From a virus: a stretch of 56,534 nucleotides of DNA. Shown here in pieces: positions 1-56,534 of the stretch. The stretch lies in IMG/VR virus record IMGVR_UViG_3300007276_000059, positions 1 to 56,534 of that record; one strand, written 5' to 3'. Position 1 is the stretch's first letter. Each line of letters opens with the position of its first letter. The position numbers were made by a program, and so were the translations under genes. The notes beneath the pieces are model-generated. The model saw only the letters and a program-made list of their open reading frames with translations, was not told the DNA's origin and did no database searches.

Positions 1-1
1 A

Positions 2-676
2 TCTGGTCGTAGTATCAAGATAGGTTCTGGTATCCGTGAGCAAATGGAACAATCTAACACTTACTTCTATAACACATTCTCTATTGAATTGTTAGAAGAA
101 ATCCTTTTCGGATTATCTGAAGGAAAGTTAGGATTCTCTGACAGAGTATTTATTCTTCGTACAGGAGAAAGAGGTGCTGCTGAATTCCATAAAGCTGTGT
201 TAGCTACAACTTCAGGTTGGGCAACTAACGTAGGCGTACCTGGAACTAATCCTGCGACTGTTAAATCTACAAGCTCTCCATTACATAGTAATGCGTTGGC
301 TGCTGGATTCCAGTTCACAGAGTATATGGCTCCAAACGGTGTAACAGTGAAATTAGAAGTAGATGATTTCTACGATGATAAGATCCGTAACACAATAAAG
401 ATCCCTGGATCTAGTGGAGTTGCTGAATCTTATAGATTTGATATCTTTTATGTTGGTACTCCTAGTGAGCCAAACATCCAAAAGGTTCAGGTTAAAGGTG
501 CTGAAGAGATCAGAGGATACCAATGGGGTTTCAGAAATCCTTTCACTGGTGCGATCAATAACGGTAACATGGGAACTTTAGAAGATTCTGGAACAATTAC
601 TAAATGGTGCCAATTAGGTGTTGTAGTATATGATCCATCAAGAACTGCTTCTATTATACCTTACGTGTTAGCGTAG
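2..676 (+). CDS. Major capsid protein, C-terminal part (cut by left edge)
   Basis: The frame is open from base 2 through the first ATG at 44, with no stop before the window edge, so the gene starts upstream and only about 224 C-terminal residues are seen. The text GRSIKIGSGIREQME, followed by FSIELLEEIL and RVFILRTGERGAAEFHKA, matches my memory of the C-terminal half of crAss-like HK97-fold major capsid proteins (the GxREQ and LRTGxxG...FHK stretches). It would build the icosahedral shell. It ends with two TAG codons in tandem and is followed 16 bp later by a strong hairpin, so it probably closes a transcription unit. The capsid call is from family recall and context; the truncation is seen directly. 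Confidence 0.85.
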   Translation, partial: SGRSIKIGSGIREQMEQSNTYFYNTFSIELLEEILFGLSEGKLGFSDRVFILRTGERGAAEFHKAVLATTSGWATNVGVPGTNPATVKSTSSPLHSNALAAGFQFTEYMAPNGVTVKLEVDDFYDDKIRNTIKIPGSSGVAESYRFDIFYVGTPSEPNIQKVQVKGAEEIRGYQWGFRNPFTGAINNGNMGTLEDSGTITKWCQLGVVVYDPSRTASIIPYVLA

Positions 677-692
677 TAGAATAAGAGTAACT

Positions 693-725
693 ATTACCCT
701 CGTTTGTTCGACGAGGGTAATTTTA
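693..725 (+). terminator. Intrinsic terminator after the capsid gene
   Basis: A 10-bp perfect inverted repeat (ATTACCCTCG at 693-702 with CGAGGGTAAT at 712-721) is followed by TTTTA. This is a standard rho-independent shape right after the capsid stop codon. It would lower read-through from the abundant capsid message into the next gene. Confidence 0.85.
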
Positions 726-806
726 AATAAGGGCTTTAGGATGGTGAGCCGTAATCACCTCAAACATAAGGAAGGAAGAATCATTAATAAGTTAAAACAA
801 ATTAAA

Positions 807-1706
807 ATGGCGGTAGCTAAAAAAGTAGAAGCAGTTCGTACTGACTTCTTAGAAGACAAAATAGTATCAGTAAAGTATTTACCGAATGAAGCTAATGGTA
901 TCAAAGATATCAAACATGTAGCATACGGAGGCATGCTTAACGGAGCAGAGGTAGCAATACCAGCTCCAACAATGGATAATCAAAAGATGAAGAATATCCT
1001 AACCAATGTAGAGAAAGCAGGATTAGAAAGTATTCTTAATGGAGTTGATCTTTCTATATATGGAGATTTCTGGAAAGAGAAAGATAGAAATGGAAATAAA
1101 GGTGGAGCTTACGAAATGGGCATCCTACCAATCTACTTGAGTAAGGATGAATTAAGACTGCAGAAGTCAGATCCTTATGATTATATCAAGATGAAAGTCT
1201 TAATGGCATGTCCAATAGTAGCAAACAATTTAAGTGAAATTAAACATAGAGCTACTAACCGATGGGTAATAACTTCAGAGTCAGAACAAATGGCTAAGGA
1301 GATTGATAAGGTTGGTAATAAAGTGCAGGCATACAAATTGTATGTTAAGTATGAAGATGATAAAGAAGTGTTACGTTACACATTGAGAAACTTAGGTAGA
1401 AATACTAACAGATCTCATAAACTAGATTTCTTACAATCTGAATTACACAAAGAACTTGAGAAGAACCCAAGTTTATTATGTTCTATAATGGGTGATGAGT
1501 ATCTTAAAACTAAAGTTTTAATTGAAACTTGTTACGAATTTGGAGCAATAAGTAAAGTAGATAAAAAGTTTTATACTTTAGATGATGAACCTATTTCTGA
1601 TGGAGATACTCCATACTTAGATATTGCTGCTAAATATTTAGCAAGTAACTTAGGTCAAGAAATGAGATTGTCATTAGAAGCAAAACTTAAACATAATTTA
1701 AAGTAG
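807..1706 (+). CDS. Conserved crAss-type virion-module protein, function unknown
   Basis: This 299-residue soluble protein lies directly downstream of the capsid gene. I recognise the pattern (MAVAKKVEAVRT start, a K/E-rich middle with AYEMGILPIYLSKDEL, a helical C-terminus) as one that usually follows the capsid gene in crAss-like genomes, but cannot name a function. No signal peptide, membrane segment or catalytic motif is visible. The frame is open from an ATG at 741, but the first 22 codons are basic and low-information and overlap a GGTGA/TCACC hairpin, while the ATG at 807 has an A-rich upstream region typical of Bacteroidota starts, so I prefer 807. It ends in TAG five bases before the next gene, suggesting co-transcription. 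A head-completion or capsid-associated role is inference from position. Confidence 0.75.
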   Translation: MAVAKKVEAVRTDFLEDKIVSVKYLPNEANGIKDIKHVAYGGMLNGAEVAIPAPTMDNQKMKNILTNVEKAGLESILNGVDLSIYGDFWKEKDRNGNKGGAYEMGILPIYLSKDELRLQKSDPYDYIKMKVLMACPIVANNLSEIKHRATNRWVITSESEQMAKEIDKVGNKVQAYKLYVKYEDDKEVLRYTLRNLGRNTNRSHKLDFLQSELHKELEKNPSLLCSIMGDEYLKTKVLIETCYEFGAISKVDKKFYTLDDEPISDGDTPYLDIAAKYLASNLGQEMRLSLEAKLKHNLK

Positions 1707-1711
1707 GATAA

Positions 1712-2449
1712 ATGACTGCAACGGAATTAAAAGAAGAGTTTAATCTCAGATACAACAATGCTCTCGAAGGAGCACCTGGACTAGATACATTCGAAATTAG
1801 TTCCTATCTAACTGTTGCTCAAGAGCAATATGTAAAGATGCAGTATGACGCTACAAAAGATCCAACCTCTTCATTTGAGATTAATGAAAAAGCTAGAAGA
1901 GTGTTAAATGAATTAGTTAAGGATGAAAAGATAAGCTCACAAGTATCATCGACAAGGGGGCTTGTGAGTGAATCTGTATTCTATGAGATCAGTAATGATG
2001 CAATGTATATTGTATTGGAGACTGCAACCATATCTGATTCAGGAGGAGCTTTAGATGGAAAGATAATCCCAGTATTACCTACTACTCATGATGAGTTTAT
2101 GGTAAGCAGGAACAATCCATTTAGAAAGCCAAATAGAAATAAGGCTTGGAGATTAGATTTAGTCAAAGAGAATTCGAAGACAACAGTTGAGATTGTTTCC
2201 ACACAAACATTATCTCAATATAACGTCCGATTCATTGCCTATCCTTCTCCAATAATAGTTTCTGATTTGACATTAACTGATGATGTAGCAGGATTAGGAT
2301 TAACAATCCAAGGTAAGACAGCACAGGCCACTTGTCAATTAGGGCAATTATCTCACAGGGAAATTATAAATATAGCTGTAGAGAATGCTGTATTGGATTA
2401 TAGAGATGGAACTTTACAAGCCAGATTGAAGTTAGATTCAAGGGTTTAG
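1712..2449 (+). CDS. Candidate head-tail connector / ring protein
   Basis: A 245-residue protein starting MTATELKEEFNLRYNN with a GGATAA stretch just before the ATG. The N-terminal part (helical, APGLDTFEISSYLTVAQEQ) followed by a beta-rich half resembles proteins I recall from crAss-like genomes in the capsid-to-tail stretch, where they are treated as ring or adaptor proteins at the portal. The second half has NPFRKPNRNKAWRLD and a strand-rich region, then a C-terminal helix (REIINIAVENAVLDYRDG) of the kind seen in connector proteins. No enzyme motif is visible. Role is inferred from position and weak family recall. A host-type promoter follows it. Confidence 0.65.
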   Translation: MTATELKEEFNLRYNNALEGAPGLDTFEISSYLTVAQEQYVKMQYDATKDPTSSFEINEKARRVLNELVKDEKISSQVSSTRGLVSESVFYEISNDAMYIVLETATISDSGGALDGKIIPVLPTTHDEFMVSRNNPFRKPNRNKAWRLDLVKENSKTTVEIVSTQTLSQYNVRFIAYPSPIIVSDLTLTDDVAGLGLTIQGKTAQATCQLGQLSHREIINIAVENAVLDYRDGTLQARLKLDSRV

Positions 2450-2467
2450 AAAATAAATAACTTAATG

Positions 2468-2499
2468 TTTGGAGATGTGATACTATCTTCATACATTTG
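2468..2499 (+). promoter_or_regulatory. Bacteroidota-type promoter, late gene
   Basis: TTTG at 2468-2471 and TACATTTG at 2492-2499 are separated by 20 bp, close to the Bacteroidota housekeeping pattern TTTG-N19-TAnnTTTG. A 7-bp inverted repeat (TGATACT at 2478-2484, AGTATCA at 2505-2511) straddles the -7 box and could be an operator or a hairpin at the transcript start. Expected transcription start is near 2505, leaving about a 40-nt leader before the ATG at 2546. Confidence 0.6.
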
Positions 2500-2545
2500 A
2501 AAACAGTATCATAAACAATTTTATTAATTAAAAACAATTTTTATT

Positions 2546-3520
2546 ATGGGATTAGCTGGTCAAAACCAAGTTAGACACATGTACGTAGGTCAGGCACCTG
2601 CAGCAACAGTAACATCTTTAGCGACACTTAAGTCTGCTGGTGTTGCAAATGATTTAGTTCTTTTAGGAGCTGATGGAGGTGCAGTAGCTGCTGGAAAAGC
2701 TTTTAAAATGTACCAAAAGGATGCACTAGGAAACATTATCTCTAGTGATACCATCAAAACAGATAATGTATTAGATGTTCGTTCAGTAGCTTATACTGCT
2801 GCAACTCCAAAGGCAGTGACTATCTCTGCATTGACAGTTGATGCTGCAAGTCTTTATACAGTAAATATCGAGATACAAGGACATGGTTCTTTATCTCCAG
2901 AAGATATTTATTTGAAACAAGGATATTACAAAGCTGTTTCTGGTGATGATCAAGAAGCTATCGTTGATGGTCTTATCTTATCTTTGAATCGTAATTTCTC
3001 TCGTGAAGTTGGAGCAACTGCTTCTTCTAATCCTTCATTTACATTTACCAAAACTGGAACTGGAGCTACTGCAGCTTTAGTTGTTACTGGTAAATTAGAT
3101 GCTAATGGATTCGACGGAGATAAGAAAATCAAAGTATATGATGATTTCACAGTTGATATCTCTTGTACTACTTACCCAACTGTTACAGTTACGACTCCTT
3201 TCAGTGCAGGTGTAGGTACAGGATACCAAGTAGTTGAAATGGAATACTTTTTATTAGGTGAAAGAGGAGATACTTACAGACTTAATGGTTATCCTAACAA
3301 CATAGTTGGACCAGGATTAGCTTCTGTAGCTTCAGGTTCTTATGATATCATAGAAATTTCTTATTTCGACGAAGGTAGAGATGAGGCTAAGAAATCTAAG
3401 AAAGGATTAACGATCGCTTTACCTACTGCTGTTGCACCAAATGCAAATGTAAATGGAGTTATTGCTGATTTAAACACTATTTTAGGAGCAGCTTCTGTTG
3501 CAACTATCAAGGCTGTCTAG
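2546..3520 (+). CDS. Virion structural protein, probable capsid- or tail-associated, role unknown
   Basis: A 324-residue Ala/Thr/Val-rich, beta-rich soluble protein with few charged residues in its first half, as in phage structural proteins. The stretch YFLLGERGDTYRLNGYPNN followed by YDIIEISYFDEGRDEAKKS is one I associate with conserved crAss-like virion proteins, but I cannot assign it safely to auxiliary capsid, head fibre or tail tube. It has its own host-type promoter upstream and a strong terminator downstream, so it is probably expressed alone and at a high level, which fits a high-copy structural component. That copy-number idea is inference; the bracketing signals are seen directly. 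Confidence 0.7.
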   Translation: MGLAGQNQVRHMYVGQAPAATVTSLATLKSAGVANDLVLLGADGGAVAAGKAFKMYQKDALGNIISSDTIKTDNVLDVRSVAYTAATPKAVTISALTVDAASLYTVNIEIQGHGSLSPEDIYLKQGYYKAVSGDDQEAIVDGLILSLNRNFSREVGATASSNPSFTFTKTGTGATAALVVTGKLDANGFDGDKKIKVYDDFTVDISCTTYPTVTVTTPFSAGVGTGYQVVEMEYFLLGERGDTYRLNGYPNNIVGPGLASVASGSYDIIEISYFDEGRDEAKKSKKGLTIALPTAVAPNANVNGVIADLNTILGAASVATIKAV

Positions 3521-3544
3521 ACTAAACTTAGATAACTAAATAAC

Positions 3545-3581
3545 AAAGGGACTGGAAGCTTTATTTCCCAGTCCCTTTTTT
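3545..3581 (+). terminator. Strong intrinsic terminator
   Basis: AAAGGGACTGG at 3545-3555 pairs with CCAGTCCCTTT at 3568-3578, followed by more T residues (T run 3576-3581). Stem of 8 GC-rich pairs plus 3 A-T pairs, loop about 12 nt. It isolates the gene at 2546-3520 from the surface-protein genes downstream. Confidence 0.9.
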
Positions 3582-3604
3582 TATTAACTCAATAAAATAA
3601 AACA

Positions 3605-4183
3605 ATGTCTATAAATGTAACAAAATTCTTGGTAGCTACTGATCTCGCTACTATTGATCTCGACGTAAATGTAACTGTTGGCCAAACTGTCACAGAGATA
3701 TTACTATGGACAGATTCCACATACAAAGATCCTTCTTCATCAGTTGACTTATCTGCTTTATTAGCAGGAGCAAGTGAAGTAGAAAGTATTTCAATTACAG
3801 CAGCAGACGCTGGACTTTCATTATTCACTGGAATATACTTTCTTCAGATCACTACAAGTGAACCTGAAGTATTAATGACAGCAACATTCAACCTTACACA
3901 ATATTATGTAGTCCAAGCACAACTTGTAGCAAATATAGATTTGTCTTGTCTTGCTTGTAATGGAAATTTCCAAAACGCATTATTATTTGACCTGTATTTA
4001 GAAGCAACAAAGAATGCTCTTATACTAGGTAGATTTCAAGATGCAATTACAAACCTTAACAACTTAATAATTACTATCGAGACTTCTGATTGTGATGCTT
4101 GTGATGACATAGAAGCTGTCGTTTCAACAGCAGGTAATATAGTTTCAGTAGGAGTTATTGATTGTGTATTAGCCGCAGTATAA
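3605..4183 (+). CDS. Beta-rich virion-associated protein (putative fibre/tail accessory)
   Basis: A 192-residue acidic protein, mostly beta by composition (VNVTVGQTVTEILLW, TGIYFLQIT), ending in a helical region with a small Cys cluster (LSCLACNG and later SDCDACDDIE, two CxxC pairs). The CxxC pairs could bind metal or form disulfides. Its stop codon overlaps the ATG of the next gene (TAATG), so translation is probably coupled to the cadherin-like protein. The pattern of an N-terminal strand domain with a C-terminal CxAC/CDAC helical hairpin recalls tail-fibre accessory proteins of Bacteroidota phages. Function is otherwise unknown. Confidence 0.65.
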   Translation: MSINVTKFLVATDLATIDLDVNVTVGQTVTEILLWTDSTYKDPSSSVDLSALLAGASEVESISITAADAGLSLFTGIYFLQITTSEPEVLMTATFNLTQYYVVQAQLVANIDLSCLACNGNFQNALLFDLYLEATKNALILGRFQDAITNLNNLIITIETSDCDACDDIEAVVSTAGNIVSVGVIDCVLAAV

Positions 4184-5142
4184 TGGAAGAGAAAGATGCA
4201 AGAATATATATAACATCCGTAAATAACGTTTCAGCCAGACTGGAACACTATGGAGACGCGAATACAGATCAAGTTCATTTACTGAAGTTGATATATAAGT
4301 ACGCGTGCTATTCTCCAACCTACCCATGTCTTCAAAGACTTGACTCTATGGTTGCAGAATTACAAAGAACTAGCCCTTTTATATGCTTAGAAAAACAAGC
4401 AGTTCAAGGATACGTAGATAGTACTGTTACTGTACCAGAAATCATTATAGGCTCGAATGGTAATACTGCACCAACAATTACTGCAAGTGCAATTACTCTT
4501 CCAGATCCAGATGATGTTTATACTTTTTCTTATGCAGACTTATTATCAGGATACTCTGATGACGCAGGTGGTCTTGCAGGAAGCTTAATAATAAAAACTT
4601 TACCAGCACAAGGAACATTAAAATACAATGGAGTTACTGCAGTGATAGAAACACTATACGCGAATCCTACATTGCTTACTTATACTAGGAATGTTGATAC
4701 TGGATACGGGACTTCATTTACTTATGCTGTTTATGATAGAGATTCTCAATTACCATTAGAATCTAATACGGTAGCTTGCACAGTTACAGTAGATGCAATA
4801 ACAACAGGAAATGAACCAGCAACAGTGGGAGACAGAGCACAATACGCAGGTAATAGAACTACTACTATATTTACAGTGGCAGACTTTACCACAGAAGCAA
4901 TAGCACCTTATTTTGATCCAGAGACAAATGCATTAGATGCAATTAGAATTGATGAGATATCAGATGCAAACACAGGAATATATTACTATTTAGGTCTTCA
5001 AGTTGTAGCAGGTCAAATCATAACTAATGCAGAGTTAGCTTCAGGAGCTTTCTATCACATAGCATCAGATAATAATGGAATTGCAACTGACTCCTTTAAT
5101 GCTAGTGTTCGAGATACTGGCTCATTAATTTGGGTTCAATAA
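4183..5142 (+). CDS. Cadherin-like repeat protein, putative tail fibre / adhesin subunit
   Basis: A 319-residue protein starting MEEKDARIYITS at the ATG that overlaps the previous stop. After about 85 helical residues it carries Ig/cadherin-like units: one near residues 100-205 (LPAQGTLKYNGV...YAVYDRD) and one near residues 225-319 (FTVADFTTEAIAPYFDPE...). These units, with the marks DFTT, DPE and LPA-GTL-NG, recur in the next gene, so the two genes share repeat ancestry. Such modules form extended, often Ca-binding stalks in surface proteins and phage fibres. It ends GSLIWVQ, a tail similar in placement to the GLFTQ end of the next protein. Host-binding role is inference. Confidence 0.7.
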   Translation: MEEKDARIYITSVNNVSARLEHYGDANTDQVHLLKLIYKYACYSPTYPCLQRLDSMVAELQRTSPFICLEKQAVQGYVDSTVTVPEIIIGSNGNTAPTITASAITLPDPDDVYTFSYADLLSGYSDDAGGLAGSLIIKTLPAQGTLKYNGVTAVIETLYANPTLLTYTRNVDTGYGTSFTYAVYDRDSQLPLESNTVACTVTVDAITTGNEPATVGDRAQYAGNRTTTIFTVADFTTEAIAPYFDPETNALDAIRIDEISDANTGIYYYLGLQVVAGQIITNAELASGAFYHIASDNNGIATDSFNASVRDTGSLIWVQ

Positions 5143-5149
5143 TAATCAC

Positions 5150-5168
5150 TGTTCATGTAAACTGAACA
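5150..5168. repeat. 6-bp inverted repeat between the two cadherin-like genes
   Basis: TGTTCA at 5150-5155 and TGAACA at 5163-5168 with a 7-nt spacer lie in the 43-bp gap. There is no T run after it, so it is a weak terminator at best; it may be an operator or an RNA hairpin that sets expression of the second gene. Confidence 0.4.
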
Positions 5169-5185
5169 CAACAAAATAATGAACA

Positions 5186-5911
5186 ATGTTATATACAATA
5201 ACTAATAGTGGTCTTCAGAATGGACGACCAACTGAAATAGGAGCTAACACGATAAGTATTGCATTTGCTGCAACTCATGTATTTACGTTAGCTAATTTTA
5301 CAACAGAAACTACACCAGCGTATTCAGATCCAGAAGACGATGCATTATCTTATATAAAGATATTGTCATTGCCTGCTACTGGTACACTGAAACTAAATGG
5401 TGTTGATATCATATTAGGAGATCAAGTAGGCTCTGGTCAAATATCAACTGGTAATCTGACTTATGTTAGTGCAGGTGATGGAGATTATACTTTCGAGTTT
5501 GATGCTGCTGATATTGGTTCTAATTCATTGAGTGGCTTATCTACTGGTAAAATCACAATAGCAGTTGCAAGTGCAGTCAATCAACCGCCTAGCGTAGTTG
5601 GTAACAATACATTTGTTCTTAGTTATGGAGATGCAAAACTATTTACAGTAGCAGATTTCACAACAAAAACTACTCCTCCGTATGCAGATCCTGAAGGAGA
5701 TTTTCCATCAAAAGTAAAGATACTTACTCTTCCTGCAAATGGAACATTAAAATTTAATGGAACTAATGTTATTGTAAATCAAGAAGTAACTGTTGCGGAA
5801 ATTGCATCAGGATATCTAGTTTATGTTCCGGATTTATTAGTAGAGACTTTACAGAATTTAACTTTTAACTTTTCAGTGTCTGATGTAGGCTCTGGATTAT
5901 TTACACAATAA
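5186..5911 (+). CDS. Cadherin-like tandem-repeat virion protein
   Basis: A 241-residue protein made almost wholly of two tandem units of about 110-115 residues. Both have the sequence frame V/L-F-T-V/L-A-D/N-FTT-T-PxY-DPE-D...K-IL-LPA-GTLK-NG. The first runs about residues 20-130, the second about 140-241, separated by VNQPPSVVGN. This is the Ig/cadherin-like architecture of bacterial adhesins and phage fibres, where acidic DPE/D residues often bind calcium. The homologous unit at the end of the previous gene shows duplication across gene borders. It has no signal peptide, as expected for a virion protein. Part of the surface/fibre cluster at 3.6-6.3 kb. Confidence 0.7.
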   Translation: MLYTITNSGLQNGRPTEIGANTISIAFAATHVFTLANFTTETTPAYSDPEDDALSYIKILSLPATGTLKLNGVDIILGDQVGSGQISTGNLTYVSAGDGDYTFEFDAADIGSNSLSGLSTGKITIAVASAVNQPPSVVGNNTFVLSYGDAKLFTVADFTTKTTPPYADPEGDFPSKVKILTLPANGTLKFNGTNVIVNQEVTVAEIASGYLVYVPDLLVETLQNLTFNFSVSDVGSGLFTQ

Positions 5912-5912
5912 T

Positions 5913-6311
5913 ATGGGTCAAATAAGTATAAATATATTAGAAAAAGAAGTTGTAGCCACTGGAGATGGAGTATTTAATTCTATATCAACAAGTTCTGATG
6001 AATGTTATAGTACTTTTATTTTTGAAGTTTTAACAACAACATCTTGTTGGATTGATACAAACTCAGCTCCAGGTTTGTGGGTTATTCAAAAACTTACTGG
6101 AAATGGAATTTGGGTTAATGGAGAAACTTTAACTGAAAATACAACCTATAAAGTAACATTGCCAGGATTTCGTTCTCCCAATCAGACTTTAAATACAACA
6201 CGTTACACAGTATTACTAGCTCTAAGACCTGATGAATTTGGATTTTTTCTTGACTCAAAAAGCTGTAATAGATATGGAACTAATTTATTATGCCCAGCTC
6301 CAGTAATATAA
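5913..6311 (+). CDS. Small beta-rich protein of the surface/fibre cluster, unknown
   Basis: A 132-residue beta-rich protein with ATG one base after the previous stop (TAATATG). It has several aromatic strands (IFEVLTTTSCWIDT, GLWVIQKLTGNGIWVNGETL, YTVLLALRPDEFGFF) and six cysteines in all. The layout looks like a small receptor-binding or fibre-tip domain, but no family is recognised. Close spacing to the cadherin-like genes supports a shared transcript and a surface role. Confidence 0.6.
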   Translation: MGQISINILEKEVVATGDGVFNSISTSSDECYSTFIFEVLTTTSCWIDTNSAPGLWVIQKLTGNGIWVNGETLTENTTYKVTLPGFRSPNQTLNTTRYTVLLALRPDEFGFFLDSKSCNRYGTNLLCPAPVI

Positions 6312-6330
6312 TGTAAAGAATATATACAGT

Positions 6331-6519
6331 ATGGATAAACACAGAATAAAGCTAATAATAAGATTAGTTAAAAATAACGAGATAACCCAAGAGGAAGCAC
6401 TAAATGACATATTGGATATATTTAGTGTTAGCAAACGTTTTAACTCAACAAACTTTCTTATAGGAATGGCTTTTGGTGGATTACTTGGATTAATATGTAT
6501 GGCAATATCATTATACTAA
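6331..6519 (+). CDS. Small single-span membrane protein
   Basis: A 62-residue protein: an amphipathic charged N-terminal half (MDKHRIKLIIRLVKNN, then ITQEEALNDILDIF) and a C-terminal membrane span (FLIGMAFGGLLGLICMAISLY). The tail-anchored layout fits small phage membrane proteins such as holins or holin regulators, but nothing specific shows this. It sits at the end of the fibre cluster, about 40 bp ahead of the region with a host-type promoter for the next gene. Lysis function is only a possibility. Confidence 0.65.
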   Translation: MDKHRIKLIIRLVKNNEITQEEALNDILDIFSVSKRFNSTNFLIGMAFGGLLGLICMAISLY

Positions 6520-6562
6520 TGTTTGCTAATAAATAGTGTATCATAAAGTAATGACACAATAA

Positions 6563-6594
6563 TTTGACTTGTATTACAATTTAAACTATATTTG
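6563..6594 (+). promoter_or_regulatory. Bacteroidota-type promoter before the phosphoesterase gene
   Basis: TTTG at 6563-6566 (within TTTGAC) and TATATTTG at 6587-6594 with 20 bp between match TTTG-N19/20-TAnnTTTG. Expected start is near 6600, about 28 nt before the ATG at 6628. Upstream, GTATCATAAA at 6538-6547 repeats the ten bases at 2506-2515 near the first promoter. This fills the 108-bp gap between genes. Confidence 0.75.
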
Positions 6595-6627
6595 TAATTA
6601 AACATATTTTTAACTAAAAGATATTAG

Positions 6628-7692
6628 ATGCAAAATTTAGAAATTATTAAAATCTTTCTTCGTGATAAAAAAGGTTATTTAAAAAAAGGAAATGAAGCTT
6701 GTGCGTATGCACTCTTAAACAAAGAAGGCAGAACATTTCCATTTGACCTTATTAAAGAAGCAAAGAAAGCAGTAAAAAATGAATTAAAACATCAACAGAG
6801 TAAACCACTATTAAGTAGATCTTTAGTAGAAGATTTCCGAGATACTGTTGAAGAGAATAGAAAGAAATTAGAAGCTACACCATTCGCACCTACTCTTTCA
6901 AAAAGGAAGAATCCAAAGTCTGGTATTGTTCCTCCTATTAAAGATCAAGTTGGAATGCATATATTACTTGGATGTAATCATGTTCCATTTCACAATCAAA
7001 GATTACACGCAGGTATTAGAAACCTGATGCGTGATTATAAATATAACATAAAAGGATTTCACCTAATGGGTGATTTTGCTGATATCAATACTTTGTCTTC
7101 ACATGATAAAGGAAGGTTCACAGCAGTCCCGGGATTAACACTTGACATGGAGTATGATGCTTGTAATGAAGAATTAGATTTATTCGAGCAACAATTACCT
7201 GACGATGTTTGGAAGACTTATATGTATGGTAATCATGAGGACAGACATAACCGTTGGATGAATAATATGGATAATGCAAAGACTCCTTTGTTATCTCCTA
7301 TGGATGGTATGTTATTAGAAGAAAGAGGTTATCAGGTAAAGAACAAATGGTCACAAGATTATTTTGTACTTGGAAATGATTTCCAGATATTTCACGGAAT
7401 ATACTTTAGTATTCACAATGCTAAAGCTCACTTAGATAAGTTGAGAGCATCTTGTGCTTATGTGCATACACATAGGATCCAGAATTATCGTGAAGGCCTT
7501 ATGTCTGCATTTAATATTGGCTCATGTGCAGATTTTTCAACAGCAGCGTTTAATTATGCTACTCGCCCAATGAAGGCACAATGGGCAAATGGTTTTGCAA
7601 TAAACATGATTGATGAGCAAGGCAGATCTAATATAACACAAATCTATGTTAATCCAGATGGGACATTCTGGTTTGGTGGTAGATTATATTAA
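6628..7692 (+). CDS. Calcineurin-like metallophosphoesterase
   Basis: A 354-residue protein with the ordered metal-binding motifs of the binuclear metallophosphoesterase family: N117-x-H118 (GCNHVPFH, where D-x-H is usual), G148-D149-x-x-D152 (GDFAD), G201-N202-H203-E204 (YGNHED), H256-G257 (IFHG) and H280-x-H282 (VHTH). Residues 1-110 are a basic helical domain, possibly nucleic-acid binding. The family hydrolyses phosphodiesters or phosphomonoesters, including nucleic acids (Mre11/SbcD type) and cyclic nucleotides; the substrate here is unknown. The first Asp of D-x-H is replaced by Asn, which may change metal use. It sits among virion genes under its own host-type promoter. Possible roles are DNA processing at packaging or entry, or breakdown of a host signal nucleotide; both are guesses. 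Confidence 0.8.
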   Translation: MQNLEIIKIFLRDKKGYLKKGNEACAYALLNKEGRTFPFDLIKEAKKAVKNELKHQQSKPLLSRSLVEDFRDTVEENRKKLEATPFAPTLSKRKNPKSGIVPPIKDQVGMHILLGCNHVPFHNQRLHAGIRNLMRDYKYNIKGFHLMGDFADINTLSSHDKGRFTAVPGLTLDMEYDACNEELDLFEQQLPDDVWKTYMYGNHEDRHNRWMNNMDNAKTPLLSPMDGMLLEERGYQVKNKWSQDYFVLGNDFQIFHGIYFSIHNAKAHLDKLRASCAYVHTHRIQNYREGLMSAFNIGSCADFSTAAFNYATRPMKAQWANGFAINMIDEQGRSNITQIYVNPDGTFWFGGRLY

Positions 7693-7700
7693 TAAACACA

Positions 7701-8375
7701 ATGACTAAAAGAGAACTAATCTATAATGTTTATGAGAAGCTAAATATAATTAGCGATGATACAAAGATATCTGAGGAACTTGTATCCTCTCTTATAGACC
7801 TCAAGAGAGCAATGTTGCTGAAACAACAGTACGCTAGAAATGGATGGCATATGCCAATTGAAATTAAGCAAGAACTCTGTATGAGTTTAGAATTAGTCAA
7901 TAAGGTTGACGGATATTCTTGTGGTGGCAAAATACTTGCGACCACTGTTGCTTTACCTAAGTCTATAAAGATTAAAGGAAAAGAAGGCCCTCTTAATGTA
8001 CGCAAGTCTGACAGTACTCAAATAGAAATAAACATTGTTGCTATTGAAAGAGTACCATTTCTTTTCGAGAATAAGTTTACTCAACACTTAACTTATTGTG
8101 CAGTTGATTTTAGTGGAAAGCTATATCTCATCTCTAAGGACAATAAACATAAATTCCTTAAGACTATAAAGGTTACTGATATATTCGAGAATCCTGATGC
8201 GGCAAATGACCTGTCATGCGATGCTAACAACCTTACAACAGATATATGGGATATTGATTATCCAATTGAAGGTGCAATGGCTGATACGGTTGTTGATTTG
8301 ATAGTAAAAGATTTAACCAAGTCATTTAGTATTCCAGGTGATAAAAATAATAATGCTTCAGATGATAGAGAATAA
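7701..8375 (+). CDS. Virion/tail-module protein, possible connector
   Basis: A 224-residue protein starting MTKRELIYNVYEKLNIISDD, eight bases after the phosphoesterase stop. The N-terminal helical part (residues 1-70, EELVSSLIDLKRAMLLKQQYA) followed by a beta-rich core (VALPKSIKIKGKEG, YLISKDNKHKFLKTIKV) and a C-terminal helix resembles ring/connector proteins in crAss-like tail modules, comparable in style to P22 gp4-type stabilisers. I recall the layout but cannot prove the family. It overlaps the next gene. It probably forms part of the dodecameric collar below the portal; that is inference. Confidence 0.6.
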   Translation: MTKRELIYNVYEKLNIISDDTKISEELVSSLIDLKRAMLLKQQYARNGWHMPIEIKQELCMSLELVNKVDGYSCGGKILATTVALPKSIKIKGKEGPLNVRKSDSTQIEINIVAIERVPFLFENKFTQHLTYCAVDFSGKLYLISKDNKHKFLKTIKVTDIFENPDAANDLSCDANNLTTDIWDIDYPIEGAMADTVVDLIVKDLTKSFSIPGDKNNNASDDRE

Positions 8376-8880
8376 ACCAGACGTAAGATTACATAGAGTA
8401 AAGGCTGATTTTGGTAGTGGGGATTTTTATAAGCACTTTGCTTCAGATCCAGAAATGAAAGCATTAGTATCACGAGTTACTTACGGAGAAGTATTAAGAG
8501 AATATAACGGACATGTAAGAGATAGAATTTCTACCAAAGGAGCTGAGTATTTCTTTCCTTATAAAGTAGGAAAAGTGGAATTAAGAAAGGTTAAAAGCGA
8601 AGTCAAAATTGATGAAGAAGGTAACATTATAAACAACCTACCGATTAATTGGAAAGCTACACGCGAGTTATGGGCAGAAAATAAAAGGGCTAGAGAAAAG
8701 AAAACAAAAATTAGATATACAAATGAGCATACTGATGGTCACACATTCAGAATATTCTATAAGAGATCTAAAGCAAACTTTAAAAACAAAAGCATTTATA
8801 AGATGCGTTTTAATAGAGATCTGAAACGTCAATTATCACGATCTATATTTGCAGGACTCATTGATGCATTCTTAAAATAA
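8353..8880 (+). CDS. Conserved crAss-type structural protein, basic
   Basis: A basic protein of 175 residues if started at the ATG at 8353 (MLQMIENKPDVRLHRVKADFG); ATG 8362 is equally possible, and a GTG at 8338 is less likely. The start overlaps the previous gene's end in another frame, so translation is coupled. It has a charged core (DRISTKGAEYFFPYKVGKVE) and a strongly basic C-terminal half (RFNRDLKRQLSRSIFAG). I recall proteins of this style conserved in the crAss-like tail module, without a proven function. It could contact DNA in the portal channel, given its charge; this is inference. Confidence 0.65.
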   Translation: MLQMIENKPDVRLHRVKADFGSGDFYKHFASDPEMKALVSRVTYGEVLREYNGHVRDRISTKGAEYFFPYKVGKVELRKVKSEVKIDEEGNIINNLPINWKATRELWAENKRAREKKTKIRYTNEHTDGHTFRIFYKRSKANFKNKSIYKMRFNRDLKRQLSRSIFAGLIDAFLK

Positions 8881-8886
8881 CATAAC

Positions 8887-9597
8887 ATGGCAAGCACAGG
8901 TAATTTAGTAAGTATAAAAATGGTAGCTGATAGGCTTATGAGAAATCCTTTAATGAAGGATCTAAGCTATGAGTTTATTGTAGATAACGCGATACAAGTA
9001 TTAAGAATACTTGAAGCTCCATCTATCTTTGTAACACGAAGAGAAGGATTAAATGTAGTTAATTACAGAGCACTTAAACCTATCGATATGATTACAGTCG
9101 AAGGTATTGCCAGAACAGATCAAGGTGGAGCACCTATTCCGTTAACAGCAACAGAAGATATTTCTCAAGAATTCTTTCACGTTGGTAATGAGCTTCCTAG
9201 TAGAATAGATTATACATATGGATTGAATAGTAAATACGTTAGTGTTAATTTTGAAACAGGAACAATACATATTATCTACAAAGCTATTGCTACTGATGAC
9301 GAATGTTACCCACTTGTATTAGACAATGAAACACTATTAAGATGTGTTGAGAGTTATATTAAATGGAAATGGTTTGATATATTAAATGATATGGACATGG
9401 TGTCAGACAGAAAGCTACACAAAGCTGAAGTTGATTACTGTTTCAATGTAGCACAAGCAGATGCTAATCTTAAATTGCCAAGTGCAGATGAGATGGAAGC
9501 ATTAACAAATATGATTACACAAATCCTTCCAAGTACTACTGAATTCAAAAGAAGATTTGAATTCTTAGGTGCTCAGGAACAAATGAGAATCAACTAA
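8887..9597 (+). CDS. Tail ring / adaptor protein
   Basis: A 236-residue protein. Helical N-terminus (SIKMVADRLMRNPLMKDLSYEFIVDNAIQVLRILEAP), a beta middle (VVNYRALKPIDMITVEGI, YVSVNFETGTIHIIYKAI) and a C-terminal helical bundle (LLRCVESYIKWKWFDILND...). I associate this order, with RNPLM...YE and a YRALKP/D stretch, with ring proteins just ahead of the muzzle gene in crAss-like phages. It ends one base before the large tail gene. Together with the two genes before it, it likely forms the short tail barrel. No enzymatic motif is visible. Confidence 0.65.
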   Translation: MASTGNLVSIKMVADRLMRNPLMKDLSYEFIVDNAIQVLRILEAPSIFVTRREGLNVVNYRALKPIDMITVEGIARTDQGGAPIPLTATEDISQEFFHVGNELPSRIDYTYGLNSKYVSVNFETGTIHIIYKAIATDDECYPLVLDNETLLRCVESYIKWKWFDILNDMDMVSDRKLHKAEVDYCFNVAQADANLKLPSADEMEALTNMITQILPSTTEFKRRFEFLGAQEQMRIN

Positions 9598-9598
9598 G

Positions 9599-12500
9599 AT
9601 GATAAAAAAACACGAGGCAAGTTATCAAGGGATGTCTAAAGACTTGGCGAGTGATCTCCAGACAGACAAATACTTTGATGCACAGAACATAAGAATTTTA
9701 GCAACGGATCAAAAGAGTTCGTTTGCAGTTAGTAACGAGGCTGGTAATGAAATAGTCTTTTCTATTCCTACTCCGGTATTTGATTTCGATAATACTAGGA
9801 TTGCATATACAGTTGGTTCAACTACAAAATATTTAGACTATGCAACTGTAACTAATGTGATTCCAAGATGTGAGTTAGAAGAGACTTATGTAGATACTAC
9901 TGGATCTCCAGTATCCTTAACTTCTGGGACTCAAATAATCATTGGTACAAAAGAGCTTAGAGATTCCGCGTTGATTGTTACTACAGATGATAATGGATGG
10001 GATTGCTTCTGGGAGCTTACTAATCTTAATGACGGAACATTTGATTTAGTTTTATTATACATGAATAATTTAGGTTTATCTAAGAATAACCTAGTTCAAA
10101 TATTGTTTAATTACGAAAACTCAGTTATACAAAAAATATACTTTGTTGATGGAGCACATCAACTTAGATTCTTAAACTTACGACAAAGCATTGCTAATGG
10201 CGATAGAGATAACTTAATTGATTTAAGTGCAAGCTCTATTGATACTGTATCAACATTCACTTTATCTCAACCTTCTATTGATGGTGTGATTTCAGGTGGA
10301 TCGCACACTTCAGGTCAAATTCAATATGCTTATGGACTTTATATCCTTAATGGAGCACAAACAACTGTCTCTCCTCTTTCAGAATTAGCCGCTATTGATA
10401 AAGGTAATGGATTAGGTGGAGGTGATGTTAATGAAATCCTTGGGAAGTCTGTCCAAGTTAATATTCCAAATATTGATATCAAATTTACAAATATAAAACT
10501 ATATTCTATAAAATACACTTCACTTAATCAGAATCCTGAAATAAGTATTGTTGCAGATAAGCAGATTGATAATTACTCATCTATGCTTATTACGGACGAT
10601 GGATCTTCTCAAAAAGCTATATCATTAGAGGCTTTTGTATTCTTAGGATCAGATCCTATTGTACCAAAGCATATAGCAACAAAAGATAATAGATTATTCC
10701 CTATTAATATTACTTCAAGTAGATTTGAAGTAGATTTAGATACTAGAGCGTATTCATTTACTTCTGAGCCTGTTGCTCAAGTATTAGATAATGCGTATGT
10801 AGATGATTTCTTAAATGTACTAGGACTCACTTCGACTGTAACTGGTCCTGATTTTATATTACCTACTGGACATGATTCAGTGAATAAGAATTATGATACT
10901 CAGAAGTATCAAGATGATGGATCCACTTTAGGAGCAACGGGGAAGTATGTAGAAGTAGAGGTAGTTCAAGGCAATTTATCCGACGATGCTGCTGCAAATT
11001 TACAATTCTTAAAAGATCAAGAGCTTTATAGATTAGGTATTAAGTTTTACAACAGAAGAGGGCAAACATCAGATCCTTCATGGATTATGGATGTGCGTGC
11101 ACCTGAAGGAAACTTAGAAGGAAATTACAATCAATTGAGAGTTACTCTTACCCCTGAGTTCTATGTCTGGTTAAATACTGGATCAAACTTTGCAACATCA
11201 GATGTTAAGCCAATAGGATATAAAATATTAAGAGCTGATAGAACTTTAGTTGATCAAACAATATTTGCCCAAGGATTTATCAATCCAATGATAGCAAATT
11301 ACGTTCACGGATCTAAATATACATCATTAGCTTCAAGAAAAGAGGCAGTAAATAACTCTAACGCTACTAAATCTGATATATTGCCATCAATGACAAGACT
11401 GTTTGAAACAGTTAAGCCATTCGTAGCATGTACAGATTATCATGAGACTGCATGGAGAAGTGAGAATGATAGTTCATCTGATGATTTAAAAAGAAGTGCA
11501 GAAACTGAAGGATTCAAAGCTAAAGCAAGTACAAACTGGAGAGCACAGAATTTCCAACACAATAGATTAATGCAGTTCTTTAGTCCTGAAGTATTATTTA
11601 GAGACAACCCAATAGATTCTAGTTATAAATTAAGAATTAAAGGATTGATGGAGGAGAATTACTTAGCTAACTGGTCAACCGAAACTAACCCAATCACATC
11701 AGTTAGCGACCAAGAGGTTATATTTATAAATGGTATTACTAGTGCAACCTTAGGTCAGGATACACCTCAAGTTAAATCTGGTAAAGCTAGTAATTTATCT
11801 GATGTAGGATTCTTTGGGCCAACTAATTCAAAAAATGATCATGCTACACATCAAGTTTATAGACAGTTTGAAGGTAATTTTAATCCTGCAAATGTTAAAA
11901 CCGAATGGGATATATATGGCTCACCTGAATTAACACAAGAGGGTGCAGACTTTACTGATTATAATAATGACTCCAGACTTAGATACGCTAACAATTTGAA
12001 GTCAATGAGAATGGATAATTGGGTTGATAAAACTACTTCTGATGGAATAAATAAAGATATAAATAGAAAAATAAGAGGTTGTAATACTATTGGTGCAAAG
12101 TGTATCACATTTGCTGAAGGCGATGACAGTTCAACAGCTCCAATAGATTCTAGAAAAAGTATTGAGGATATTCATATAGCAGCTTCAACTGGTGCTACAA
12201 ATGGTGTGCTTATTGCTGAATTTGTAAAAGAAAACTACCTACTCTATACTGGAGGTATGTACGGAGGGATGTCATTTGAATCTAAAGCTAATGCATCCTA
12301 CATTGAAATAGGATCTTTCACAGAAATAAATACAAATTCTATTTTTATAGCATCTCCAGGTGATACTTTCGTAAATACATTCACTTTTACAAAAATGGTT
12401 AAAGATAATACAGAGATTGTAGATGCAGATTATAATATTGTATCAGAGATAGTGTCAATAAAAGTTGAAACAACTATTGACCTTAAGAATAGAAATGACT

Positions 12501-13684
12501 TATCTATTGGTAGTTGGGACAACAGATGGCAACCAAAATATGAGGAGTATCAAAAATACAATACAGTATATTCTCAACAGCCAACTTTAATTAAGTCGAT
12601 TAGTCAAGGTACTAAGATAAAGAAAATACAAGAGTTTGATGGAAGATTAATGTCTTCTAAAGAGAAGATTCCGGGAGAATTTATTGACTCATGGACTGAT
12701 TTTCTTGAGAATGAAACTATGGATCTTGACGGAAAGTTTGGACCAATTAATGCCGTGGTAAACTTAAATGATGAAATATTCTGTTTGCAAGATACTGCTG
12801 TTGCTCACATTGCTATTAATCCTAGAGTTCAAGTTCCGGGAAATGATGGAATAAGTCTTGAGTTAGGTACTGGAGGTATACTACATGATTACAATTATAA
12901 AAGTACCACAAGTGGATGTTTAAATAAATGGGGTGTAATTACTGCTGACAAAGCATTCTACTTCATAGATATAATCAATAGAGGTATTATGGCATTTGAC
13001 GGAGCTAATGTAGGTAAACTATCTGATGCTCACGGATTCCATCATGAATTAATTAATAGAATTAACTTCAATGACTTGAAAAAGGATAACGCTGTACTAA
13101 AAACTGGAGTATCATTAGGATACAATCCAGTCAACAACGACGTTTACTTTACATTTTTGCAGTCAACAGATTCGTTTACTTTAGGGTTCAACGAAAAGAT
13201 AAGTGCCTTCGTTAGTTTCTATGGATATAAGCCAGCATGGTATATAAACAAAGGTTCTGTATTGATCTCTACAAACCCTTCGAGCGTTTCCTTATGGGAA
13301 CACTTTAAAGGTGATGCTAATAATTTCTATGGCACAGCATTCAGAAGCTCAATTACACTTCATGTTGCTCCTCAAGGAAATGAGATAATACTTAATGGTG
13401 CTACATTCAAGCTAGAGCTTACTAAGAATGGTATTGAACTACCAAATCAGGGATTAACTAAGGTTCGCGTATATAATGATTATCAGGATTCTGGTGAAGT
13501 TTCATTAGTAATGAGACAAAATATGTGGAAGAAATTCAGGAATTGGAAGATAAATTTCCCTCGTCAATCTAATACTCGCGAGAGAGTTCGTAGTGCTTGG
13601 GGATTTGCTGAGTTCATATTCGAAAATACAGATGGAAGAAATTTAATCTTACATGACATAACAATATTCTATACTCAACCTTAA
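9599..13684 (+). CDS. Large tail muzzle/stabilisation protein (P22 gp10-like)
   Basis: A 1361-residue soluble protein rich in Asn, Thr and Ser with many short strands, as in beta-propeller tail proteins. The start (MIKKHEASYQGMSKDLASDLQTDKYFDA) and repeated strand blocks such as NRLFPINIT, DGRLMSSKEK and FNEKISAFVSFYGY resemble the crAss-like 'stabilization'/muzzle proteins related to P22 gp10, which close the tail tip and hold the DNA channel. Length is in the expected range for that group. It follows the ring protein directly and precedes a promoter and the membrane/cargo genes. The assignment is from overall resemblance and position, not a single diagnostic motif. Confidence 0.75.
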   Translation: MIKKHEASYQGMSKDLASDLQTDKYFDAQNIRILATDQKSSFAVSNEAGNEIVFSIPTPVFDFDNTRIAYTVGSTTKYLDYATVTNVIPRCELEETYVDTTGSPVSLTSGTQIIIGTKELRDSALIVTTDDNGWDCFWELTNLNDGTFDLVLLYMNNLGLSKNNLVQILFNYENSVIQKIYFVDGAHQLRFLNLRQSIANGDRDNLIDLSASSIDTVSTFTLSQPSIDGVISGGSHTSGQIQYAYGLYILNGAQTTVSPLSELAAIDKGNGLGGGDVNEILGKSVQVNIPNIDIKFTNIKLYSIKYTSLNQNPEISIVADKQIDNYSSMLITDDGSSQKAISLEAFVFLGSDPIVPKHIATKDNRLFPINITSSRFEVDLDTRAYSFTSEPVAQVLDNAYVDDFLNVLGLTSTVTGPDFILPTGHDSVNKNYDTQKYQDDGSTLGATGKYVEVEVVQGNLSDDAAANLQFLKDQELYRLGIKFYNRRGQTSDPSWIMDVRAPEGNLEGNYNQLRVTLTPEFYVWLNTGSNFATSDVKPIGYKILRADRTLVDQTIFAQGFINPMIANYVHGSKYTSLASRKEAVNNSNATKSDILPSMTRLFETVKPFVACTDYHETAWRSENDSSSDDLKRSAETEGFKAKASTNWRAQNFQHNRLMQFFSPEVLFRDNPIDSSYKLRIKGLMEENYLANWSTETNPITSVSDQEVIFINGITSATLGQDTPQVKSGKASNLSDVGFFGPTNSKNDHATHQVYRQFEGNFNPANVKTEWDIYGSPELTQEGADFTDYNNDSRLRYANNLKSMRMDNWVDKTTSDGINKDINRKIRGCNTIGAKCITFAEGDDSSTAPIDSRKSIEDIHIAASTGATNGVLIAEFVKENYLLYTGGMYGGMSFESKANASYIEIGSFTEINTNSIFIASPGDTFVNTFTFTKMVKDNTEIVDADYNIVSEIVSIKVETTIDLKNRNDLSIGSWDNRWQPKYEEYQKYNTVYSQQPTLIKSISQGTKIKKIQEFDGRLMSSKEKIPGEFIDSWTDFLENETMDLDGKFGPINAVVNLNDEIFCLQDTAVAHIAINPRVQVPGNDGISLELGTGGILHDYNYKSTTSGCLNKWGVITADKAFYFIDIINRGIMAFDGANVGKLSDAHGFHHELINRINFNDLKKDNAVLKTGVSLGYNPVNNDVYFTFLQSTDSFTLGFNEKISAFVSFYGYKPAWYINKGSVLISTNPSSVSLWEHFKGDANNFYGTAFRSSITLHVAPQGNEIILNGATFKLELTKNGIELPNQGLTKVRVYNDYQDSGEVSLVMRQNMWKKFRNWKINFPRQSNTRERVRSAWGFAEFIFENTDGRNLILHDITIFYTQP

Positions 13685-13702
13685 TAGTGTGTGATATAGA
13701 AT

Positions 13703-13734
13703 ATTGACAAATTAAGTGTTATTTCATATATTTG
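13703..13734 (+). promoter_or_regulatory. Bacteroidota-type promoter, probably leaderless message
   Basis: ATTG at 13703-13706 (in ATTGACA) and TATATTTG at 13727-13734 with 20 bp between. The -7 box ends only 4 bp before the ATG at 13739, so the predicted transcript start falls on or next to the start codon. It would drive the membrane protein and possibly the cargo genes after it. Confidence 0.7.
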
Positions 13735-13738
13735 TATT

Positions 13739-14464
13739 ATGCGTTATAATAAGGAACAAAGAAATAGTATTTTAAAATGGCTGGGAGGCTCCGTATTTGT
13801 CGGGGCTTTTGGTTTTTTAACAGCATGGTTAATTTTTCCATTTGCTTGGATATTCAAATCTAAAGGAACTAGTAGTTTATTATGGTGGTGGATGGATGAC
13901 GAAAGAGAAGCTAAAGAAGGTTGGGCACCAGACTACTCATCTTATATATTAAGAAAAGGTGGTCACCCAAATTATAAAAAAGAGAATTTTTGGATTGCTT
14001 ATAAATGGCATACAAGAAATGCTGTATGGAACCTAAAGAGATCTAAATTTTTAGTAGATTCTACTCCTGCAGAAGTTGGAAACAATAATATAGAGAGATC
14101 TAATGTTGTTACTGATAAGTTATTTAAACTTAATGAAGACTTTAGGACTCATTTAGAACAGGATGGCGTATGGATTCAAAGTGCAGGATTGAAGTTTATG
14201 CCTAAATTCCCATGGGAAGAGAAGTGGCAGGTTAGTCAAGGTGATGAGATATCTTATGAGACTTCTATAATAGGTGAAGGCTTCATGTGGTTCTACGCAA
14301 AGGGAAAAGATAAACTGATGTTCCGATACAGTCAGTGCAAGATAGTAACGTATAAAATATTCGGTATTCGAATCTGGAAAGGCTGGAGAACAGTAGTTAT
14401 AGGTTATGATACTAAGTCATATGTATTAACAGTTAAATTTCAAAAGATAAAACCTTGGAAATAG
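13739..14464 (+). CDS. Membrane-anchored protein, DUF7338-like
   Basis: A 241-residue protein with one N-terminal membrane segment (residues about 12-38, WLGGSVFVGAFGFLTAWLIF) followed by a Trp-rich segment (SLLWWWMDDE) and a beta-rich soluble domain with KWHTRNAVWNLKRSKF. The order TM, WWxxDDE, R/H-RN-x-WN is one I recall from a widespread phage family of unknown function (DUF7338-like, from memory). The predicted transcript is leaderless. The last bases overlap the next gene by 10 bp. It could act in lysis, entry or membrane remodelling; there is no direct evidence for any of these. Confidence 0.65.
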   Translation: MRYNKEQRNSILKWLGGSVFVGAFGFLTAWLIFPFAWIFKSKGTSSLLWWWMDDEREAKEGWAPDYSSYILRKGGHPNYKKENFWIAYKWHTRNAVWNLKRSKFLVDSTPAEVGNNNIERSNVVTDKLFKLNEDFRTHLEQDGVWIQSAGLKFMPKFPWEEKWQVSQGDEISYETSIIGEGFMWFYAKGKDKLMFRYSQCKIVTYKIFGIRIWKGWRTVVIGYDTKSYVLTVKFQKIKPWK

Positions 14465-16233
14465 GAGATAACGATAAAGATAAAGATAAAGGAAAAAAGT
14501 CTGGGTTTAACTCTAAGGCTTACAAGCATGCTATAAGTATGATTGAATCTTCTGGTGGTAAATATTTACAGACTGGAATAGATCCTAAGACTGGTAAAAG
14601 ACTTTCTAGTGCTGCTGGTAAGTATCATTTTTTATATCAGCTTATAAAAAAGGATCCTTCTATGAAAGGTATTTCCAAGAGAGACTTTATGAATAATAAT
14701 GACCTTCAGGAAGCTATTATGGATAAAGCTATTAGTGGTAAGCTTACTGGATATACTTACGGAGAAGATTATGCCAATAAATTAATAAAAGAGTTTGGAT
14801 CTGACAAAGATGTTAATGAAATATCTGCAATCATACACTTCTTAGGAGCAGGAAATGCTCGTAAGTTTCTTAAAGATCCAAAAAACTTCAGAGTACCTGG
14901 AGCTGTAAATCTAACAGGAGATGAGTATCTTGATAAATTTAGAAAGCATTTCGATAAGTATAGCGAAGAAAATATTCAAGAAGGTCAACCTGTTTCAAAA
15001 ATAAACAAAGTACCTACTTCAGAAAGAAGTCAAGGTGTAGTTAAGCAGGATGCAACACAAGTAGCAAAACCTCAGCAAATAAAAGAACCTCGTCATGTTA
15101 ATTTAAAAGATAACTTAATAAAAAATATACCTGCTAGTGAGGGATTAGATTTCCTTGATAGTAATAAGTTTGAGCAAGGCGGTCAGATGTCTGGATTATC
15201 TGGGGCTGATCAATTAGTAACTATATTTGAAAATGGAGGTTCACATGAGCAGAATCCTATTGGTGGTATTCCACAAGGAGTCGGAGCAAATGGTAAACCT
15301 AATCTCGTTGAAGAAGGAGAAACTAAATGGAACGATTATGTCTTTTCCAATTCTTTCTCATTAGATGGCATCCATACAGGTAGTGATGGATCTAAATCTA
15401 ATTTATTCGAGAACGGAGGGGAATTAGATCCTCCAACTAAAAACCCAGTATCCAACATAAAGCCAGACTTACCACGAACATTTCCTAAATCTGAAATGAA
15501 GACAAACGCTTATGGAGGATTAGAAAAAGTTACAGAACATTTTGAATTACCAGATGTAAGGAAACAACACATGCCTAATAATAATTATGTATCTTCTAAT
15601 CCAAATGAAGATGTAGATTTTCAAAGTCAGGTTAAAAGTGAGGGTTCTCAGAAGTTTTTAGATAGATACAATGATCCAATTACTAGAAAACTAATGAAAG
15701 ATCAGACTGATCTTAGTGATGAAGATATAGATAACATGATACTTAAAGGTCTTAGTGCCGATAAAGTTATAGGAGGTAATACCGGTGGATCTAAAGGATC
15801 GTATGATCCTAAAGAAAATAAGATACACATGGGAGAGGAGCATAAAGATGATACTGGTGCAGAAGTTCACGAAACTGTACATGCGTCTTTATTTGATTCA
15901 GCTCAAGGACAAAACTTAATGAATGTATTAGGTAATCCCTTCAAGCAAGAAGGTAGAGAGTCTATGAAGAAATCTCAAATGGGAAGAGATGTTTTAAGAT
16001 ATATGCAAAAACCTCATGAAGCTTACGGTAACTTTTCTGAATTCAGAGAAAAAATTGGTCTTAAACCAGGTGAGCAAATTACTGAGGAGCAATTAAAGAA
16101 AAGAGCTAAAGATAAGGGACTTACAAATGAGAATTTTTATAGATCTTTTAATAATAAGAACCTAACTAAAGCATTAAATACAGTTGCCTATCAAGGTAAC
16201 GATAACGATATTAACAATTACAAATTAGCATAA
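14455..16233 (+). CDS. Virion cell-wall enzyme: transglycosylase-like N-terminus plus zincin C-terminus
   Basis: A 592-residue protein. Residues about 20-175 look like a lytic-transglycosylase-type domain (AISMIESSGGKY, then SSAAGKYHFLYQL); the ESSGG stretch holds the likely catalytic Glu. Residues about 235-330 hold repeated F-E-x-G-G motifs and the conserved block GGIPQG...NLVEEGE known to me from crAss-like virion proteins. The C-terminus has a zincin motif H472-E473-x-x-H476 (VHETVH) and a downstream Glu in KPHEAYGNFSEFREK that fits the third zinc ligand. Together they could cut peptidoglycan glycan and peptide bonds during entry. The start is TTG at 14455, overlapping the previous stop; the first in-frame ATG would remove part of the enzyme domain. 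Enzyme activities are inferred from motifs. Confidence 0.75.
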   Translation: MEIGDNDKDKDKGKKSGFNSKAYKHAISMIESSGGKYLQTGIDPKTGKRLSSAAGKYHFLYQLIKKDPSMKGISKRDFMNNNDLQEAIMDKAISGKLTGYTYGEDYANKLIKEFGSDKDVNEISAIIHFLGAGNARKFLKDPKNFRVPGAVNLTGDEYLDKFRKHFDKYSEENIQEGQPVSKINKVPTSERSQGVVKQDATQVAKPQQIKEPRHVNLKDNLIKNIPASEGLDFLDSNKFEQGGQMSGLSGADQLVTIFENGGSHEQNPIGGIPQGVGANGKPNLVEEGETKWNDYVFSNSFSLDGIHTGSDGSKSNLFENGGELDPPTKNPVSNIKPDLPRTFPKSEMKTNAYGGLEKVTEHFELPDVRKQHMPNNNYVSSNPNEDVDFQSQVKSEGSQKFLDRYNDPITRKLMKDQTDLSDEDIDNMILKGLSADKVIGGNTGGSKGSYDPKENKIHMGEEHKDDTGAEVHETVHASLFDSAQGQNLMNVLGNPFKQEGRESMKKSQMGRDVLRYMQKPHEAYGNFSEFREKIGLKPGEQITEEQLKKRAKDKGLTNENFYRSFNNKNLTKALNTVAYQGNDNDINNYKLA

Positions 16234-16234
16234 C

Positions 16235-17824
16235 ATGGATATAATGTCAAAATTCAATCTGCCAACTTACGTGAAAGGGAAATCTTTCTCAGAAGCAAGT
16301 GCAATGATAGCAAAGAGATTTAATGATAGAAATAGCCCTGAAGATGTTGCTACATTGAATGACCTACAAGGAAGGCTACAACAGGCTCAAGAGTTTGTTA
16401 AGGCTCAGCAAGAAGCAAGAACTAATCCAAGTCATCAAATGCCAGATGGTAGTATGATGAATGGATCTAATCATCAACAGCAGGCGTCAAACATTCCAGC
16501 CGACGCTGGAATGGGTGCAGAGCCGTCAGGCTCTGAGCATGCGTCCAATGAGTTTGAAGGTGGCGGTGGCTTGTTAGATAGCCTATTCCCTAAAGATGCT
16601 TCAGGTGCTGAAGGTGGTGTTGGTGCAGGAGGTTATGCTCAAGCTGCAATGGGTCTTGCAGATATGGCTAAAACAGCTTTTGGCCCTACTGGTATTGATA
16701 CTAGTGGTGCAACTGCTTCGCCAGACGTACCATCTCAAGGTGCTTCTGCAGCTTCAGGTGCTATGAAAGGTGCTATGGCTGGAAAATCCTTTGGCCCTTG
16801 GGGAGCTGCAATTGGTGGTGTCCTTGGTGGTGCCGCAGGATTTATTGGAGGAGGAAAAGAAAACAAAGATGCTAACAAGGCTGACTTTAATTATGATGTA
16901 GGTCAACACAATCAGGCTAGTAATTCTTATAAGAGTGGTGGACAGTTGTTAGCTAATATGTATGACAAAGGTGGTCATGCACATCCACATGGAGAGAGTT
17001 CAGGATATAATCCAAATGAAGAGGATGATTATTATGATAATCAAAATAGTAATGCTTATTTTGCTGGAGAGGCTGATAAGAGATCGGCATTTGATTCTAG
17101 TAATGATTATTTCGCAAAAGAAGCTGATAAAAGATCTGCTATTGATAGCAGTAATGCTTCATTCGCAGCGGATGCTGATGCAAGGAAAGCTGTTAATTAT
17201 GGTAATACAGATGTAGATCCTGTTAAAGAATCTAAATTCAATCCAGCAGAGTTATTAAGATATGCACCTGCAGCTATGAATTTAGCCCAGCTTGCTAACT
17301 TAAAGAAGCCAGAGAAGGTAGGTTTAGATAGACTTGGTAATAAGTATGAGGAGCAATTGGTTGATGAGAGAGAATTACAGAATGTAGTTCAGGAAGGAAC
17401 TCTTAATACGCGTGATGCATTGTTGTCATCTTCTGGAGGATCTGGTTCAACAGCTAGAGCAAACTTACTTGCTTCTCAATTACAGGGAACTAAAGCTCTA
17501 TCACAGGCTTATCAATCAGCAGGTGCAGAGAATAGACAAGAGAGAAGAAAAGGACAACAATTTGATTTAGGTGTTGATCAAACTAATTTAGGTCAATCTA
17601 ATCAAGAAAAGAATATAAATCTGCAATTAGATGCAGGATACAAATCAAACAAATCTAAGTTAATGGCTCAATTAGGCGATGACTTAGGTGGTATTGGTCA
17701 AGAAGAATTATTTAAGAGATATCCAGAGTTAATGGGATTATCATACGGTGCTAAAGGCCAGCACCTTTCGTCAGAAGAAAAAAGAAAAGCTGCTAAAAAA
17801 GCTGCTAGAAAACAAAAAAATTAA
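16235..17824 (+). CDS. Internal virion protein with glycine-zipper segment
   Basis: A 529-residue Ala/Gly/Ser-rich protein starting two bases after the previous stop. It contains aromatic-x-x-G-G motifs (FEGGG, YKSGG, YDKGG), a glycine-zipper membrane-inserting segment near residues 175-210 (GAMKGAMAGKSFGPWGAA then IGGVLGGAAGFIGGG), a histidine cluster (GGHAHPHGE), a three-copy 17-residue repeat (272-322), and a Lys-rich tail. Glycine zippers form pores or channels, so a role in making a membrane passage for DNA during ejection is plausible. The shared FxxGG motif links it to the preceding cell-wall enzyme. I recall similar proteins in other Bacteroidota phages; the function is inference. Confidence 0.7.
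   Translation: MDIMSKFNLPTYVKGKSFSEASAMIAKRFNDRNSPEDVATLNDLQGRLQQAQEFVKAQQEARTNPSHQMPDGSMMNGSNHQQQASNIPADAGMGAEPSGSEHASNEFEGGGGLLDSLFPKDASGAEGGVGAGGYAQAAMGLADMAKTAFGPTGIDTSGATASPDVPSQGASAASGAMKGAMAGKSFGPWGAAIGGVLGGAAGFIGGGKENKDANKADFNYDVGQHNQASNSYKSGGQLLANMYDKGGHAHPHGESSGYNPNEEDDYYDNQNSNAYFAGEADKRSAFDSSNDYFAKEADKRSAIDSSNASFAADADARKAVNYGNTDVDPVKESKFNPAELLRYAPAAMNLAQLANLKKPEKVGLDRLGNKYEEQLVDERELQNVVQEGTLNTRDALLSSSGGSGSTARANLLASQLQGTKALSQAYQSAGAENRQERRKGQQFDLGVDQTNLGQSNQEKNINLQLDAGYKSNKSKLMAQLGDDLGGIGQEELFKRYPELMGLSYGAKGQHLSSEEKRKAAKKAARKQKN
17048..17200 (+). repeat. Three tandem 51-bp (17-codon) repeats
   Basis: Three in-frame units at 17048-17098, 17099-17149 and 17150-17200 encode the frame SN-x-[YS]-FA-x-[ED]-AD-x-R-[SK]-A. 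The third copy has diverged. The Ala spacing suggests a helical rod that can vary in length by slippage. Confidence 0.8.
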
Positions 17825-17836
17825 TATATTTACATC

Positions 17837-20185
17837 ATGGCAGGAATAAACCCAGATATCAGTACATCATCCTTTAAACCTTTGTCTCTTGACGAGATAA
17901 TGATGGTGCCACTTGCATTACAAAAACAAGAGGATGAATTATTATCTAGTGCAGATAAAATTTCTTTATTAAAAGCAGATGTATTAGGTCCTGATTCTGA
18001 AAAAGCATCTAATATAATAGAAAGTTATAAAAGTAAAGCATCGAATATCTCCGATGAAGTAATAAAAGAAGGAGTTAATAGAAATCAATTTCATAAATTA
18101 AGAGGATTAAGATCTGAGATTCAAGAACAACAATCATCAGGATTTTTAGGTGCAGCAATTTCTAATAAAAAATCTGCTAGTCAATTTATTAATGATTTAG
18201 CTACAAAAAAAGAAAGACAGGCTGGATGGAGTCCGTCTGAAGCTAAACAATGGGCTATAAAGCAAGTTTCAGATTTCAAAGGAACTCAAAATGAAGATGG
18301 AACATTTAGTTCTTTTTCTGGTCAAGAGCTTGATACAAAAGTAGATGAAGCTGATTGGATAAGAAAAAATATTGATGATGTATCTGAACAAATAAGCTCA
18401 AGTGCATTAAGAGCTGTTAAAGTTGGTGGACTTCCTGCTTTTCAAAGAGCTTTTGCTAATCAAGAAGTTTCTTCTAAGGATTTTAATACAATAATGAATC
18501 ATCTTAATACTCAAGCCAGAACAGATAAAGATTTACAAAGATCATTGATGCAATCAGCAGCTTTCACTGAAGAGGAAAATTCATTAGACTTTGGGAAATT
18601 TGAAACTAAAACTTTTAAAAAGGATGACGGAACTGAAGCCTCTAAAAAAGTTTGGGTTGTTGGGAAAGGAAGGTTTGCTCGTAGAATGGCAGGAATGGCA
18701 GATGCTTCTGATTACAGAAACACAAAAGTAAATCACAAAATAATTAAAGATGATGTTGGATTTTCTTTATGGAAGTCAGGAATGGAAGAGAGACAAACGA
18801 TGAAATTAATTGGCTTTGGCAATGGCGAGGCAACTGATATAACTAGAGATGATTTGTCTCAATTAAGAACTAATCTTGATTTAGCTTTAGATCAATCTGA
18901 TTTAATGTTAGATAATGTTAATAAACAAAAGGATATATTATTATCAAATGATAAAGAATATCAGAAACTAAATGAAGATCTTAATAAAAGACTACATAGT
19001 GTCGAGTCAAAAGAAATTTTAACTAAAAAAATTAAAGATAGAGAAAATGCTGTATTAAGTAGTAATAATCATTACATGAAACTTCAGTCAGATTATTCAA
19101 AAGCTGCTACGAAATGGAACAATGCTAAGTACGCAGTAGAATCTGCATATACTTCTGCAGAAAAAACAATGACTCCTAGGGAAAAAACAGCTTCTGATAT
19201 GAATAAATTTGTATTAGACAATGTTCCGGGATATAATCAAGATAGAATCACATCACTAGAAAGAGAAATAAGATCTTTACCTGGTGGAGAAGATATAATC
19301 CCTGAAGGTGGTTTAAGTCAAATAGGAGTAGGGGAAGAAGAAATGGAGAACTTTCTTGTATCTAAATTTTTAGAACTTAATGGATATCAAATTAATAAAA
19401 ACTCAATAGCAAACAGAAGTATATATAACTGGATAGGTGACAAAAACCTAGCTTATGACAGCGATATAGTTTCTGATATGAAAATGGGAGGTAGAGTTTT
19501 GAATGAAAAACTAGAAATGGAGTTAGACGCTAACCCAAAAGCTCAATCATATACAATATTAACTGCTGATGATGTTGGAGGGATCAAATCTCCTGCAGTA
19601 GCACAGAATAATAAATTATTAAAAACATCTTTAAATCCTCAATCTATGCAAATGGCGTTTGGAGGAGGTATTATGACTGAAGATACGGTTGAAGAGATGG
19701 TTGGGGAATCCTCAAAAGGATATGATTATACTCCTCAGATGACTGAATCTTGGGATAATAATGGAAATAAAATTGTAAATATTGTGATAAAAAACCTTGA
19801 AACTGAAGCTATATCAACTCAACCTATTATTAACAACTTAAATAGAGAAAATGATATAGTTGCAGCAGAACAAATGGTAAGAAGTGAAAATCCAAAACAA
19901 GCAAGAATAGGAAGGAAGATAATTTATGGATACAGGTACATGCCTGACATAAAATCAAGTAATATGAATAGCCAAAATAAAGGAGAAATAGGAGGCTTGC
20001 CTCTTTCTGATGAATCTGGAAAGGAGATGAAAGTGAATTGGAGTAAATCTGAAGATGGATCTTATTTTACTGCCTCTATAAATGGATTTCCTTTAAAAGA
20101 TGGTCAAGCAATATACGGAGAAGAAGATATGTTACATGTAATAGCTGGATACATAGAAGGGAAAATCTTGCAATCACAAAATTAA
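17837..20185 (+). CDS. Large internal/cargo virion protein, unknown
   Basis: A 782-residue hydrophilic, highly charged protein. The opening (MAGINPDISTSSFKPLSLDEIMMVPL) recalls proteins at the same place in crAss-like genomes, ahead of the giant cargo genes. Residues about 35-130 and 330-460 are strongly helical and coiled-coil prone (NKQKDILLSNDKEYQKLNED). No transmembrane span or catalytic motif is evident. Gaps to its neighbours are 12 and 6 bp, so it belongs to the cargo operon. It probably packs inside the head or tail barrel and is ejected with the polymerase; that is inference from context. Confidence 0.7.
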   Translation: MAGINPDISTSSFKPLSLDEIMMVPLALQKQEDELLSSADKISLLKADVLGPDSEKASNIIESYKSKASNISDEVIKEGVNRNQFHKLRGLRSEIQEQQSSGFLGAAISNKKSASQFINDLATKKERQAGWSPSEAKQWAIKQVSDFKGTQNEDGTFSSFSGQELDTKVDEADWIRKNIDDVSEQISSSALRAVKVGGLPAFQRAFANQEVSSKDFNTIMNHLNTQARTDKDLQRSLMQSAAFTEEENSLDFGKFETKTFKKDDGTEASKKVWVVGKGRFARRMAGMADASDYRNTKVNHKIIKDDVGFSLWKSGMEERQTMKLIGFGNGEATDITRDDLSQLRTNLDLALDQSDLMLDNVNKQKDILLSNDKEYQKLNEDLNKRLHSVESKEILTKKIKDRENAVLSSNNHYMKLQSDYSKAATKWNNAKYAVESAYTSAEKTMTPREKTASDMNKFVLDNVPGYNQDRITSLEREIRSLPGGEDIIPEGGLSQIGVGEEEMENFLVSKFLELNGYQINKNSIANRSIYNWIGDKNLAYDSDIVSDMKMGGRVLNEKLEMELDANPKAQSYTILTADDVGGIKSPAVAQNNKLLKTSLNPQSMQMAFGGGIMTEDTVEEMVGESSKGYDYTPQMTESWDNNGNKIVNIVIKNLETEAISTQPIINNLNRENDIVAAEQMVRSENPKQARIGRKIIYGYRYMPDIKSSNMNSQNKGEIGGLPLSDESGKEMKVNWSKSEDGSYFTASINGFPLKDGQAIYGEEDMLHVIAGYIEGKILQSQN

Positions 20186-20191
20186 TAAGAT

Positions 20192-23100
20192 ATGGTTGAT
20201 GATAAAAATAATGCAGAAAATAATATTGTATTTAATCCTGATGCAAAAAGAACTAAAACTATTAATTTAAAAGAACCGATTAAGGAAAAAGATACTTATG
20301 ATACGGTTGATGATAAAGTAGTATATAGTAGCTCTATTCAAGGGCCGGATGTTATTAGGGATCAAGTACATAATATAGATATTGATGAGTATTCTGGTCA
20401 AATAGGCTTTGATAATGAAGATGTATTTATACCTGAATATGATGGAGTTAATGTTCTTAATCTAGGTAGAGCTGAAGCTCAATCTTGGACTGATCAACTT
20501 GGTAATGCTGTTACTCAGGCTGTCGTTGGTGAAATCGTTGGTGGTACTATCGAAGGTATTGGATACCTTTTAGACTGGCAAGGAATAGCTAACCTTATTA
20601 CAGGTGATGAGCAGGAATTCACTAACTGGTTCTCTAATATAGGTAAATCAATAAGAGAAGTCACACAAGATGCTACTCAAATACACGAAAAGACTCCAGG
20701 TGAGATGAATCTTTCAGATCCGGGATACTGGTTTAAGAACTCTGTATCCGTTGCATCTACTTTCTCAATGATGTTGCCTTCTATGGCAGCAACTAAAGGA
20801 TTAGGCATGATTGGTCGAGGCCTTAGTAAAGTTGCAGGAAAAGCTGGTAGAGGTGTTGGTAAAAAACTTGGTAGAGAGATCTCAGAAGAAGCATTTGATA
20901 TATCTAAGAAAATGGGTGTTCAGGCTGACTGGATGACTGAAGGTATTACTCAAGCTGTTGTTTCAAGACATATTGAAAATTCAATGGAAGCATCTGGAAC
21001 TTTCGAAGAAAAATACCAAGAAAGATTAACCCAAATAAATAAAGAAACTGGATTACCATACACAGACGAAGAGGCTAGATTAAGTGCTTCTGGTGCTGCT
21101 TCAGAAAACTATAAACATGGTTGGGCAATGTTAGCTCAAGACATGTTACAATACTTATCTATTGGTAAGGTATTCAATCCTGTTACAAGACAAATGGAAG
21201 TTGCGAGAAAACTAACCACTAAAGCTAATGTCCCTGCGTGGGCAAAGAAAGCTGCAGCAGTTGGAGGAACTTTTGTATCTGAGGCAGGTGAAGAGGGATA
21301 TCAACACTATATTGCATCACGAGCTGGATTACGTAGTGATTTACAATCAGGTTTAATTTCTAAAGAAGAATACGATAATCAGTTATCTCAAGTAATGAAT
21401 TCTGATGAGGCTATGACATCAATGTTATTTGGTGGTCTTGGTGGATCTGTATTCCAAGCAATTGGTCCAAAAGTAAATGACGCTTTCAAATCTAAGAATA
21501 AAAAAGAATTTGAGGCTAATGCTTCAGATAACTTTAATACTGCATTAGGAGATAGAAATAAAGTACTTGCAGCATTGCAAATACAAAAGAATAAAGCTGA
21601 CCAAGGTGGTAATAAGAGAGAAATAGAATTAGCTCAAGATGATATCATATTAGATATGGTGCTTGACGGTATTAACAGTGATAACCTAGAGATGGTTATG
21701 AAAGCTATTAAGGATGGCCCTGCTATGACTGAAGAGGAGCAAGCTAAATTTCAGGAAGATAATGGATACGAATGGGATTCTACATTAGCTAAGACAAATG
21801 CAAAAAGAGCACTTGAAGTTGCTGAGCAAGTTAAAGAAATTCATTTCAAGAACTTAGGTAAAGCTAAAAATAAGAATGTTGATGCAGGTATAGTTAAATC
21901 AATGTCTCGTATTGAGTATCAAAACAATGAATACGGAAAAAGATTTGATAAAACTAAGCAGGAGCAACAAAAAAGAATAGAAGATATTAAATATGATGGT
22001 ATTAGAAAGCCATCAGATAGATTCAAACAAAAGAAAGATGTTCAATCGAGAATTCTTGCTACAAAGGAAGCAATAAGAAGACAAACTGAAGCATTAGAAA
22101 ATGCAGTTGATGAGGATTCTAAGAAACTTAAAAGTGAAATCATAAAGAACCACAATTATGATTTATCTGAGATGGAGAAGGAGGCAAAGAAGCTATCCAC
22201 TCCAGATGAGACTCAAAGTAGTGACCAAAAAGAAGGTGATAGGCGAGCTGCAAAAGTATATGATCAAAATACTCAGTTTGAAATAGCTGATGCTTACTTA
22301 GAGCAGTTAAAACTTAATGATGCCATGACTGAAAACAATCTTCAATTAACAAAATTGAATGATAAGAACTTACAGAAAGCACTTATTAATAATCAAACAA
22401 CAGCGTTAGTTAATAACACTACTGATATAGACACTCTTAAGACTTTCAAAGAAAGAATTGAAAATGGTGATGTAGTGGGATACTCCAAAGCTAGTGAGAA
22501 GGAAGCTATAATCAAGACAGTAAATAAAAGAATAGTTGCTCTCGAAAAAGAAGAAAAAACCAAACTAGCAAAAGAAGCTGCTGATAAAGCTAAGGAAGAA
22601 TTAAAAAATAAAGCTAAATCTAAGAATAAGAATAACAAAACTCCTGCCAATAATGTAGTAGTTCCTGTTAAAGAAGCAATAGAAGATGAGCATAGAGAAG
22701 AAGAGGTTTGGTTCGAGGAAAAATTTGCAGAGAAGCAAGAAGAAGCATTAGAAGTTAAAGTAAATAATGGAAAGAATATCGCGTTACTTGATGGTAACAC
22801 TGTAACAAGTAAGGCTTATAAAGAATGGGTTCATGATGGAACTTCTAAGATTGGTACTAAACTAAGATATGAACAGGCTAAAAGAGGATTTCATTTAGCT
22901 CCTAATAATAAAGATAGTAGAGGTGCCAAAGCTGTTAGGGCTTTCAATAAAGCTAAGAAGGACGGAACTGAGATTCCTCAAAGTGTATATGATCATTTAC
23001 CATTACAAGTATTTATTGGAGATGGTGACAAAATCAATACATTCTTGCCAGAGAAACCTCAATCAAGTGATACTGCTGTAAAGAAAAAAAGATACAAAGA

Positions 23101-24580
23101 TAACTATATTACCGAAAGAAAGAACATCATTGATGGACTTGCTAGAAATGAGCAGGTGACTTCAGTTATACAACATTCTGCAGGAGGGCAATTACAAACT
23201 CAAGTAGATGAGAATGGTATTGTAGCTGAGAATAATATTAAGGATTTAGATCAGGTTAAGAAAAGTAAGAAACGTCCACGCGTAGTTTTTTCTAACTTAG
23301 ATGGTGATTTAATGGAAATGGATAAGAAGACTCGTAATCCAGAGTTTGCTGATAAGTCCCTATCTGTTGGTGAAGATGAGAATGGTAAGCCTATGCCTTA
23401 TCGCGGTGGCTTATTCCTTATACTAAGGAAAGCTGATGGTACTCCATTCCCAGTTAGATTAAATTTCTTAAAGAATACTAATGAGCAAGCTGAGATATTG
23501 GCTCAAATGCTTATTGATATTGCTGTGCCAGACTCAGGTAAACAATCTGACGGTAAGTCATTACAAAAGAAATACAATTTAGCTACTCCATTATCACTAG
23601 TAGAACCTGAATTACAAGCTAAGATTCGTAAAGAATTAGGTCCAGAAGTTGAATTCCTTAAAGGGGATCCATCTCTGAAAGATATAATAAATATGTTTGT
23701 GTATGTGAGTGAGAAGACTGAAGGTCTTACCTCTCAGCTTTACATGAGTGGTGTTAATTTGTATTTTGGCGATAAAGGAAATAACATTAACCCAAAGAAT
23801 AAAGAAGCTAAAAAGGCTGAGCTGGTTGAATTCCTTAGAGATACTAAGAGAAGACAACTTAATATCAATATGTGGAATGACACTACGAACTTTCCGGGAT
23901 ATCGTGACTTCGTTATGGATAACAAAATCATCAATACCAATGTAGTAGTTGGTGAGGCTGAATTCCAGACTGGAGAACCTTTTACTGATAAAGATACTGG
24001 TGAAACAAAGACAAGACGAGTTCAAGTTTGGGCTAAGCCAGTTGACAGCAAAGTTCCAGCTAAACCAGTTAAGGTTAAGAAGACTGCACCAGTTAAGACT
24101 ATTGTAGAACCTGCTAACAATCTAGTTGGTGCTGAGAATATTATAAAAGAAGAAGGTTTATCATTAGTTCAGGTTAATGCTGAGGTTGCTAAGAAGTTTA
24201 AAGGTAAAGGGTACATATATGATGGAAAGTCATTTAGAACTATTACTGGAAAAGCTATTCCTGCTGCAGATATGAAAGTTCTTACTGGACTTTTAAAAGA
24301 TATGCTAAAGGTAGAAGAAGCTAGAGTACCTGAAGCCTCTGAGGTTTTGGATAACATATTAGCTACTGATCAATTTGCATCCTCAAAAGATGATGACACT
24401 AAAATTAGTGAAGATCCTAAAAAAGCTGTACCTTCGGTACCTAATAGAACTGTAAGAACTCGTAAGAGATCTGTTGGATCTGGTTCGACCGTTAAGGTTA
24501 AACCAAGTAAAACTAATATTCAAAAGGATGATTCTGTCAAAAAAGAAGATGATAAGAAACAGCCTAAATGTAAGAAATAA
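20192..24580 (+). CDS. Giant internal/cargo virion protein, membrane-active segment
   Basis: A 1462-residue protein. The N-terminal 90 residues are acidic and unordered. Residues about 95-270 have small-residue hydrophobic helices (ASTFSMMLPSMAATKGLGMI) next to a basic Gly-rich stretch (GRGLSKVAGKAGRGVGKK), and another Gly-rich helix (SMLFGGLGGSVFQAIG) near 405-420; these could insert into or disturb a membrane. From about 560 to 860 it is long, charged and coiled-coil, ending in a Lys-rich linker. The rest is mixed alpha/beta. It ends in KCKK. By position it is one of the cargo proteins packaged with the RNA polymerase in crAss-like virions. No enzyme motif was found. Confidence 0.7.
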   Translation: MVDDKNNAENNIVFNPDAKRTKTINLKEPIKEKDTYDTVDDKVVYSSSIQGPDVIRDQVHNIDIDEYSGQIGFDNEDVFIPEYDGVNVLNLGRAEAQSWTDQLGNAVTQAVVGEIVGGTIEGIGYLLDWQGIANLITGDEQEFTNWFSNIGKSIREVTQDATQIHEKTPGEMNLSDPGYWFKNSVSVASTFSMMLPSMAATKGLGMIGRGLSKVAGKAGRGVGKKLGREISEEAFDISKKMGVQADWMTEGITQAVVSRHIENSMEASGTFEEKYQERLTQINKETGLPYTDEEARLSASGAASENYKHGWAMLAQDMLQYLSIGKVFNPVTRQMEVARKLTTKANVPAWAKKAAAVGGTFVSEAGEEGYQHYIASRAGLRSDLQSGLISKEEYDNQLSQVMNSDEAMTSMLFGGLGGSVFQAIGPKVNDAFKSKNKKEFEANASDNFNTALGDRNKVLAALQIQKNKADQGGNKREIELAQDDIILDMVLDGINSDNLEMVMKAIKDGPAMTEEEQAKFQEDNGYEWDSTLAKTNAKRALEVAEQVKEIHFKNLGKAKNKNVDAGIVKSMSRIEYQNNEYGKRFDKTKQEQQKRIEDIKYDGIRKPSDRFKQKKDVQSRILATKEAIRRQTEALENAVDEDSKKLKSEIIKNHNYDLSEMEKEAKKLSTPDETQSSDQKEGDRRAAKVYDQNTQFEIADAYLEQLKLNDAMTENNLQLTKLNDKNLQKALINNQTTALVNNTTDIDTLKTFKERIENGDVVGYSKASEKEAIIKTVNKRIVALEKEEKTKLAKEAADKAKEELKNKAKSKNKNNKTPANNVVVPVKEAIEDEHREEEVWFEEKFAEKQEEALEVKVNNGKNIALLDGNTVTSKAYKEWVHDGTSKIGTKLRYEQAKRGFHLAPNNKDSRGAKAVRAFNKAKKDGTEIPQSVYDHLPLQVFIGDGDKINTFLPEKPQSSDTAVKKKRYKDNYITERKNIIDGLARNEQVTSVIQHSAGGQLQTQVDENGIVAENNIKDLDQVKKSKKRPRVVFSNLDGDLMEMDKKTRNPEFADKSLSVGEDENGKPMPYRGGLFLILRKADGTPFPVRLNFLKNTNEQAEILAQMLIDIAVPDSGKQSDGKSLQKKYNLATPLSLVEPELQAKIRKELGPEVEFLKGDPSLKDIINMFVYVSEKTEGLTSQLYMSGVNLYFGDKGNNINPKNKEAKKAELVEFLRDTKRRQLNINMWNDTTNFPGYRDFVMDNKIINTNVVVGEAEFQTGEPFTDKDTGETKTRRVQVWAKPVDSKVPAKPVKVKKTAPVKTIVEPANNLVGAENIIKEEGLSLVQVNAEVAKKFKGKGYIYDGKSFRTITGKAIPAADMKVLTGLLKDMLKVEEARVPEASEVLDNILATDQFASSKDDDTKISEDPKKAVPSVPNRTVRTRKRSVGSGSTVKVKPSKTNIQKDDSVKKEDDKKQPKCKK

Positions 24581-24594
24581 TTAATACACATATA

Positions 24595-27500
24595 ATGAAA
24601 GAATGCACTGTACTGAATATTGCAAATGGGAAAAAATCCGAATTGTATTATCAGTTCAAAGAAATATTTCAAGATGAACAAGCTGCTGAAATTGCTTACG
24701 CAAAAGTCATTGGCTCTTCTTTTATGAAACGATTCGGAGACTGGGGATACAACTACAAAAACTCAGGAGCAAAGGATTTAAAAAAAATAGGATTGGTGGA
24801 AGCTAATGGCGAACCAATGCTTAAACAAGACTTAACCACTAACATGTGGTTCTTCACTGATAAGAATGGAGATAGAGATTATATCGATAAATATAAATTC
24901 TCCGAATTCACAGCACAGCAAGTAGAGGAAGTGACTGACTATCTTTTGTACAGATTTGTACTAGAGGGTGGCAAAAAGTCATACAATGAATATGATCCAT
25001 CTGAATTAGAAGAGGGACGTATTCTTGCGTCAATAGATAGAGCAATTGCAACTTACATTGAAGATATTCAAGGTAAAGAAAATAAAGACCAACTATCTGT
25101 TAATATTGAATTAGTACGTAAGAACAGAGTTGATTTTAAGAATGAACTCATTTCTTCTATTCAATCATTAGGACTTAAGGTTCGAGAAAGAATCACTGAT
25201 CCTGAAGGCAATCCTATTACAGAGATAGCTGAGAAGGATAAAGGTGGTGGAGTAAATATTAAGGAGAGCTTCGAAACTAACTCAAAAGATACAGCAACAG
25301 TTAATACTAAAATATTCCTTTCTCAAATTGAGGAGAGAGTATTTGCTGAAGACATTTATGGCAATGAAGTTTCTGTACCTGTTGAGTCTGGATTCTTAGA
25401 AACTCCTGCCTTTGCTAAATTTGATGATGTCTGGGAAACATTAAATAAAATACTCGTAGATGAGGTTGGATATGGTCACGGTGAAAACGTTGTGGACATA
25501 TTCGATGTAATGTATAATAAGATTAGTGACTTTCAAGATACTAAATTATGGATGCATGATCTACTTGACAAACTTAAATTCTACCAAGATACTGGTAACA
25601 CAAATAAAATAACTGAATTTGTTCAAGCATTCAGTAAAACTAACTTAAACTACTTCGTAACTCAAGTAGATGGTGGTGAGTACACTGTAATCAATGCTAC
25701 TTCTACAAATTCAAGACAAAGCCAACTTACTAACAGATGGAATAACTCATTCGTAGCTAGATTTCTTGGCGAGGATGGTAAGTTAGCTGATAGAGAACGC
25801 GGTGTTTTGGCCCAAGTATTAAAAGATACAAGAACTTCATTCAAGGAATGGAATAAAAACTACGCTCAGGTAAGTAAAGAATATAGAGAAGCTCAAGGTA
25901 TTGCAGAAACACTTTACAAAGAAGATAGTGTTGGTCGTGAAGAAGCAATGGAAGAGGCTTTAGAGAATTACCAAGATGGATTATATGATAATGCAGGTGT
26001 TTCAGCAACAGGTCTGGTTAGTATCCTTGAGAGATTAGGAGCGACAGATATTACTACTGATGATGTCAATACAATGATAATCATGAATGGTGGTGATAAA
26101 AAAGTTGCCCAAACAATTGATAGCCTTTACAAGTCATTAGGATTTATGCTTAATGATATTTTAAAAGAAGGTCATGAATTCACAAATGATGCAGGTGCAT
26201 TTGAAAATGTATTTAACAGAGAAATATTTACTAAAGCATTTGCTGAAGCTGTTGGTTTCAGAATGACTGACATGAGTGATAGTTCTGTACTACTTAATCA
26301 AGGTAAATCTGGATACACGGTTTCCAATCCAACTTATATATCTAACAAAATAAATGAATGGAAGAAAGATCCAAATCAGTTAGAAAATATGATGCTGGAT
26401 ATTTCTAAAAAGAATTCTGAATGGCTAAGTTATTTATTAGCACTTGATAAAGATAAGGGAGATGAAAGGAATAATGAAAGAGCTAAAAGACTGGACTCAT
26501 TTAAGGCAGGATTAGACGCGTCATTCAAATCTAAAGGTAAGAATGATGGTGTAGAAAACACCTCAATCACAACTAATGACCAGATTAATGCAAATTTGGT
26601 ACAGATGCTTAACACTAATCTTGGTGGGAAATCTATGTTCCCAACAATCATTGCTGCAGATAAGTCCAGGAGAATTTTATTCGAAGGATTACCAACGTTC
26701 AAATCTAACATCCAATCTAGGGATGATGGATCAATATATATTTCTCCCAAAGCCGTCGATACTGCTTTCGGATACTTCCTCGATGAATATAACAGAATGA
26801 AACGTGTTAATCGTGAGAATAAAGATGACGATATCAAAAAAGTAGTTCATTATCATGGCGATAAAGGAAACGGATTGAAGTCACAAATATTTCCTCAATT
26901 CAATAAAAATAGTTTAGATCCAGAATTTGCAGAATTAAGAGCTGCAATATATGGTGAGACTTTTAAAGATGACAAACATGAAGGTATGTCAAGCGGGCAA
27001 GAAGAAGTTGTTCGTAAATTTATTGAGCAAGATCTAATGGCTAGAGTTGGTGAGCATGCTGAAAAACTAAAGAACCTTGATGGTCTTAGTGAGAACATGG
27101 TGAGTCACTATAAAAGAATTACTAAAGGTGATCCAATAGTAGCTCTCGCAGGAGATTACTTTATGAATGGATTAATATCCTCAGTAGAATATACTAAACT
27201 ATTCTCTGGAGATCCTGCTTATTATAAAAACAATGCAGATTTAATCAAGCGTATTCCTGCTACATATACTGATGGATTACAATTAAGATTAGAGTCTGGT
27301 GATGCACTTAGATTTAACCAAGCTACCATAGAAGGTGTTGAGGTTTCGTCTAAATATGTAGATAAAATTCTTAAATCTGTTAAAGATAAATCTATCGCTG
27401 ATGCCTATACTAGAGATCCTAGCAGAAATCTATCTGGGGTAAATACCACTGATGCTCAAGCATGGATCACTCCTCGTCGATGGAGATTTCTTAAACAAAA

Positions 27501-30500
27501 GTTAGGTCAATGGGGCCCACAACACGATAAGGTTTATTCTAAAATGAGAACTGGCGAGTCTATGTCTCCTTCAGAAATGAAGTTAGCAGCTCAACCATTA
27601 AAAGGAGTTTACTTCGAGATAAATGAAGGCAGACCAGTGTATTTAAAATACTCTCAAGCTGTATTGATTCCTTCTCTGGTAAAAGGGACTCCAATGGAGT
27701 CTATCTATAATAAGATGACACAAAATCCTGAAACTGGCAAACCTTATGGTGATAAAGAAGGACATTTAGAAGTTCATGAAGTGGTAACTATTGATGGTAT
27801 CAAAGTAGGAGCTGTTGAACCAACACGTATTAATGTGGACGGAACTACTGAATTATTACCTGAAGCTGATATTGTATTGAATCCTCAGATTCTCAACAAT
27901 CGTGGATGGAAATTACAACAGGATTTACCGATCAAATTAATGCACGATACTAATGTAGGTTCTCAAATTCAAAAGAACATTTTTGAAGGACTTAAATTAA
28001 CAGGAGATTATTCTGTTAATGGAGAGTCTAAGCCGGTAAAAGGAAAAGACTTAGCTCAAAGAATACATGACACTGTATCCAAGTTATCTAACTTAGGAAA
28101 AGAAGATATTAAAAGAGAGTTTGGTATTGATGAGAATAACATCATTACTGATAAAAAATATATATACAATGCTCTTCTTAGAGAGTTTGAAGATAGAGGT
28201 GGTAACGAAAATGTATTAGATGCATTACGTAAACAAATGCCATTAGATTCTATACCTCAAATCAAAGGTAAAGTTGAAAGCATTTTCATGTCTATAATGA
28301 ATAGAAAGATGACTAAAATTTCTACTGAAGGTGGAAGTTTTATTCAAGTATCTCCATTTGGACTTGAAACTGTTGGTGAAGACTCTGGTATTACAATAGT
28401 ATCTAAAAGCTATAATGGTAAAGCCTTACTTCCTCCTCGTATTGAGAAAGGAAAAGTATTACCTGGCCAAGCATTCATAACTCATACTCAAGCTATGAAA
28501 TTATTGTCTAAACAAAAGCCTAAAATTAAATTAGAAGGTAAAGATATTGCATCTGCAATTGCTCTACTAGATCCTAGTGCACTTGAGATGATTACATATC
28601 GTATTCCTAACCAAGGGATGTCTTCTAATGATTACTTAGAGATTGTTGGTGTATTACCTCCTGGAGTTGGAGATAGTATTATAGTGTATGATGGATTGCC
28701 TGCCAAGACTGGTAGTGATTTTGATATTGATAAGTTATTTGCTATGCAAAACACTTTAGTATATGATCCAGAAATAATGAAGGTGACTAAACTTACAAGA
28801 GAAAATGCTCATTTATTACCTAAAAAGGTAACTAAGCTTTCAGAGAATGCTTCACAAAAACAAATACTTGAAGCTAAATCTAAAGATGAAGCAAATCATG
28901 CGTCTAAAATAGAGAAGCTATTAACTCAGAATGATCTTGTAGCTCAATATAAGGCTGTATTAAATTCGCCACTTACTTATGACGCTATGATGCGTTCAAT
29001 TGATGGTGCTCAGTTAAAAGATGATATCGTTGGAACTAAAGGTAAAGATGGTAAGCTAAAAGGAGGGTTGTTCCCTGCACCTGTAATGAAGAATATGGAA
29101 TTATTCTCACCTCTTACTCAATTAGAAACTAAGAGTGATTATTTATCAGGTAAGATGGGTGTAGGTCAAACTGCAAATCATTTAGTGGATCATGTAATGA
29201 ATCAAATGTTAGATGTAAGATTAACTAAATGGATTGGTGTTGGTAACCAGAGAGAAGTAACGGGGAAGAAAGGAAAGAAGAAATTAATAACATTCTTTGA
29301 TTCCGAAACGACTGGAACTCATTCAATAGCTGATAACTTATCTGCATTCTTAAACGCCTATGTTGATATTGCTAAGGATCCATATATTGCCAGAGCTAAT
29401 CATAATTCAGTAACAGCTAATACAACGTTCATGTTGTTAAGAGCTGGTGCAGATATGAAATGGGTAAATAGATTCATAGGTCAGCCAATCTTAAAAGAAC
29501 TCGTTGATTTACAGAGAGAGCAAATGAGTATCACTGCAAATGACATCATGCTTAAAGGTGTCGATGGTGAATTAAGTAAAGGAAATGCATTAGATCAGAT
29601 TCGTATGAAATACGAGTTTGCTCCAATACCTTCTAATGTATCTGGTCATACTGTTGCAGGACTGTCTGAAGCAGCACTAGAGAAAAATATAAGATCTGGA
29701 ACTCAGGATGCTAATTTAGATTATGAGGTATTGAAAGCATGGTCATTCTTGCAAGAGCAAGGTAAGATATTTGGCGAGGCTGTAATAGCATCTAAATCTG
29801 ATACTGCAGGTGCAGGTGGATCTAATGTAGATAGATTAGTAAATGAAAACAAGATAAAGAAAGTATATAAAGATAAAAATATTGAAGGGTATGAGGCTAA
29901 GTTCAATGGAACTATGTTAGGTACATACGCTGAGAACACTCTACAATTTGTTAAAGATGTTATAAGGGCTTCTAATTTATTTTTATCTGGGACTCAGGGA
30001 GCTATTGATACTTATAATACTGTGTCATTTCAAACAGCAAATGGAGAATTACTTACAGATGCTAAATTAGGTAAAGCTATCGATGGAGCATTCTATTCTT
30101 ACATCATGTCTGGTACTACATTATTTAAAGATAATAACAGTAGGTACAAAACTCTTACTGAAAATGTTCCTGATAGTATTTTAGAAAGACAACAAGATAT
30201 TGTTGATGGTAAGGCTGAACAAAATTTCTTAATACAAGAATTTGAAGTGAGCACATGGAAGGATAAGAAGTATCTTGGTATTAATAACAAGAATAAGCCA
30301 ACGTATTATGAGAACCAAATTTACAGAGGTTGGATGGATTTATATGAGAGTTATAATTATAAAGCAGACGGATCATTAGATACTGATTCTATACATCCTG
30401 ATAAGAAATTAGCAATAGATCTAGTTAGATATGCATTCTTAAGCTCAGGGTTTCAGAATAACCTGTCTCAATTCTTTTCATATATACCTCATCAAATATT

Positions 30501-31170
30501 GAAAGACTTTAATATTAGTGGTGAGATTAGAGATGCTATTACGCAAGCTGATGAGATGGCTACTGATAATAATTTTGTATCCCAATTTCAAAGACATAGT
30601 AAGAATAACTCTAAGGTAGTTAAATCACTGAATGTAGGCAAGATGGAAGGTAATAAAAACCTATTCATTTATGCTCCTGCTAAAAATAAATCACAAGAAT
30701 TCGGATCTGTTGATGGTAATACAAGATTTTTCCCTAAATTTGTGAATGGAAGAGTATCTTCTTATAATCCACAAACAGGTTGGACTAAGGTTGATAATCA
30801 CTTATTTGAACAAGTAGGAACAGTACAGAGGATTGATGCTGACGGTGCTAAAATTAGAGTGCCAGTGTATTCCAGAACATTCGAATTGGGATCTACCAAA
30901 GGTAAGTATAAGAGTTTTGAATATGCAAAAGGACAGAAAATTACTGAGTCCCAAGTTTCAGAAAACAACGTGCCGCCATTAGTTCAAGTGAAAGCTCAAG
31001 ACCAGTTAAATGAAATTCTTAAGAATGAAAAAACATTTAAAGATAATAATGGGAAGCAGTTTGATGATATTATCACTGATGCTATCATAGAACAAAAAGC
31101 TGGTGACATTCAGACTATAAAAGATAATCTAACACAAATCATTGCGGATAAGAAAATCACATGTAAATAA
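24595..31170 (+). CDS. Virion-packaged single-chain DNA-dependent RNA polymerase (phi14:2 gp66-like)
   Basis: A 2191-residue protein carrying D1375-F-D1377-I-D1379 inside TGSDFDIDKLF. This is the catalytic metal-binding DxDxD motif of multisubunit-type and crAss-like polymerases. Phi14:2 gp66 is of very similar length (about 2180) and has the motif at nearly the same place. The family folds two double-psi beta-barrels in one chain, is packaged in the virion and transcribes early phage genes after ejection. The C-terminal part carries further cleft and cargo regions that I cannot delimit. It starts MKECTVLN and ends KITCK, seven bases before the next cargo gene. Here it would act on the leftward block at 35-56 kb. 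The family call is secure; temporal role is by analogy. Confidence 0.93.
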   Translation: MKECTVLNIANGKKSELYYQFKEIFQDEQAAEIAYAKVIGSSFMKRFGDWGYNYKNSGAKDLKKIGLVEANGEPMLKQDLTTNMWFFTDKNGDRDYIDKYKFSEFTAQQVEEVTDYLLYRFVLEGGKKSYNEYDPSELEEGRILASIDRAIATYIEDIQGKENKDQLSVNIELVRKNRVDFKNELISSIQSLGLKVRERITDPEGNPITEIAEKDKGGGVNIKESFETNSKDTATVNTKIFLSQIEERVFAEDIYGNEVSVPVESGFLETPAFAKFDDVWETLNKILVDEVGYGHGENVVDIFDVMYNKISDFQDTKLWMHDLLDKLKFYQDTGNTNKITEFVQAFSKTNLNYFVTQVDGGEYTVINATSTNSRQSQLTNRWNNSFVARFLGEDGKLADRERGVLAQVLKDTRTSFKEWNKNYAQVSKEYREAQGIAETLYKEDSVGREEAMEEALENYQDGLYDNAGVSATGLVSILERLGATDITTDDVNTMIIMNGGDKKVAQTIDSLYKSLGFMLNDILKEGHEFTNDAGAFENVFNREIFTKAFAEAVGFRMTDMSDSSVLLNQGKSGYTVSNPTYISNKINEWKKDPNQLENMMLDISKKNSEWLSYLLALDKDKGDERNNERAKRLDSFKAGLDASFKSKGKNDGVENTSITTNDQINANLVQMLNTNLGGKSMFPTIIAADKSRRILFEGLPTFKSNIQSRDDGSIYISPKAVDTAFGYFLDEYNRMKRVNRENKDDDIKKVVHYHGDKGNGLKSQIFPQFNKNSLDPEFAELRAAIYGETFKDDKHEGMSSGQEEVVRKFIEQDLMARVGEHAEKLKNLDGLSENMVSHYKRITKGDPIVALAGDYFMNGLISSVEYTKLFSGDPAYYKNNADLIKRIPATYTDGLQLRLESGDALRFNQATIEGVEVSSKYVDKILKSVKDKSIADAYTRDPSRNLSGVNTTDAQAWITPRRWRFLKQKLGQWGPQHDKVYSKMRTGESMSPSEMKLAAQPLKGVYFEINEGRPVYLKYSQAVLIPSLVKGTPMESIYNKMTQNPETGKPYGDKEGHLEVHEVVTIDGIKVGAVEPTRINVDGTTELLPEADIVLNPQILNNRGWKLQQDLPIKLMHDTNVGSQIQKNIFEGLKLTGDYSVNGESKPVKGKDLAQRIHDTVSKLSNLGKEDIKREFGIDENNIITDKKYIYNALLREFEDRGGNENVLDALRKQMPLDSIPQIKGKVESIFMSIMNRKMTKISTEGGSFIQVSPFGLETVGEDSGITIVSKSYNGKALLPPRIEKGKVLPGQAFITHTQAMKLLSKQKPKIKLEGKDIASAIALLDPSALEMITYRIPNQGMSSNDYLEIVGVLPPGVGDSIIVYDGLPAKTGSDFDIDKLFAMQNTLVYDPEIMKVTKLTRENAHLLPKKVTKLSENASQKQILEAKSKDEANHASKIEKLLTQNDLVAQYKAVLNSPLTYDAMMRSIDGAQLKDDIVGTKGKDGKLKGGLFPAPVMKNMELFSPLTQLETKSDYLSGKMGVGQTANHLVDHVMNQMLDVRLTKWIGVGNQREVTGKKGKKKLITFFDSETTGTHSIADNLSAFLNAYVDIAKDPYIARANHNSVTANTTFMLLRAGADMKWVNRFIGQPILKELVDLQREQMSITANDIMLKGVDGELSKGNALDQIRMKYEFAPIPSNVSGHTVAGLSEAALEKNIRSGTQDANLDYEVLKAWSFLQEQGKIFGEAVIASKSDTAGAGGSNVDRLVNENKIKKVYKDKNIEGYEAKFNGTMLGTYAENTLQFVKDVIRASNLFLSGTQGAIDTYNTVSFQTANGELLTDAKLGKAIDGAFYSYIMSGTTLFKDNNSRYKTLTENVPDSILERQQDIVDGKAEQNFLIQEFEVSTWKDKKYLGINNKNKPTYYENQIYRGWMDLYESYNYKADGSLDTDSIHPDKKLAIDLVRYAFLSSGFQNNLSQFFSYIPHQILKDFNISGEIRDAITQADEMATDNNFVSQFQRHSKNNSKVVKSLNVGKMEGNKNLFIYAPAKNKSQEFGSVDGNTRFFPKFVNGRVSSYNPQTGWTKVDNHLFEQVGTVQRIDADGAKIRVPVYSRTFELGSTKGKYKSFEYAKGQKITESQVSENNVPPLVQVKAQDQLNEILKNEKTFKDNNGKQFDDIITDAIIEQKAGDIQTIKDNLTQIIADKKITCK

Positions 31171-31176
31171 AATATT

Positions 31177-34100
31177 ATGAGTTGTACAACGTATTTATAT
31201 AAAGGACAAAAATTGAATGAAGAACAACTTATTCAGGTATTGTCGATTGATCCAAAGATAGTAGAATCTTACAAAGCTCAAGAGGAGCGTCAAGGTTCTG
31301 ACTATGAAAGAGAAGATAGAATCATTTTCGAACAGAAAGTAGATGCTCTAAAGAAGACTATGAATGTTGAAGTCATATATGATGAGACTGTTGAAACATC
31401 TAGGCTACTTGGGCGTAATGATCCAAGAACTAAAGCTGCAGGAAAGCCTGTTATCTTAATTAATCCTAACCAATTATTCAAGACTACTGCAATCCATGAA
31501 TTTGGACATGTATTTATTGATGCATTTCCAGGTGGCTTGGAAAATAAAAGACTTCAAAGAGCATTGGATCAACTTCGTGATACAGAATTGTGGGCAGAAG
31601 TTACGGCATTGTATCCTGATTTATCTGAAAACATGCTTCATAAAGAAATATTGGTGACAGCTATCGGGAGAGAAGGATCACAAATATGGGAAGATGGAGA
31701 GAATAAAAGTAAATGGGAATCATTTGTAGCATGGTTTTCAGATTTCATCAATAGAGCTTTTGGGCTTAACAGAAATGAAGTGCAGAGCTTATCACGCGAG
31801 CTATTGAATGATAGGGTGAAAGATATCAGTGCTACACAAATAGAAGAGACTGCTCAAGAGATGCGTCCGTTATTTATTAACAAAGAAAAAGAAGCTAAAA
31901 CTGAAGCTGATAAAAATTTCGATAGTTTAGAAGCTAAAGTTGAGAAAGGATACAACAATTTATTAGGAGTTGTTACTAAAGTATATAGAAGTCAAATAAA
32001 AACTACTGAATCTGCCAGAAAAAGAGAGAAAGCAAATGTAGAGGCAGGTAAAGTAACAAGATTATCGTCTATCGCAGATTTACAAGAAAAACTTCAAAAA
32101 TATGAAGAGGCTGATAAAAAGTTTGGATTTGTAAGATACTTGAATTGGGCACGTAAAGAGTTGCATTTTATGAAAAGGGAAATTGACAGAAGAGAAAATG
32201 AAGGTGCTTTAGATAATAATGCTTTAAGAAAAGCTTATAATTGGAGTGCTTCATTTAATGTATTATCAGAACTACAAGGATTGTTAGAAGAACTAAGAAA
32301 TACTGTTAAGTTAGAAGATGGTGAGCTTGTAACAATGAGAGATCTTCTTACGGAACTTAATGGTGTTCGTAAAGAAATAGATACTAAGTTACTTAAAAAT
32401 TCAAGAAAACATTATGCTGAATTATTAGCTAAACATGATACTGAAACTGAAGAGGGATATAAACTTGGATTTAAGCAAGAGTATGCTGAATTAGAAGCTG
32501 TTGGTGATACTGGTATGCAGGAGGGTGAATATATTATCCAGAAAATGCAGGAGAATAAAGTTGAAATTGAAGACGCTAAATTAATTAAAGCAGAAGAGAG
32601 ATCTGAAACTTCATTAACTAAGATGAGTAAATTATCTATGATGCTTTTATCTGAGAAAGAGATGAAGGCTAAAGATATTCAGATGATCTCAAAACTTCTT
32701 GATGAGGCTTCTCGTAAGATAGAGAAGTTCTCTACTGAAGAAGCCACTAATGAAGACGCTATGAATAAAGCATTCAAAAAACATTCTGACAGTAGAAACA
32801 TGAAAAAGAAATACTCTGGGATGTTTGTAACATCTGAAGATGGAGTATCGTATTATACTGGTGAATATAAGCCAGAGTTTATTGAAGAGAAAAATAAAAT
32901 GGCCCGTGAAATGGGTGACCAAGAAATTTATGATGAAAAATATAAAGATATTCAAGTTGCTGAAAAAGAAGATAGAGAAGGTAATAAAGATTACTACTAT
33001 GAATCTACTGTTGTTTCGTCTAAGACTGGAAAACCTATAAAGAGAAAAATAAGTATTCCCGGTGGATCTGAAGTTAGAGTTGAAGGTATTGCAGATTTAA
33101 AAGATGGCGAGAGAGCTATGCATGTATCTTATAAAATGACTAATGGTAAGAGAATGACTATTCCTATTAATGAAGCTATTGCTCGTAGTGAATATTCTCA
33201 CTGGAAAAGTACTAACATGAAAAAGGTTAAAAGAAAAATTAACGGTAAAACAGTTACAAGAATATTACCTACTGAAAAATGGAAAAGTGAAGAATGGAAG
33301 GAACTTAAGAAACCTGAAAATAAGATTAAATTTGATGAACTTGAAAGGCTTAAAGAAAATAATAGACGTACTGATGCAATGTATGATAAAAAAGATTCTA
33401 TTATACAAAAGCTAGATGAAGGTAGTGATTTACATCCAGATTTTAGAAGAGCTGAATTTATGAGACTACCTGGAGTCATGAAGACTACAACTTCAAGAAT
33501 TGCTGAGGGACAGTCAATAATGACTATGGGTAAAAATGCCATCAGTAGATTGATAGAAACTCAAGAAGATGATTTCGATGTAGAAACTTATACAGATTTC
33601 AAAGAAGGCGAGACATTAAGACTTCCTTCTCCATATAGAGCTAAGTTGCAGGAAAATGATCAGTCATTTGACTTACACACAATAGGATTATTACATTCTG
33701 TTATGGGTAAAAATTATGAAGAGAAGAAAGCAATTGAATCTACTCTACTTGTATTGACAGAGGTTATGGCTAAGAAGCAATATCCTGTATTAGACTCCGT
33801 GACAGGTAAACAAAAGATTGACGCACAAACAAAGAAACCTTTATGGGTATCTGGAGCTGATTCGGCTGAGCATAAGAAGGCTTTATCTATATTAGAGAAT
33901 AGACTATATAGCATTACAACAAAGCAAGCAGGAGGCTTTAAAATAGCTGGTAAAACTATTGAGACTCAGCAAGTAGTTAAAGCTGGTTTAAAGTATTTTG
34001 GAACTGTATCTCTTGTATTTAACTATGCTAACAGTATTGTGAATACAACTACTGGTACATTCTCAAATCTAATTGAAGCTGTTGGAGGTGATACTTATAA

Positions 34101-35292
34101 TTTAAAAGATTACAAGAAAGCACAACAGCTTTATAATTTTGACCTGAAGAATATAATGGCTGATATGGGAGCTAACGTATCCAAATCTAAGACTAATTTA
34201 CTTATGTCTAATTTCAATACAATGGGACCGGGACATCTTAATAACAATTTTGAGGAAGGATCCAGAATGGAAGGGTTAATGAATCAAGATAGCTTACGTC
34301 CGTTATCTAACATGGGTGAACACATGATGCAGTCAAAAGTAATGTATGCAATATTGAGTAGTATTAAAGTTCAGAATGATAAAGGAGTTTGGTTAGATAT
34401 TAATGGTGCTCCAACAACATCTAAATCTAAAGCGGCCAGTTTAGTTGACATGATTACTTTTAAGGTTAATGATAAAGGTGGTAAAGAAATGGTATTAAAT
34501 CCAGCAGTACAGAATACATCATTCACAACTGGAGGAGGACAAGAAGCAATTCTTTTGGAAACGCGTAATTTAATCAGAAGTAAAGTTGATGAATTACACG
34601 GACAATATACTAATGACATCCAAGCACACGCTCAGAGATATATGTTAGGTAAGATGGGATTCTTCTTGAGAAAATGGATGATACCTGGATACCTGCGTAG
34701 ATTTCGTGGTATTCAAAATTCATTCAAACCTGCAGATGCAGAATTATCTGAAGCAGATGAATTCTATTCTGCAGATCAGAAAGAACACATGGAAGGGTAT
34801 TACATTTCAACAGTTAGATTCTTATCTAAAGTTATATCAGATACAAGGGAAGATGGTATTAACATCGCGAAGTCATGGAAAGAATTAACACCTAAGCAAC
34901 AAGCAGGTATTAGAAAGACTATGATGGATGTAGTTTTAATGACAGCAATAACATTAGCTTACGGAATTATGGAAGGTGATGGAGATATTGATGATGAAGA
35001 TATATTCTTAGCGTATTTATTAAGAAGACAACAATCTGAATTAACAACATTTGCTAACCCTGTTGAAGCATTTAAGATTGCACAAACCCCAACTGCAGCA
35101 GTAGGTAACTTGAAGCAGATATTCAAGACTATGAATTACATGACACCGTGGGCATGGGGAGATAGATATAAAGTTGGCCCATATAAAGATGATCTGAAAT
35201 TGTATCACAAAGCTAAACGATTGTTACCAAGATTCAAGAATAATGATGACTTTAAACAATCATTGGACTTCTTACGAACTATGAATATGTAG
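31177..35292 (+). CDS. Giant cargo protein: N-terminal zincin, coiled coil, C-terminal helical region
   Basis: A 1371-residue protein. Near the N-terminus H107-E108-x-x-H111 (AIHEFGHVFIDAFPG) is a clear zincin metallopeptidase motif, with MLHKEILVTAIGREG about 45 residues later able to give the third ligand. Residues about 240-560 are charged, helical and coiled-coil. Residues about 930-1000 include TVSLVFNYANSIVNTTTG, a weakly hydrophobic stretch, and a further hydrophobic helix lies near 1245-1265 (MMDVVLMTAITLAYGIM). It is the last late gene before the convergent terminator. A role in cleaving cargo proteins or cell-wall cross-links, or forming the ejection channel, is inference. Confidence 0.75.
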   Translation: MSCTTYLYKGQKLNEEQLIQVLSIDPKIVESYKAQEERQGSDYEREDRIIFEQKVDALKKTMNVEVIYDETVETSRLLGRNDPRTKAAGKPVILINPNQLFKTTAIHEFGHVFIDAFPGGLENKRLQRALDQLRDTELWAEVTALYPDLSENMLHKEILVTAIGREGSQIWEDGENKSKWESFVAWFSDFINRAFGLNRNEVQSLSRELLNDRVKDISATQIEETAQEMRPLFINKEKEAKTEADKNFDSLEAKVEKGYNNLLGVVTKVYRSQIKTTESARKREKANVEAGKVTRLSSIADLQEKLQKYEEADKKFGFVRYLNWARKELHFMKREIDRRENEGALDNNALRKAYNWSASFNVLSELQGLLEELRNTVKLEDGELVTMRDLLTELNGVRKEIDTKLLKNSRKHYAELLAKHDTETEEGYKLGFKQEYAELEAVGDTGMQEGEYIIQKMQENKVEIEDAKLIKAEERSETSLTKMSKLSMMLLSEKEMKAKDIQMISKLLDEASRKIEKFSTEEATNEDAMNKAFKKHSDSRNMKKKYSGMFVTSEDGVSYYTGEYKPEFIEEKNKMAREMGDQEIYDEKYKDIQVAEKEDREGNKDYYYESTVVSSKTGKPIKRKISIPGGSEVRVEGIADLKDGERAMHVSYKMTNGKRMTIPINEAIARSEYSHWKSTNMKKVKRKINGKTVTRILPTEKWKSEEWKELKKPENKIKFDELERLKENNRRTDAMYDKKDSIIQKLDEGSDLHPDFRRAEFMRLPGVMKTTTSRIAEGQSIMTMGKNAISRLIETQEDDFDVETYTDFKEGETLRLPSPYRAKLQENDQSFDLHTIGLLHSVMGKNYEEKKAIESTLLVLTEVMAKKQYPVLDSVTGKQKIDAQTKKPLWVSGADSAEHKKALSILENRLYSITTKQAGGFKIAGKTIETQQVVKAGLKYFGTVSLVFNYANSIVNTTTGTFSNLIEAVGGDTYNLKDYKKAQQLYNFDLKNIMADMGANVSKSKTNLLMSNFNTMGPGHLNNNFEEGSRMEGLMNQDSLRPLSNMGEHMMQSKVMYAILSSIKVQNDKGVWLDINGAPTTSKSKAASLVDMITFKVNDKGGKEMVLNPAVQNTSFTTGGGQEAILLETRNLIRSKVDELHGQYTNDIQAHAQRYMLGKMGFFLRKWMIPGYLRRFRGIQNSFKPADAELSEADEFYSADQKEHMEGYYISTVRFLSKVISDTREDGINIAKSWKELTPKQQAGIRKTMMDVVLMTAITLAYGIMEGDGDIDDEDIFLAYLLRRQQSELTTFANPVEAFKIAQTPTAAVGNLKQIFKTMNYMTPWAWGDRYKVGPYKDDLKLYHKAKRLLPRFKNNDDFKQSLDFLRTMNM

Positions 35293-35321
35293 CATATTTA
35301 GATAAAAAAAAGCTATAAAAA

Positions 35322-35353
35322 AAAGCCCTATCAGAATTAACTGATAGGGCTTT
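35322..35353. terminator. Bidirectional terminator between late and early blocks
   Basis: A 13-bp perfect inverted repeat (AAAGCCCTATCAG at 35322-35334, CTGATAGGGCTTT at 35341-35353) with a 6-nt loop lies where the two convergent blocks meet. Read leftward it is followed by at least eight T; read rightward by TTT only, so it is stronger for the early block. The remaining bases of 35293-35406 are AT-rich with no gene seen. Confidence 0.9.
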
Positions 35354-35406
35354 CTAACTAACATAAACATTAATTTCAAATCACAAAAATTAATATTTTA
35401 ATGACT

Positions 35407-35718
35407 CTACACTCTACTCTTCATCTTGACGTAGAGTCGTTCATATTCTGAATCTATTACAGAAATATACTTTTTAACATCATCATAATCATTTTGATTG
35501 TATAATATGTTATTTAAAGGTTTAAAAGGAATTCCTTTCTGAATAAATATTTTAACCATAGTACTATTTTGCGATTGAGCTGATACATAAATGGTCAAAC
35601 CTTGTTTATTGCACCAGCTCATTGCTTCAATGTTCCTATTGAAATATCTATAATCAATCTCATTCTGTATCTTTAACTTCTGTAGTTTCTCCTGCTTTGT
35701 AGTTAATTTCTTGTTCAT
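35407..35718 (-). CDS. Small unknown early protein
   Basis: A 103-residue basic protein (MNKKLTTKQEKLQKLKIQNE start). The N-terminal third is a charged helix; the rest is mixed, with TIYVSAQSQN and NDYDDVKKYISVIDSEYERLYVK. It is the last gene of the leftward block and ends in TAG. No family is recognised. Its end is 54 bp from the bidirectional terminator. Confidence 0.65.
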   Translation of the reverse strand: MNKKLTTKQEKLQKLKIQNEIDYRYFNRNIEAMSWCNKQGLTIYVSAQSQNSTMVKIFIQKGIPFKPLNNILYNQNDYDDVKKYISVIDSEYERLYVKMKSRV

Positions 35719-35748
35719 CTTCGCATTCCTTTATCATGTCGATTAAAT

Positions 35749-36234
35749 TTATCTGCTTTCCCATGAGAATTCTGGTTGATTATAATATGATTCACTCTGG
35801 ATCACTTGTTCAATATAGCTTTGTGCTGTACTTCCATAGTAATCTCTAATATCAATCAACATTTGTTCACTAGGTATCAATAATGAATCTATTCTCATCA
35901 AGAAAGTCTTTTTCTCGCTAAGTAGATGTCTAACGGCTGTACCTGTTGTAGAATCGCAACGAATTGCTAATGGTATTGTTTCAACAATTCCTTTGAATGG
36001 TGATGATTCAGCAACATATAATAACAGTTGGTCGGCACACATTATTTTATTATTACTGCCTCGGTTCTTTCTCATACTTCTACGTGTAATGTTACTGTCT
36101 TCTATTTCTGCAATATAGGAAGCTGAATTATCAGTGTAAGCATCTTGCTGAACCATTTTATCTAATACTTTAGATTTAATTATGCATATTGAACCTATTC
36201 CTGGTGGCTTAGGTTGTCTTCTTCTTAATATCAT
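35749..36234 (-). CDS. Unknown early protein
   Basis: A 161-residue protein opening with a basic, proline-rich segment (MILRRRQPKPPGIGS), then a mixed alpha/beta core with RSMRKNRGSNNKIMCADQLLLYVAES and a C-terminal helix. No motif points to a function. A stem-loop terminator separates it from the previous gene (36371-36928), so it may have its own weak promoter or depend on read-through. Confidence 0.65.
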   Translation of the reverse strand: MILRRRQPKPPGIGSICIIKSKVLDKMVQQDAYTDNSASYIAEIEDSNITRRSMRKNRGSNNKIMCADQLLLYVAESSPFKGIVETIPLAIRCDSTTGTAVRHLLSEKKTFLMRIDSLLIPSEQMLIDIRDYYGSTAQSYIEQVIQSESYYNQPEFSWESR

Positions 36235-36262
36235 GTGATTTAATTTTAATTGTTAATAAAAA

Positions 36263-36284
36263 TGGGGAGCTATTACACTCCCCA
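36263..36284 (-). terminator. Intrinsic terminator (leftward) with a second hairpin nearby
   Basis: On the minus strand TGGGGAG, loop TGTAATAG, CTCCCCA is followed by TTTTT. Just upstream in the same gap, around 36327-36356, a weaker CTCG/CGAG hairpin shares the nine bases GAGTGTAAT with this one. The gap 36235-36370 holds no gene. Confidence 0.8.
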
Positions 36285-36370
36285 ATGTTAATTTAGATAA
36301 TAGTAGCCACTTAAAATTTCTCGGGCATTACACTCGTAAATAGTTCGAGGTTTTTTTATCTAGAAATGGA

Positions 36371-36928
36371 TCAACTCCCAAATCCTTTTACAGTCTCGAA
36401 TATTACTTCAGGAATGTCGTCAGAAAAAGGAGAATCAGTTTTAATTATCAGTTTATTTATGTTCCTGCTTACAGTTTCCAACTGCATATCAGGAGCATCA
36501 GATTTCACTGAATCTTGTTTGTCAAGAATCTTTCGAATCCTACTAACGTTATTGTAGCCCATCTTCTTCATGTACTCTTCTATCGCTTTCTTATGGGAAT
36601 CTGAGAAATCTTTATATTTCCCTTCGGCAAATAATTCTCTGCCTCTCTTCATTACATGTGTTAGCTTAAACTTGTAAACCACCTTCTCGCCAAAGTCAGA
36701 ATGACCAAGGTACATTGGGTGGCTCATTAGTTTACCTTCATATTTCAGGAAGCCTGGTTTGCTAGACCAAGCGTACATAACACAAAAAGTTTCATCGCCA
36801 TCATCAAAAGATACATAACAATTTAATAAGAACTGAGCATACTCAAACTTCACTTCAGTATCAACCAAAGGAAGCATATAAGTCAAGCTCTTATTCTTAA
36901 CTAAATTGATTTTAAATGTGTCTTTCAT
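36371..36928 (-). CDS. Unknown conserved-looking early protein
   Basis: A 185-residue mixed alpha/beta protein starting MKDTFKINLVKNKSLTYMLPLV. Its ATG overlaps the stop of the PD-(D/E)XK nuclease gene (ATGA), so the two are translationally coupled. It has a hydrophobic beta core (FLLNCYVSFDDG, FCVMYAWSSKPGF) and a helical region near 100-130 (HKKAIEEYMKKMGYNNVSRIRK). I recall similar proteins in crAss-like early regions but no function. Coupling to the nuclease suggests a partner or inhibitor; inference only. Confidence 0.7.
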   Translation of the reverse strand: MKDTFKINLVKNKSLTYMLPLVDTEVKFEYAQFLLNCYVSFDDGDETFCVMYAWSSKPGFLKYEGKLMSHPMYLGHSDFGEKVVYKFKLTHVMKRGRELFAEGKYKDFSDSHKKAIEEYMKKMGYNNVSRIRKILDKQDSVKSDAPDMQLETVSRNINKLIIKTDSPFSDDIPEVIFETVKGFGS

Positions 36929-38019
36929 CTCGCTTCTGTTATAGATTTTAAATTCATTTCAACCAAACCTTTTGATTGCTGTTGTTCGAGAGTGTAATCA
37001 GCCATGTTATTCTGAACACTATAATAGTAGTCATCTAACAAATCATATACTCCTCTGTAAGCAAATCCATATCTATCTACAAAACCATTTAGAGCCGCAG
37101 TATGCATGTCTTCAGCAACTTTAAATCTCAATGGTCTATTTGGATTGATCTTGGATATGTAAACAAATTCAAATTCTCTAACAGTGTATCCCATTAATTC
37201 AAAATCATTATCAACAATAGCTTTTAGTGCTTCTCTATATAAAGCTCCTTGAATGTAATACCTATGAAGGGTATATAACATTGGGAATTCTTTACATGGA
37301 GCCTCACCTGTCTTTAAATCTATTGGAAATATTAACTTCTCATTATGGTTCACTACAAGACAATCTAACATCCCTTTACATCTTCTACCATCAACTACTG
37401 TATCAAACTTATACTGGTAAATAATCTCTATACCCGGAATATTCTGGGCAAAGTATTTAGCTGTATAAGGATGTGTAATTAATGTAGCTGCTGTATGAGC
37501 TGCATGATCCCACATATCAGGTTTAATCAAGTTCTTTCCTCTACTCCTAATTCTGTCCTTAAAATATTCTGATCCTGCCTTAACTACCGTCTCGATAGTT
37601 TTAGTTTCAGAATAATTCTTATAGACATCTAATTTAGTAGCAGATGCAAGAATATCTTTCTCGTACTGTTTAATATTGGATGTAATCTTTCTTGATTTCC
37701 TTCTCCCTAAAGCAGTAATGGTGTCTGAGATTTGTCCTTCTGCACCATCAAGACCTTCTAGGATTAGGTCACAAATTTTCTTTACATTCGTTGTAGGTAG
37801 CTTAGGAGAGAGTCCCTTATGAAAGGTTTTCTCAACAAGATGTGGTTCGAAACACATCATATCAACTAAACTACCAAATTTTAAATTAAAGCTCTGTTTC
37901 ACGCCTCCTACCACATCTAATCCTTGTTTATCTATACTAGATAACATTGAATAAGATGGTAGCTCTAAGTCTCTGTACTCTTGTTCCGTCAACTTTAAGT
38001 TATGATCCTGTATTGCCAT
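36925..38019 (-). CDS. PD-(D/E)XK nuclease, Cas4/RecB-like
   Basis: A 364-residue protein. The motif order near residues 215-265 is GMLDCLVV (first Asp), FPIDLKTG (the D-x-K pair), then YYIQGALYREAL (the Q-x-x-x-Y motif typical of the RecB/Cas4/YqaJ branch). Such enzymes are metal-dependent exo- or endonucleases working in recombination and DNA-end processing. The family occurs in crAss-like replication modules. It is coupled at both ends with neighbours (ATGA with the next gene, TAATG with the 63-residue gene before it). It could act with the Sak4-like ATPase and the RusA-like resolvase in phage recombination. Confidence 0.85.
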   Translation of the reverse strand: MAIQDHNLKLTEQEYRDLELPSYSMLSSIDKQGLDVVGGVKQSFNLKFGSLVDMMCFEPHLVEKTFHKGLSPKLPTTNVKKICDLILEGLDGAEGQISDTITALGRRKSRKITSNIKQYEKDILASATKLDVYKNYSETKTIETVVKAGSEYFKDRIRSRGKNLIKPDMWDHAAHTAATLITHPYTAKYFAQNIPGIEIIYQYKFDTVVDGRRCKGMLDCLVVNHNEKLIFPIDLKTGEAPCKEFPMLYTLHRYYIQGALYREALKAIVDNDFELMGYTVREFEFVYISKINPNRPLRFKVAEDMHTAALNGFVDRYGFAYRGVYDLLDDYYYSVQNNMADYTLEQQQSKGLVEMNLKSITEAR

Positions 38020-38210
38020 TAAGTCTTATAGTTTTGAGTCAAGAATACACCATCTGAATCACATTCTCTACCTGATTCATCTTCATATCCTACTAAATAT
38101 GATTCATCACTTACTAATGGTTTATCATTGTCATGTGCATCAGCTAAAGGCACCACCTGATCACTGAATCCAATTCTTGCGAATACTTCTAATGTTTTTT
38201 CTATTGCCAT
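38019..38210 (-). CDS. Small acidic protein, unknown
   Basis: A 63-residue acidic protein (MAIEKTLEVFARIGFSDQVVPL, later SDESYLVGYEDESGRECDSDG). Its stop overlaps the nuclease ATG (TAATG), so translation is coupled. It follows the RNR gene by 12 bp. No family is recognised. Confidence 0.6.
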   Translation of the reverse strand: MAIEKTLEVFARIGFSDQVVPLADAHDNDKPLVSDESYLVGYEDESGRECDSDGVFLTQNYKT

Positions 38211-38222
38211 TATCTTTGTTTA

Positions 38223-40451
38223 TTAAATTTCACATGAACCACCTGCACAAGCAACTGCTCCAATCGTATTAACATCTATATAAGATGGCTTGGTCAGTAT
38301 TGATGTAAAATCTACTGGCTTAAACTTCTTCGTAATTACGTTCCATTTATGCCACAGATGAACATCTTTCATACAGTAAACAGTTTCTTTTAGATCTCCC
38401 TTAAGATATCTTCTTGAGAACTGCTTAGCTCTCCTTAACCATTCTTTCTTCAGCAACACTTGTGATTTTGTACCATCAAGAGGTAAATCTTTATTCAAGA
38501 TATGCTCCGTCGCAGTCCATAGATCCTCATTAAAATAATGTAATCCATCTACAATTAATCCTGACATAAACATCACTCCATCTCCATATCTATCAACTAA
38601 CTCCTGTGTATTCAACACTGAAGTAAAAGGTGCTTGATTCCAATCTTTATCACCATAGTTTGACATGAATGAAACTGCAGTAAAATCTGCTTGATTCTCA
38701 AACAGGTAATCCACTATTTCCTTCTTATCATCAATGATAACTGTATTGCTTACATTGTGTTCTGTCTTAGGATTATAAGCTCTTTCTGGAACTCCACCTG
38801 GTCTAACCCAATGTTTCTGAACTAACTTAATAAGTTCGAGATGCTTAATTCCTGTCATCTCATCTTTATACAATGTACCTTCAGGGTTTTCACACGGAGT
38901 AAACACTGCGTAGTCTGAATTAGTAGCTGAATAAACTCCCTCCTCTAACATTTCTGGTCGATTAGCTGTCATCCATTGAGCTGTTTCCATCCCTTTGTTT
39001 AACTGCATCACTCTGAAATACCTTGGAGAATGCTCAGGATGTATTCCTGAAGCTGTCTCTAATATTACAGAAGCATTACCAGAAGGCTTAACTGTAGTGG
39101 TTCTCGCTGCTGGATTTATTCCAATGTGAGATGCTACGACTTTATTAGTCTCTAAGACTATTCTTGCTCCTTCTTCTAATATTTCTGCATTAAACAACTC
39201 TGGTTGAGTCATCCATCCTGTAATTGAGACACCTAATAGGGCTTCTCCTGCAACTATATCCTCTGTTTCTTTACCTAGATAAGGAAAGTCTGTGTATCCT
39301 GCTTGAAGTGTTCCTAACTTCGATGCAGCTTCACATAACTCATAGAACTTCTCTTTAGAGAAATTACCTTTCTTATCTACACAAGCTGACGCTGATATTT
39401 CATTTAAGTTACAAAATTGGAATGCCGAATAGTCAAGATCTTTTATTTGTTCGTAAAAGTTAAATCCTATTTCAAAACATGGGTTAAACATCTCATCTTC
39501 ATGAGACATAAATACAAATCCTATGTCTGATATCCCATCATTCAATGATACTAAGTATTCAAAAGCATCCTTAGAGAATTTATCTCTAATCAATCCTACT
39601 GAATTATTAGATCTTTCTCTCCACGGAGTACTAACCCTCCAGTCACCTGTCTTAGCATGTATCATTTCAATATCATCCTCATCAATAATAACATCCATTG
39701 CGGATCTTCTTACTCCTCCAGATAATACTGCATCTGATAAATGCATGAATGTATCATATGTAACAAGATTTCTTAAAACACAAGAGTCTCCTCCATTATT
39801 GTCAATATCTTGATCGTACATTCTTTCAATTCTCTCAAATGCCTGCTGTAATCCTTCATGTCCGGGTGCTTTAAAGCCTCCTGTTATTAAAGATCCTTTA
39901 GGCCTTATTTTGGAATAATCAAACTTAATCTCATACCCAAAGTATTCAGGCAATAATGAATTATGCTTAGAATAAGAACTAGATAAAACTCTCATTCCGT
40001 CTGCCCATCCTTCGATAGAATCATCTACCACATAAGTCTTAGTGCCTTTACGCCTCCTGTGTATTGGAGGCAATTGAGAAGTAAACTTTTTCTTTAAAGA
40101 AACCCCTAAGCCTGTTCCTGATAATAATACCCAGAATCCTTTATGGAATACGTCAGGTGAATTAGCATACGTTGTGCAACAGTTATATAACTTTGCATTG
40201 TTACGTAATATCAAGTCCTCTCTGAACTGTAAATTTCTTTGTGATGCCAACATATCCTTATTCAAATAATAAGGCTCTATCTCTTCCAAAAGCTTATTCA
40301 CCTTCTTACCATACTTCATTCTGTGAGTGTTCAGTACTTTTTTAACTGCTTCACTCCATAGCTCAGGTCTTCCTAATTTCTCATCCCACTTCAAATAATC
40401 TGAATATAACTTCAGATCTGAAATAAAATGCTTTCCTTTGTTTCTTGTCAT
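38223..40451 (-). CDS. nrdJ: Class II (adenosylcobalamin-dependent) ribonucleotide reductase, RTPR type
   Basis: A 742-residue protein with the class II monomeric reductase pattern: N-terminal redox Cys (C91/C92 in YNCCTTYA), SGGVRRSA at 244-251, the thiyl-radical site N323-P-C325-F-E327, a second redox Cys C347 in FCNLNE, and the swinging C-terminal pair C735-x4-C740 (CAGGSCEI). It reduces ribonucleotides to deoxyribonucleotides using coenzyme B12, without oxygen and without a separate radical subunit, to feed phage DNA synthesis. RTPR itself uses triphosphates; substrate level here is inferred. It needs host B12. It sits next to the RusA-like gene. Spacing C325 to C347 is longer than I recall in the Lactobacillus enzyme, so a loop insertion is likely. 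Confidence 0.9.
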   Translation of the reverse strand: MTRNKGKHFISDLKLYSDYLKWDEKLGRPELWSEAVKKVLNTHRMKYGKKVNKLLEEIEPYYLNKDMLASQRNLQFREDLILRNNAKLYNCCTTYANSPDVFHKGFWVLLSGTGLGVSLKKKFTSQLPPIHRRRKGTKTYVVDDSIEGWADGMRVLSSSYSKHNSLLPEYFGYEIKFDYSKIRPKGSLITGGFKAPGHEGLQQAFERIERMYDQDIDNNGGDSCVLRNLVTYDTFMHLSDAVLSGGVRRSAMDVIIDEDDIEMIHAKTGDWRVSTPWRERSNNSVGLIRDKFSKDAFEYLVSLNDGISDIGFVFMSHEDEMFNPCFEIGFNFYEQIKDLDYSAFQFCNLNEISASACVDKKGNFSKEKFYELCEAASKLGTLQAGYTDFPYLGKETEDIVAGEALLGVSITGWMTQPELFNAEILEEGARIVLETNKVVASHIGINPAARTTTVKPSGNASVILETASGIHPEHSPRYFRVMQLNKGMETAQWMTANRPEMLEEGVYSATNSDYAVFTPCENPEGTLYKDEMTGIKHLELIKLVQKHWVRPGGVPERAYNPKTEHNVSNTVIIDDKKEIVDYLFENQADFTAVSFMSNYGDKDWNQAPFTSVLNTQELVDRYGDGVMFMSGLIVDGLHYFNEDLWTATEHILNKDLPLDGTKSQVLLKKEWLRRAKQFSRRYLKGDLKETVYCMKDVHLWHKWNVITKKFKPVDFTSILTKPSYIDVNTIGAVACAGGSCEI

Positions 40452-40949
40452 TTAAAATAATTTAATCCACACTCCTGGATTTTCTTTATCCACTGAGTAT
40501 AATGGTTTGTCTCTAATTTTACCCTCAACAGGCAAATGCCCATCAATTGTCATAGGTACTGGAAAAACATATTTAACATTATCATCTTCAATAAAGTCAT
40601 GAGCTGTCAATAAATCTTGAATCAACTCTACACTATTACTGAAATCAAATAATCTCTTACTGCCTCTTACTTGATGGTATCCTATTATCAGGGGATCACC
40701 TTTACCTGCTCTCATTGTTTCAAACGCTGTTCTTAAAGCTTCAAATTTATTAGGTCTGAGGGGATCTTTATACCCTTTAATCTCTTTCTTACGAGAATTA
40801 AAGTGTTGAATACCTAGACTCCTAATAAATTTAGACACCGTTGGGGAATGAAATATTCCCCTAGATGTCTTAACTTTAGAATTTTTCAGCGAAGGAACAT
40901 TCCCTGGTATGAATATCATATCAATGGGCTTCTTTCTGTTTTCTAACAT
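40452..40949 (-). CDS. RusA-like Holliday junction resolvase
   Basis: A 165-residue protein with the RusA order: GNVPSLKNSK near the N-terminus, then FDFSNSVELIQDLLTAHDFIEDDNVKY, matching the RusA 'D-x-x-N ... D-x-L ... DD' frame whose Asp residues hold Mg. RusA cuts four-way junctions made in recombination or replication. The length is somewhat above E. coli RusA. It abuts the RNR gene directly (next base) and overlaps the 110-residue gene upstream by 29 bp. It fits a recombination set with the PD-(D/E)XK nuclease and Sak4-like ATPase. Confidence 0.8.
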   Translation of the reverse strand: MLENRKKPIDMIFIPGNVPSLKNSKVKTSRGIFHSPTVSKFIRSLGIQHFNSRKKEIKGYKDPLRPNKFEALRTAFETMRAGKGDPLIIGYHQVRGSKRLFDFSNSVELIQDLLTAHDFIEDDNVKYVFPVPMTIDGHLPVEGKIRDKPLYSVDKENPGVWIKLF

Positions 40950-41253
40950 TTCCTGCTTTTAATAAGTTAATAAAATCCTCAATCTCTCTCTTTTTGATTG
41001 GGCCTGCTATATCTCTGTTCCATAGGGTACATAAGCTAACATCAGTCCACTTATCACCCTGCTGGTCACGAAGATACAAATAATCTCCTGAAGCTACAAG
41101 GGATTTTGAGAATTTATTACTTTGATAAATAATATAATTCCATCCATGAAAACTATCCTCTTTAAAGCCTAATTCCTCAAGAATTATCAATTCACTAACC
41201 ACATTACAAAATTTATTAGAAAATTTTCCATGACTTCTTTCTTTTAAAGCCAT
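40921..41253 (-). CDS. Unknown small early protein
   Basis: A 110-residue protein (MALKERSHGKFSNKFCNVVSEL start) overlapping the RusA-like gene by 29 bp and the VWA gene stop by one base. The middle has paired aromatic/acidic strands (SFHGWNYIIYQSNK, GDYLYLRDQQGDKWTD). No family is recognised. Tight packing suggests co-expression with the VWA/MoxR pair and the resolvase. Confidence 0.65.
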   Translation of the reverse strand: MALKERSHGKFSNKFCNVVSELIILEELGFKEDSFHGWNYIIYQSNKFSKSLVASGDYLYLRDQQGDKWTDVSLCTLWNRDIAGPIKKREIEDFINLLKAGNVRKQKEAH

Positions 41254-42749
41254 TATTTACAGTATTCGAATTTACTATTATCAGAGTCATAAGCCACGCA
41301 TTGACCAGTTGCTCTATATTGAGCAAACGCGTCGTTGCCGTTGCTATTGAACTGTGTTCCTCCAATACCTATCCAGAAAGCTCTCTTACTATACTCACGA
41401 CAGCTATCATGTCCATCAGTGATAACAACAGAATTGTTACCATTGATTTTAATCTTCTCAACTACTTTGTTGAAATTTGTTCCACCAGTCTTAGAAAAAC
41501 TCAAAATACTAATCTCATTAACGTTATTAATCTCATAAAGAGATCCGTCAAAGAAATATAGATTCTCAATCATTCCCATTCTGTATAAAACCATTGCAAT
41601 ACCCTTAGCAAGATCTATCATTCTAATCGAGTGACCTTCAAAAGTTTCAGTATAATTCATAGAACTAGAGCAATCAAGATATAAATCCATCTTACCCTTG
41701 TATAATCTAGTCTCATTACCAATATTCATAATCTCTGCATTCCTAAATATAGGATGTAAGAATTCAAGACCAAATAGATCTTCACATTCCTCACAATCAA
41801 ACAGTGATTCTTCAACTCTTTTGAATTTAGAAGAAAAGTAGTTCATAGACTCATTAAGAATCTTCTCCATCACTTTTTTAATACTCTCCTTATTGATAGA
41901 TACTTTCTTAAGATTCTCCTTCAGCTCATCAATCTCTTCAAGAAACTCTGGATTAGTATTCATCAAATCCTTCATTGCTTCTTTACCTAATTGATCCTCT
42001 AAATCTTTAATCTTCTCATCAGCTTTAGACTTCGCGTCTTCAATATCCTTTTCAGCTTTATCTAACAAGTCTTCAGCTATTTTACTACTAGCTGATTCTC
42101 TGTTACCTGATCCGGAATCTTTACTTGCACCATTATTAGATGAATTCGGATTTCCTGCACTTCCATCTTCTCCTTCTCCATCTCCATCTCCTTGTGCTTC
42201 AGCTTCACCTTCTTGATCTCCACTACCATCACCAGCACCGCTAGCTCCAGTAGAAGATTCTAACCCTTCAGATTCTCCGTCTCCTTCTCCATCACCATTC
42301 TGCTTTTGTTGCTCCTCTTTCATTTCGTCATCTACCTTCTGAAGAACCATTGCTAGTTCTCTCGTTAGTATTTGAGTGTATAAAGGAGAATCTTCAGTAA
42401 CAACTTTAGTAAGAGAGTCGTAAACTTTGTCTATAACTTGATGCCTGATTGAATTATCATCCGTTTCAGGTCTTCTCTTCACATCTTTGTTTACATAAAC
42501 ACTGTAAACATCATTGATTAACTCAGTTGATAACGTACAAGGTTTCTGAGTTTGTTTCTCTACATATTTCTTAACGCCTTCAAGTTTCCTTTTTTCGTAA
42601 CCAGTAACTCCCGGCATTATAATATGATTATCCTTCCTGAATCCAAACATACCATCTCCTGTATTTTTGAATCTGCCATAAGGATCAAAAGTGGGAGCTT
42701 TTATACTCCCACCTTTACCCTTAGCAGTTTTTCTATGAAGAAAACCCAT
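41253..42749 (-). CDS. VWA-domain protein, CobT-like, partner of MoxR-type ATPase
   Basis: A 498-residue protein in three parts: a basic N-terminal region (1-140); a low-complexity acidic Gly/Glu/Asp/Ser linker (about 145-220); and a C-terminal VWA domain with a complete MIDAS: D359-x-S361-x-S363, TGGT near 421-424, and D445 in ITDGHD. A CxxC (C319, C322) precedes the domain. Acidic linker plus VWA is the layout of CobT and of VWA partners of MoxR ATPases. It starts at the stop of the AAA+ gene. The pair probably remodels or loads a metal- or protein-containing target. I have seen such pairs cited in crAss-like genomes, target unknown. Confidence 0.85.
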   Translation of the reverse strand: MGFLHRKTAKGKGGSIKAPTFDPYGRFKNTGDGMFGFRKDNHIIMPGVTGYEKRKLEGVKKYVEKQTQKPCTLSTELINDVYSVYVNKDVKRRPETDDNSIRHQVIDKVYDSLTKVVTEDSPLYTQILTRELAMVLQKVDDEMKEEQQKQNGDGEGDGESEGLESSTGASGAGDGSGDQEGEAEAQGDGDGEGEDGSAGNPNSSNNGASKDSGSGNRESASSKIAEDLLDKAEKDIEDAKSKADEKIKDLEDQLGKEAMKDLMNTNPEFLEEIDELKENLKKVSINKESIKKVMEKILNESMNYFSSKFKRVEESLFDCEECEDLFGLEFLHPIFRNAEIMNIGNETRLYKGKMDLYLDCSSSMNYTETFEGHSIRMIDLAKGIAMVLYRMGMIENLYFFDGSLYEINNVNEISILSFSKTGGTNFNKVVEKIKINGNNSVVITDGHDSCREYSKRAFWIGIGGTQFNSNGNDAFAQYRATGQCVAYDSDNSKFEYCK

Positions 42750-43792
42750 TAATTATTAAATTGATTAAGAATATCTGCATCCTCTTCAGGTTTAAGGAAG
42801 CTTAATTTACCTTCCTCTTCAACAATTCTTAGTTTTAGATCAGCTTCATCCTGAGTAGTAATTACTTTTGCAACATTAGCATTAGCATAAGCCATTTCTA
42901 ATCTATCATATTGTTTGTTGTACTCATCTGTACTAACACACTGTCCGATAGCATCGATAATGTTATATAACGCTCTAAGCTCTTTAGGTACTAGAGTCTT
43001 AGCTAACTCCTTAGCAACAGCTTTCCCTACTAGTAATTCAGTAGTTTTAACCAAAGCTCTGTCTTGATTCATTTTCCAAACACACATTACATTTTTAACT
43101 AAAATTGGTAAGAATGATAAAGCTCTATCTGATAAATCAGCATGAGTCACATCCAATACTTTCTTTAGTTTACTTTCATCTAAAGTGATACTATCAATAT
43201 CAGATTGCTCTGGTAAATAGATTGTATGATTCTGATTAAATTTCTTACCACCTGCAGCATAGTAATTTAACATATCTGATTGAGATAGTCTAGTTACTTC
43301 ATGGGTGATTAAAAATCTATCCCAAAATGGTGAGTCAACCTCATCATCTGGAATTGAATTACAGGTAGCAATAAAGTTTTGCCATTGACAAGGAACTTTT
43401 TCAGTACCGTTAAATAAAACTTTCTCATTCATAATACCTAACAGGCTGTTTCTTACTGAAGCTGATCCTTTATCAACCTCATTAATAACAACAACCTTAG
43501 CAAGTGTAATTGGTGAGTTAATTTTATATTTATTTGTAGTAGTCAATGCTTCAAGATCCACATTACCCTTGATAGCATTACTCCTAGTGCCTTCATCTGT
43601 TTCTAATAAAAACAAATCATTACCACCTAACTTACCTAAACTAGCTTTTGCATAATCAATAACAGCGGCAGTCTTAGCAACACCTGGAGGGCCAATTAAT
43701 AGTATTGGAGTGTTTACAGCTTCTCCCAAAGCCATTATTTTGAAGGTTTCTTCCTTCTTCATTAAATTAGTTGAAATTTGTCTTTCAATCAT
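42749..43792 (-). CDS. MoxR/CobS-type AAA+ ATPase
   Basis: A 347-residue protein with Walker A at 34-41 (GPPGVAKT), a Walker-B-like stretch at 100-109 (VVINEVDKGS) and a sensor-1-like FIATCNS. It has the early-insert MoxR layout and a helical lid at the C-terminus. The canonical Walker B Asp-Glu is Asn104-Glu105, which may weaken Mg binding or slow ATP hydrolysis. It sits one gene upstream of the VWA protein, with which it probably forms a chaperone complex as in MoxR-VWA and CobS-CobT. Only 20 bp separate it from the primase gene, so it is expressed with replication genes. Target is unknown. Confidence 0.85.
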   Translation of the reverse strand: MIERQISTNLMKKEETFKIMALGEAVNTPILLIGPPGVAKTAAVIDYAKASLGKLGGNDLFLLETDEGTRSNAIKGNVDLEALTTTNKYKINSPITLAKVVVINEVDKGSASVRNSLLGIMNEKVLFNGTEKVPCQWQNFIATCNSIPDDEVDSPFWDRFLITHEVTRLSQSDMLNYYAAGGKKFNQNHTIYLPEQSDIDSITLDESKLKKVLDVTHADLSDRALSFLPILVKNVMCVWKMNQDRALVKTTELLVGKAVAKELAKTLVPKELRALYNIIDAIGQCVSTDEYNKQYDRLEMAYANANVAKVITTQDEADLKLRIVEEEGKLSFLKPEEDADILNQFNN

Positions 43793-43812
43793 GATTCTAA
43801 ATTTTTAAATGT

Positions 43813-44901
43813 TTATATTATTTTTTTTAATTCTTCTTCTCTCAGTCTTTCCTTAATTAATGTCACTAATAAGTGCTTTAATTCTGGACTACTGATCGCG
43901 TCAAGGTAATCTGATGGATCTTTAATTCCATATTGCCTACATACATCCGTAGATATTTCAATTTGTAAGAACCCTGTCATGTCACATAACTTCTGACCTG
44001 CATTTCTGCCCGGATTCTTATCATTTGTATAATCATTGTCATATAAGACAAAGATCTCTTTAAATCTACCTTTCAGTTCGTCTGTTACACTCATCTTAGG
44101 ATTTACTCCCTCACTTTGAAGTGAGCATGCTGTAATAGTTTCTGAAGGAAAAAGACTTTTTATAACCATGGCATCTTTTCTACTACTCGTAATTATTAGG
44201 ATGTCACCTTTTTCTGGTAACTGAGTCCATAATTCCCAAGTAGAAAAGTCATTATTGTTAATCCACTTTTCATCATTTTGATTGAAAGGTTGATATATTT
44301 TAAAGGTCTGTATCCCATCTTTTTCTTCAACGAATGCGTAAGCTAAATCATCAGCTTTGGTGCAATAACCGTTAATGAAATAATGTGATATTGGAAATAC
44401 ATTGCAGTACTCCAATTGATCCTTTGTCAATTCATATTTGCCACTCCAGTAATTTTTATCTCGGATCTTCCAATCCCTAGTTCGAATACTTATTCTGATT
44501 CTATCTGATTTAATAGACTTCTTTCTGTTACTCTTAGACACATAGGGCTTTTTTGGGGAAGAATACGAAATAGGAGGATTTAATTCGAATTGAGTTAATT
44601 GAAAATCAGAAGCAATTTTGTTGAATGTCTCAACTTTGCTCTGTAAATTAAATAGTCTCATCACGAAAAGAAAACAATCTCCTGTTTCTCCTGTTGCAAA
44701 ATCTTTAAAGAATATCTTATTATGTTGATCGCTATGGAACAAACTAAAAGAAGGCTTAGAGTCCTCTCTTAATGGACTGCTAATTGCCTTTCTCGGTATT
44801 CCACCTAGATACATTTCGAATATCTCTAAATCTGAAACAGCACTTAATATGTCATTACTGTTAGGTAATTTCTTGTGATCTTTACTCTTTCCAAAAGCCA
44901 T
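43813..44901 (-). CDS. DNA primase, Toprim domain (DnaG-like)
   Basis: A 362-residue protein. The N-terminal 130 residues resemble a CHC2-like primase domain without the zinc cysteines (SSPLREDSKPSFSLF, then KDFATGETGDCF). The C-terminal half is a Toprim domain: ILIITSSRKDAMVIKSLF carries the conserved region around the catalytic Glu position, and FVLYDNDYTNDKNPG gives the D-x-D metal motif, followed by KDPSDYLDA. It makes RNA primers for lagging-strand synthesis together with the DnaB-like helicase. Note that the usual Glu of the first Toprim motif appears as Ser/Arg (TSSRKD), which should be checked. A terminator hairpin lies upstream. Confidence 0.85.
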   Translation of the reverse strand: MAFGKSKDHKKLPNSNDILSAVSDLEIFEMYLGGIPRKAISSPLREDSKPSFSLFHSDQHNKIFFKDFATGETGDCFLFVMRLFNLQSKVETFNKIASDFQLTQFELNPPISYSSPKKPYVSKSNRKKSIKSDRIRISIRTRDWKIRDKNYWSGKYELTKDQLEYCNVFPISHYFINGYCTKADDLAYAFVEEKDGIQTFKIYQPFNQNDEKWINNNDFSTWELWTQLPEKGDILIITSSRKDAMVIKSLFPSETITACSLQSEGVNPKMSVTDELKGRFKEIFVLYDNDYTNDKNPGRNAGQKLCDMTGFLQIEISTDVCRQYGIKDPSDYLDAISSPELKHLLVTLIKERLREEELKKII

Positions 44902-44925
44902 ATTGTTGTGTTTAAGGTTAATAAA

Positions 44926-44957
44926 AATGAGCTATAAAAATTAATTTATAGCTCATT
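44926..44957 (-). terminator. Leftward terminator between SSB-like and primase genes
   Basis: A 13-bp inverted repeat (44926-44938 with 44945-44957; core GAGCTATAAA/TTTATAGCTC), with T-rich DNA (ATTTTTATT) after it on the minus strand. It would reduce read-through from the highly expressed SSB-like gene into the primase gene. Confidence 0.75.
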
Positions 44958-44981
44958 GTATTATAATATTGATGTTAAATC

Positions 44982-45902
44982 CTAGCCATCTAACCAGTCA
45001 TCATCACCTTCGGTGATTCCATCTGCAGGAGCTTCTGCAACGGCAAATACATCTAATTGACTGGTATTTTCAGTGGATACTTCTGTTGGAGTAATCTCAA
45101 ACTCACGTAGAGATAAATCTCTCGGGCCAAAGTTTACATTACCAAAAGCACCTGCTGCAACAGCTTCATCTAAATCCTTAAGGATATATTTGAATTTGTC
45201 AGCTCTAGTACCAGCAATTACATACTGACGTAAAGTATGACGGTTGTAAGTTGTTTGAATTAACTTCCCATCTCCTTTAGTTTTAACACCTAATAAAACT
45301 CCAATCTTGTTAGCGGTAGAACTAACTACTGTACGTAGTAAAGTTGTATCTCCTGTAAAGATTTTAGTCCATTCATCTTTATCAATTTTAGCATAAGCTT
45401 CAGATACATTATCCACTTTGTCTAAGTTAAAAGGAAGGTTTAATAAGTTCACTAGGAAAGAGATTAATTCTACCTCACCTCTCTTAGCAACTTTTACACC
45501 ATCAGCACTATACCAAAACATATTGTCTGGCACTTGCTTGCTCTTGATAGCATCTTGATCTAACCACGTATCTCTTCCGAAAGAGTTTATTACTTTGTAC
45601 TTTCCGGTTTGAGATTTGTGATGAGTATCTGCAACATAAAACTGAAGTTTTGTTGTTACAGTATTCTCTTCATTAGCAAGATAAAAATCAAGTCTAATTT
45701 GAGGCACTTCTCTTTCTCCATCAGAATCAGATACCTTCGTGGTACCTATATATTCTGGATCGAAGTTGATCTCACGACCATAAAGAGCCTCTAGCTCAAC
45801 TTTTGTAGGGTTTACTGCCACTACTTTGAAATTTTCAGCTCCAGAGTATAACGCTCTTACACTTCCTTCACCTACTTCTACTTGTTTTCCAAATCCACTC
45901 AT
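44982..45902 (-). CDS. Candidate single-stranded-DNA-binding protein
   Basis: A 306-residue protein with a mixed beta core (PQIRLDFYLANEENTVTTKLQFYVAD), no catalytic motif, and an acidic C-terminal tip (GDDDWLDG). Such acidic, aromatic-containing tails are the partner-docking hook of SSB, T7 gp2.5 and T4 gp32. It lies in the replication block between terminator hairpins, as if expressed strongly and alone, which fits a stoichiometric DNA-coating protein. I recall an equivalent conserved protein in crAss-like genomes. OB-fold is not proven by eye. The next gene upstream also ends in an acidic WD tip. Confidence 0.65.
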   Translation of the reverse strand: MSGFGKQVEVGEGSVRALYSGAENFKVVAVNPTKVELEALYGREINFDPEYIGTTKVSDSDGEREVPQIRLDFYLANEENTVTTKLQFYVADTHHKSQTGKYKVINSFGRDTWLDQDAIKSKQVPDNMFWYSADGVKVAKRGEVELISFLVNLLNLPFNLDKVDNVSEAYAKIDKDEWTKIFTGDTTLLRTVVSSTANKIGVLLGVKTKGDGKLIQTTYNRHTLRQYVIAGTRADKFKYILKDLDEAVAAGAFGNVNFGPRDLSLREFEITPTEVSTENTSQLDVFAVAEAPADGITEGDDDWLDG

Positions 45903-45925
45903 AATTGTCTTCTAAATATTTAATT

Positions 45926-45948
45926 GAGGCTACTTAAGGTGTAGCCTC
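45926..45948 (-). terminator. Hairpin after the 244-residue gene
   Basis: On the minus strand GAGGCTAC, loop ACCTTAA, GTAGCCTC, followed by AT-rich AATTAAATATTT without a clean T run. Likely a weak terminator or an RNA end-protecting hairpin. Confidence 0.6.
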
Positions 45949-45972
45949 TTAACCTATATTATTATTTTTAAA

Positions 45973-46707
45973 TTAATCCCAATCTCCAGGTGCTACTGCA
46001 TCAGCAATTTCTAATGCTGGCTCATTCTCAACTGCATCTGCTAATGCATCAGCACCATCAGATTCTCCTGCGTCTCCTTGAGTATCAAATATTGGATTCA
46101 ATTCTTCAGCCTTAGCAACCTCAGCTTGCACTAATTCTTGCAATTGTGCACCAGTAACTTCACCATTGTTAGCTTCTAAAACAGGAGTATCAGCAACAGC
46201 CTCGTTATTTACAACAGCAGGAGCTTCTACAACAGTTCCAACAGCGTCTAAACTGAAAGCCTCTAATTCTTTAGCTTCGAATGCATTCAATTCAAACTCA
46301 ACATTAGATGTATCATCTAATCCTAAGAAGCTGAATATTTCATTACAAGCATGAGAAGAAGTGATAGCCTTACCTTTCTCAGAAGAATCTTCACCATAGG
46401 ATACTTTGTTCTTAGAAGTTTTGTAAGTTACATCAACATCATCCTCAATTGTACTTCTATTAGCAATCAATACTTGGTTTGGTTCATTTTCACCCATTTC
46501 AACAGAAGCAAATACAAACTCTTGAACTTCTCCTACTTCAGCTCCAAGTAATTCTGCAGCTTTAGTATTCATTAAAATTCTTCGAGACTTCTTAGCTCCT
46601 TTTAAACCCTCAACAGTTATTACTGCTTGGTCAGGGTATTTCTCACTTGTAGCTTGTGCTACTGATTGACCTAATCTCTTTGTGCCAAAAATTATTGTTA
46701 CACTCAT
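45973..46707 (-). CDS. Acidic protein with WD tip, replication block, unknown
   Basis: A 244-residue protein. Residues 1-130 form a beta-rich domain (SVTIIFGTKRLGQSVAQ, QAVITVEGLKGAKKSRRI). The second half is acidic and Ala/Glu/Asn-rich and ends APGDWD. The acidic Trp-Asp end is like that of the SSB-like protein encoded next. Terminators on the downstream side and 47 bp on the upstream side suggest separate control. It might be a second DNA-binding or a recombination mediator protein; no family is recognised. Confidence 0.65.
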   Translation of the reverse strand: MSVTIIFGTKRLGQSVAQATSEKYPDQAVITVEGLKGAKKSRRILMNTKAAELLGAEVGEVQEFVFASVEMGENEPNQVLIANRSTIEDDVDVTYKTSKNKVSYGEDSSEKGKAITSSHACNEIFSFLGLDDTSNVEFELNAFEAKELEAFSLDAVGTVVEAPAVVNNEAVADTPVLEANNGEVTGAQLQELVQAEVAKAEELNPIFDTQGDAGESDGADALADAVENEPALEIADAVAPGDWD

Positions 46708-46754
46708 TTTACTATGTTATTTAAAATTAAAATTAAAATTATTGTTGTTTGAAT

Positions 46755-47459
46755 TTATTCTCCGTCTTCAAACTTACGGATTGCTTCTATTACAGCCTTC
46801 ATATCATTAGGAATAATTTGTCCTGCAAACATTCCTTCTGGACTCTTAGCCATGTTAGTTGTATTGTTCTGAGTCATAAAACCATAACTTACGTCATTAC
46901 CTTTCTTCTCTACAACAGTTTCTAAGATGTATAAGAACATTCCTTCTGGCTTAACTACATCCTGAACTAACTTACCACCTGGTACGCCAAATACAGTTCT
47001 GTCAACTCCATTAAAACTCTTAACTTCTGTGTGAGCCATAACTACAACAGTAAGATCTTCTCTAAGTCCATCAATAGATTTTAATGTCTTGTAAACATTA
47101 TCACCCATCTCTGTAAACTTAGCGTATCCAACTGTCTTAGCTTTAGACATAAACTCTGCAATCATTGCATAAGTTATAGTATCAATGATAACCGTATTAA
47201 TGTCAGGTCTGTTCTTTGATATAAAATTCATTAAAGAAACTATCTCACCCCAATTGGTTGTCTTGTAAAAGTTAGATGTTTTAGCATCTAGCTTTAAGCC
47301 AAGAGAATCCATGTTAGAAACATAGTTCTTTTTCCATCCTCTAAAAGGCAAAGCCTTCTCATCTGGACAGATAATAAATGTTGTTTTTGGATCTAGTGTT
47401 CCTAATGACCAGGTCTTTCCTGTTCCACTGTAACCTGTTACTAAAATTTTGTTAGCCAT
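46755..47459 (-). CDS. Sak4-like RecA-fold ATPase (AAA_24 family)
   Basis: A 234-residue single-domain ATPase: Walker A at 9-16 (GYSGTGKT), Walker B in NTVIIDTIT near residue 96, and DLTVVVMAHTEVKSFNG near 140 as the sensor-like strand. The order and size match phage 'AAA_24'/Sak4-like proteins, which anneal or exchange DNA strands with the help of a phage SSB. Its position three genes from the SSB-like gene supports a recombination role. It overlaps the 107-residue gene upstream by 8 bp. Confidence 0.85.
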   Translation of the reverse strand: MANKILVTGYSGTGKTWSLGTLDPKTTFIICPDEKALPFRGWKKNYVSNMDSLGLKLDAKTSNFYKTTNWGEIVSLMNFISKNRPDINTVIIDTITYAMIAEFMSKAKTVGYAKFTEMGDNVYKTLKSIDGLREDLTVVVMAHTEVKSFNGVDRTVFGVPGGKLVQDVVKPEGMFLYILETVVEKKGNDVSYGFMTQNNTTNMAKSPEGMFAGQIIPNDMKAVIEAIRKFEDGE

Positions 47460-47775
47460 TTTCTTTTTCTTGTTTTAATGATTCTACACTCTCATTGTAT
47501 GATGCAAGAAGTAAGTCCTTAGACATTAAAAAAGCTATCTCTCTCTTAGTGAAAGCTTCCTCAACCCCCTTGGTTACTGTTGCAACTGGGTTCTCTGTTT
47601 TAGAGTCAACAACTAAATTATTAAATAGCTCTGCATGTCTAGCTTGGAACCCTTCGATATCAGTGATTCCACAAGCATTCATGTCATTGTCAAAATTAGT
47701 TGGTTCGTATTCTCCGTGTTCAGGAAGCTCAATTTTATCAACTTCCTTTCTTTTAAAAAAATCTGTTTTACTCAT
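47452..47775 (-). CDS. Small helical acidic protein, unknown
   Basis: A 107-residue mostly helical protein (EVDKIELPEHGEY, AFTKREIAFLMSKDLLLASYNES), overlapping both neighbours by 8 bp. It lies between the coiled-coil gene and the Sak4-like ATPase and may be an accessory to either. No family is recognised. Confidence 0.65.
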   Translation of the reverse strand: MSKTDFFKRKEVDKIELPEHGEYEPTNFDNDMNACGITDIEGFQARHAELFNNLVVDSKTENPVATVTKGVEEAFTKREIAFLMSKDLLLASYNESVESLKQEKENG

Positions 47776-48619
47776 CTTTAACGCTTAAAATTTGCTTAAT
47801 CTCTAGTAATTTATTTCTGTTACCAAATTTAGTGATTTCTGGTGAAACTACCAAATTTATATGAGTTAATTTCACTGCATTATCTTTGATAAGTCCTTGA
47901 ATTTTAGCATTTTCATCAAGAAGTTCCTCAATCTCTTGAGATTTCTTAGTACTAACACTTTTTGCAGATTTTAATGCCCTCTGAGTCTTCTCTAATTCAT
48001 CCTTCGCGTCTCTTGCTTCTTTCTCTAAAATTGGATTAAGAGTTAAGGCTTCTCTTGCGTTTTTCTTCAACTCATCAAGTGCTTCAGCTTTCATATCAGC
48101 AGAAACTTGGTCAAGACCTCGCATTGTTATTTCTTCAGGATGATCAGCAGTAACCTGTTGATCTTCCTTGTAAAATAAATCATGTAAATTCTCTGCATTG
48201 AAATCATACTCACGACTAACATAATCAATTAAATGATCTAAATCACGAGTCATGTGTCTCAATGGCTCATGATTACCACGATGCATCCCGAAATGATCAG
48301 TATCACCCATAAATCTTGAATTCTTATGCATTCCACCTTGAGCTTCAGAAATAATTCTTCTGATAACTTGATTAATCTTAAGGTTAAGATGTCTTCTAAT
48401 GTCAACAACAGGCATTCGAGTCTTAACCATAGTTGAGACACTTTTCCTTTGAACAATAGTAACAATCTTTTCATTAGACTTCAGAGCTTCAATTTTCTCT
48501 TTGTTGGCTTTATCCAACTTGTCATTTAACTTCTTCTCTCTTTTCAGAGATTTCTCAAGAAGATTAGCATTTTCTTTCATCAGTTCATATTCACTGATAT
48601 CTAATTCTACTTTTGCCAT
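47768..48619 (-). CDS. Coiled-coil protein with conserved-looking central domain
   Basis: A 283-residue charged protein. An N-terminal coiled coil (residues about 10-50) is followed by a central domain (VVDIRRHLNLKINQVIRRI, then a Gly/His/Met-rich segment MHKNSRFMGDTDHFGMHRGNHE) and a long C-terminal coiled coil (about 175-260). The His-rich stretch could bind metal. Similar proteins occur, from memory, in crAss-like early blocks with no known role. It overlaps the HAD gene upstream by 13 bp. Confidence 0.65.
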   Translation of the reverse strand: MAKVELDISEYELMKENANLLEKSLKREKKLNDKLDKANKEKIEALKSNEKIVTIVQRKSVSTMVKTRMPVVDIRRHLNLKINQVIRRIISEAQGGMHKNSRFMGDTDHFGMHRGNHEPLRHMTRDLDHLIDYVSREYDFNAENLHDLFYKEDQQVTADHPEEITMRGLDQVSADMKAEALDELKKNAREALTLNPILEKEARDAKDELEKTQRALKSAKSVSTKKSQEIEELLDENAKIQGLIKDNAVKLTHINLVVSPEITKFGNRNKLLEIKQILSVKDE

Positions 48620-48993
48620 TCTCTATTATCTAAAATATTATAAATTTCTAACCAACTGGGCAATCCAGTTAGGCACTTATCATCAATATATAAATCTGCA
48701 GAAATCTTACGACAATCTGCACCAAACATGCTAATTAAATGTGGGAAATTACAATTCATATAGTGATATGGTATTTTGTGATGTTCTAACCAGTGGATGC
48801 CATCAGCTAAAGCCAATCCTTCTCTACAGGTGTTAATCACAATTCCATATCCTTCTTGAACTAATTTCCTAATAATATTACCAGCATTATCTCTTTCCTC
48901 TCCCAACGCAGGATAATGACTCATACATATAGTAAGGTCAAAATCAATTGCTAATATTGCTTTAAACGGTAATTTATATTCTCTTATCTGCAT
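48607..48993 (-). CDS. HAD-superfamily hydrolase
   Basis: A 128-residue minimal HAD protein: motif I D17-F-D19-L-T (AIDFDLT), motif II INTCRE near residue 55, and an acidic motif III/IV stretch SADLYIDDKCL near 105-112. HAD enzymes remove phosphate from small molecules via an Asp-phosphate; small phage members are usually linked to nucleotide handling. It has no cap domain. The ATG overlaps the end of a 37-codon membrane-protein gene. Substrate unknown; a nucleotide-pool role is suggested by the RNR and DUF5664 genes nearby. Confidence 0.8.
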   Translation of the reverse strand: MQIREYKLPFKAILAIDFDLTICMSHYPALGEERDNAGNIIRKLVQEGYGIVINTCREGLALADGIHWLEHHKIPYHYMNCNFPHLISMFGADCRKISADLYIDDKCLTGLPSWLEIYNILDNREWQK

Positions 48994-49097
48994 ATTAAAT
49001 GTGATATTATTCCTATTAAACCTATAAATGCAATAAAGCTTAATGATATCAATATCATTATCTTTATTCCGTTTACAAAACTTGATTTATTCTTCAT
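48984..49097 (-). CDS. 37-residue single-span membrane peptide
   Basis: The frame MKNKSSFVNGIKIMILISLS... continues with FIAFIGLIGIISHLICR: a short basic head then a strong membrane span of about 20 residues. ATG at 49097, TAA at 48984-48986, overlapping the HAD gene start by 10 bp, which argues for true coupled translation. A hairpin lies just upstream. It could be an anti-host or lysis-related micro-protein. Confidence 0.6.
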   Translation of the reverse strand: MKNKSSFVNGIKIMILISLSFIAFIGLIGIISHLICR

Positions 49098-49117
49098 TTT
49101 TTAAATTATTAATGCGG

Positions 49118-49141
49118 GTAACTAACCGCTGGTTACGTTAC
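49118..49141 (-). terminator. Hairpin directly after the DUF5664 gene
   Basis: GTAAC/GTTAC (49118-49122 and 49137-49141) outside TAACC/GGTTA (49123-49127 and 49131-49135) with a GCT loop and one bulged base give a 10-bp stem that starts at the base after the stop codon. Only AT-rich sequence follows, so it is a weak terminator or processing signal. Confidence 0.6.
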
Positions 49142-49513
49142 TTATTCTGATAAAATATAACTCTTATATTCATCAGTATCCATGAACTCTTTTGGAGAAG
49201 CAGTATTAGGATCAATATACCTGTCATCCATATCCTTCTTAAACATACTCATATAAGACAAGAACATTGCATTACACAATATATGTCCAACATGAGACAA
49301 CTTACTTTCTGGATCATTCTCTTCACCATCAATAAAAGCATTTAAGTGTCTTTGAAGGCTCTCGCATATTTCTGTATATTTGAGTCCTTTCTTCCAATTA
49401 TGATCGTCATACTTTTCAGCACCAAACATTAATACTCTAACCATAGGAGCTAATGCCTTCCAAGACACTAGACTCCATTTTAATTTACCATTATTATATC
49501 TTAATCCTTCCAT
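49142..49513 (-). CDS. DUF5664-family protein (dATP/dGTP diphosphohydrolase N-terminal type)
   Basis: A 123-residue protein with the family frame RYNNGKLKWSLVSWKALAPMVRVLMFGAEKYDDHNW, then CESLQRHLNAFIDGEENDPESKLSHVGHI. This domain, widespread in phages, resembles all-alpha NTP pyrophosphohydrolases (MazG-like). Acidic GEENDPES and the downstream SHVGH helix carry the probable metal ligands. It may remove dATP or dGTP, or act on modified nucleotides. It follows the small zinc-ribbon gene by overlap (TAATG). No PurZ-like gene is visible here, so a Z-base role is not supported. Confidence 0.8.
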   Translation of the reverse strand: MEGLRYNNGKLKWSLVSWKALAPMVRVLMFGAEKYDDHNWKKGLKYTEICESLQRHLNAFIDGEENDPESKLSHVGHILCNAMFLSYMSMFKKDMDDRYIDPNTASPKEFMDTDEYKSYILSE

Positions 49514-49677
49514 TATTTATCTTTTTCTACGAATAAAACATGATCTTCACATACTGGACACCATTTGTCAAAATGAGAACTTTCTTCTGAAGCTGTTCCC
49601 ATTCTTTTACCAGAATTAAGCTCAACCCACTCTTTAGTCTGAACTTTATCAGACTTACATTGTTCACATACTTGCAT
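49513..49677 (-). CDS. 54-residue zinc-ribbon protein
   Basis: The frame runs from ATG 49677 to TAA 49513-49515, encoding MQVCEQCKSDKVQTKEWVEL... with two Cys pairs (C4-x-x-C7 and C40-x-x-C43, WCPVCED). Both ends overlap neighbours in the TAATG fashion, typical of real coupled genes. Two CxxC pairs about 33 residues apart fit a zinc ribbon. Function is unknown; likely nucleic-acid or protein contact. Confidence 0.75.
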   Translation of the reverse strand: MQVCEQCKSDKVQTKEWVELNSGKRMGTASEESSHFDKWCPVCEDHVLFVEKDK

Positions 49678-50732
49678 TATTTATCAAGTCTAAAACCATA
49701 CATAGTTGGATGTCTTGGAACTCCTGTATCTGATTTCTCAAAGAATCTAAGTTCACAAGTCTTACCTATATGTAAATGTTTGTTTTCTAATAAATCTTTA
49801 GCCTCATCATGAGATAATGCAATACCAGCACCCATAGTATTATCTTTAGCTCCTTCCCAGAAGAATAAAGGTTTGCCATGATCAGGTCTTTTCTCTGAAG
49901 GTATTACGTCCATCAATGGTAGAGACAAATCAAAGAAATCTTTCAGCTTCAATAAATTACTACTTCTTCCATTAAGTTTGTATCCTTCATCTCCCCAACG
50001 AACAATAGTTCCTTCGTATCCTTCAGAGATGTTATGAGCATGATACTCCATTAACTTCTCTTTATTTGGAATATGAACAGTCTGTACAATTTCTATCATA
50101 GGATTCCCAATACAAGCATCCTTAACCATATTTATTCTATCAGCAAATGGCATATCAGAAATAATATCATATACATGATACTTCACTAACTCAGTTTTAC
50201 CTGGTCTATACTTCTTAATCATTCTCATATTCTCTTGGAATGTTTCACCATGAGCATACAATTCTCCATCAAGTGTTAAACCTGCAACTGTTGGTAATGC
50301 ATTTATGATATGATCAAGTGTTAAAATATCATTACCTAAACGCGATGTTAAGGTTTTATGATCACAACTACCAAGGCCTCTCATTCCGTCCAACTTAGGT
50401 TGAGCAAAACAAGGATATATTACCTTTTTCTCTTCTTTCCCAAACACTTTGGCCAACATAGGAAGTAATACCACATTATTTATGGCATCAACTCTATTGT
50501 CAAAGTATCCTTCTTTTAACTTCTTTTGGATTTTAGCTGCTGCCTCTAACTCCGCTTGTTCTTCAGGTGTAGTTTCATTGGATCTCCCAATATTCTTTCC
50601 TTCACATTGACTAACATTCGTTGTATGAGCACCATCTATTAATCCAGAAGTTTGCACGATAGTTGAACCATCTGTACCAATATCAAGAAACCTAAGTTTC
50701 CCTTTACTGTCTTTTTTATATAATGTTTCCAT
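49677..50732 (-). CDS. ATP-dependent DNA ligase with WGR-like N-terminus
   Basis: A 351-residue protein. Residues 1-75 resemble the WGR-like domain of phage ligases (METLYKKDSKGKLRFL, then GKNIGRSNETTPEEQAELEA). The adenylation motif is K113-L-D-G (QPKLDGMRG); motif III is LTLDGELYAHG; motif IV EGTIVRW; motif V LLKLKDF. The C-terminal OB domain seems short (LRFFEKSDTGVPRHP). It seals nicks with ATP, joining Okazaki fragments. It lies directly after the DnaB-like gene. Confidence 0.92.
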   Translation of the reverse strand: METLYKKDSKGKLRFLDIGTDGSTIVQTSGLIDGAHTTNVSQCEGKNIGRSNETTPEEQAELEAAAKIQKKLKEGYFDNRVDAINNVVLLPMLAKVFGKEEKKVIYPCFAQPKLDGMRGLGSCDHKTLTSRLGNDILTLDHIINALPTVAGLTLDGELYAHGETFQENMRMIKKYRPGKTELVKYHVYDIISDMPFADRINMVKDACIGNPMIEIVQTVHIPNKEKLMEYHAHNISEGYEGTIVRWGDEGYKLNGRSSNLLKLKDFFDLSLPLMDVIPSEKRPDHGKPLFFWEGAKDNTMGAGIALSHDEAKDLLENKHLHIGKTCELRFFEKSDTGVPRHPTMYGFRLDK

Positions 50733-51938
50733 TTAATTTCCGAAATTTTTAGGTTTTCTTGGAGAGCTTATTCTCCCCAATAGTTTATCCGCAGCATTCT
50801 CATAAGGAGCTAGCTTGTCTATTTCATCTGTTTTTGGCAACTCTTTAAATCTATTTGTTGCACCATCGAATAAGAAATGAACATACTTGTTTGGTGCTCC
50901 GAACCTGTTCTTTAAGGTTTTCACAGCTCTAAACGTATCTCTGAATCTTCTGATATCATATCCATGATAATCGTCAAATCCATACCTGTCTGGTGAATAA
51001 ACACCGATAATAACTTTAGCATCTCTTTGTATTTCCTTATTGTTTGCAAAACTAGCTAATGAGGGTTCAGTCTTTTTCTGAATACTCTCTCCTTTGTTAG
51101 TAAATTGTTCCTTCTCTCCAGATTGTTCTTGCTGTATTACATTTACAACAGCCCAATTCCAGTGTTTAGTCACTTGCTTTAACGCATAATTAGTACTCCA
51201 ATGTGCCATAGTTTGATGCTGACTCATCATGTTTGTTGTCCCTTTTATCTTCTCAGGGGTTAATAGACTCATGTGATCCACAATTACTATTGTGAAAGCA
51301 GAAGGATCATTAGGAATATAATGAGAATAAACCTTTACAACTTCTTTAAAGGTTGTACCATCACTCTTCTTCTTAATAAACTCTCTGTCGTCATATACAT
51401 GTGTACCATTCTTATCAGCATAATCACGACAGTATTTATAAACACCCGTGGGATTATACACTGAATCAACTATCTCTACTCTTTCAAGTAACTTCTCAAC
51501 ATCGTCAATATGTGTATCAATTAAATCCATTTTATCTTGAGGAAGAGATTGTTCTCTAAATCCTTGAAGTGTTAATAGATCCATTTGAATATTACATCTT
51601 GACGATATGAAATTACATATCATAGTATCGATAAATTCTTGTTCAGATTCTTCTAATGCAAAATAGAATATTTTTAAATTAAGATTATTCTTTAACGCGT
51701 ATTCCAAAGGCTCTCTAACGTAGAGTGCTTTTGTAACCTGAGTCTTACCAACACCTGAACCTGCAGTTACCATTTGAATCATTCCCGGTACTACTCCTGG
51801 AACTGATAATGATAACTTAGGGTAATTTGTGAATGGAATGCAAAAGATTTGCCCTGAATCTTTATTGGATTTGATATGCTTAAGCTCATCAACCCTTCGT
51901 CTGACTTTTCCAACTGGCTTACTTTCATTTTCCTCCAT
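50733..51938 (-). CDS. DnaB-type replicative helicase
   Basis: A RecA-fold helicase of 401 residues, with Walker A at 59-66 (AGSGVGKT), IFYFALEESEQEF after it, Walker B FTIVIVDHMSLL, and the Gln-rich strand AVVNVIQQEQSGEK typical of DnaB. It lacks a clear N-terminal DnaB domain, so it is a C-terminal-domain-only form as in several crAss-like phages. Start chosen at 51938 (MEENESK) because AGGAG lies 6 nt upstream; ATGs at 51968 and 51959 are in frame but overlap the previous gene more. It unwinds the fork ahead of the polymerase, working with the Toprim primase. Confidence 0.88.
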   Translation of the reverse strand: MEENESKPVGKVRRRVDELKHIKSNKDSGQIFCIPFTNYPKLSLSVPGVVPGMIQMVTAGSGVGKTQVTKALYVREPLEYALKNNLNLKIFYFALEESEQEFIDTMICNFISSRCNIQMDLLTLQGFREQSLPQDKMDLIDTHIDDVEKLLERVEIVDSVYNPTGVYKYCRDYADKNGTHVYDDREFIKKKSDGTTFKEVVKVYSHYIPNDPSAFTIVIVDHMSLLTPEKIKGTTNMMSQHQTMAHWSTNYALKQVTKHWNWAVVNVIQQEQSGEKEQFTNKGESIQKKTEPSLASFANNKEIQRDAKVIIGVYSPDRYGFDDYHGYDIRRFRDTFRAVKTLKNRFGAPNKYVHFLFDGATNRFKELPKTDEIDKLAPYENAADKLLGRISSPRKPKNFGN

Positions 51939-52170
51939 AGTGTTCTCCTGTATTGCCATTCTGCCCAATATTCTTCATTCTTGCATCTCTCTCCTCTTCT
52001 GTTAGTTGAGATAACATGAAAGGATCTTGCTCAACTTTAACATTAAGTTTAGATTCAACTTCAACCATCTCACACACATGTCCATCATCCCAATTTGGGC
52101 TTGGTGGTACATCTTTACCAGTAGTACTATATCCAGTACCACAACTTTTACATCTAAACGCTCTCGCCAT
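51925..52170 (-). CDS. Small zinc-finger-like protein
   Basis: An 81-residue protein starting MARAFRCKSCGTGYST with a CxxC (C7, C10) and a later HVCEM. One full Cys pair plus His/Cys could make an incomplete zinc finger. The C-terminal half is acidic and helical (LSQLTEEERDARMKNIGQNG). It overlaps the DnaB-like gene start. Role unknown. Confidence 0.65.
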   Translation of the reverse strand: MARAFRCKSCGTGYSTTGKDVPPSPNWDDGHVCEMVEVESKLNVKVEQDPFMLSQLTEEERDARMKNIGQNGNTGEHYGGK

Positions 52171-52172
52171 AA

Positions 52173-52325
52173 TTATAAAATTTTATTAATTGCTTTAATT
52201 ATAAAACCTAATCCTAAAAGCAAATGACATAAGAAATAGAAAGGATATCTTTCCAAAACTGGTAGCCATATTAGTGAGGATATACATATCGCCAACCCTA
52301 ATGCTAAATAATTAATTGATTTCAT
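52173..52325 (-). CDS. 50-residue membrane protein with two spans
   Basis: Frame from ATG 52325 to TAA 52173-52175: MKSINYLALGLAICISSLIW... then ERYPFYFLCHLLLGLGFIIK. Two hydrophobic segments with a short charged turn and a basic tail. It ends two bases before the next gene's ATG. This size and layout are compatible with a holin or a membrane toxin, but location in the early block argues for another role, for example superinfection exclusion. Confidence 0.6.
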   Translation of the reverse strand: MKSINYLALGLAICISSLIWLPVLERYPFYFLCHLLLGLGFIIKAINKIL

Positions 52326-52350
52326 TCTCTTGTATCTATTTTATACATAA

Positions 52351-52902
52351 TTACATATAATCTTCGTTAGCGTATTTATTATCACCTGCATCCTGATCTA
52401 TTAAATAGGAGTACTTTTCATGATAACCTTCATTCAACCAACGCGTAGCCTCAACCATATACTCAAGATCACCAGATTTAGTTTTGTCTTTAACTTCTAA
52501 CTCCAGTACTCTAATTGCTATTTGTTGCTTATGCGTGTCTTTCTTGAACATCGATTCCCATTTTTTCCTTAGCTTCTTACCAAGGATGGTATTCTCGTCT
52601 GCTGGAGACAATGCTCTGTTTCCACCAAACTTCTTTTTAACAGAAGTAGGATAGTTTCTTAACCACTTAACAAATAGATCATCATTCATTGCAAAGAATA
52701 TGGATGACTTATCTCTAAGAAATACACCTTCTTTACTCATCTTTATGAATCCTTTACTTTCTAGTCCCGAAAGGGTTTGAAGACTGGTTTCTAAAATTCC
52801 AGTTATTACAAACCCATTTGCAATATTATAAAGTATTAAGTATTCATTTATTGATATCTTGTTCTTAACAATATCATCAACCGGGATTGTAATATTATCC
52901 AT
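52351..52902 (-). CDS. Unknown protein with possible winged-helix N-terminus
   Basis: A 183-residue protein. Residues 1-65 (ISINEYLILYNIANGFVITG, TLSGLESKGFIKMSKEGVFL) look like a winged-helix domain with recognition-helix and wing, as in replication initiation adaptors. The rest is helical and charged (KKFGGNRALSPADENTILGKKLRKKW). It sits between the SF2 helicase and the membrane peptide genes and abuts the helicase. It could be a helicase loader or a DNA-binding adaptor; inference only. Confidence 0.65.
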   Translation of the reverse strand: MDNITIPVDDIVKNKISINEYLILYNIANGFVITGILETSLQTLSGLESKGFIKMSKEGVFLRDKSSIFFAMNDDLFVKWLRNYPTSVKKKFGGNRALSPADENTILGKKLRKKWESMFKKDTHKQQIAIRVLELEVKDKTKSGDLEYMVEATRWLNEGYHEKYSYLIDQDAGDNKYANEDYM

Positions 52903-54132
52903 TTATCTCCATGTTATAAATTTATCATTAAAATTATTCATTGATTTCTTAAAATAGACTACATCCTGAGTATCCTGAACTACAAGTAAATGCATTTCTG
53001 GAAACTCATGTCTTAAGCATCTACCTAACATTTGAAAGAAAGAACCAATACCACTATCTAATTGTGTGATAATACCTCTTTCTATATTCGTTAGATTAAT
53101 GCCTTCTCTTAGCATCTTGACTGCAAATAGCTCATTACACACCTCGTCGTTAAAGCAATCAATTAATCCTTGATTAACTTCATTCTTATTCTTTGAGTGT
53201 ACTGCACTGTCTGCACCAAGTTCCTTAACTTGCTTTATTGATCCAGTGAAACAAATAAATCTTGAATCATCTAGTCTGAATTCCTTAATCAAATCTTTCA
53301 CATTCTGTGTTTTAACTTCAGCTATGAATTTCTTCCTGCCTGAAGCTATGTTTAGGAACTTATTCCTACATCCTGTTCTGATCGGGTAAGGAATTTCCGT
53401 ATCCTCAGACAACCCTTGATAATACACCATTTGTTTTGTTAATGCATCATAGTGCTCCTGTTCAGTACCTTGACAAACTATACCTACATCTTTAGGATAA
53501 TTCTTCATGGTCATGAACAGGTCTTTATGCTTACAATACTTAGTGATCTTACCTTTGGATTTTCTTGCTGTATATTCCCATAACTTCCCTCTAACTATAT
53601 CCTTATTCAAATGTATTCTATGCACAACCAATTTAGGTTCTGGTAATAGTTTTAATTCGAATGCTTTATTCAATGAAATTATATAATAATGTATTCTGTT
53701 TGCACATAATTCATTTATTAGTAATTTCTTCTCATTTGGAATAGTAGCAGATAGAAATATAATCTTCGTGCCCTTTTGCAATATTTTTCTCAAGGCTTTA
53801 ATCCTCAATTGTGTCAATGCATGGCACTCATCAAGTATTACGAAATCAGCTTTCTTTGTTTGATTCTTCAAGGATGCATATAAGACTGTTTTCATTGATT
53901 TACCAACTTTAGTCTTCTTATGCTTCTTGATATCTAAAAGCCAATTCTTTTTATGTGTACTCTCTTTACAGATTAAATATCCTGTTGCTTCAGGGTTGTC
54001 TTTAAGAATGTCATCTACAATCTTAATAGCTCCTAGTGTCTTTCCAGTACCAGTAGCCCATTCTAAGCATAAAAACCTATGTTTCTTACTTAATTGAACA
54101 GCTTTAGATTGTATCCTATTCTTAGGATGCAT
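52903..54132 (-). CDS. SF2 DNA helicase (DEAD/H, SNF2-like)
   Basis: A 409-residue protein with Walker A at 26-32 (ATGTGKT), DECH at 101-104 (VILDECHAL), motif III SAT at 128-130, and in the second domain motifs LREGINLTNIE and QMLGRCLRHEF. This is the full SF2 set. Such helicases are a stable part of crAss-like replication modules, acting in fork restart or recombination. Its start overlaps the stop of the gene before it by one base. Confident on family, less on job. Confidence 0.9.
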   Translation of the reverse strand: MHPKNRIQSKAVQLSKKHRFLCLEWATGTGKTLGAIKIVDDILKDNPEATGYLICKESTHKKNWLLDIKKHKKTKVGKSMKTVLYASLKNQTKKADFVILDECHALTQLRIKALRKILQKGTKIIFLSATIPNEKKLLINELCANRIHYYIISLNKAFELKLLPEPKLVVHRIHLNKDIVRGKLWEYTARKSKGKITKYCKHKDLFMTMKNYPKDVGIVCQGTEQEHYDALTKQMVYYQGLSEDTEIPYPIRTGCRNKFLNIASGRKKFIAEVKTQNVKDLIKEFRLDDSRFICFTGSIKQVKELGADSAVHSKNKNEVNQGLIDCFNDEVCNELFAVKMLREGINLTNIERGIITQLDSGIGSFFQMLGRCLRHEFPEMHLLVVQDTQDVVYFKKSMNNFNDKFITWR

Positions 54133-54572
54133 TATTTGTCGTCGTCTGTATCTTTACCAAGGATACCTTTGATGATATCATCAACATCTTTCTCGGTCAT
54201 ATTATCAATATTATTTGGATCAAGTGCTATTCCTTTATGTCCACCTGGAAGGTCAATTAAACCACTCTTTTTATTACCTAACAATACATCCTTTAGCTCT
54301 TGCGGCATTTTTAAATCAAGTCCAGCACCTTCAATATCTCTTGCAACCATTTTTATTATAGTTGCAAAGGAACTGTCCTGCTGAGCTGTTGCTGCTAACA
54401 TTTTATGTATATCTTTTGCATCTCCTTGAAGAAATGAAGAACCTCCATTTTTGGTCTTAAAGAAGAACAAAGCTGATAAGCCTGAATTTTCTTTTGTTAG
54501 CTCTTTTAGTGTTTCAGATATCTTATCAAGTCTATCCTCATCATTAATCTTTCTTCTACTAAATATTCCCAT
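54132..54572 (-). CDS. Unknown early protein
   Basis: A 146-residue helical, charged protein (MGIFSRRKINDEDRLDKISETL; LAATAQQDSSFATIIKMVARDI) with an acidic C-terminus (GKDTDDDK). It overlaps the SF2 helicase gene by one base and the 137-residue gene by 14 bp. No motif is recognised; it may be a helicase accessory. Confidence 0.6.
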   Translation of the reverse strand: MGIFSRRKINDEDRLDKISETLKELTKENSGLSALFFFKTKNGGSSFLQGDAKDIHKMLAATAQQDSSFATIIKMVARDIEGAGLDLKMPQELKDVLLGNKKSGLIDLPGGHKGIALDPNNIDNMTEKDVDDIIKGILGKDTDDDK

Positions 54573-54972
54573 CTTGTTTCTTGTTTTTAGGTTTAAAATC
54601 TAAATATTCCAACTGGTCATCAGTACTTCTGAATCTATTAAGGAAATCAGTAACAGCTACATGTCTCTTGATTTCTTTATCAAATTGAATGAATACTTCT
54701 TTATTGGCTCTACGCTCAAGCCCTTCTAATAGTTTTTCAAGTAGTCCAGGAGGCATTTGATCAGATTGACTTTTAATCTGATTTAAACTCTCCTCAGCTT
54801 TCTTTTCAAACTTGATCTTACTCTCAGATACCTTATTTAACTTATAGTATTCTTCATCAGCAAGTGCCATTACTGATTCGAATTCTAATACCGTAACGCT
54901 AGACTTGAAGTCCGTAAACGCTATCGTTGACTTCTCTGCTTCCTTGTTGTTCATTTGTTTCTTTTTTTTCAC
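54559..54972 (-). CDS. Unknown helical early protein
   Basis: Up to 137 residues, mainly coiled-coil (KVSESKIKFEKKAEESLNQI, LEGLERRANKEVFIQFDKEI). The ATG at 54972 gives a 74-bp overlap with the gene before it; ATG 54954 also overlaps, while ATG 54870 (MALADEEYY) would not. The real start is uncertain. No family is recognised. Confidence 0.55.
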   Translation of the reverse strand: MKKKKQMNNKEAEKSTIAFTDFKSSVTVLEFESVMALADEEYYKLNKVSESKIKFEKKAEESLNQIKSQSDQMPPGLLEKLLEGLERRANKEVFIQFDKEIKRHVAVTDFLNRFRSTDDQLEYLDFKPKNKKQDGNI

Positions 54973-55207
54973 AGACTGATCTGTATTGTAATTCCATCTT
55001 AAGAACTGGAATAATGCTCTTTCTATTCTCTAATTCACCTCGTTCAAACTTAGCAATAGCATTCTTTATATGGTTTGTATCCATAACTGCTATTGACTGT
55101 GATTTACCATTAGATGATGTCCAAATAAGTCCTCTATCGTTAATAATATGATTTTGGATTATTTCAGACTTGAGATCCCATCTTGGTGGTCTTCTTTTCC
55201 TTAACAT
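54899..55207 (-). CDS. Small phage protein of the 'MDTNHIKNAI' type
   Basis: A 102-residue protein. The frame GLIWTSSNGKSQSIAVMDTNHIKNAIAKF, then ENRKSIIPVLKMELQYR, is one I know from many phage proteins of unknown role that carry an x-W-x-T/S-x-x-G...M-D/N-T-x-H-x-x-N signature. An internal ATG (MDTNH, 55084) exists, but the upstream part belongs to the pattern, so I keep 55207. It overlaps the wHTH gene by 44 bp and the next gene by 74 bp. Confidence 0.65.
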   Translation of the reverse strand: MLRKRRPPRWDLKSEIIQNHIINDRGLIWTSSNGKSQSIAVMDTNHIKNAIAKFERGELENRKSIIPVLKMELQYRSVCEKKETNEQQGSREVNDSVYGLQV

Positions 55208-55601
55208 CCGTTTTCAATTTAATTAACATTAATTTACTTATTGTATCCCAACCTCTTTTATCCATACCTTCTATTAAATAGTCGATACATTTGTTGAGGT
55301 TTGCTGGTTTCTTTTTTTTAGGTTTAACAGGTAAATTCCCTGTCATATCCCATTGTATTACATTTCTACCTGTAATACTACAATTAGTTGTTCCTATCTC
55401 TGTAACTACTCCTTGATCTCTTAGTACTGATAATTGTTTCCATCCGCCTCTAATACTAAATCTCTTATTCATGTACTGTTCTAACTCTCCTGCTGTACAG
55501 GGAGCTTTTGATACCATTGATTCTAAAACCTGTAATCTTCTTTCAGACAACAAACCTTCTCTTTTTATTTGATGATAACAATCTATTGATGTTTGTCTCA
55601 T
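55164..55601 (-). CDS. Winged-helix DNA-binding protein (putative regulator)
   Basis: A 145-residue protein with a winged-helix frame: LLSERRLQVLESMVSKAPCTAGELEQYM, then RGGWKQLSVLRDQGVVTEIGTTN with the wing, and a basic C-terminal part (VKPKKKKPANLNK). The LSxRRxxVL...PxTAxEL pattern is common in phage MarR-like helix-turn-helix proteins. It is the first substantial gene after the structured RNA segment, so it could control early transcription. It overlaps the next gene. Confidence 0.75.
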   Translation of the reverse strand: MRQTSIDCYHQIKREGLLSERRLQVLESMVSKAPCTAGELEQYMNKRFSIRGGWKQLSVLRDQGVVTEIGTTNCSITGRNVIQWDMTGNLPVKPKKKKPANLNKCIDYLIEGMDKRGWDTISKLMLIKLKTDVKEKKTTKMGSQV

Positions 55602-55630
55602 TTTATTTGTTTTTTTGGTTAATGAAAAAT

Positions 55631-55851
55631 AATACCCCTGCAGCCCACTAATGAGAACTAACTACCAGAATTGCCGTTTAACATGCGTATCGACTGCATC
55701 CTACAAGGGTATTCGTTGATTCGAACCACTCTATTCTTAATATTACATCTAAGCTCACTATTCTGTTTATACCCAACTGAATGGTTTCAGGAACGACATT
55801 ACACAGAATGTGAGGCTTCCTGATTTCTACCTCAATAGCTTTGGCTTAGAT
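55631..55851 (-). ncRNA. Candidate structured RNA / long 5' leader ahead of the wHTH gene
   Basis: No gene fits 55602-55857. Read on the minus strand it has two domains. Domain 1 (55851-55747): closing stem ATCTAAGC/GCTTAGAT (8 bp), inner CTATT/AATAG, then TCAGGAA/TTCCTGA (7 bp) enclosing ACATT/AATGT; an alternative TGAGG/CCTCA stem competes. Domain 2 (55713-55631): closing stem AATACCC/GGGTATT (7 bp) then TGCAG/CTGCA (5 bp). These nested perfect repeats and higher GC than the surroundings suggest a folded RNA. It does not fit tRNA, and I could not match it to RNase P, tmRNA or group I/II introns. It ends about 30 nt before the wHTH ATG, so it may be a regulatory leader or a separate RNA. Confidence 0.6.
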
Positions 55852-55857
55852 AGATTA

Positions 55858-55995
55858 TTACTCAACAGATATTTCTACATCTATATCATCATAAGTCCAG
55901 TTGAAGACTACTGCTCCATTGTAAAATGATAATGCATCTTGTAATTGATCTACATCATGCTGAGTTATTTCTATTTTAATTTTCTTTTTTGCCAT
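55858..55995 (-). CDS. 45-residue small protein
   Basis: Frame from ATG 55995 to TAA 55858-55860: MAKKKIKIEITQHDVDQLQD... then AVVFNWTYDDIDVEISVE. Basic start, one helix, acidic beta end. Codon use and composition look like the neighbours. It lies directly upstream of the structured RNA segment, whose first stem begins 7 bases past the stop. Function unknown. Confidence 0.6.
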   Translation of the reverse strand: MAKKKIKIEITQHDVDQLQDALSFYNGAVVFNWTYDDIDVEISVE

Positions 55996-56009
55996 AATTT
56001 AATTATTTC

Positions 56010-56150
56010 TTACTTAACTTCTAAGTAATAAAGTGTAAATTCCTTATCTTGACCATAAAATTTAAATTGAATTTCCTATATTTCATCTACACAAATTAAT
56101 GCACATTGTTTACAGTAGCTGTCTGATGGATATAAGTAAGTGTTGATTAT
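56010..56150 (-). pseudogene. Coding-like stretch with one in-frame amber codon
   Basis: After the stop of the 65-residue gene, the same frame continues for 47 codons with protein-like content (INTYLYPSDSYCKQCALICV-DEI, amber at 56076-56078, then EIQFKFYGQDKEFTLYYLEV-K) to TAA at 56010-56012. It includes a CxxC pair. There is no ATG or GTG start. It is either a decayed small gene, an amber-readthrough gene with an ATA/ATC-type start, or chance. The rest of 55996-56150 holds nothing else that I can see. Confidence 0.35.
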
Positions 56151-56348
56151 TTATGTAATTAACCATTTTTGGTTATACTTTATAACCTTTCTAGTCTCTT
56201 TAACTAAATCTAAATCTGTACATCTCATGTGTTTTGGCTTTTCGAATTCTGCCATTGTTGCACGTATTAAATACTCCTGTTCTTTATCGTTCAAAGTATG
56301 CCCGCAGAATAAATTTAAACTACGAGCTCCTCTTTTAGTTTTTACCAT
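56151..56348 (-). CDS. Small basic protein, unknown
   Basis: A 65-residue basic protein (MVKTKRGARSLNLFCGHTLNDKEQEYLIRATMAEF...). It has the look of small phage early proteins; FCGHTL gives single Cys and His only. ATG is 4 bp after the stop of the gene upstream. Function unknown. Confidence 0.6.
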   Translation of the reverse strand: MVKTKRGARSLNLFCGHTLNDKEQEYLIRATMAEFEKPKHMRCTDLDLVKETRKVIKYNQKWLIT

Positions 56349-56351
56349 AAC

Positions 56352-56534
56352 TTACTTTAATCTATAAGTGAACTTTCCTTTATCATCTGTATATGTCTTA
56401 GTCAAATCTAGGCTACATGGTACTTCAAGAACCTCTCTCATAGTAGGTGTATTAGTACTCAGACTACCACCTTCTATTATTAACTCACAACCATTTTTAA
56501 CTATTATTGTTGACTCAGCAGAAACATCGCCTTC
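56352..56534 (-). CDS. C-terminal part of an unknown protein (cut by right edge)
   Basis: The frame is open from the window edge to TAA at 56352-56354, giving 60 residues: EGDVSAESTIIVKNGCELII then EGGSLSTNTPTMREVLEV and a tail TYTDDKGKFTYRLK. The content is beta-rich. The start lies outside the window. No family is recognised. Confidence 0.55.
   Translation of the reverse strand, partial: EGDVSAESTIIVKNGCELIIEGGSLSTNTPTMREVLEVPCSLDLTKTYTDDKGKFTYRLK

Follow-up and report, generated by a model that had tools for sequence, protein, structure and literature searches.

Position and folding of a non-coding stretch in a crAss-like virus genome

In the region that heads the early block of a 56.5-kb IMG/VR virus record of crAss-like kind (IMGVR_UViG_3300007276_000059), a stretch rich in inverted repeats raises the question of whether a structured RNA is encoded there and, if so, of which class and with which role. 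The window, i.e., the whole 56,534 nucleotides analyzed, carries a helicase gene (52903–54132) whose product is about 27–34% identical to those of crAss-like phages in a phage collection and 48–80% identical to those of 37 IMG/VR contigs (25 at first), the helicase relatives. The first-pass annotation had described positions 55631–55851 of the minus strand as a candidate structured RNA of two domains that it could not place in a known class. The features of this region are as follows; domain 2 is termed RNA X.

55858–55995, minus strand: ORF of 45 amino acids upstream of the flagged stretch, assigned to no family
55747–55851, minus strand: domain 1, with the stems 55851–55844/55754–55747, 55823–55817/55793–55787 and 55809–55803/55766–55760
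55731–55744, minus strand: A/G-rich leader AAUAUUAAGAAUAG, similar 5′ of RNA X in the crAss-like copies
55627–55730, minus strand: RNA X (domain 2), about 104 nt, matched over its full length by the covariance models
55715–55729, minus strand: P1, T-arm-like hairpin, 55729–55726 paired with 55718–55715, 7-nt loop UUCGAAU (55725–55719)
55701–55713, minus strand: 5′ strand of P2, 13 bp with 55643–55631, conserved GUAG/CUGC end with a U-G pair
55682–55700, minus strand: P3 hairpin, 55699–55696 paired with 55686–55683
55644–55655, minus strand: P4, small hairpin CUCA-UUAG-UGGG predicted by RNAalifold, recalling a tRNA D-arm
55631–55643, minus strand: 3′ strand of P2, covarying with the 5′ strand
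55164–55601, minus strand: wHTH-like gene (phrog_1123) downstream of RNA X, no Pfam match above the cut-off

The described location between the 45-residue ORF (55995–55858) and the wHTH ORF (55601–55164) was borne out, as was the lack of a coding frame, with 5, 10 and 5 stop codons in the minus frames. The G + C content is indeed raised (0.403, compared to 0.341 for the contig and 0.33 and 0.28 for the flanks). Both closing stems were found as described: the first pairs 55851–55844 with 55754–55747 by 8 Watson-Crick bp, and the second (55713–55707 with 55637–55631) is the outer part (7 bp) of a helix that comprises 13 bp and extends to 55701/55643. The six nested stems are all present, but some of them are mutually exclusive, since UCAGGAA/UUCCUGA crosses AUUCUGU/ACAGAAU in domain 1.

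The folding energy of the whole stretch (233 nt) is unremarkable when compared to shuffled sequences (z = −1.07, 26 of 200 shuffles as good), whereas domain 1 alone folds far better than its shuffles (z = −3.28, 0 of 200 as good). Watson-Crick stems of 7 bp or more number three in domain 1, compared to 0.24 on average in its dinucleotide shuffles (P = 0.002). Two of these (55823–55817/55793–55787 and 55809–55803/55766–55760) cross each other and are therefore alternatives or form a pseudoknot. The energy of domain 2 alone is ordinary (z = −0.58, 48 of 200 shuffles as good). As it is this domain that is supported by covariation (see below), the energy alone is misleading here.

The assumption of a single two-domain RNA is not supported, as domain 2 is present without domain 1 in the contigs L061, L054, L051, L069 and L072. 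Because L061 retains RNA X together with the wHTH gene and carries a lipoprotein-like ORF in place of domain 1, RNA X and not the two-domain RNA is regarded as the unit of inheritance. For domain 1 no homologue was found, and a search for sequence similarity with the block preceding RNA X in L009 and L036 gave none. Domain 1 is probably a separate element, namely another structured RNA module.

Identification of further copies of RNA X

Nine distinct copies of RNA X were collected, all of them on metagenomic contigs: the window copy, five copies in crAss-like or related contigs (L009, L036, L039, L054, L061) and three in tRNA arrays (L051, L069, L072). This family size is a lower bound. In a blastn search of the stretch against the helicase relatives, only domain 2 was matched, initially in L009 and then in L036 and L039; the L039 copy recurs identically in L038 and L046. 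Pattern scans yielded L051, L054 and L061, followed by L069 and L072, while two further patterns gave, beyond the known copies, false matches only. A covariance model (R1) built from the window, L036, L054 and L061 was searched against 739 kb and matched the other five copies over their full length (L009, E = 6.4e-13; L069, 5.0e-11; L072, 5.1e-7; L051, 1.0e-6; L039, 6.7e-6).

The closest relative of the window copy is that of L061. Between the two, RNA X together with about 15 nt of leader shows 78.5% identity, which exceeds the 66–75% of the other nucleotide matches shared by these contigs. The label of the MAG that holds L061 is not taken as a host claim, because the contig itself has crAss-like phage genes; among 295 prokaryote genomes of the phylum of this MAG, no further match was obtained. 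In the model search, RNA X was absent from most helicase-bearing relatives, and blastn detected it in no named phage: what matched there were real tRNAs or short segments of unrelated records.

Several groups of pattern matches were rejected. In L028, L062–L068 and L078–L082 there is no matching RNA, and several of these matches lie inside protein genes. Those in L047, L052, L053, L055 and L057–L060 are tRNA-like T-arms without RNA X, and L070, L071 and L073–L076 match in the T-arm only, with model scores of 16–25 bits (E = 0.007–0.9). Of the latter, L070 may be a divergent member: at 1676–1820, within the tRNA array of a 249-kb phage, it carries an X-like T-arm AGTGGTTCGAATCCACAAA as well as a GGTGAC + GGGAAAGACC hairpin resembling the 3′ end of the subtype found in L069.

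Conserved structure of RNA X

The family members are about 100–125 nt long and contain four helices. In 5′ to 3′ order, AGUGG-UUCGANU-CCAC (P1) is followed by AAA, the 5′ strand of P2 ending in GUAG, P3, a single-stranded stretch (approximately CRAAACAGGURGU), P4 and the 3′ strand of P2 starting with CUGC. The P3 loop contains UCGA in all nine copies, and the P4 loop is UUGG in most of them. In the tRNA-array copies, a tRNA 3′ end takes the position of the AAUAUUAAGAAUAG-like leader. L039, L051, L069 and L072 form a subtype whose P2 differs and includes an internal loop, and which carries an extra 3′ hairpin, GCUCG-GAAAGA-CGAGC.

In a plain MAFFT alignment of the window, L036, L054 and L061, 96.6% of the cells in P1, P2 and P3 are paired, compared to 83.2% in shuffles and 34–50% in controls with slid partners. 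Two-sided changes occur in 10 of the 22 pairs, one P2 pair reading U-A, G-C, C-G and A-U across the four copies, and the covariation score of 0.545 (0.224 in shuffles) was reached by none of 500 shuffles. RNAalifold, to which the structure was not supplied, recovered P1, P2 and P3 and added the P4 hairpin. In the alignment of all nine sequences, which was fitted to the covariance model and hence leans towards it, 95.5% of the cells are paired and 48 two-sided cells stand against 13.4 expected (0 of 500).

Two-sided changes affect 6 of the 13 P2 pairs among four sequences and 8 among nine, as well as all five P3 pairs across the nine. P4 is weaker, with 86% of the cells paired and two pairs with two-sided changes among the nine sequences. 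P1 (GUGG-UUCGANU-CCAC) never varies compensatorily: GUGG/CCAC is perfect in eight copies, and the window copy has one G-A mismatch. This invariance is partly a result of selection, because the retrieval patterns require P1 and loop letters and spell the T-arm for five copies (L051, L054, L061, L069, L072); the P2 and P3 helices were not selected for by these patterns. G-U pairs are found at several positions in some copies, and one P2 pair is U-G in seven of nine. These conserved pairs point to an RNA on the minus strand and not to a DNA element.

Covariation among homologues, which had been proposed as a check, is thus present for domain 2 (P2 and P3), the copies share no open reading frame, and the proposed Rfam search returned nothing on the flagged stretch. 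RNA X is a conserved structured RNA family without a match in Rfam 15, and for domain 2 the earlier description as an RNA of no known class holds.

Comparison with known RNA classes

At gathering as well as relaxed thresholds, no Rfam model matched RNA X. This includes GOLLD and ROOL; among the cis-regulatory classes, only a chance match to SAM-SAH (12.3 bits) was obtained, which lies outside RNA X. Neither ARAGORN nor RF00005 called a tRNA on RNA X in the window, L051, L054, L061, L069 or L072, although neighbouring tRNAs were called by ARAGORN and Rfam models. RNA X has a T-arm with a UUCRANY loop, perfect in eight of nine copies and with one mismatch in the window, but lacks the acceptor stem of a tRNA: the strand following the T-arm pairs downstream (P2), with covariation. 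No tmRNA was called at RNA X by RF00023 or ARAGORN; tmRNA genes were called elsewhere, in L027 (865–1302), which is related by its helicase, and in L054 (6363–6699), which is related by RNA X. The bacterial Y RNA-like YrlA mimics tRNA by a T-arm within a rearranged tRNA order, a likeness to RNA X if the latter is read as a tRNA mimic. T-loops occur also in RNAs that do not mimic tRNAs. The YrlA model (RF02553) did not match RNA X, and its sub-threshold matches (22.9–24.1 bits, cut-off 69) lie on tRNA genes.

By analogy, RNA X appears to resemble most the orphan phage RNAs near tRNA genes, i.e., T4 rnaC and rnaD, GOLLD and ROOL. The rnaC and rnaD RNAs (species 1 and 2 stable RNAs, 119–139 nt, function unknown) are small phage RNAs that adjoin tRNA genes (PMC3014915, PMC12685909), as does RNA X in several contigs. 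Like RNA X, rnaC carries a T-arm-like hairpin, which however lies at the 3′ end in tRNA order, whereas that of RNA X lies at the 5′ end. As homologues these RNAs were rejected, since the RNA X models give no match in the T4 region. ROOL and GOLLD likewise are structured, have no known function and occur in phages and prophages, in many cases close to tRNA islands (PMC12286853), but they are several hundred nucleotides long and very ornate, compared to about 100–125 nt and four helices in RNA X.

Other non-coding blocks and side observations

Long non-coding stretches also head the early block in L005 (1–870), L016 (610–1510), L022 (370–1480) and L014 (290–470). They share conserved blocks, e.g., ACTAGTCAATAAAAGCAGT..., GATGCCTCTAGCACC... 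and CCTAGCCCTTTGTGG..., with 71–100% identity among phages with strongly differing helicases. These blocks have no Rfam match and are probably further new RNA families. A second block (CACGAGTAG...GTGAAAACACGGATGA...CATATAGAGC) was found in L009 (1042–1195), L012 (4470–4633), L013 (1–126), L036 (7830–7960) and L039 (8266–8418), directly upstream of RNA X in L009 and L036; RNAalifold indicates two-sided changes in one of its hairpins. A third block (GGTGCA..., GGGGAGTTAATA..., CCACGAAYACCTCC) is located in L009 (1299–1513), where it lies downstream of RNA X, and in L012 (2337–2549). Beside RNA X, tRNA-like genes of 96–200 nt with extra sequence in the anticodon/variable region are present in L051 (880–1310) and L069 (3409–3522).

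In the window, an ORF on the minus strand (56348–56011) contains an in-frame TAA and TAG, is otherwise one frame and holds the motif KQCALICVDEI; in L014, a protein of 75 aa (2647–2874) contains this motif intact. A decayed gene, a sequencing error or recoding are the alternatives here.

Genomic context and possible role of RNA X

The surroundings of RNA X differ between the contigs. In L051, RNA X begins at 1315, between a tRNA that ends at 1310 and one that starts at 1440; in L069, it begins at 3527, between a tRNA that ends at about 3522 and one that starts at 3651. In both, it thus occupies the gap between two tRNA genes with spacers of about 4 nt. These tRNA genes are complete and nothing is interrupted, for which reason an intron was rejected. 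In L072, a tRNA-like 3′ end that was not called by ARAGORN directly precedes RNA X, and in L054 a tmRNA and a tRNA lie just upstream. The copies in the window, L036 and L061 are without a tRNA neighbour.

Judging from sequence and position, it appears rather likely that RNA X belongs to a new phage ncRNA family whose members act in trans as tRNA mimics via the T-arm and are freed by tRNA processing in arrays. A trans-acting RNA with a tRNA-binding partner is favoured by the mimicked T-arm and by the way in which RNA X fits exactly between tRNA genes. In the tRNA-array phages, the 5′ and 3′ cleavages freeing the neighbouring tRNAs would release RNA X as a stable RNA, and in crAss-like phages it would be made from the early transcript or from its own start. 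The T-arm would then be offered to a host tRNA-binding factor, as a decoy or a recruiter; candidates are an enzyme that processes or modifies tRNAs, or a defence directed at them. The mimicry has to be read with the broken T-stem pair (G-A) of the window copy in mind, and the trans role with the wHTH start codon close behind RNA X in the window, where a local role is possible.

A more far-reaching version, in which RNA X is exchanged among crAss-like and unrelated phages and interferes with a host factor directed at tRNA, be it for processing, for modification or for a defence that cuts tRNAs, is speculative and rather unlikely as a whole. The UCGA of the T-loop and of the P3 loop are both invariant and self-complementary, and might kiss within or between RNA X molecules, building the active form. 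RNA X would then be one of several unrelated structured RNAs in an RNA island heading the early genes.

That RNA X, together with domain 1, is a cis-acting leader controlling the wHTH gene by structural switching or blocked ribosome access is unlikely. In the window, about 25 nt separate the end of RNA X from the wHTH start codon; in L061, RNA X is again located upstream of this gene, and in L036 an ORF begins shortly after it. The leader fits poorly, however, because there is no constant downstream gene: RNA X is followed by the wHTH gene (window), an 80-aa ORF and then the wHTH gene (L061), a 187-aa ORF (L036), another conserved non-coding block (L009, with a further one upstream), a small ORF (L054) or tRNA genes (L051, L069). 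In addition, no terminator-like site was found in 55500–56534.

An inert spacer or processing element guiding an RNase in tRNA operons, which would agree with the exact fit in L051 and L069, is quite improbable, as three crAss-like copies (window, L036, L061) stand apart from tRNAs and a spacer has no need of conserved single-stranded segments (P3 loop, GGURGU..AG). The T-arm consensus, the D-arm-like UUGG hairpin and the tRNA neighbours could also indicate the remnant of a tRNA gene, i.e., a decayed or permuted tRNA or a piece of a tmRNA. This has little probability: the tRNA and tmRNA models pass over RNA X yet call its neighbours, the helix after the T-arm (P2) closes on its downstream side, and an anticodon loop of 7 nt is lacking. 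Moreover, 95% pairing is kept despite sequence change, which argues for selection and not decay. A promoter whose DNA hairpins the virion RNA polymerase would recognize, in the manner of phage N4, is very improbable even though RNA X lies at the head of the early block in the window and the virion RNA polymerase of crAss-like phages transcribes early genes (PMC7886860). RNA X is found in tRNA arrays as well, including that of a contig (L069) whose terminase and portal genes are ordinary (Terminase_3 and Phage_portal); it keeps G-U pairs suited to RNA, and most helicase-bearing relatives are without it.

Among the three roles suggested by the first-pass annotation, the trans-acting phage RNA therefore fits best, and the regulatory leader and the polymerase recognition region fit poorly. 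Ever since T4 rnaC and rnaD, small RNAs encoded next to phage tRNA genes have been on record; to our knowledge, there are only a few of them, with poor conservation and without an explanation. RNA X is a compact, covariation-supported RNA common to unrelated phages that is testable as a transcript of about 100 nt, and its T-arm hints at where a partner might be sought. Judging from the relatives, several further structured RNAs outside the known classes may exist in crAss-like phages.
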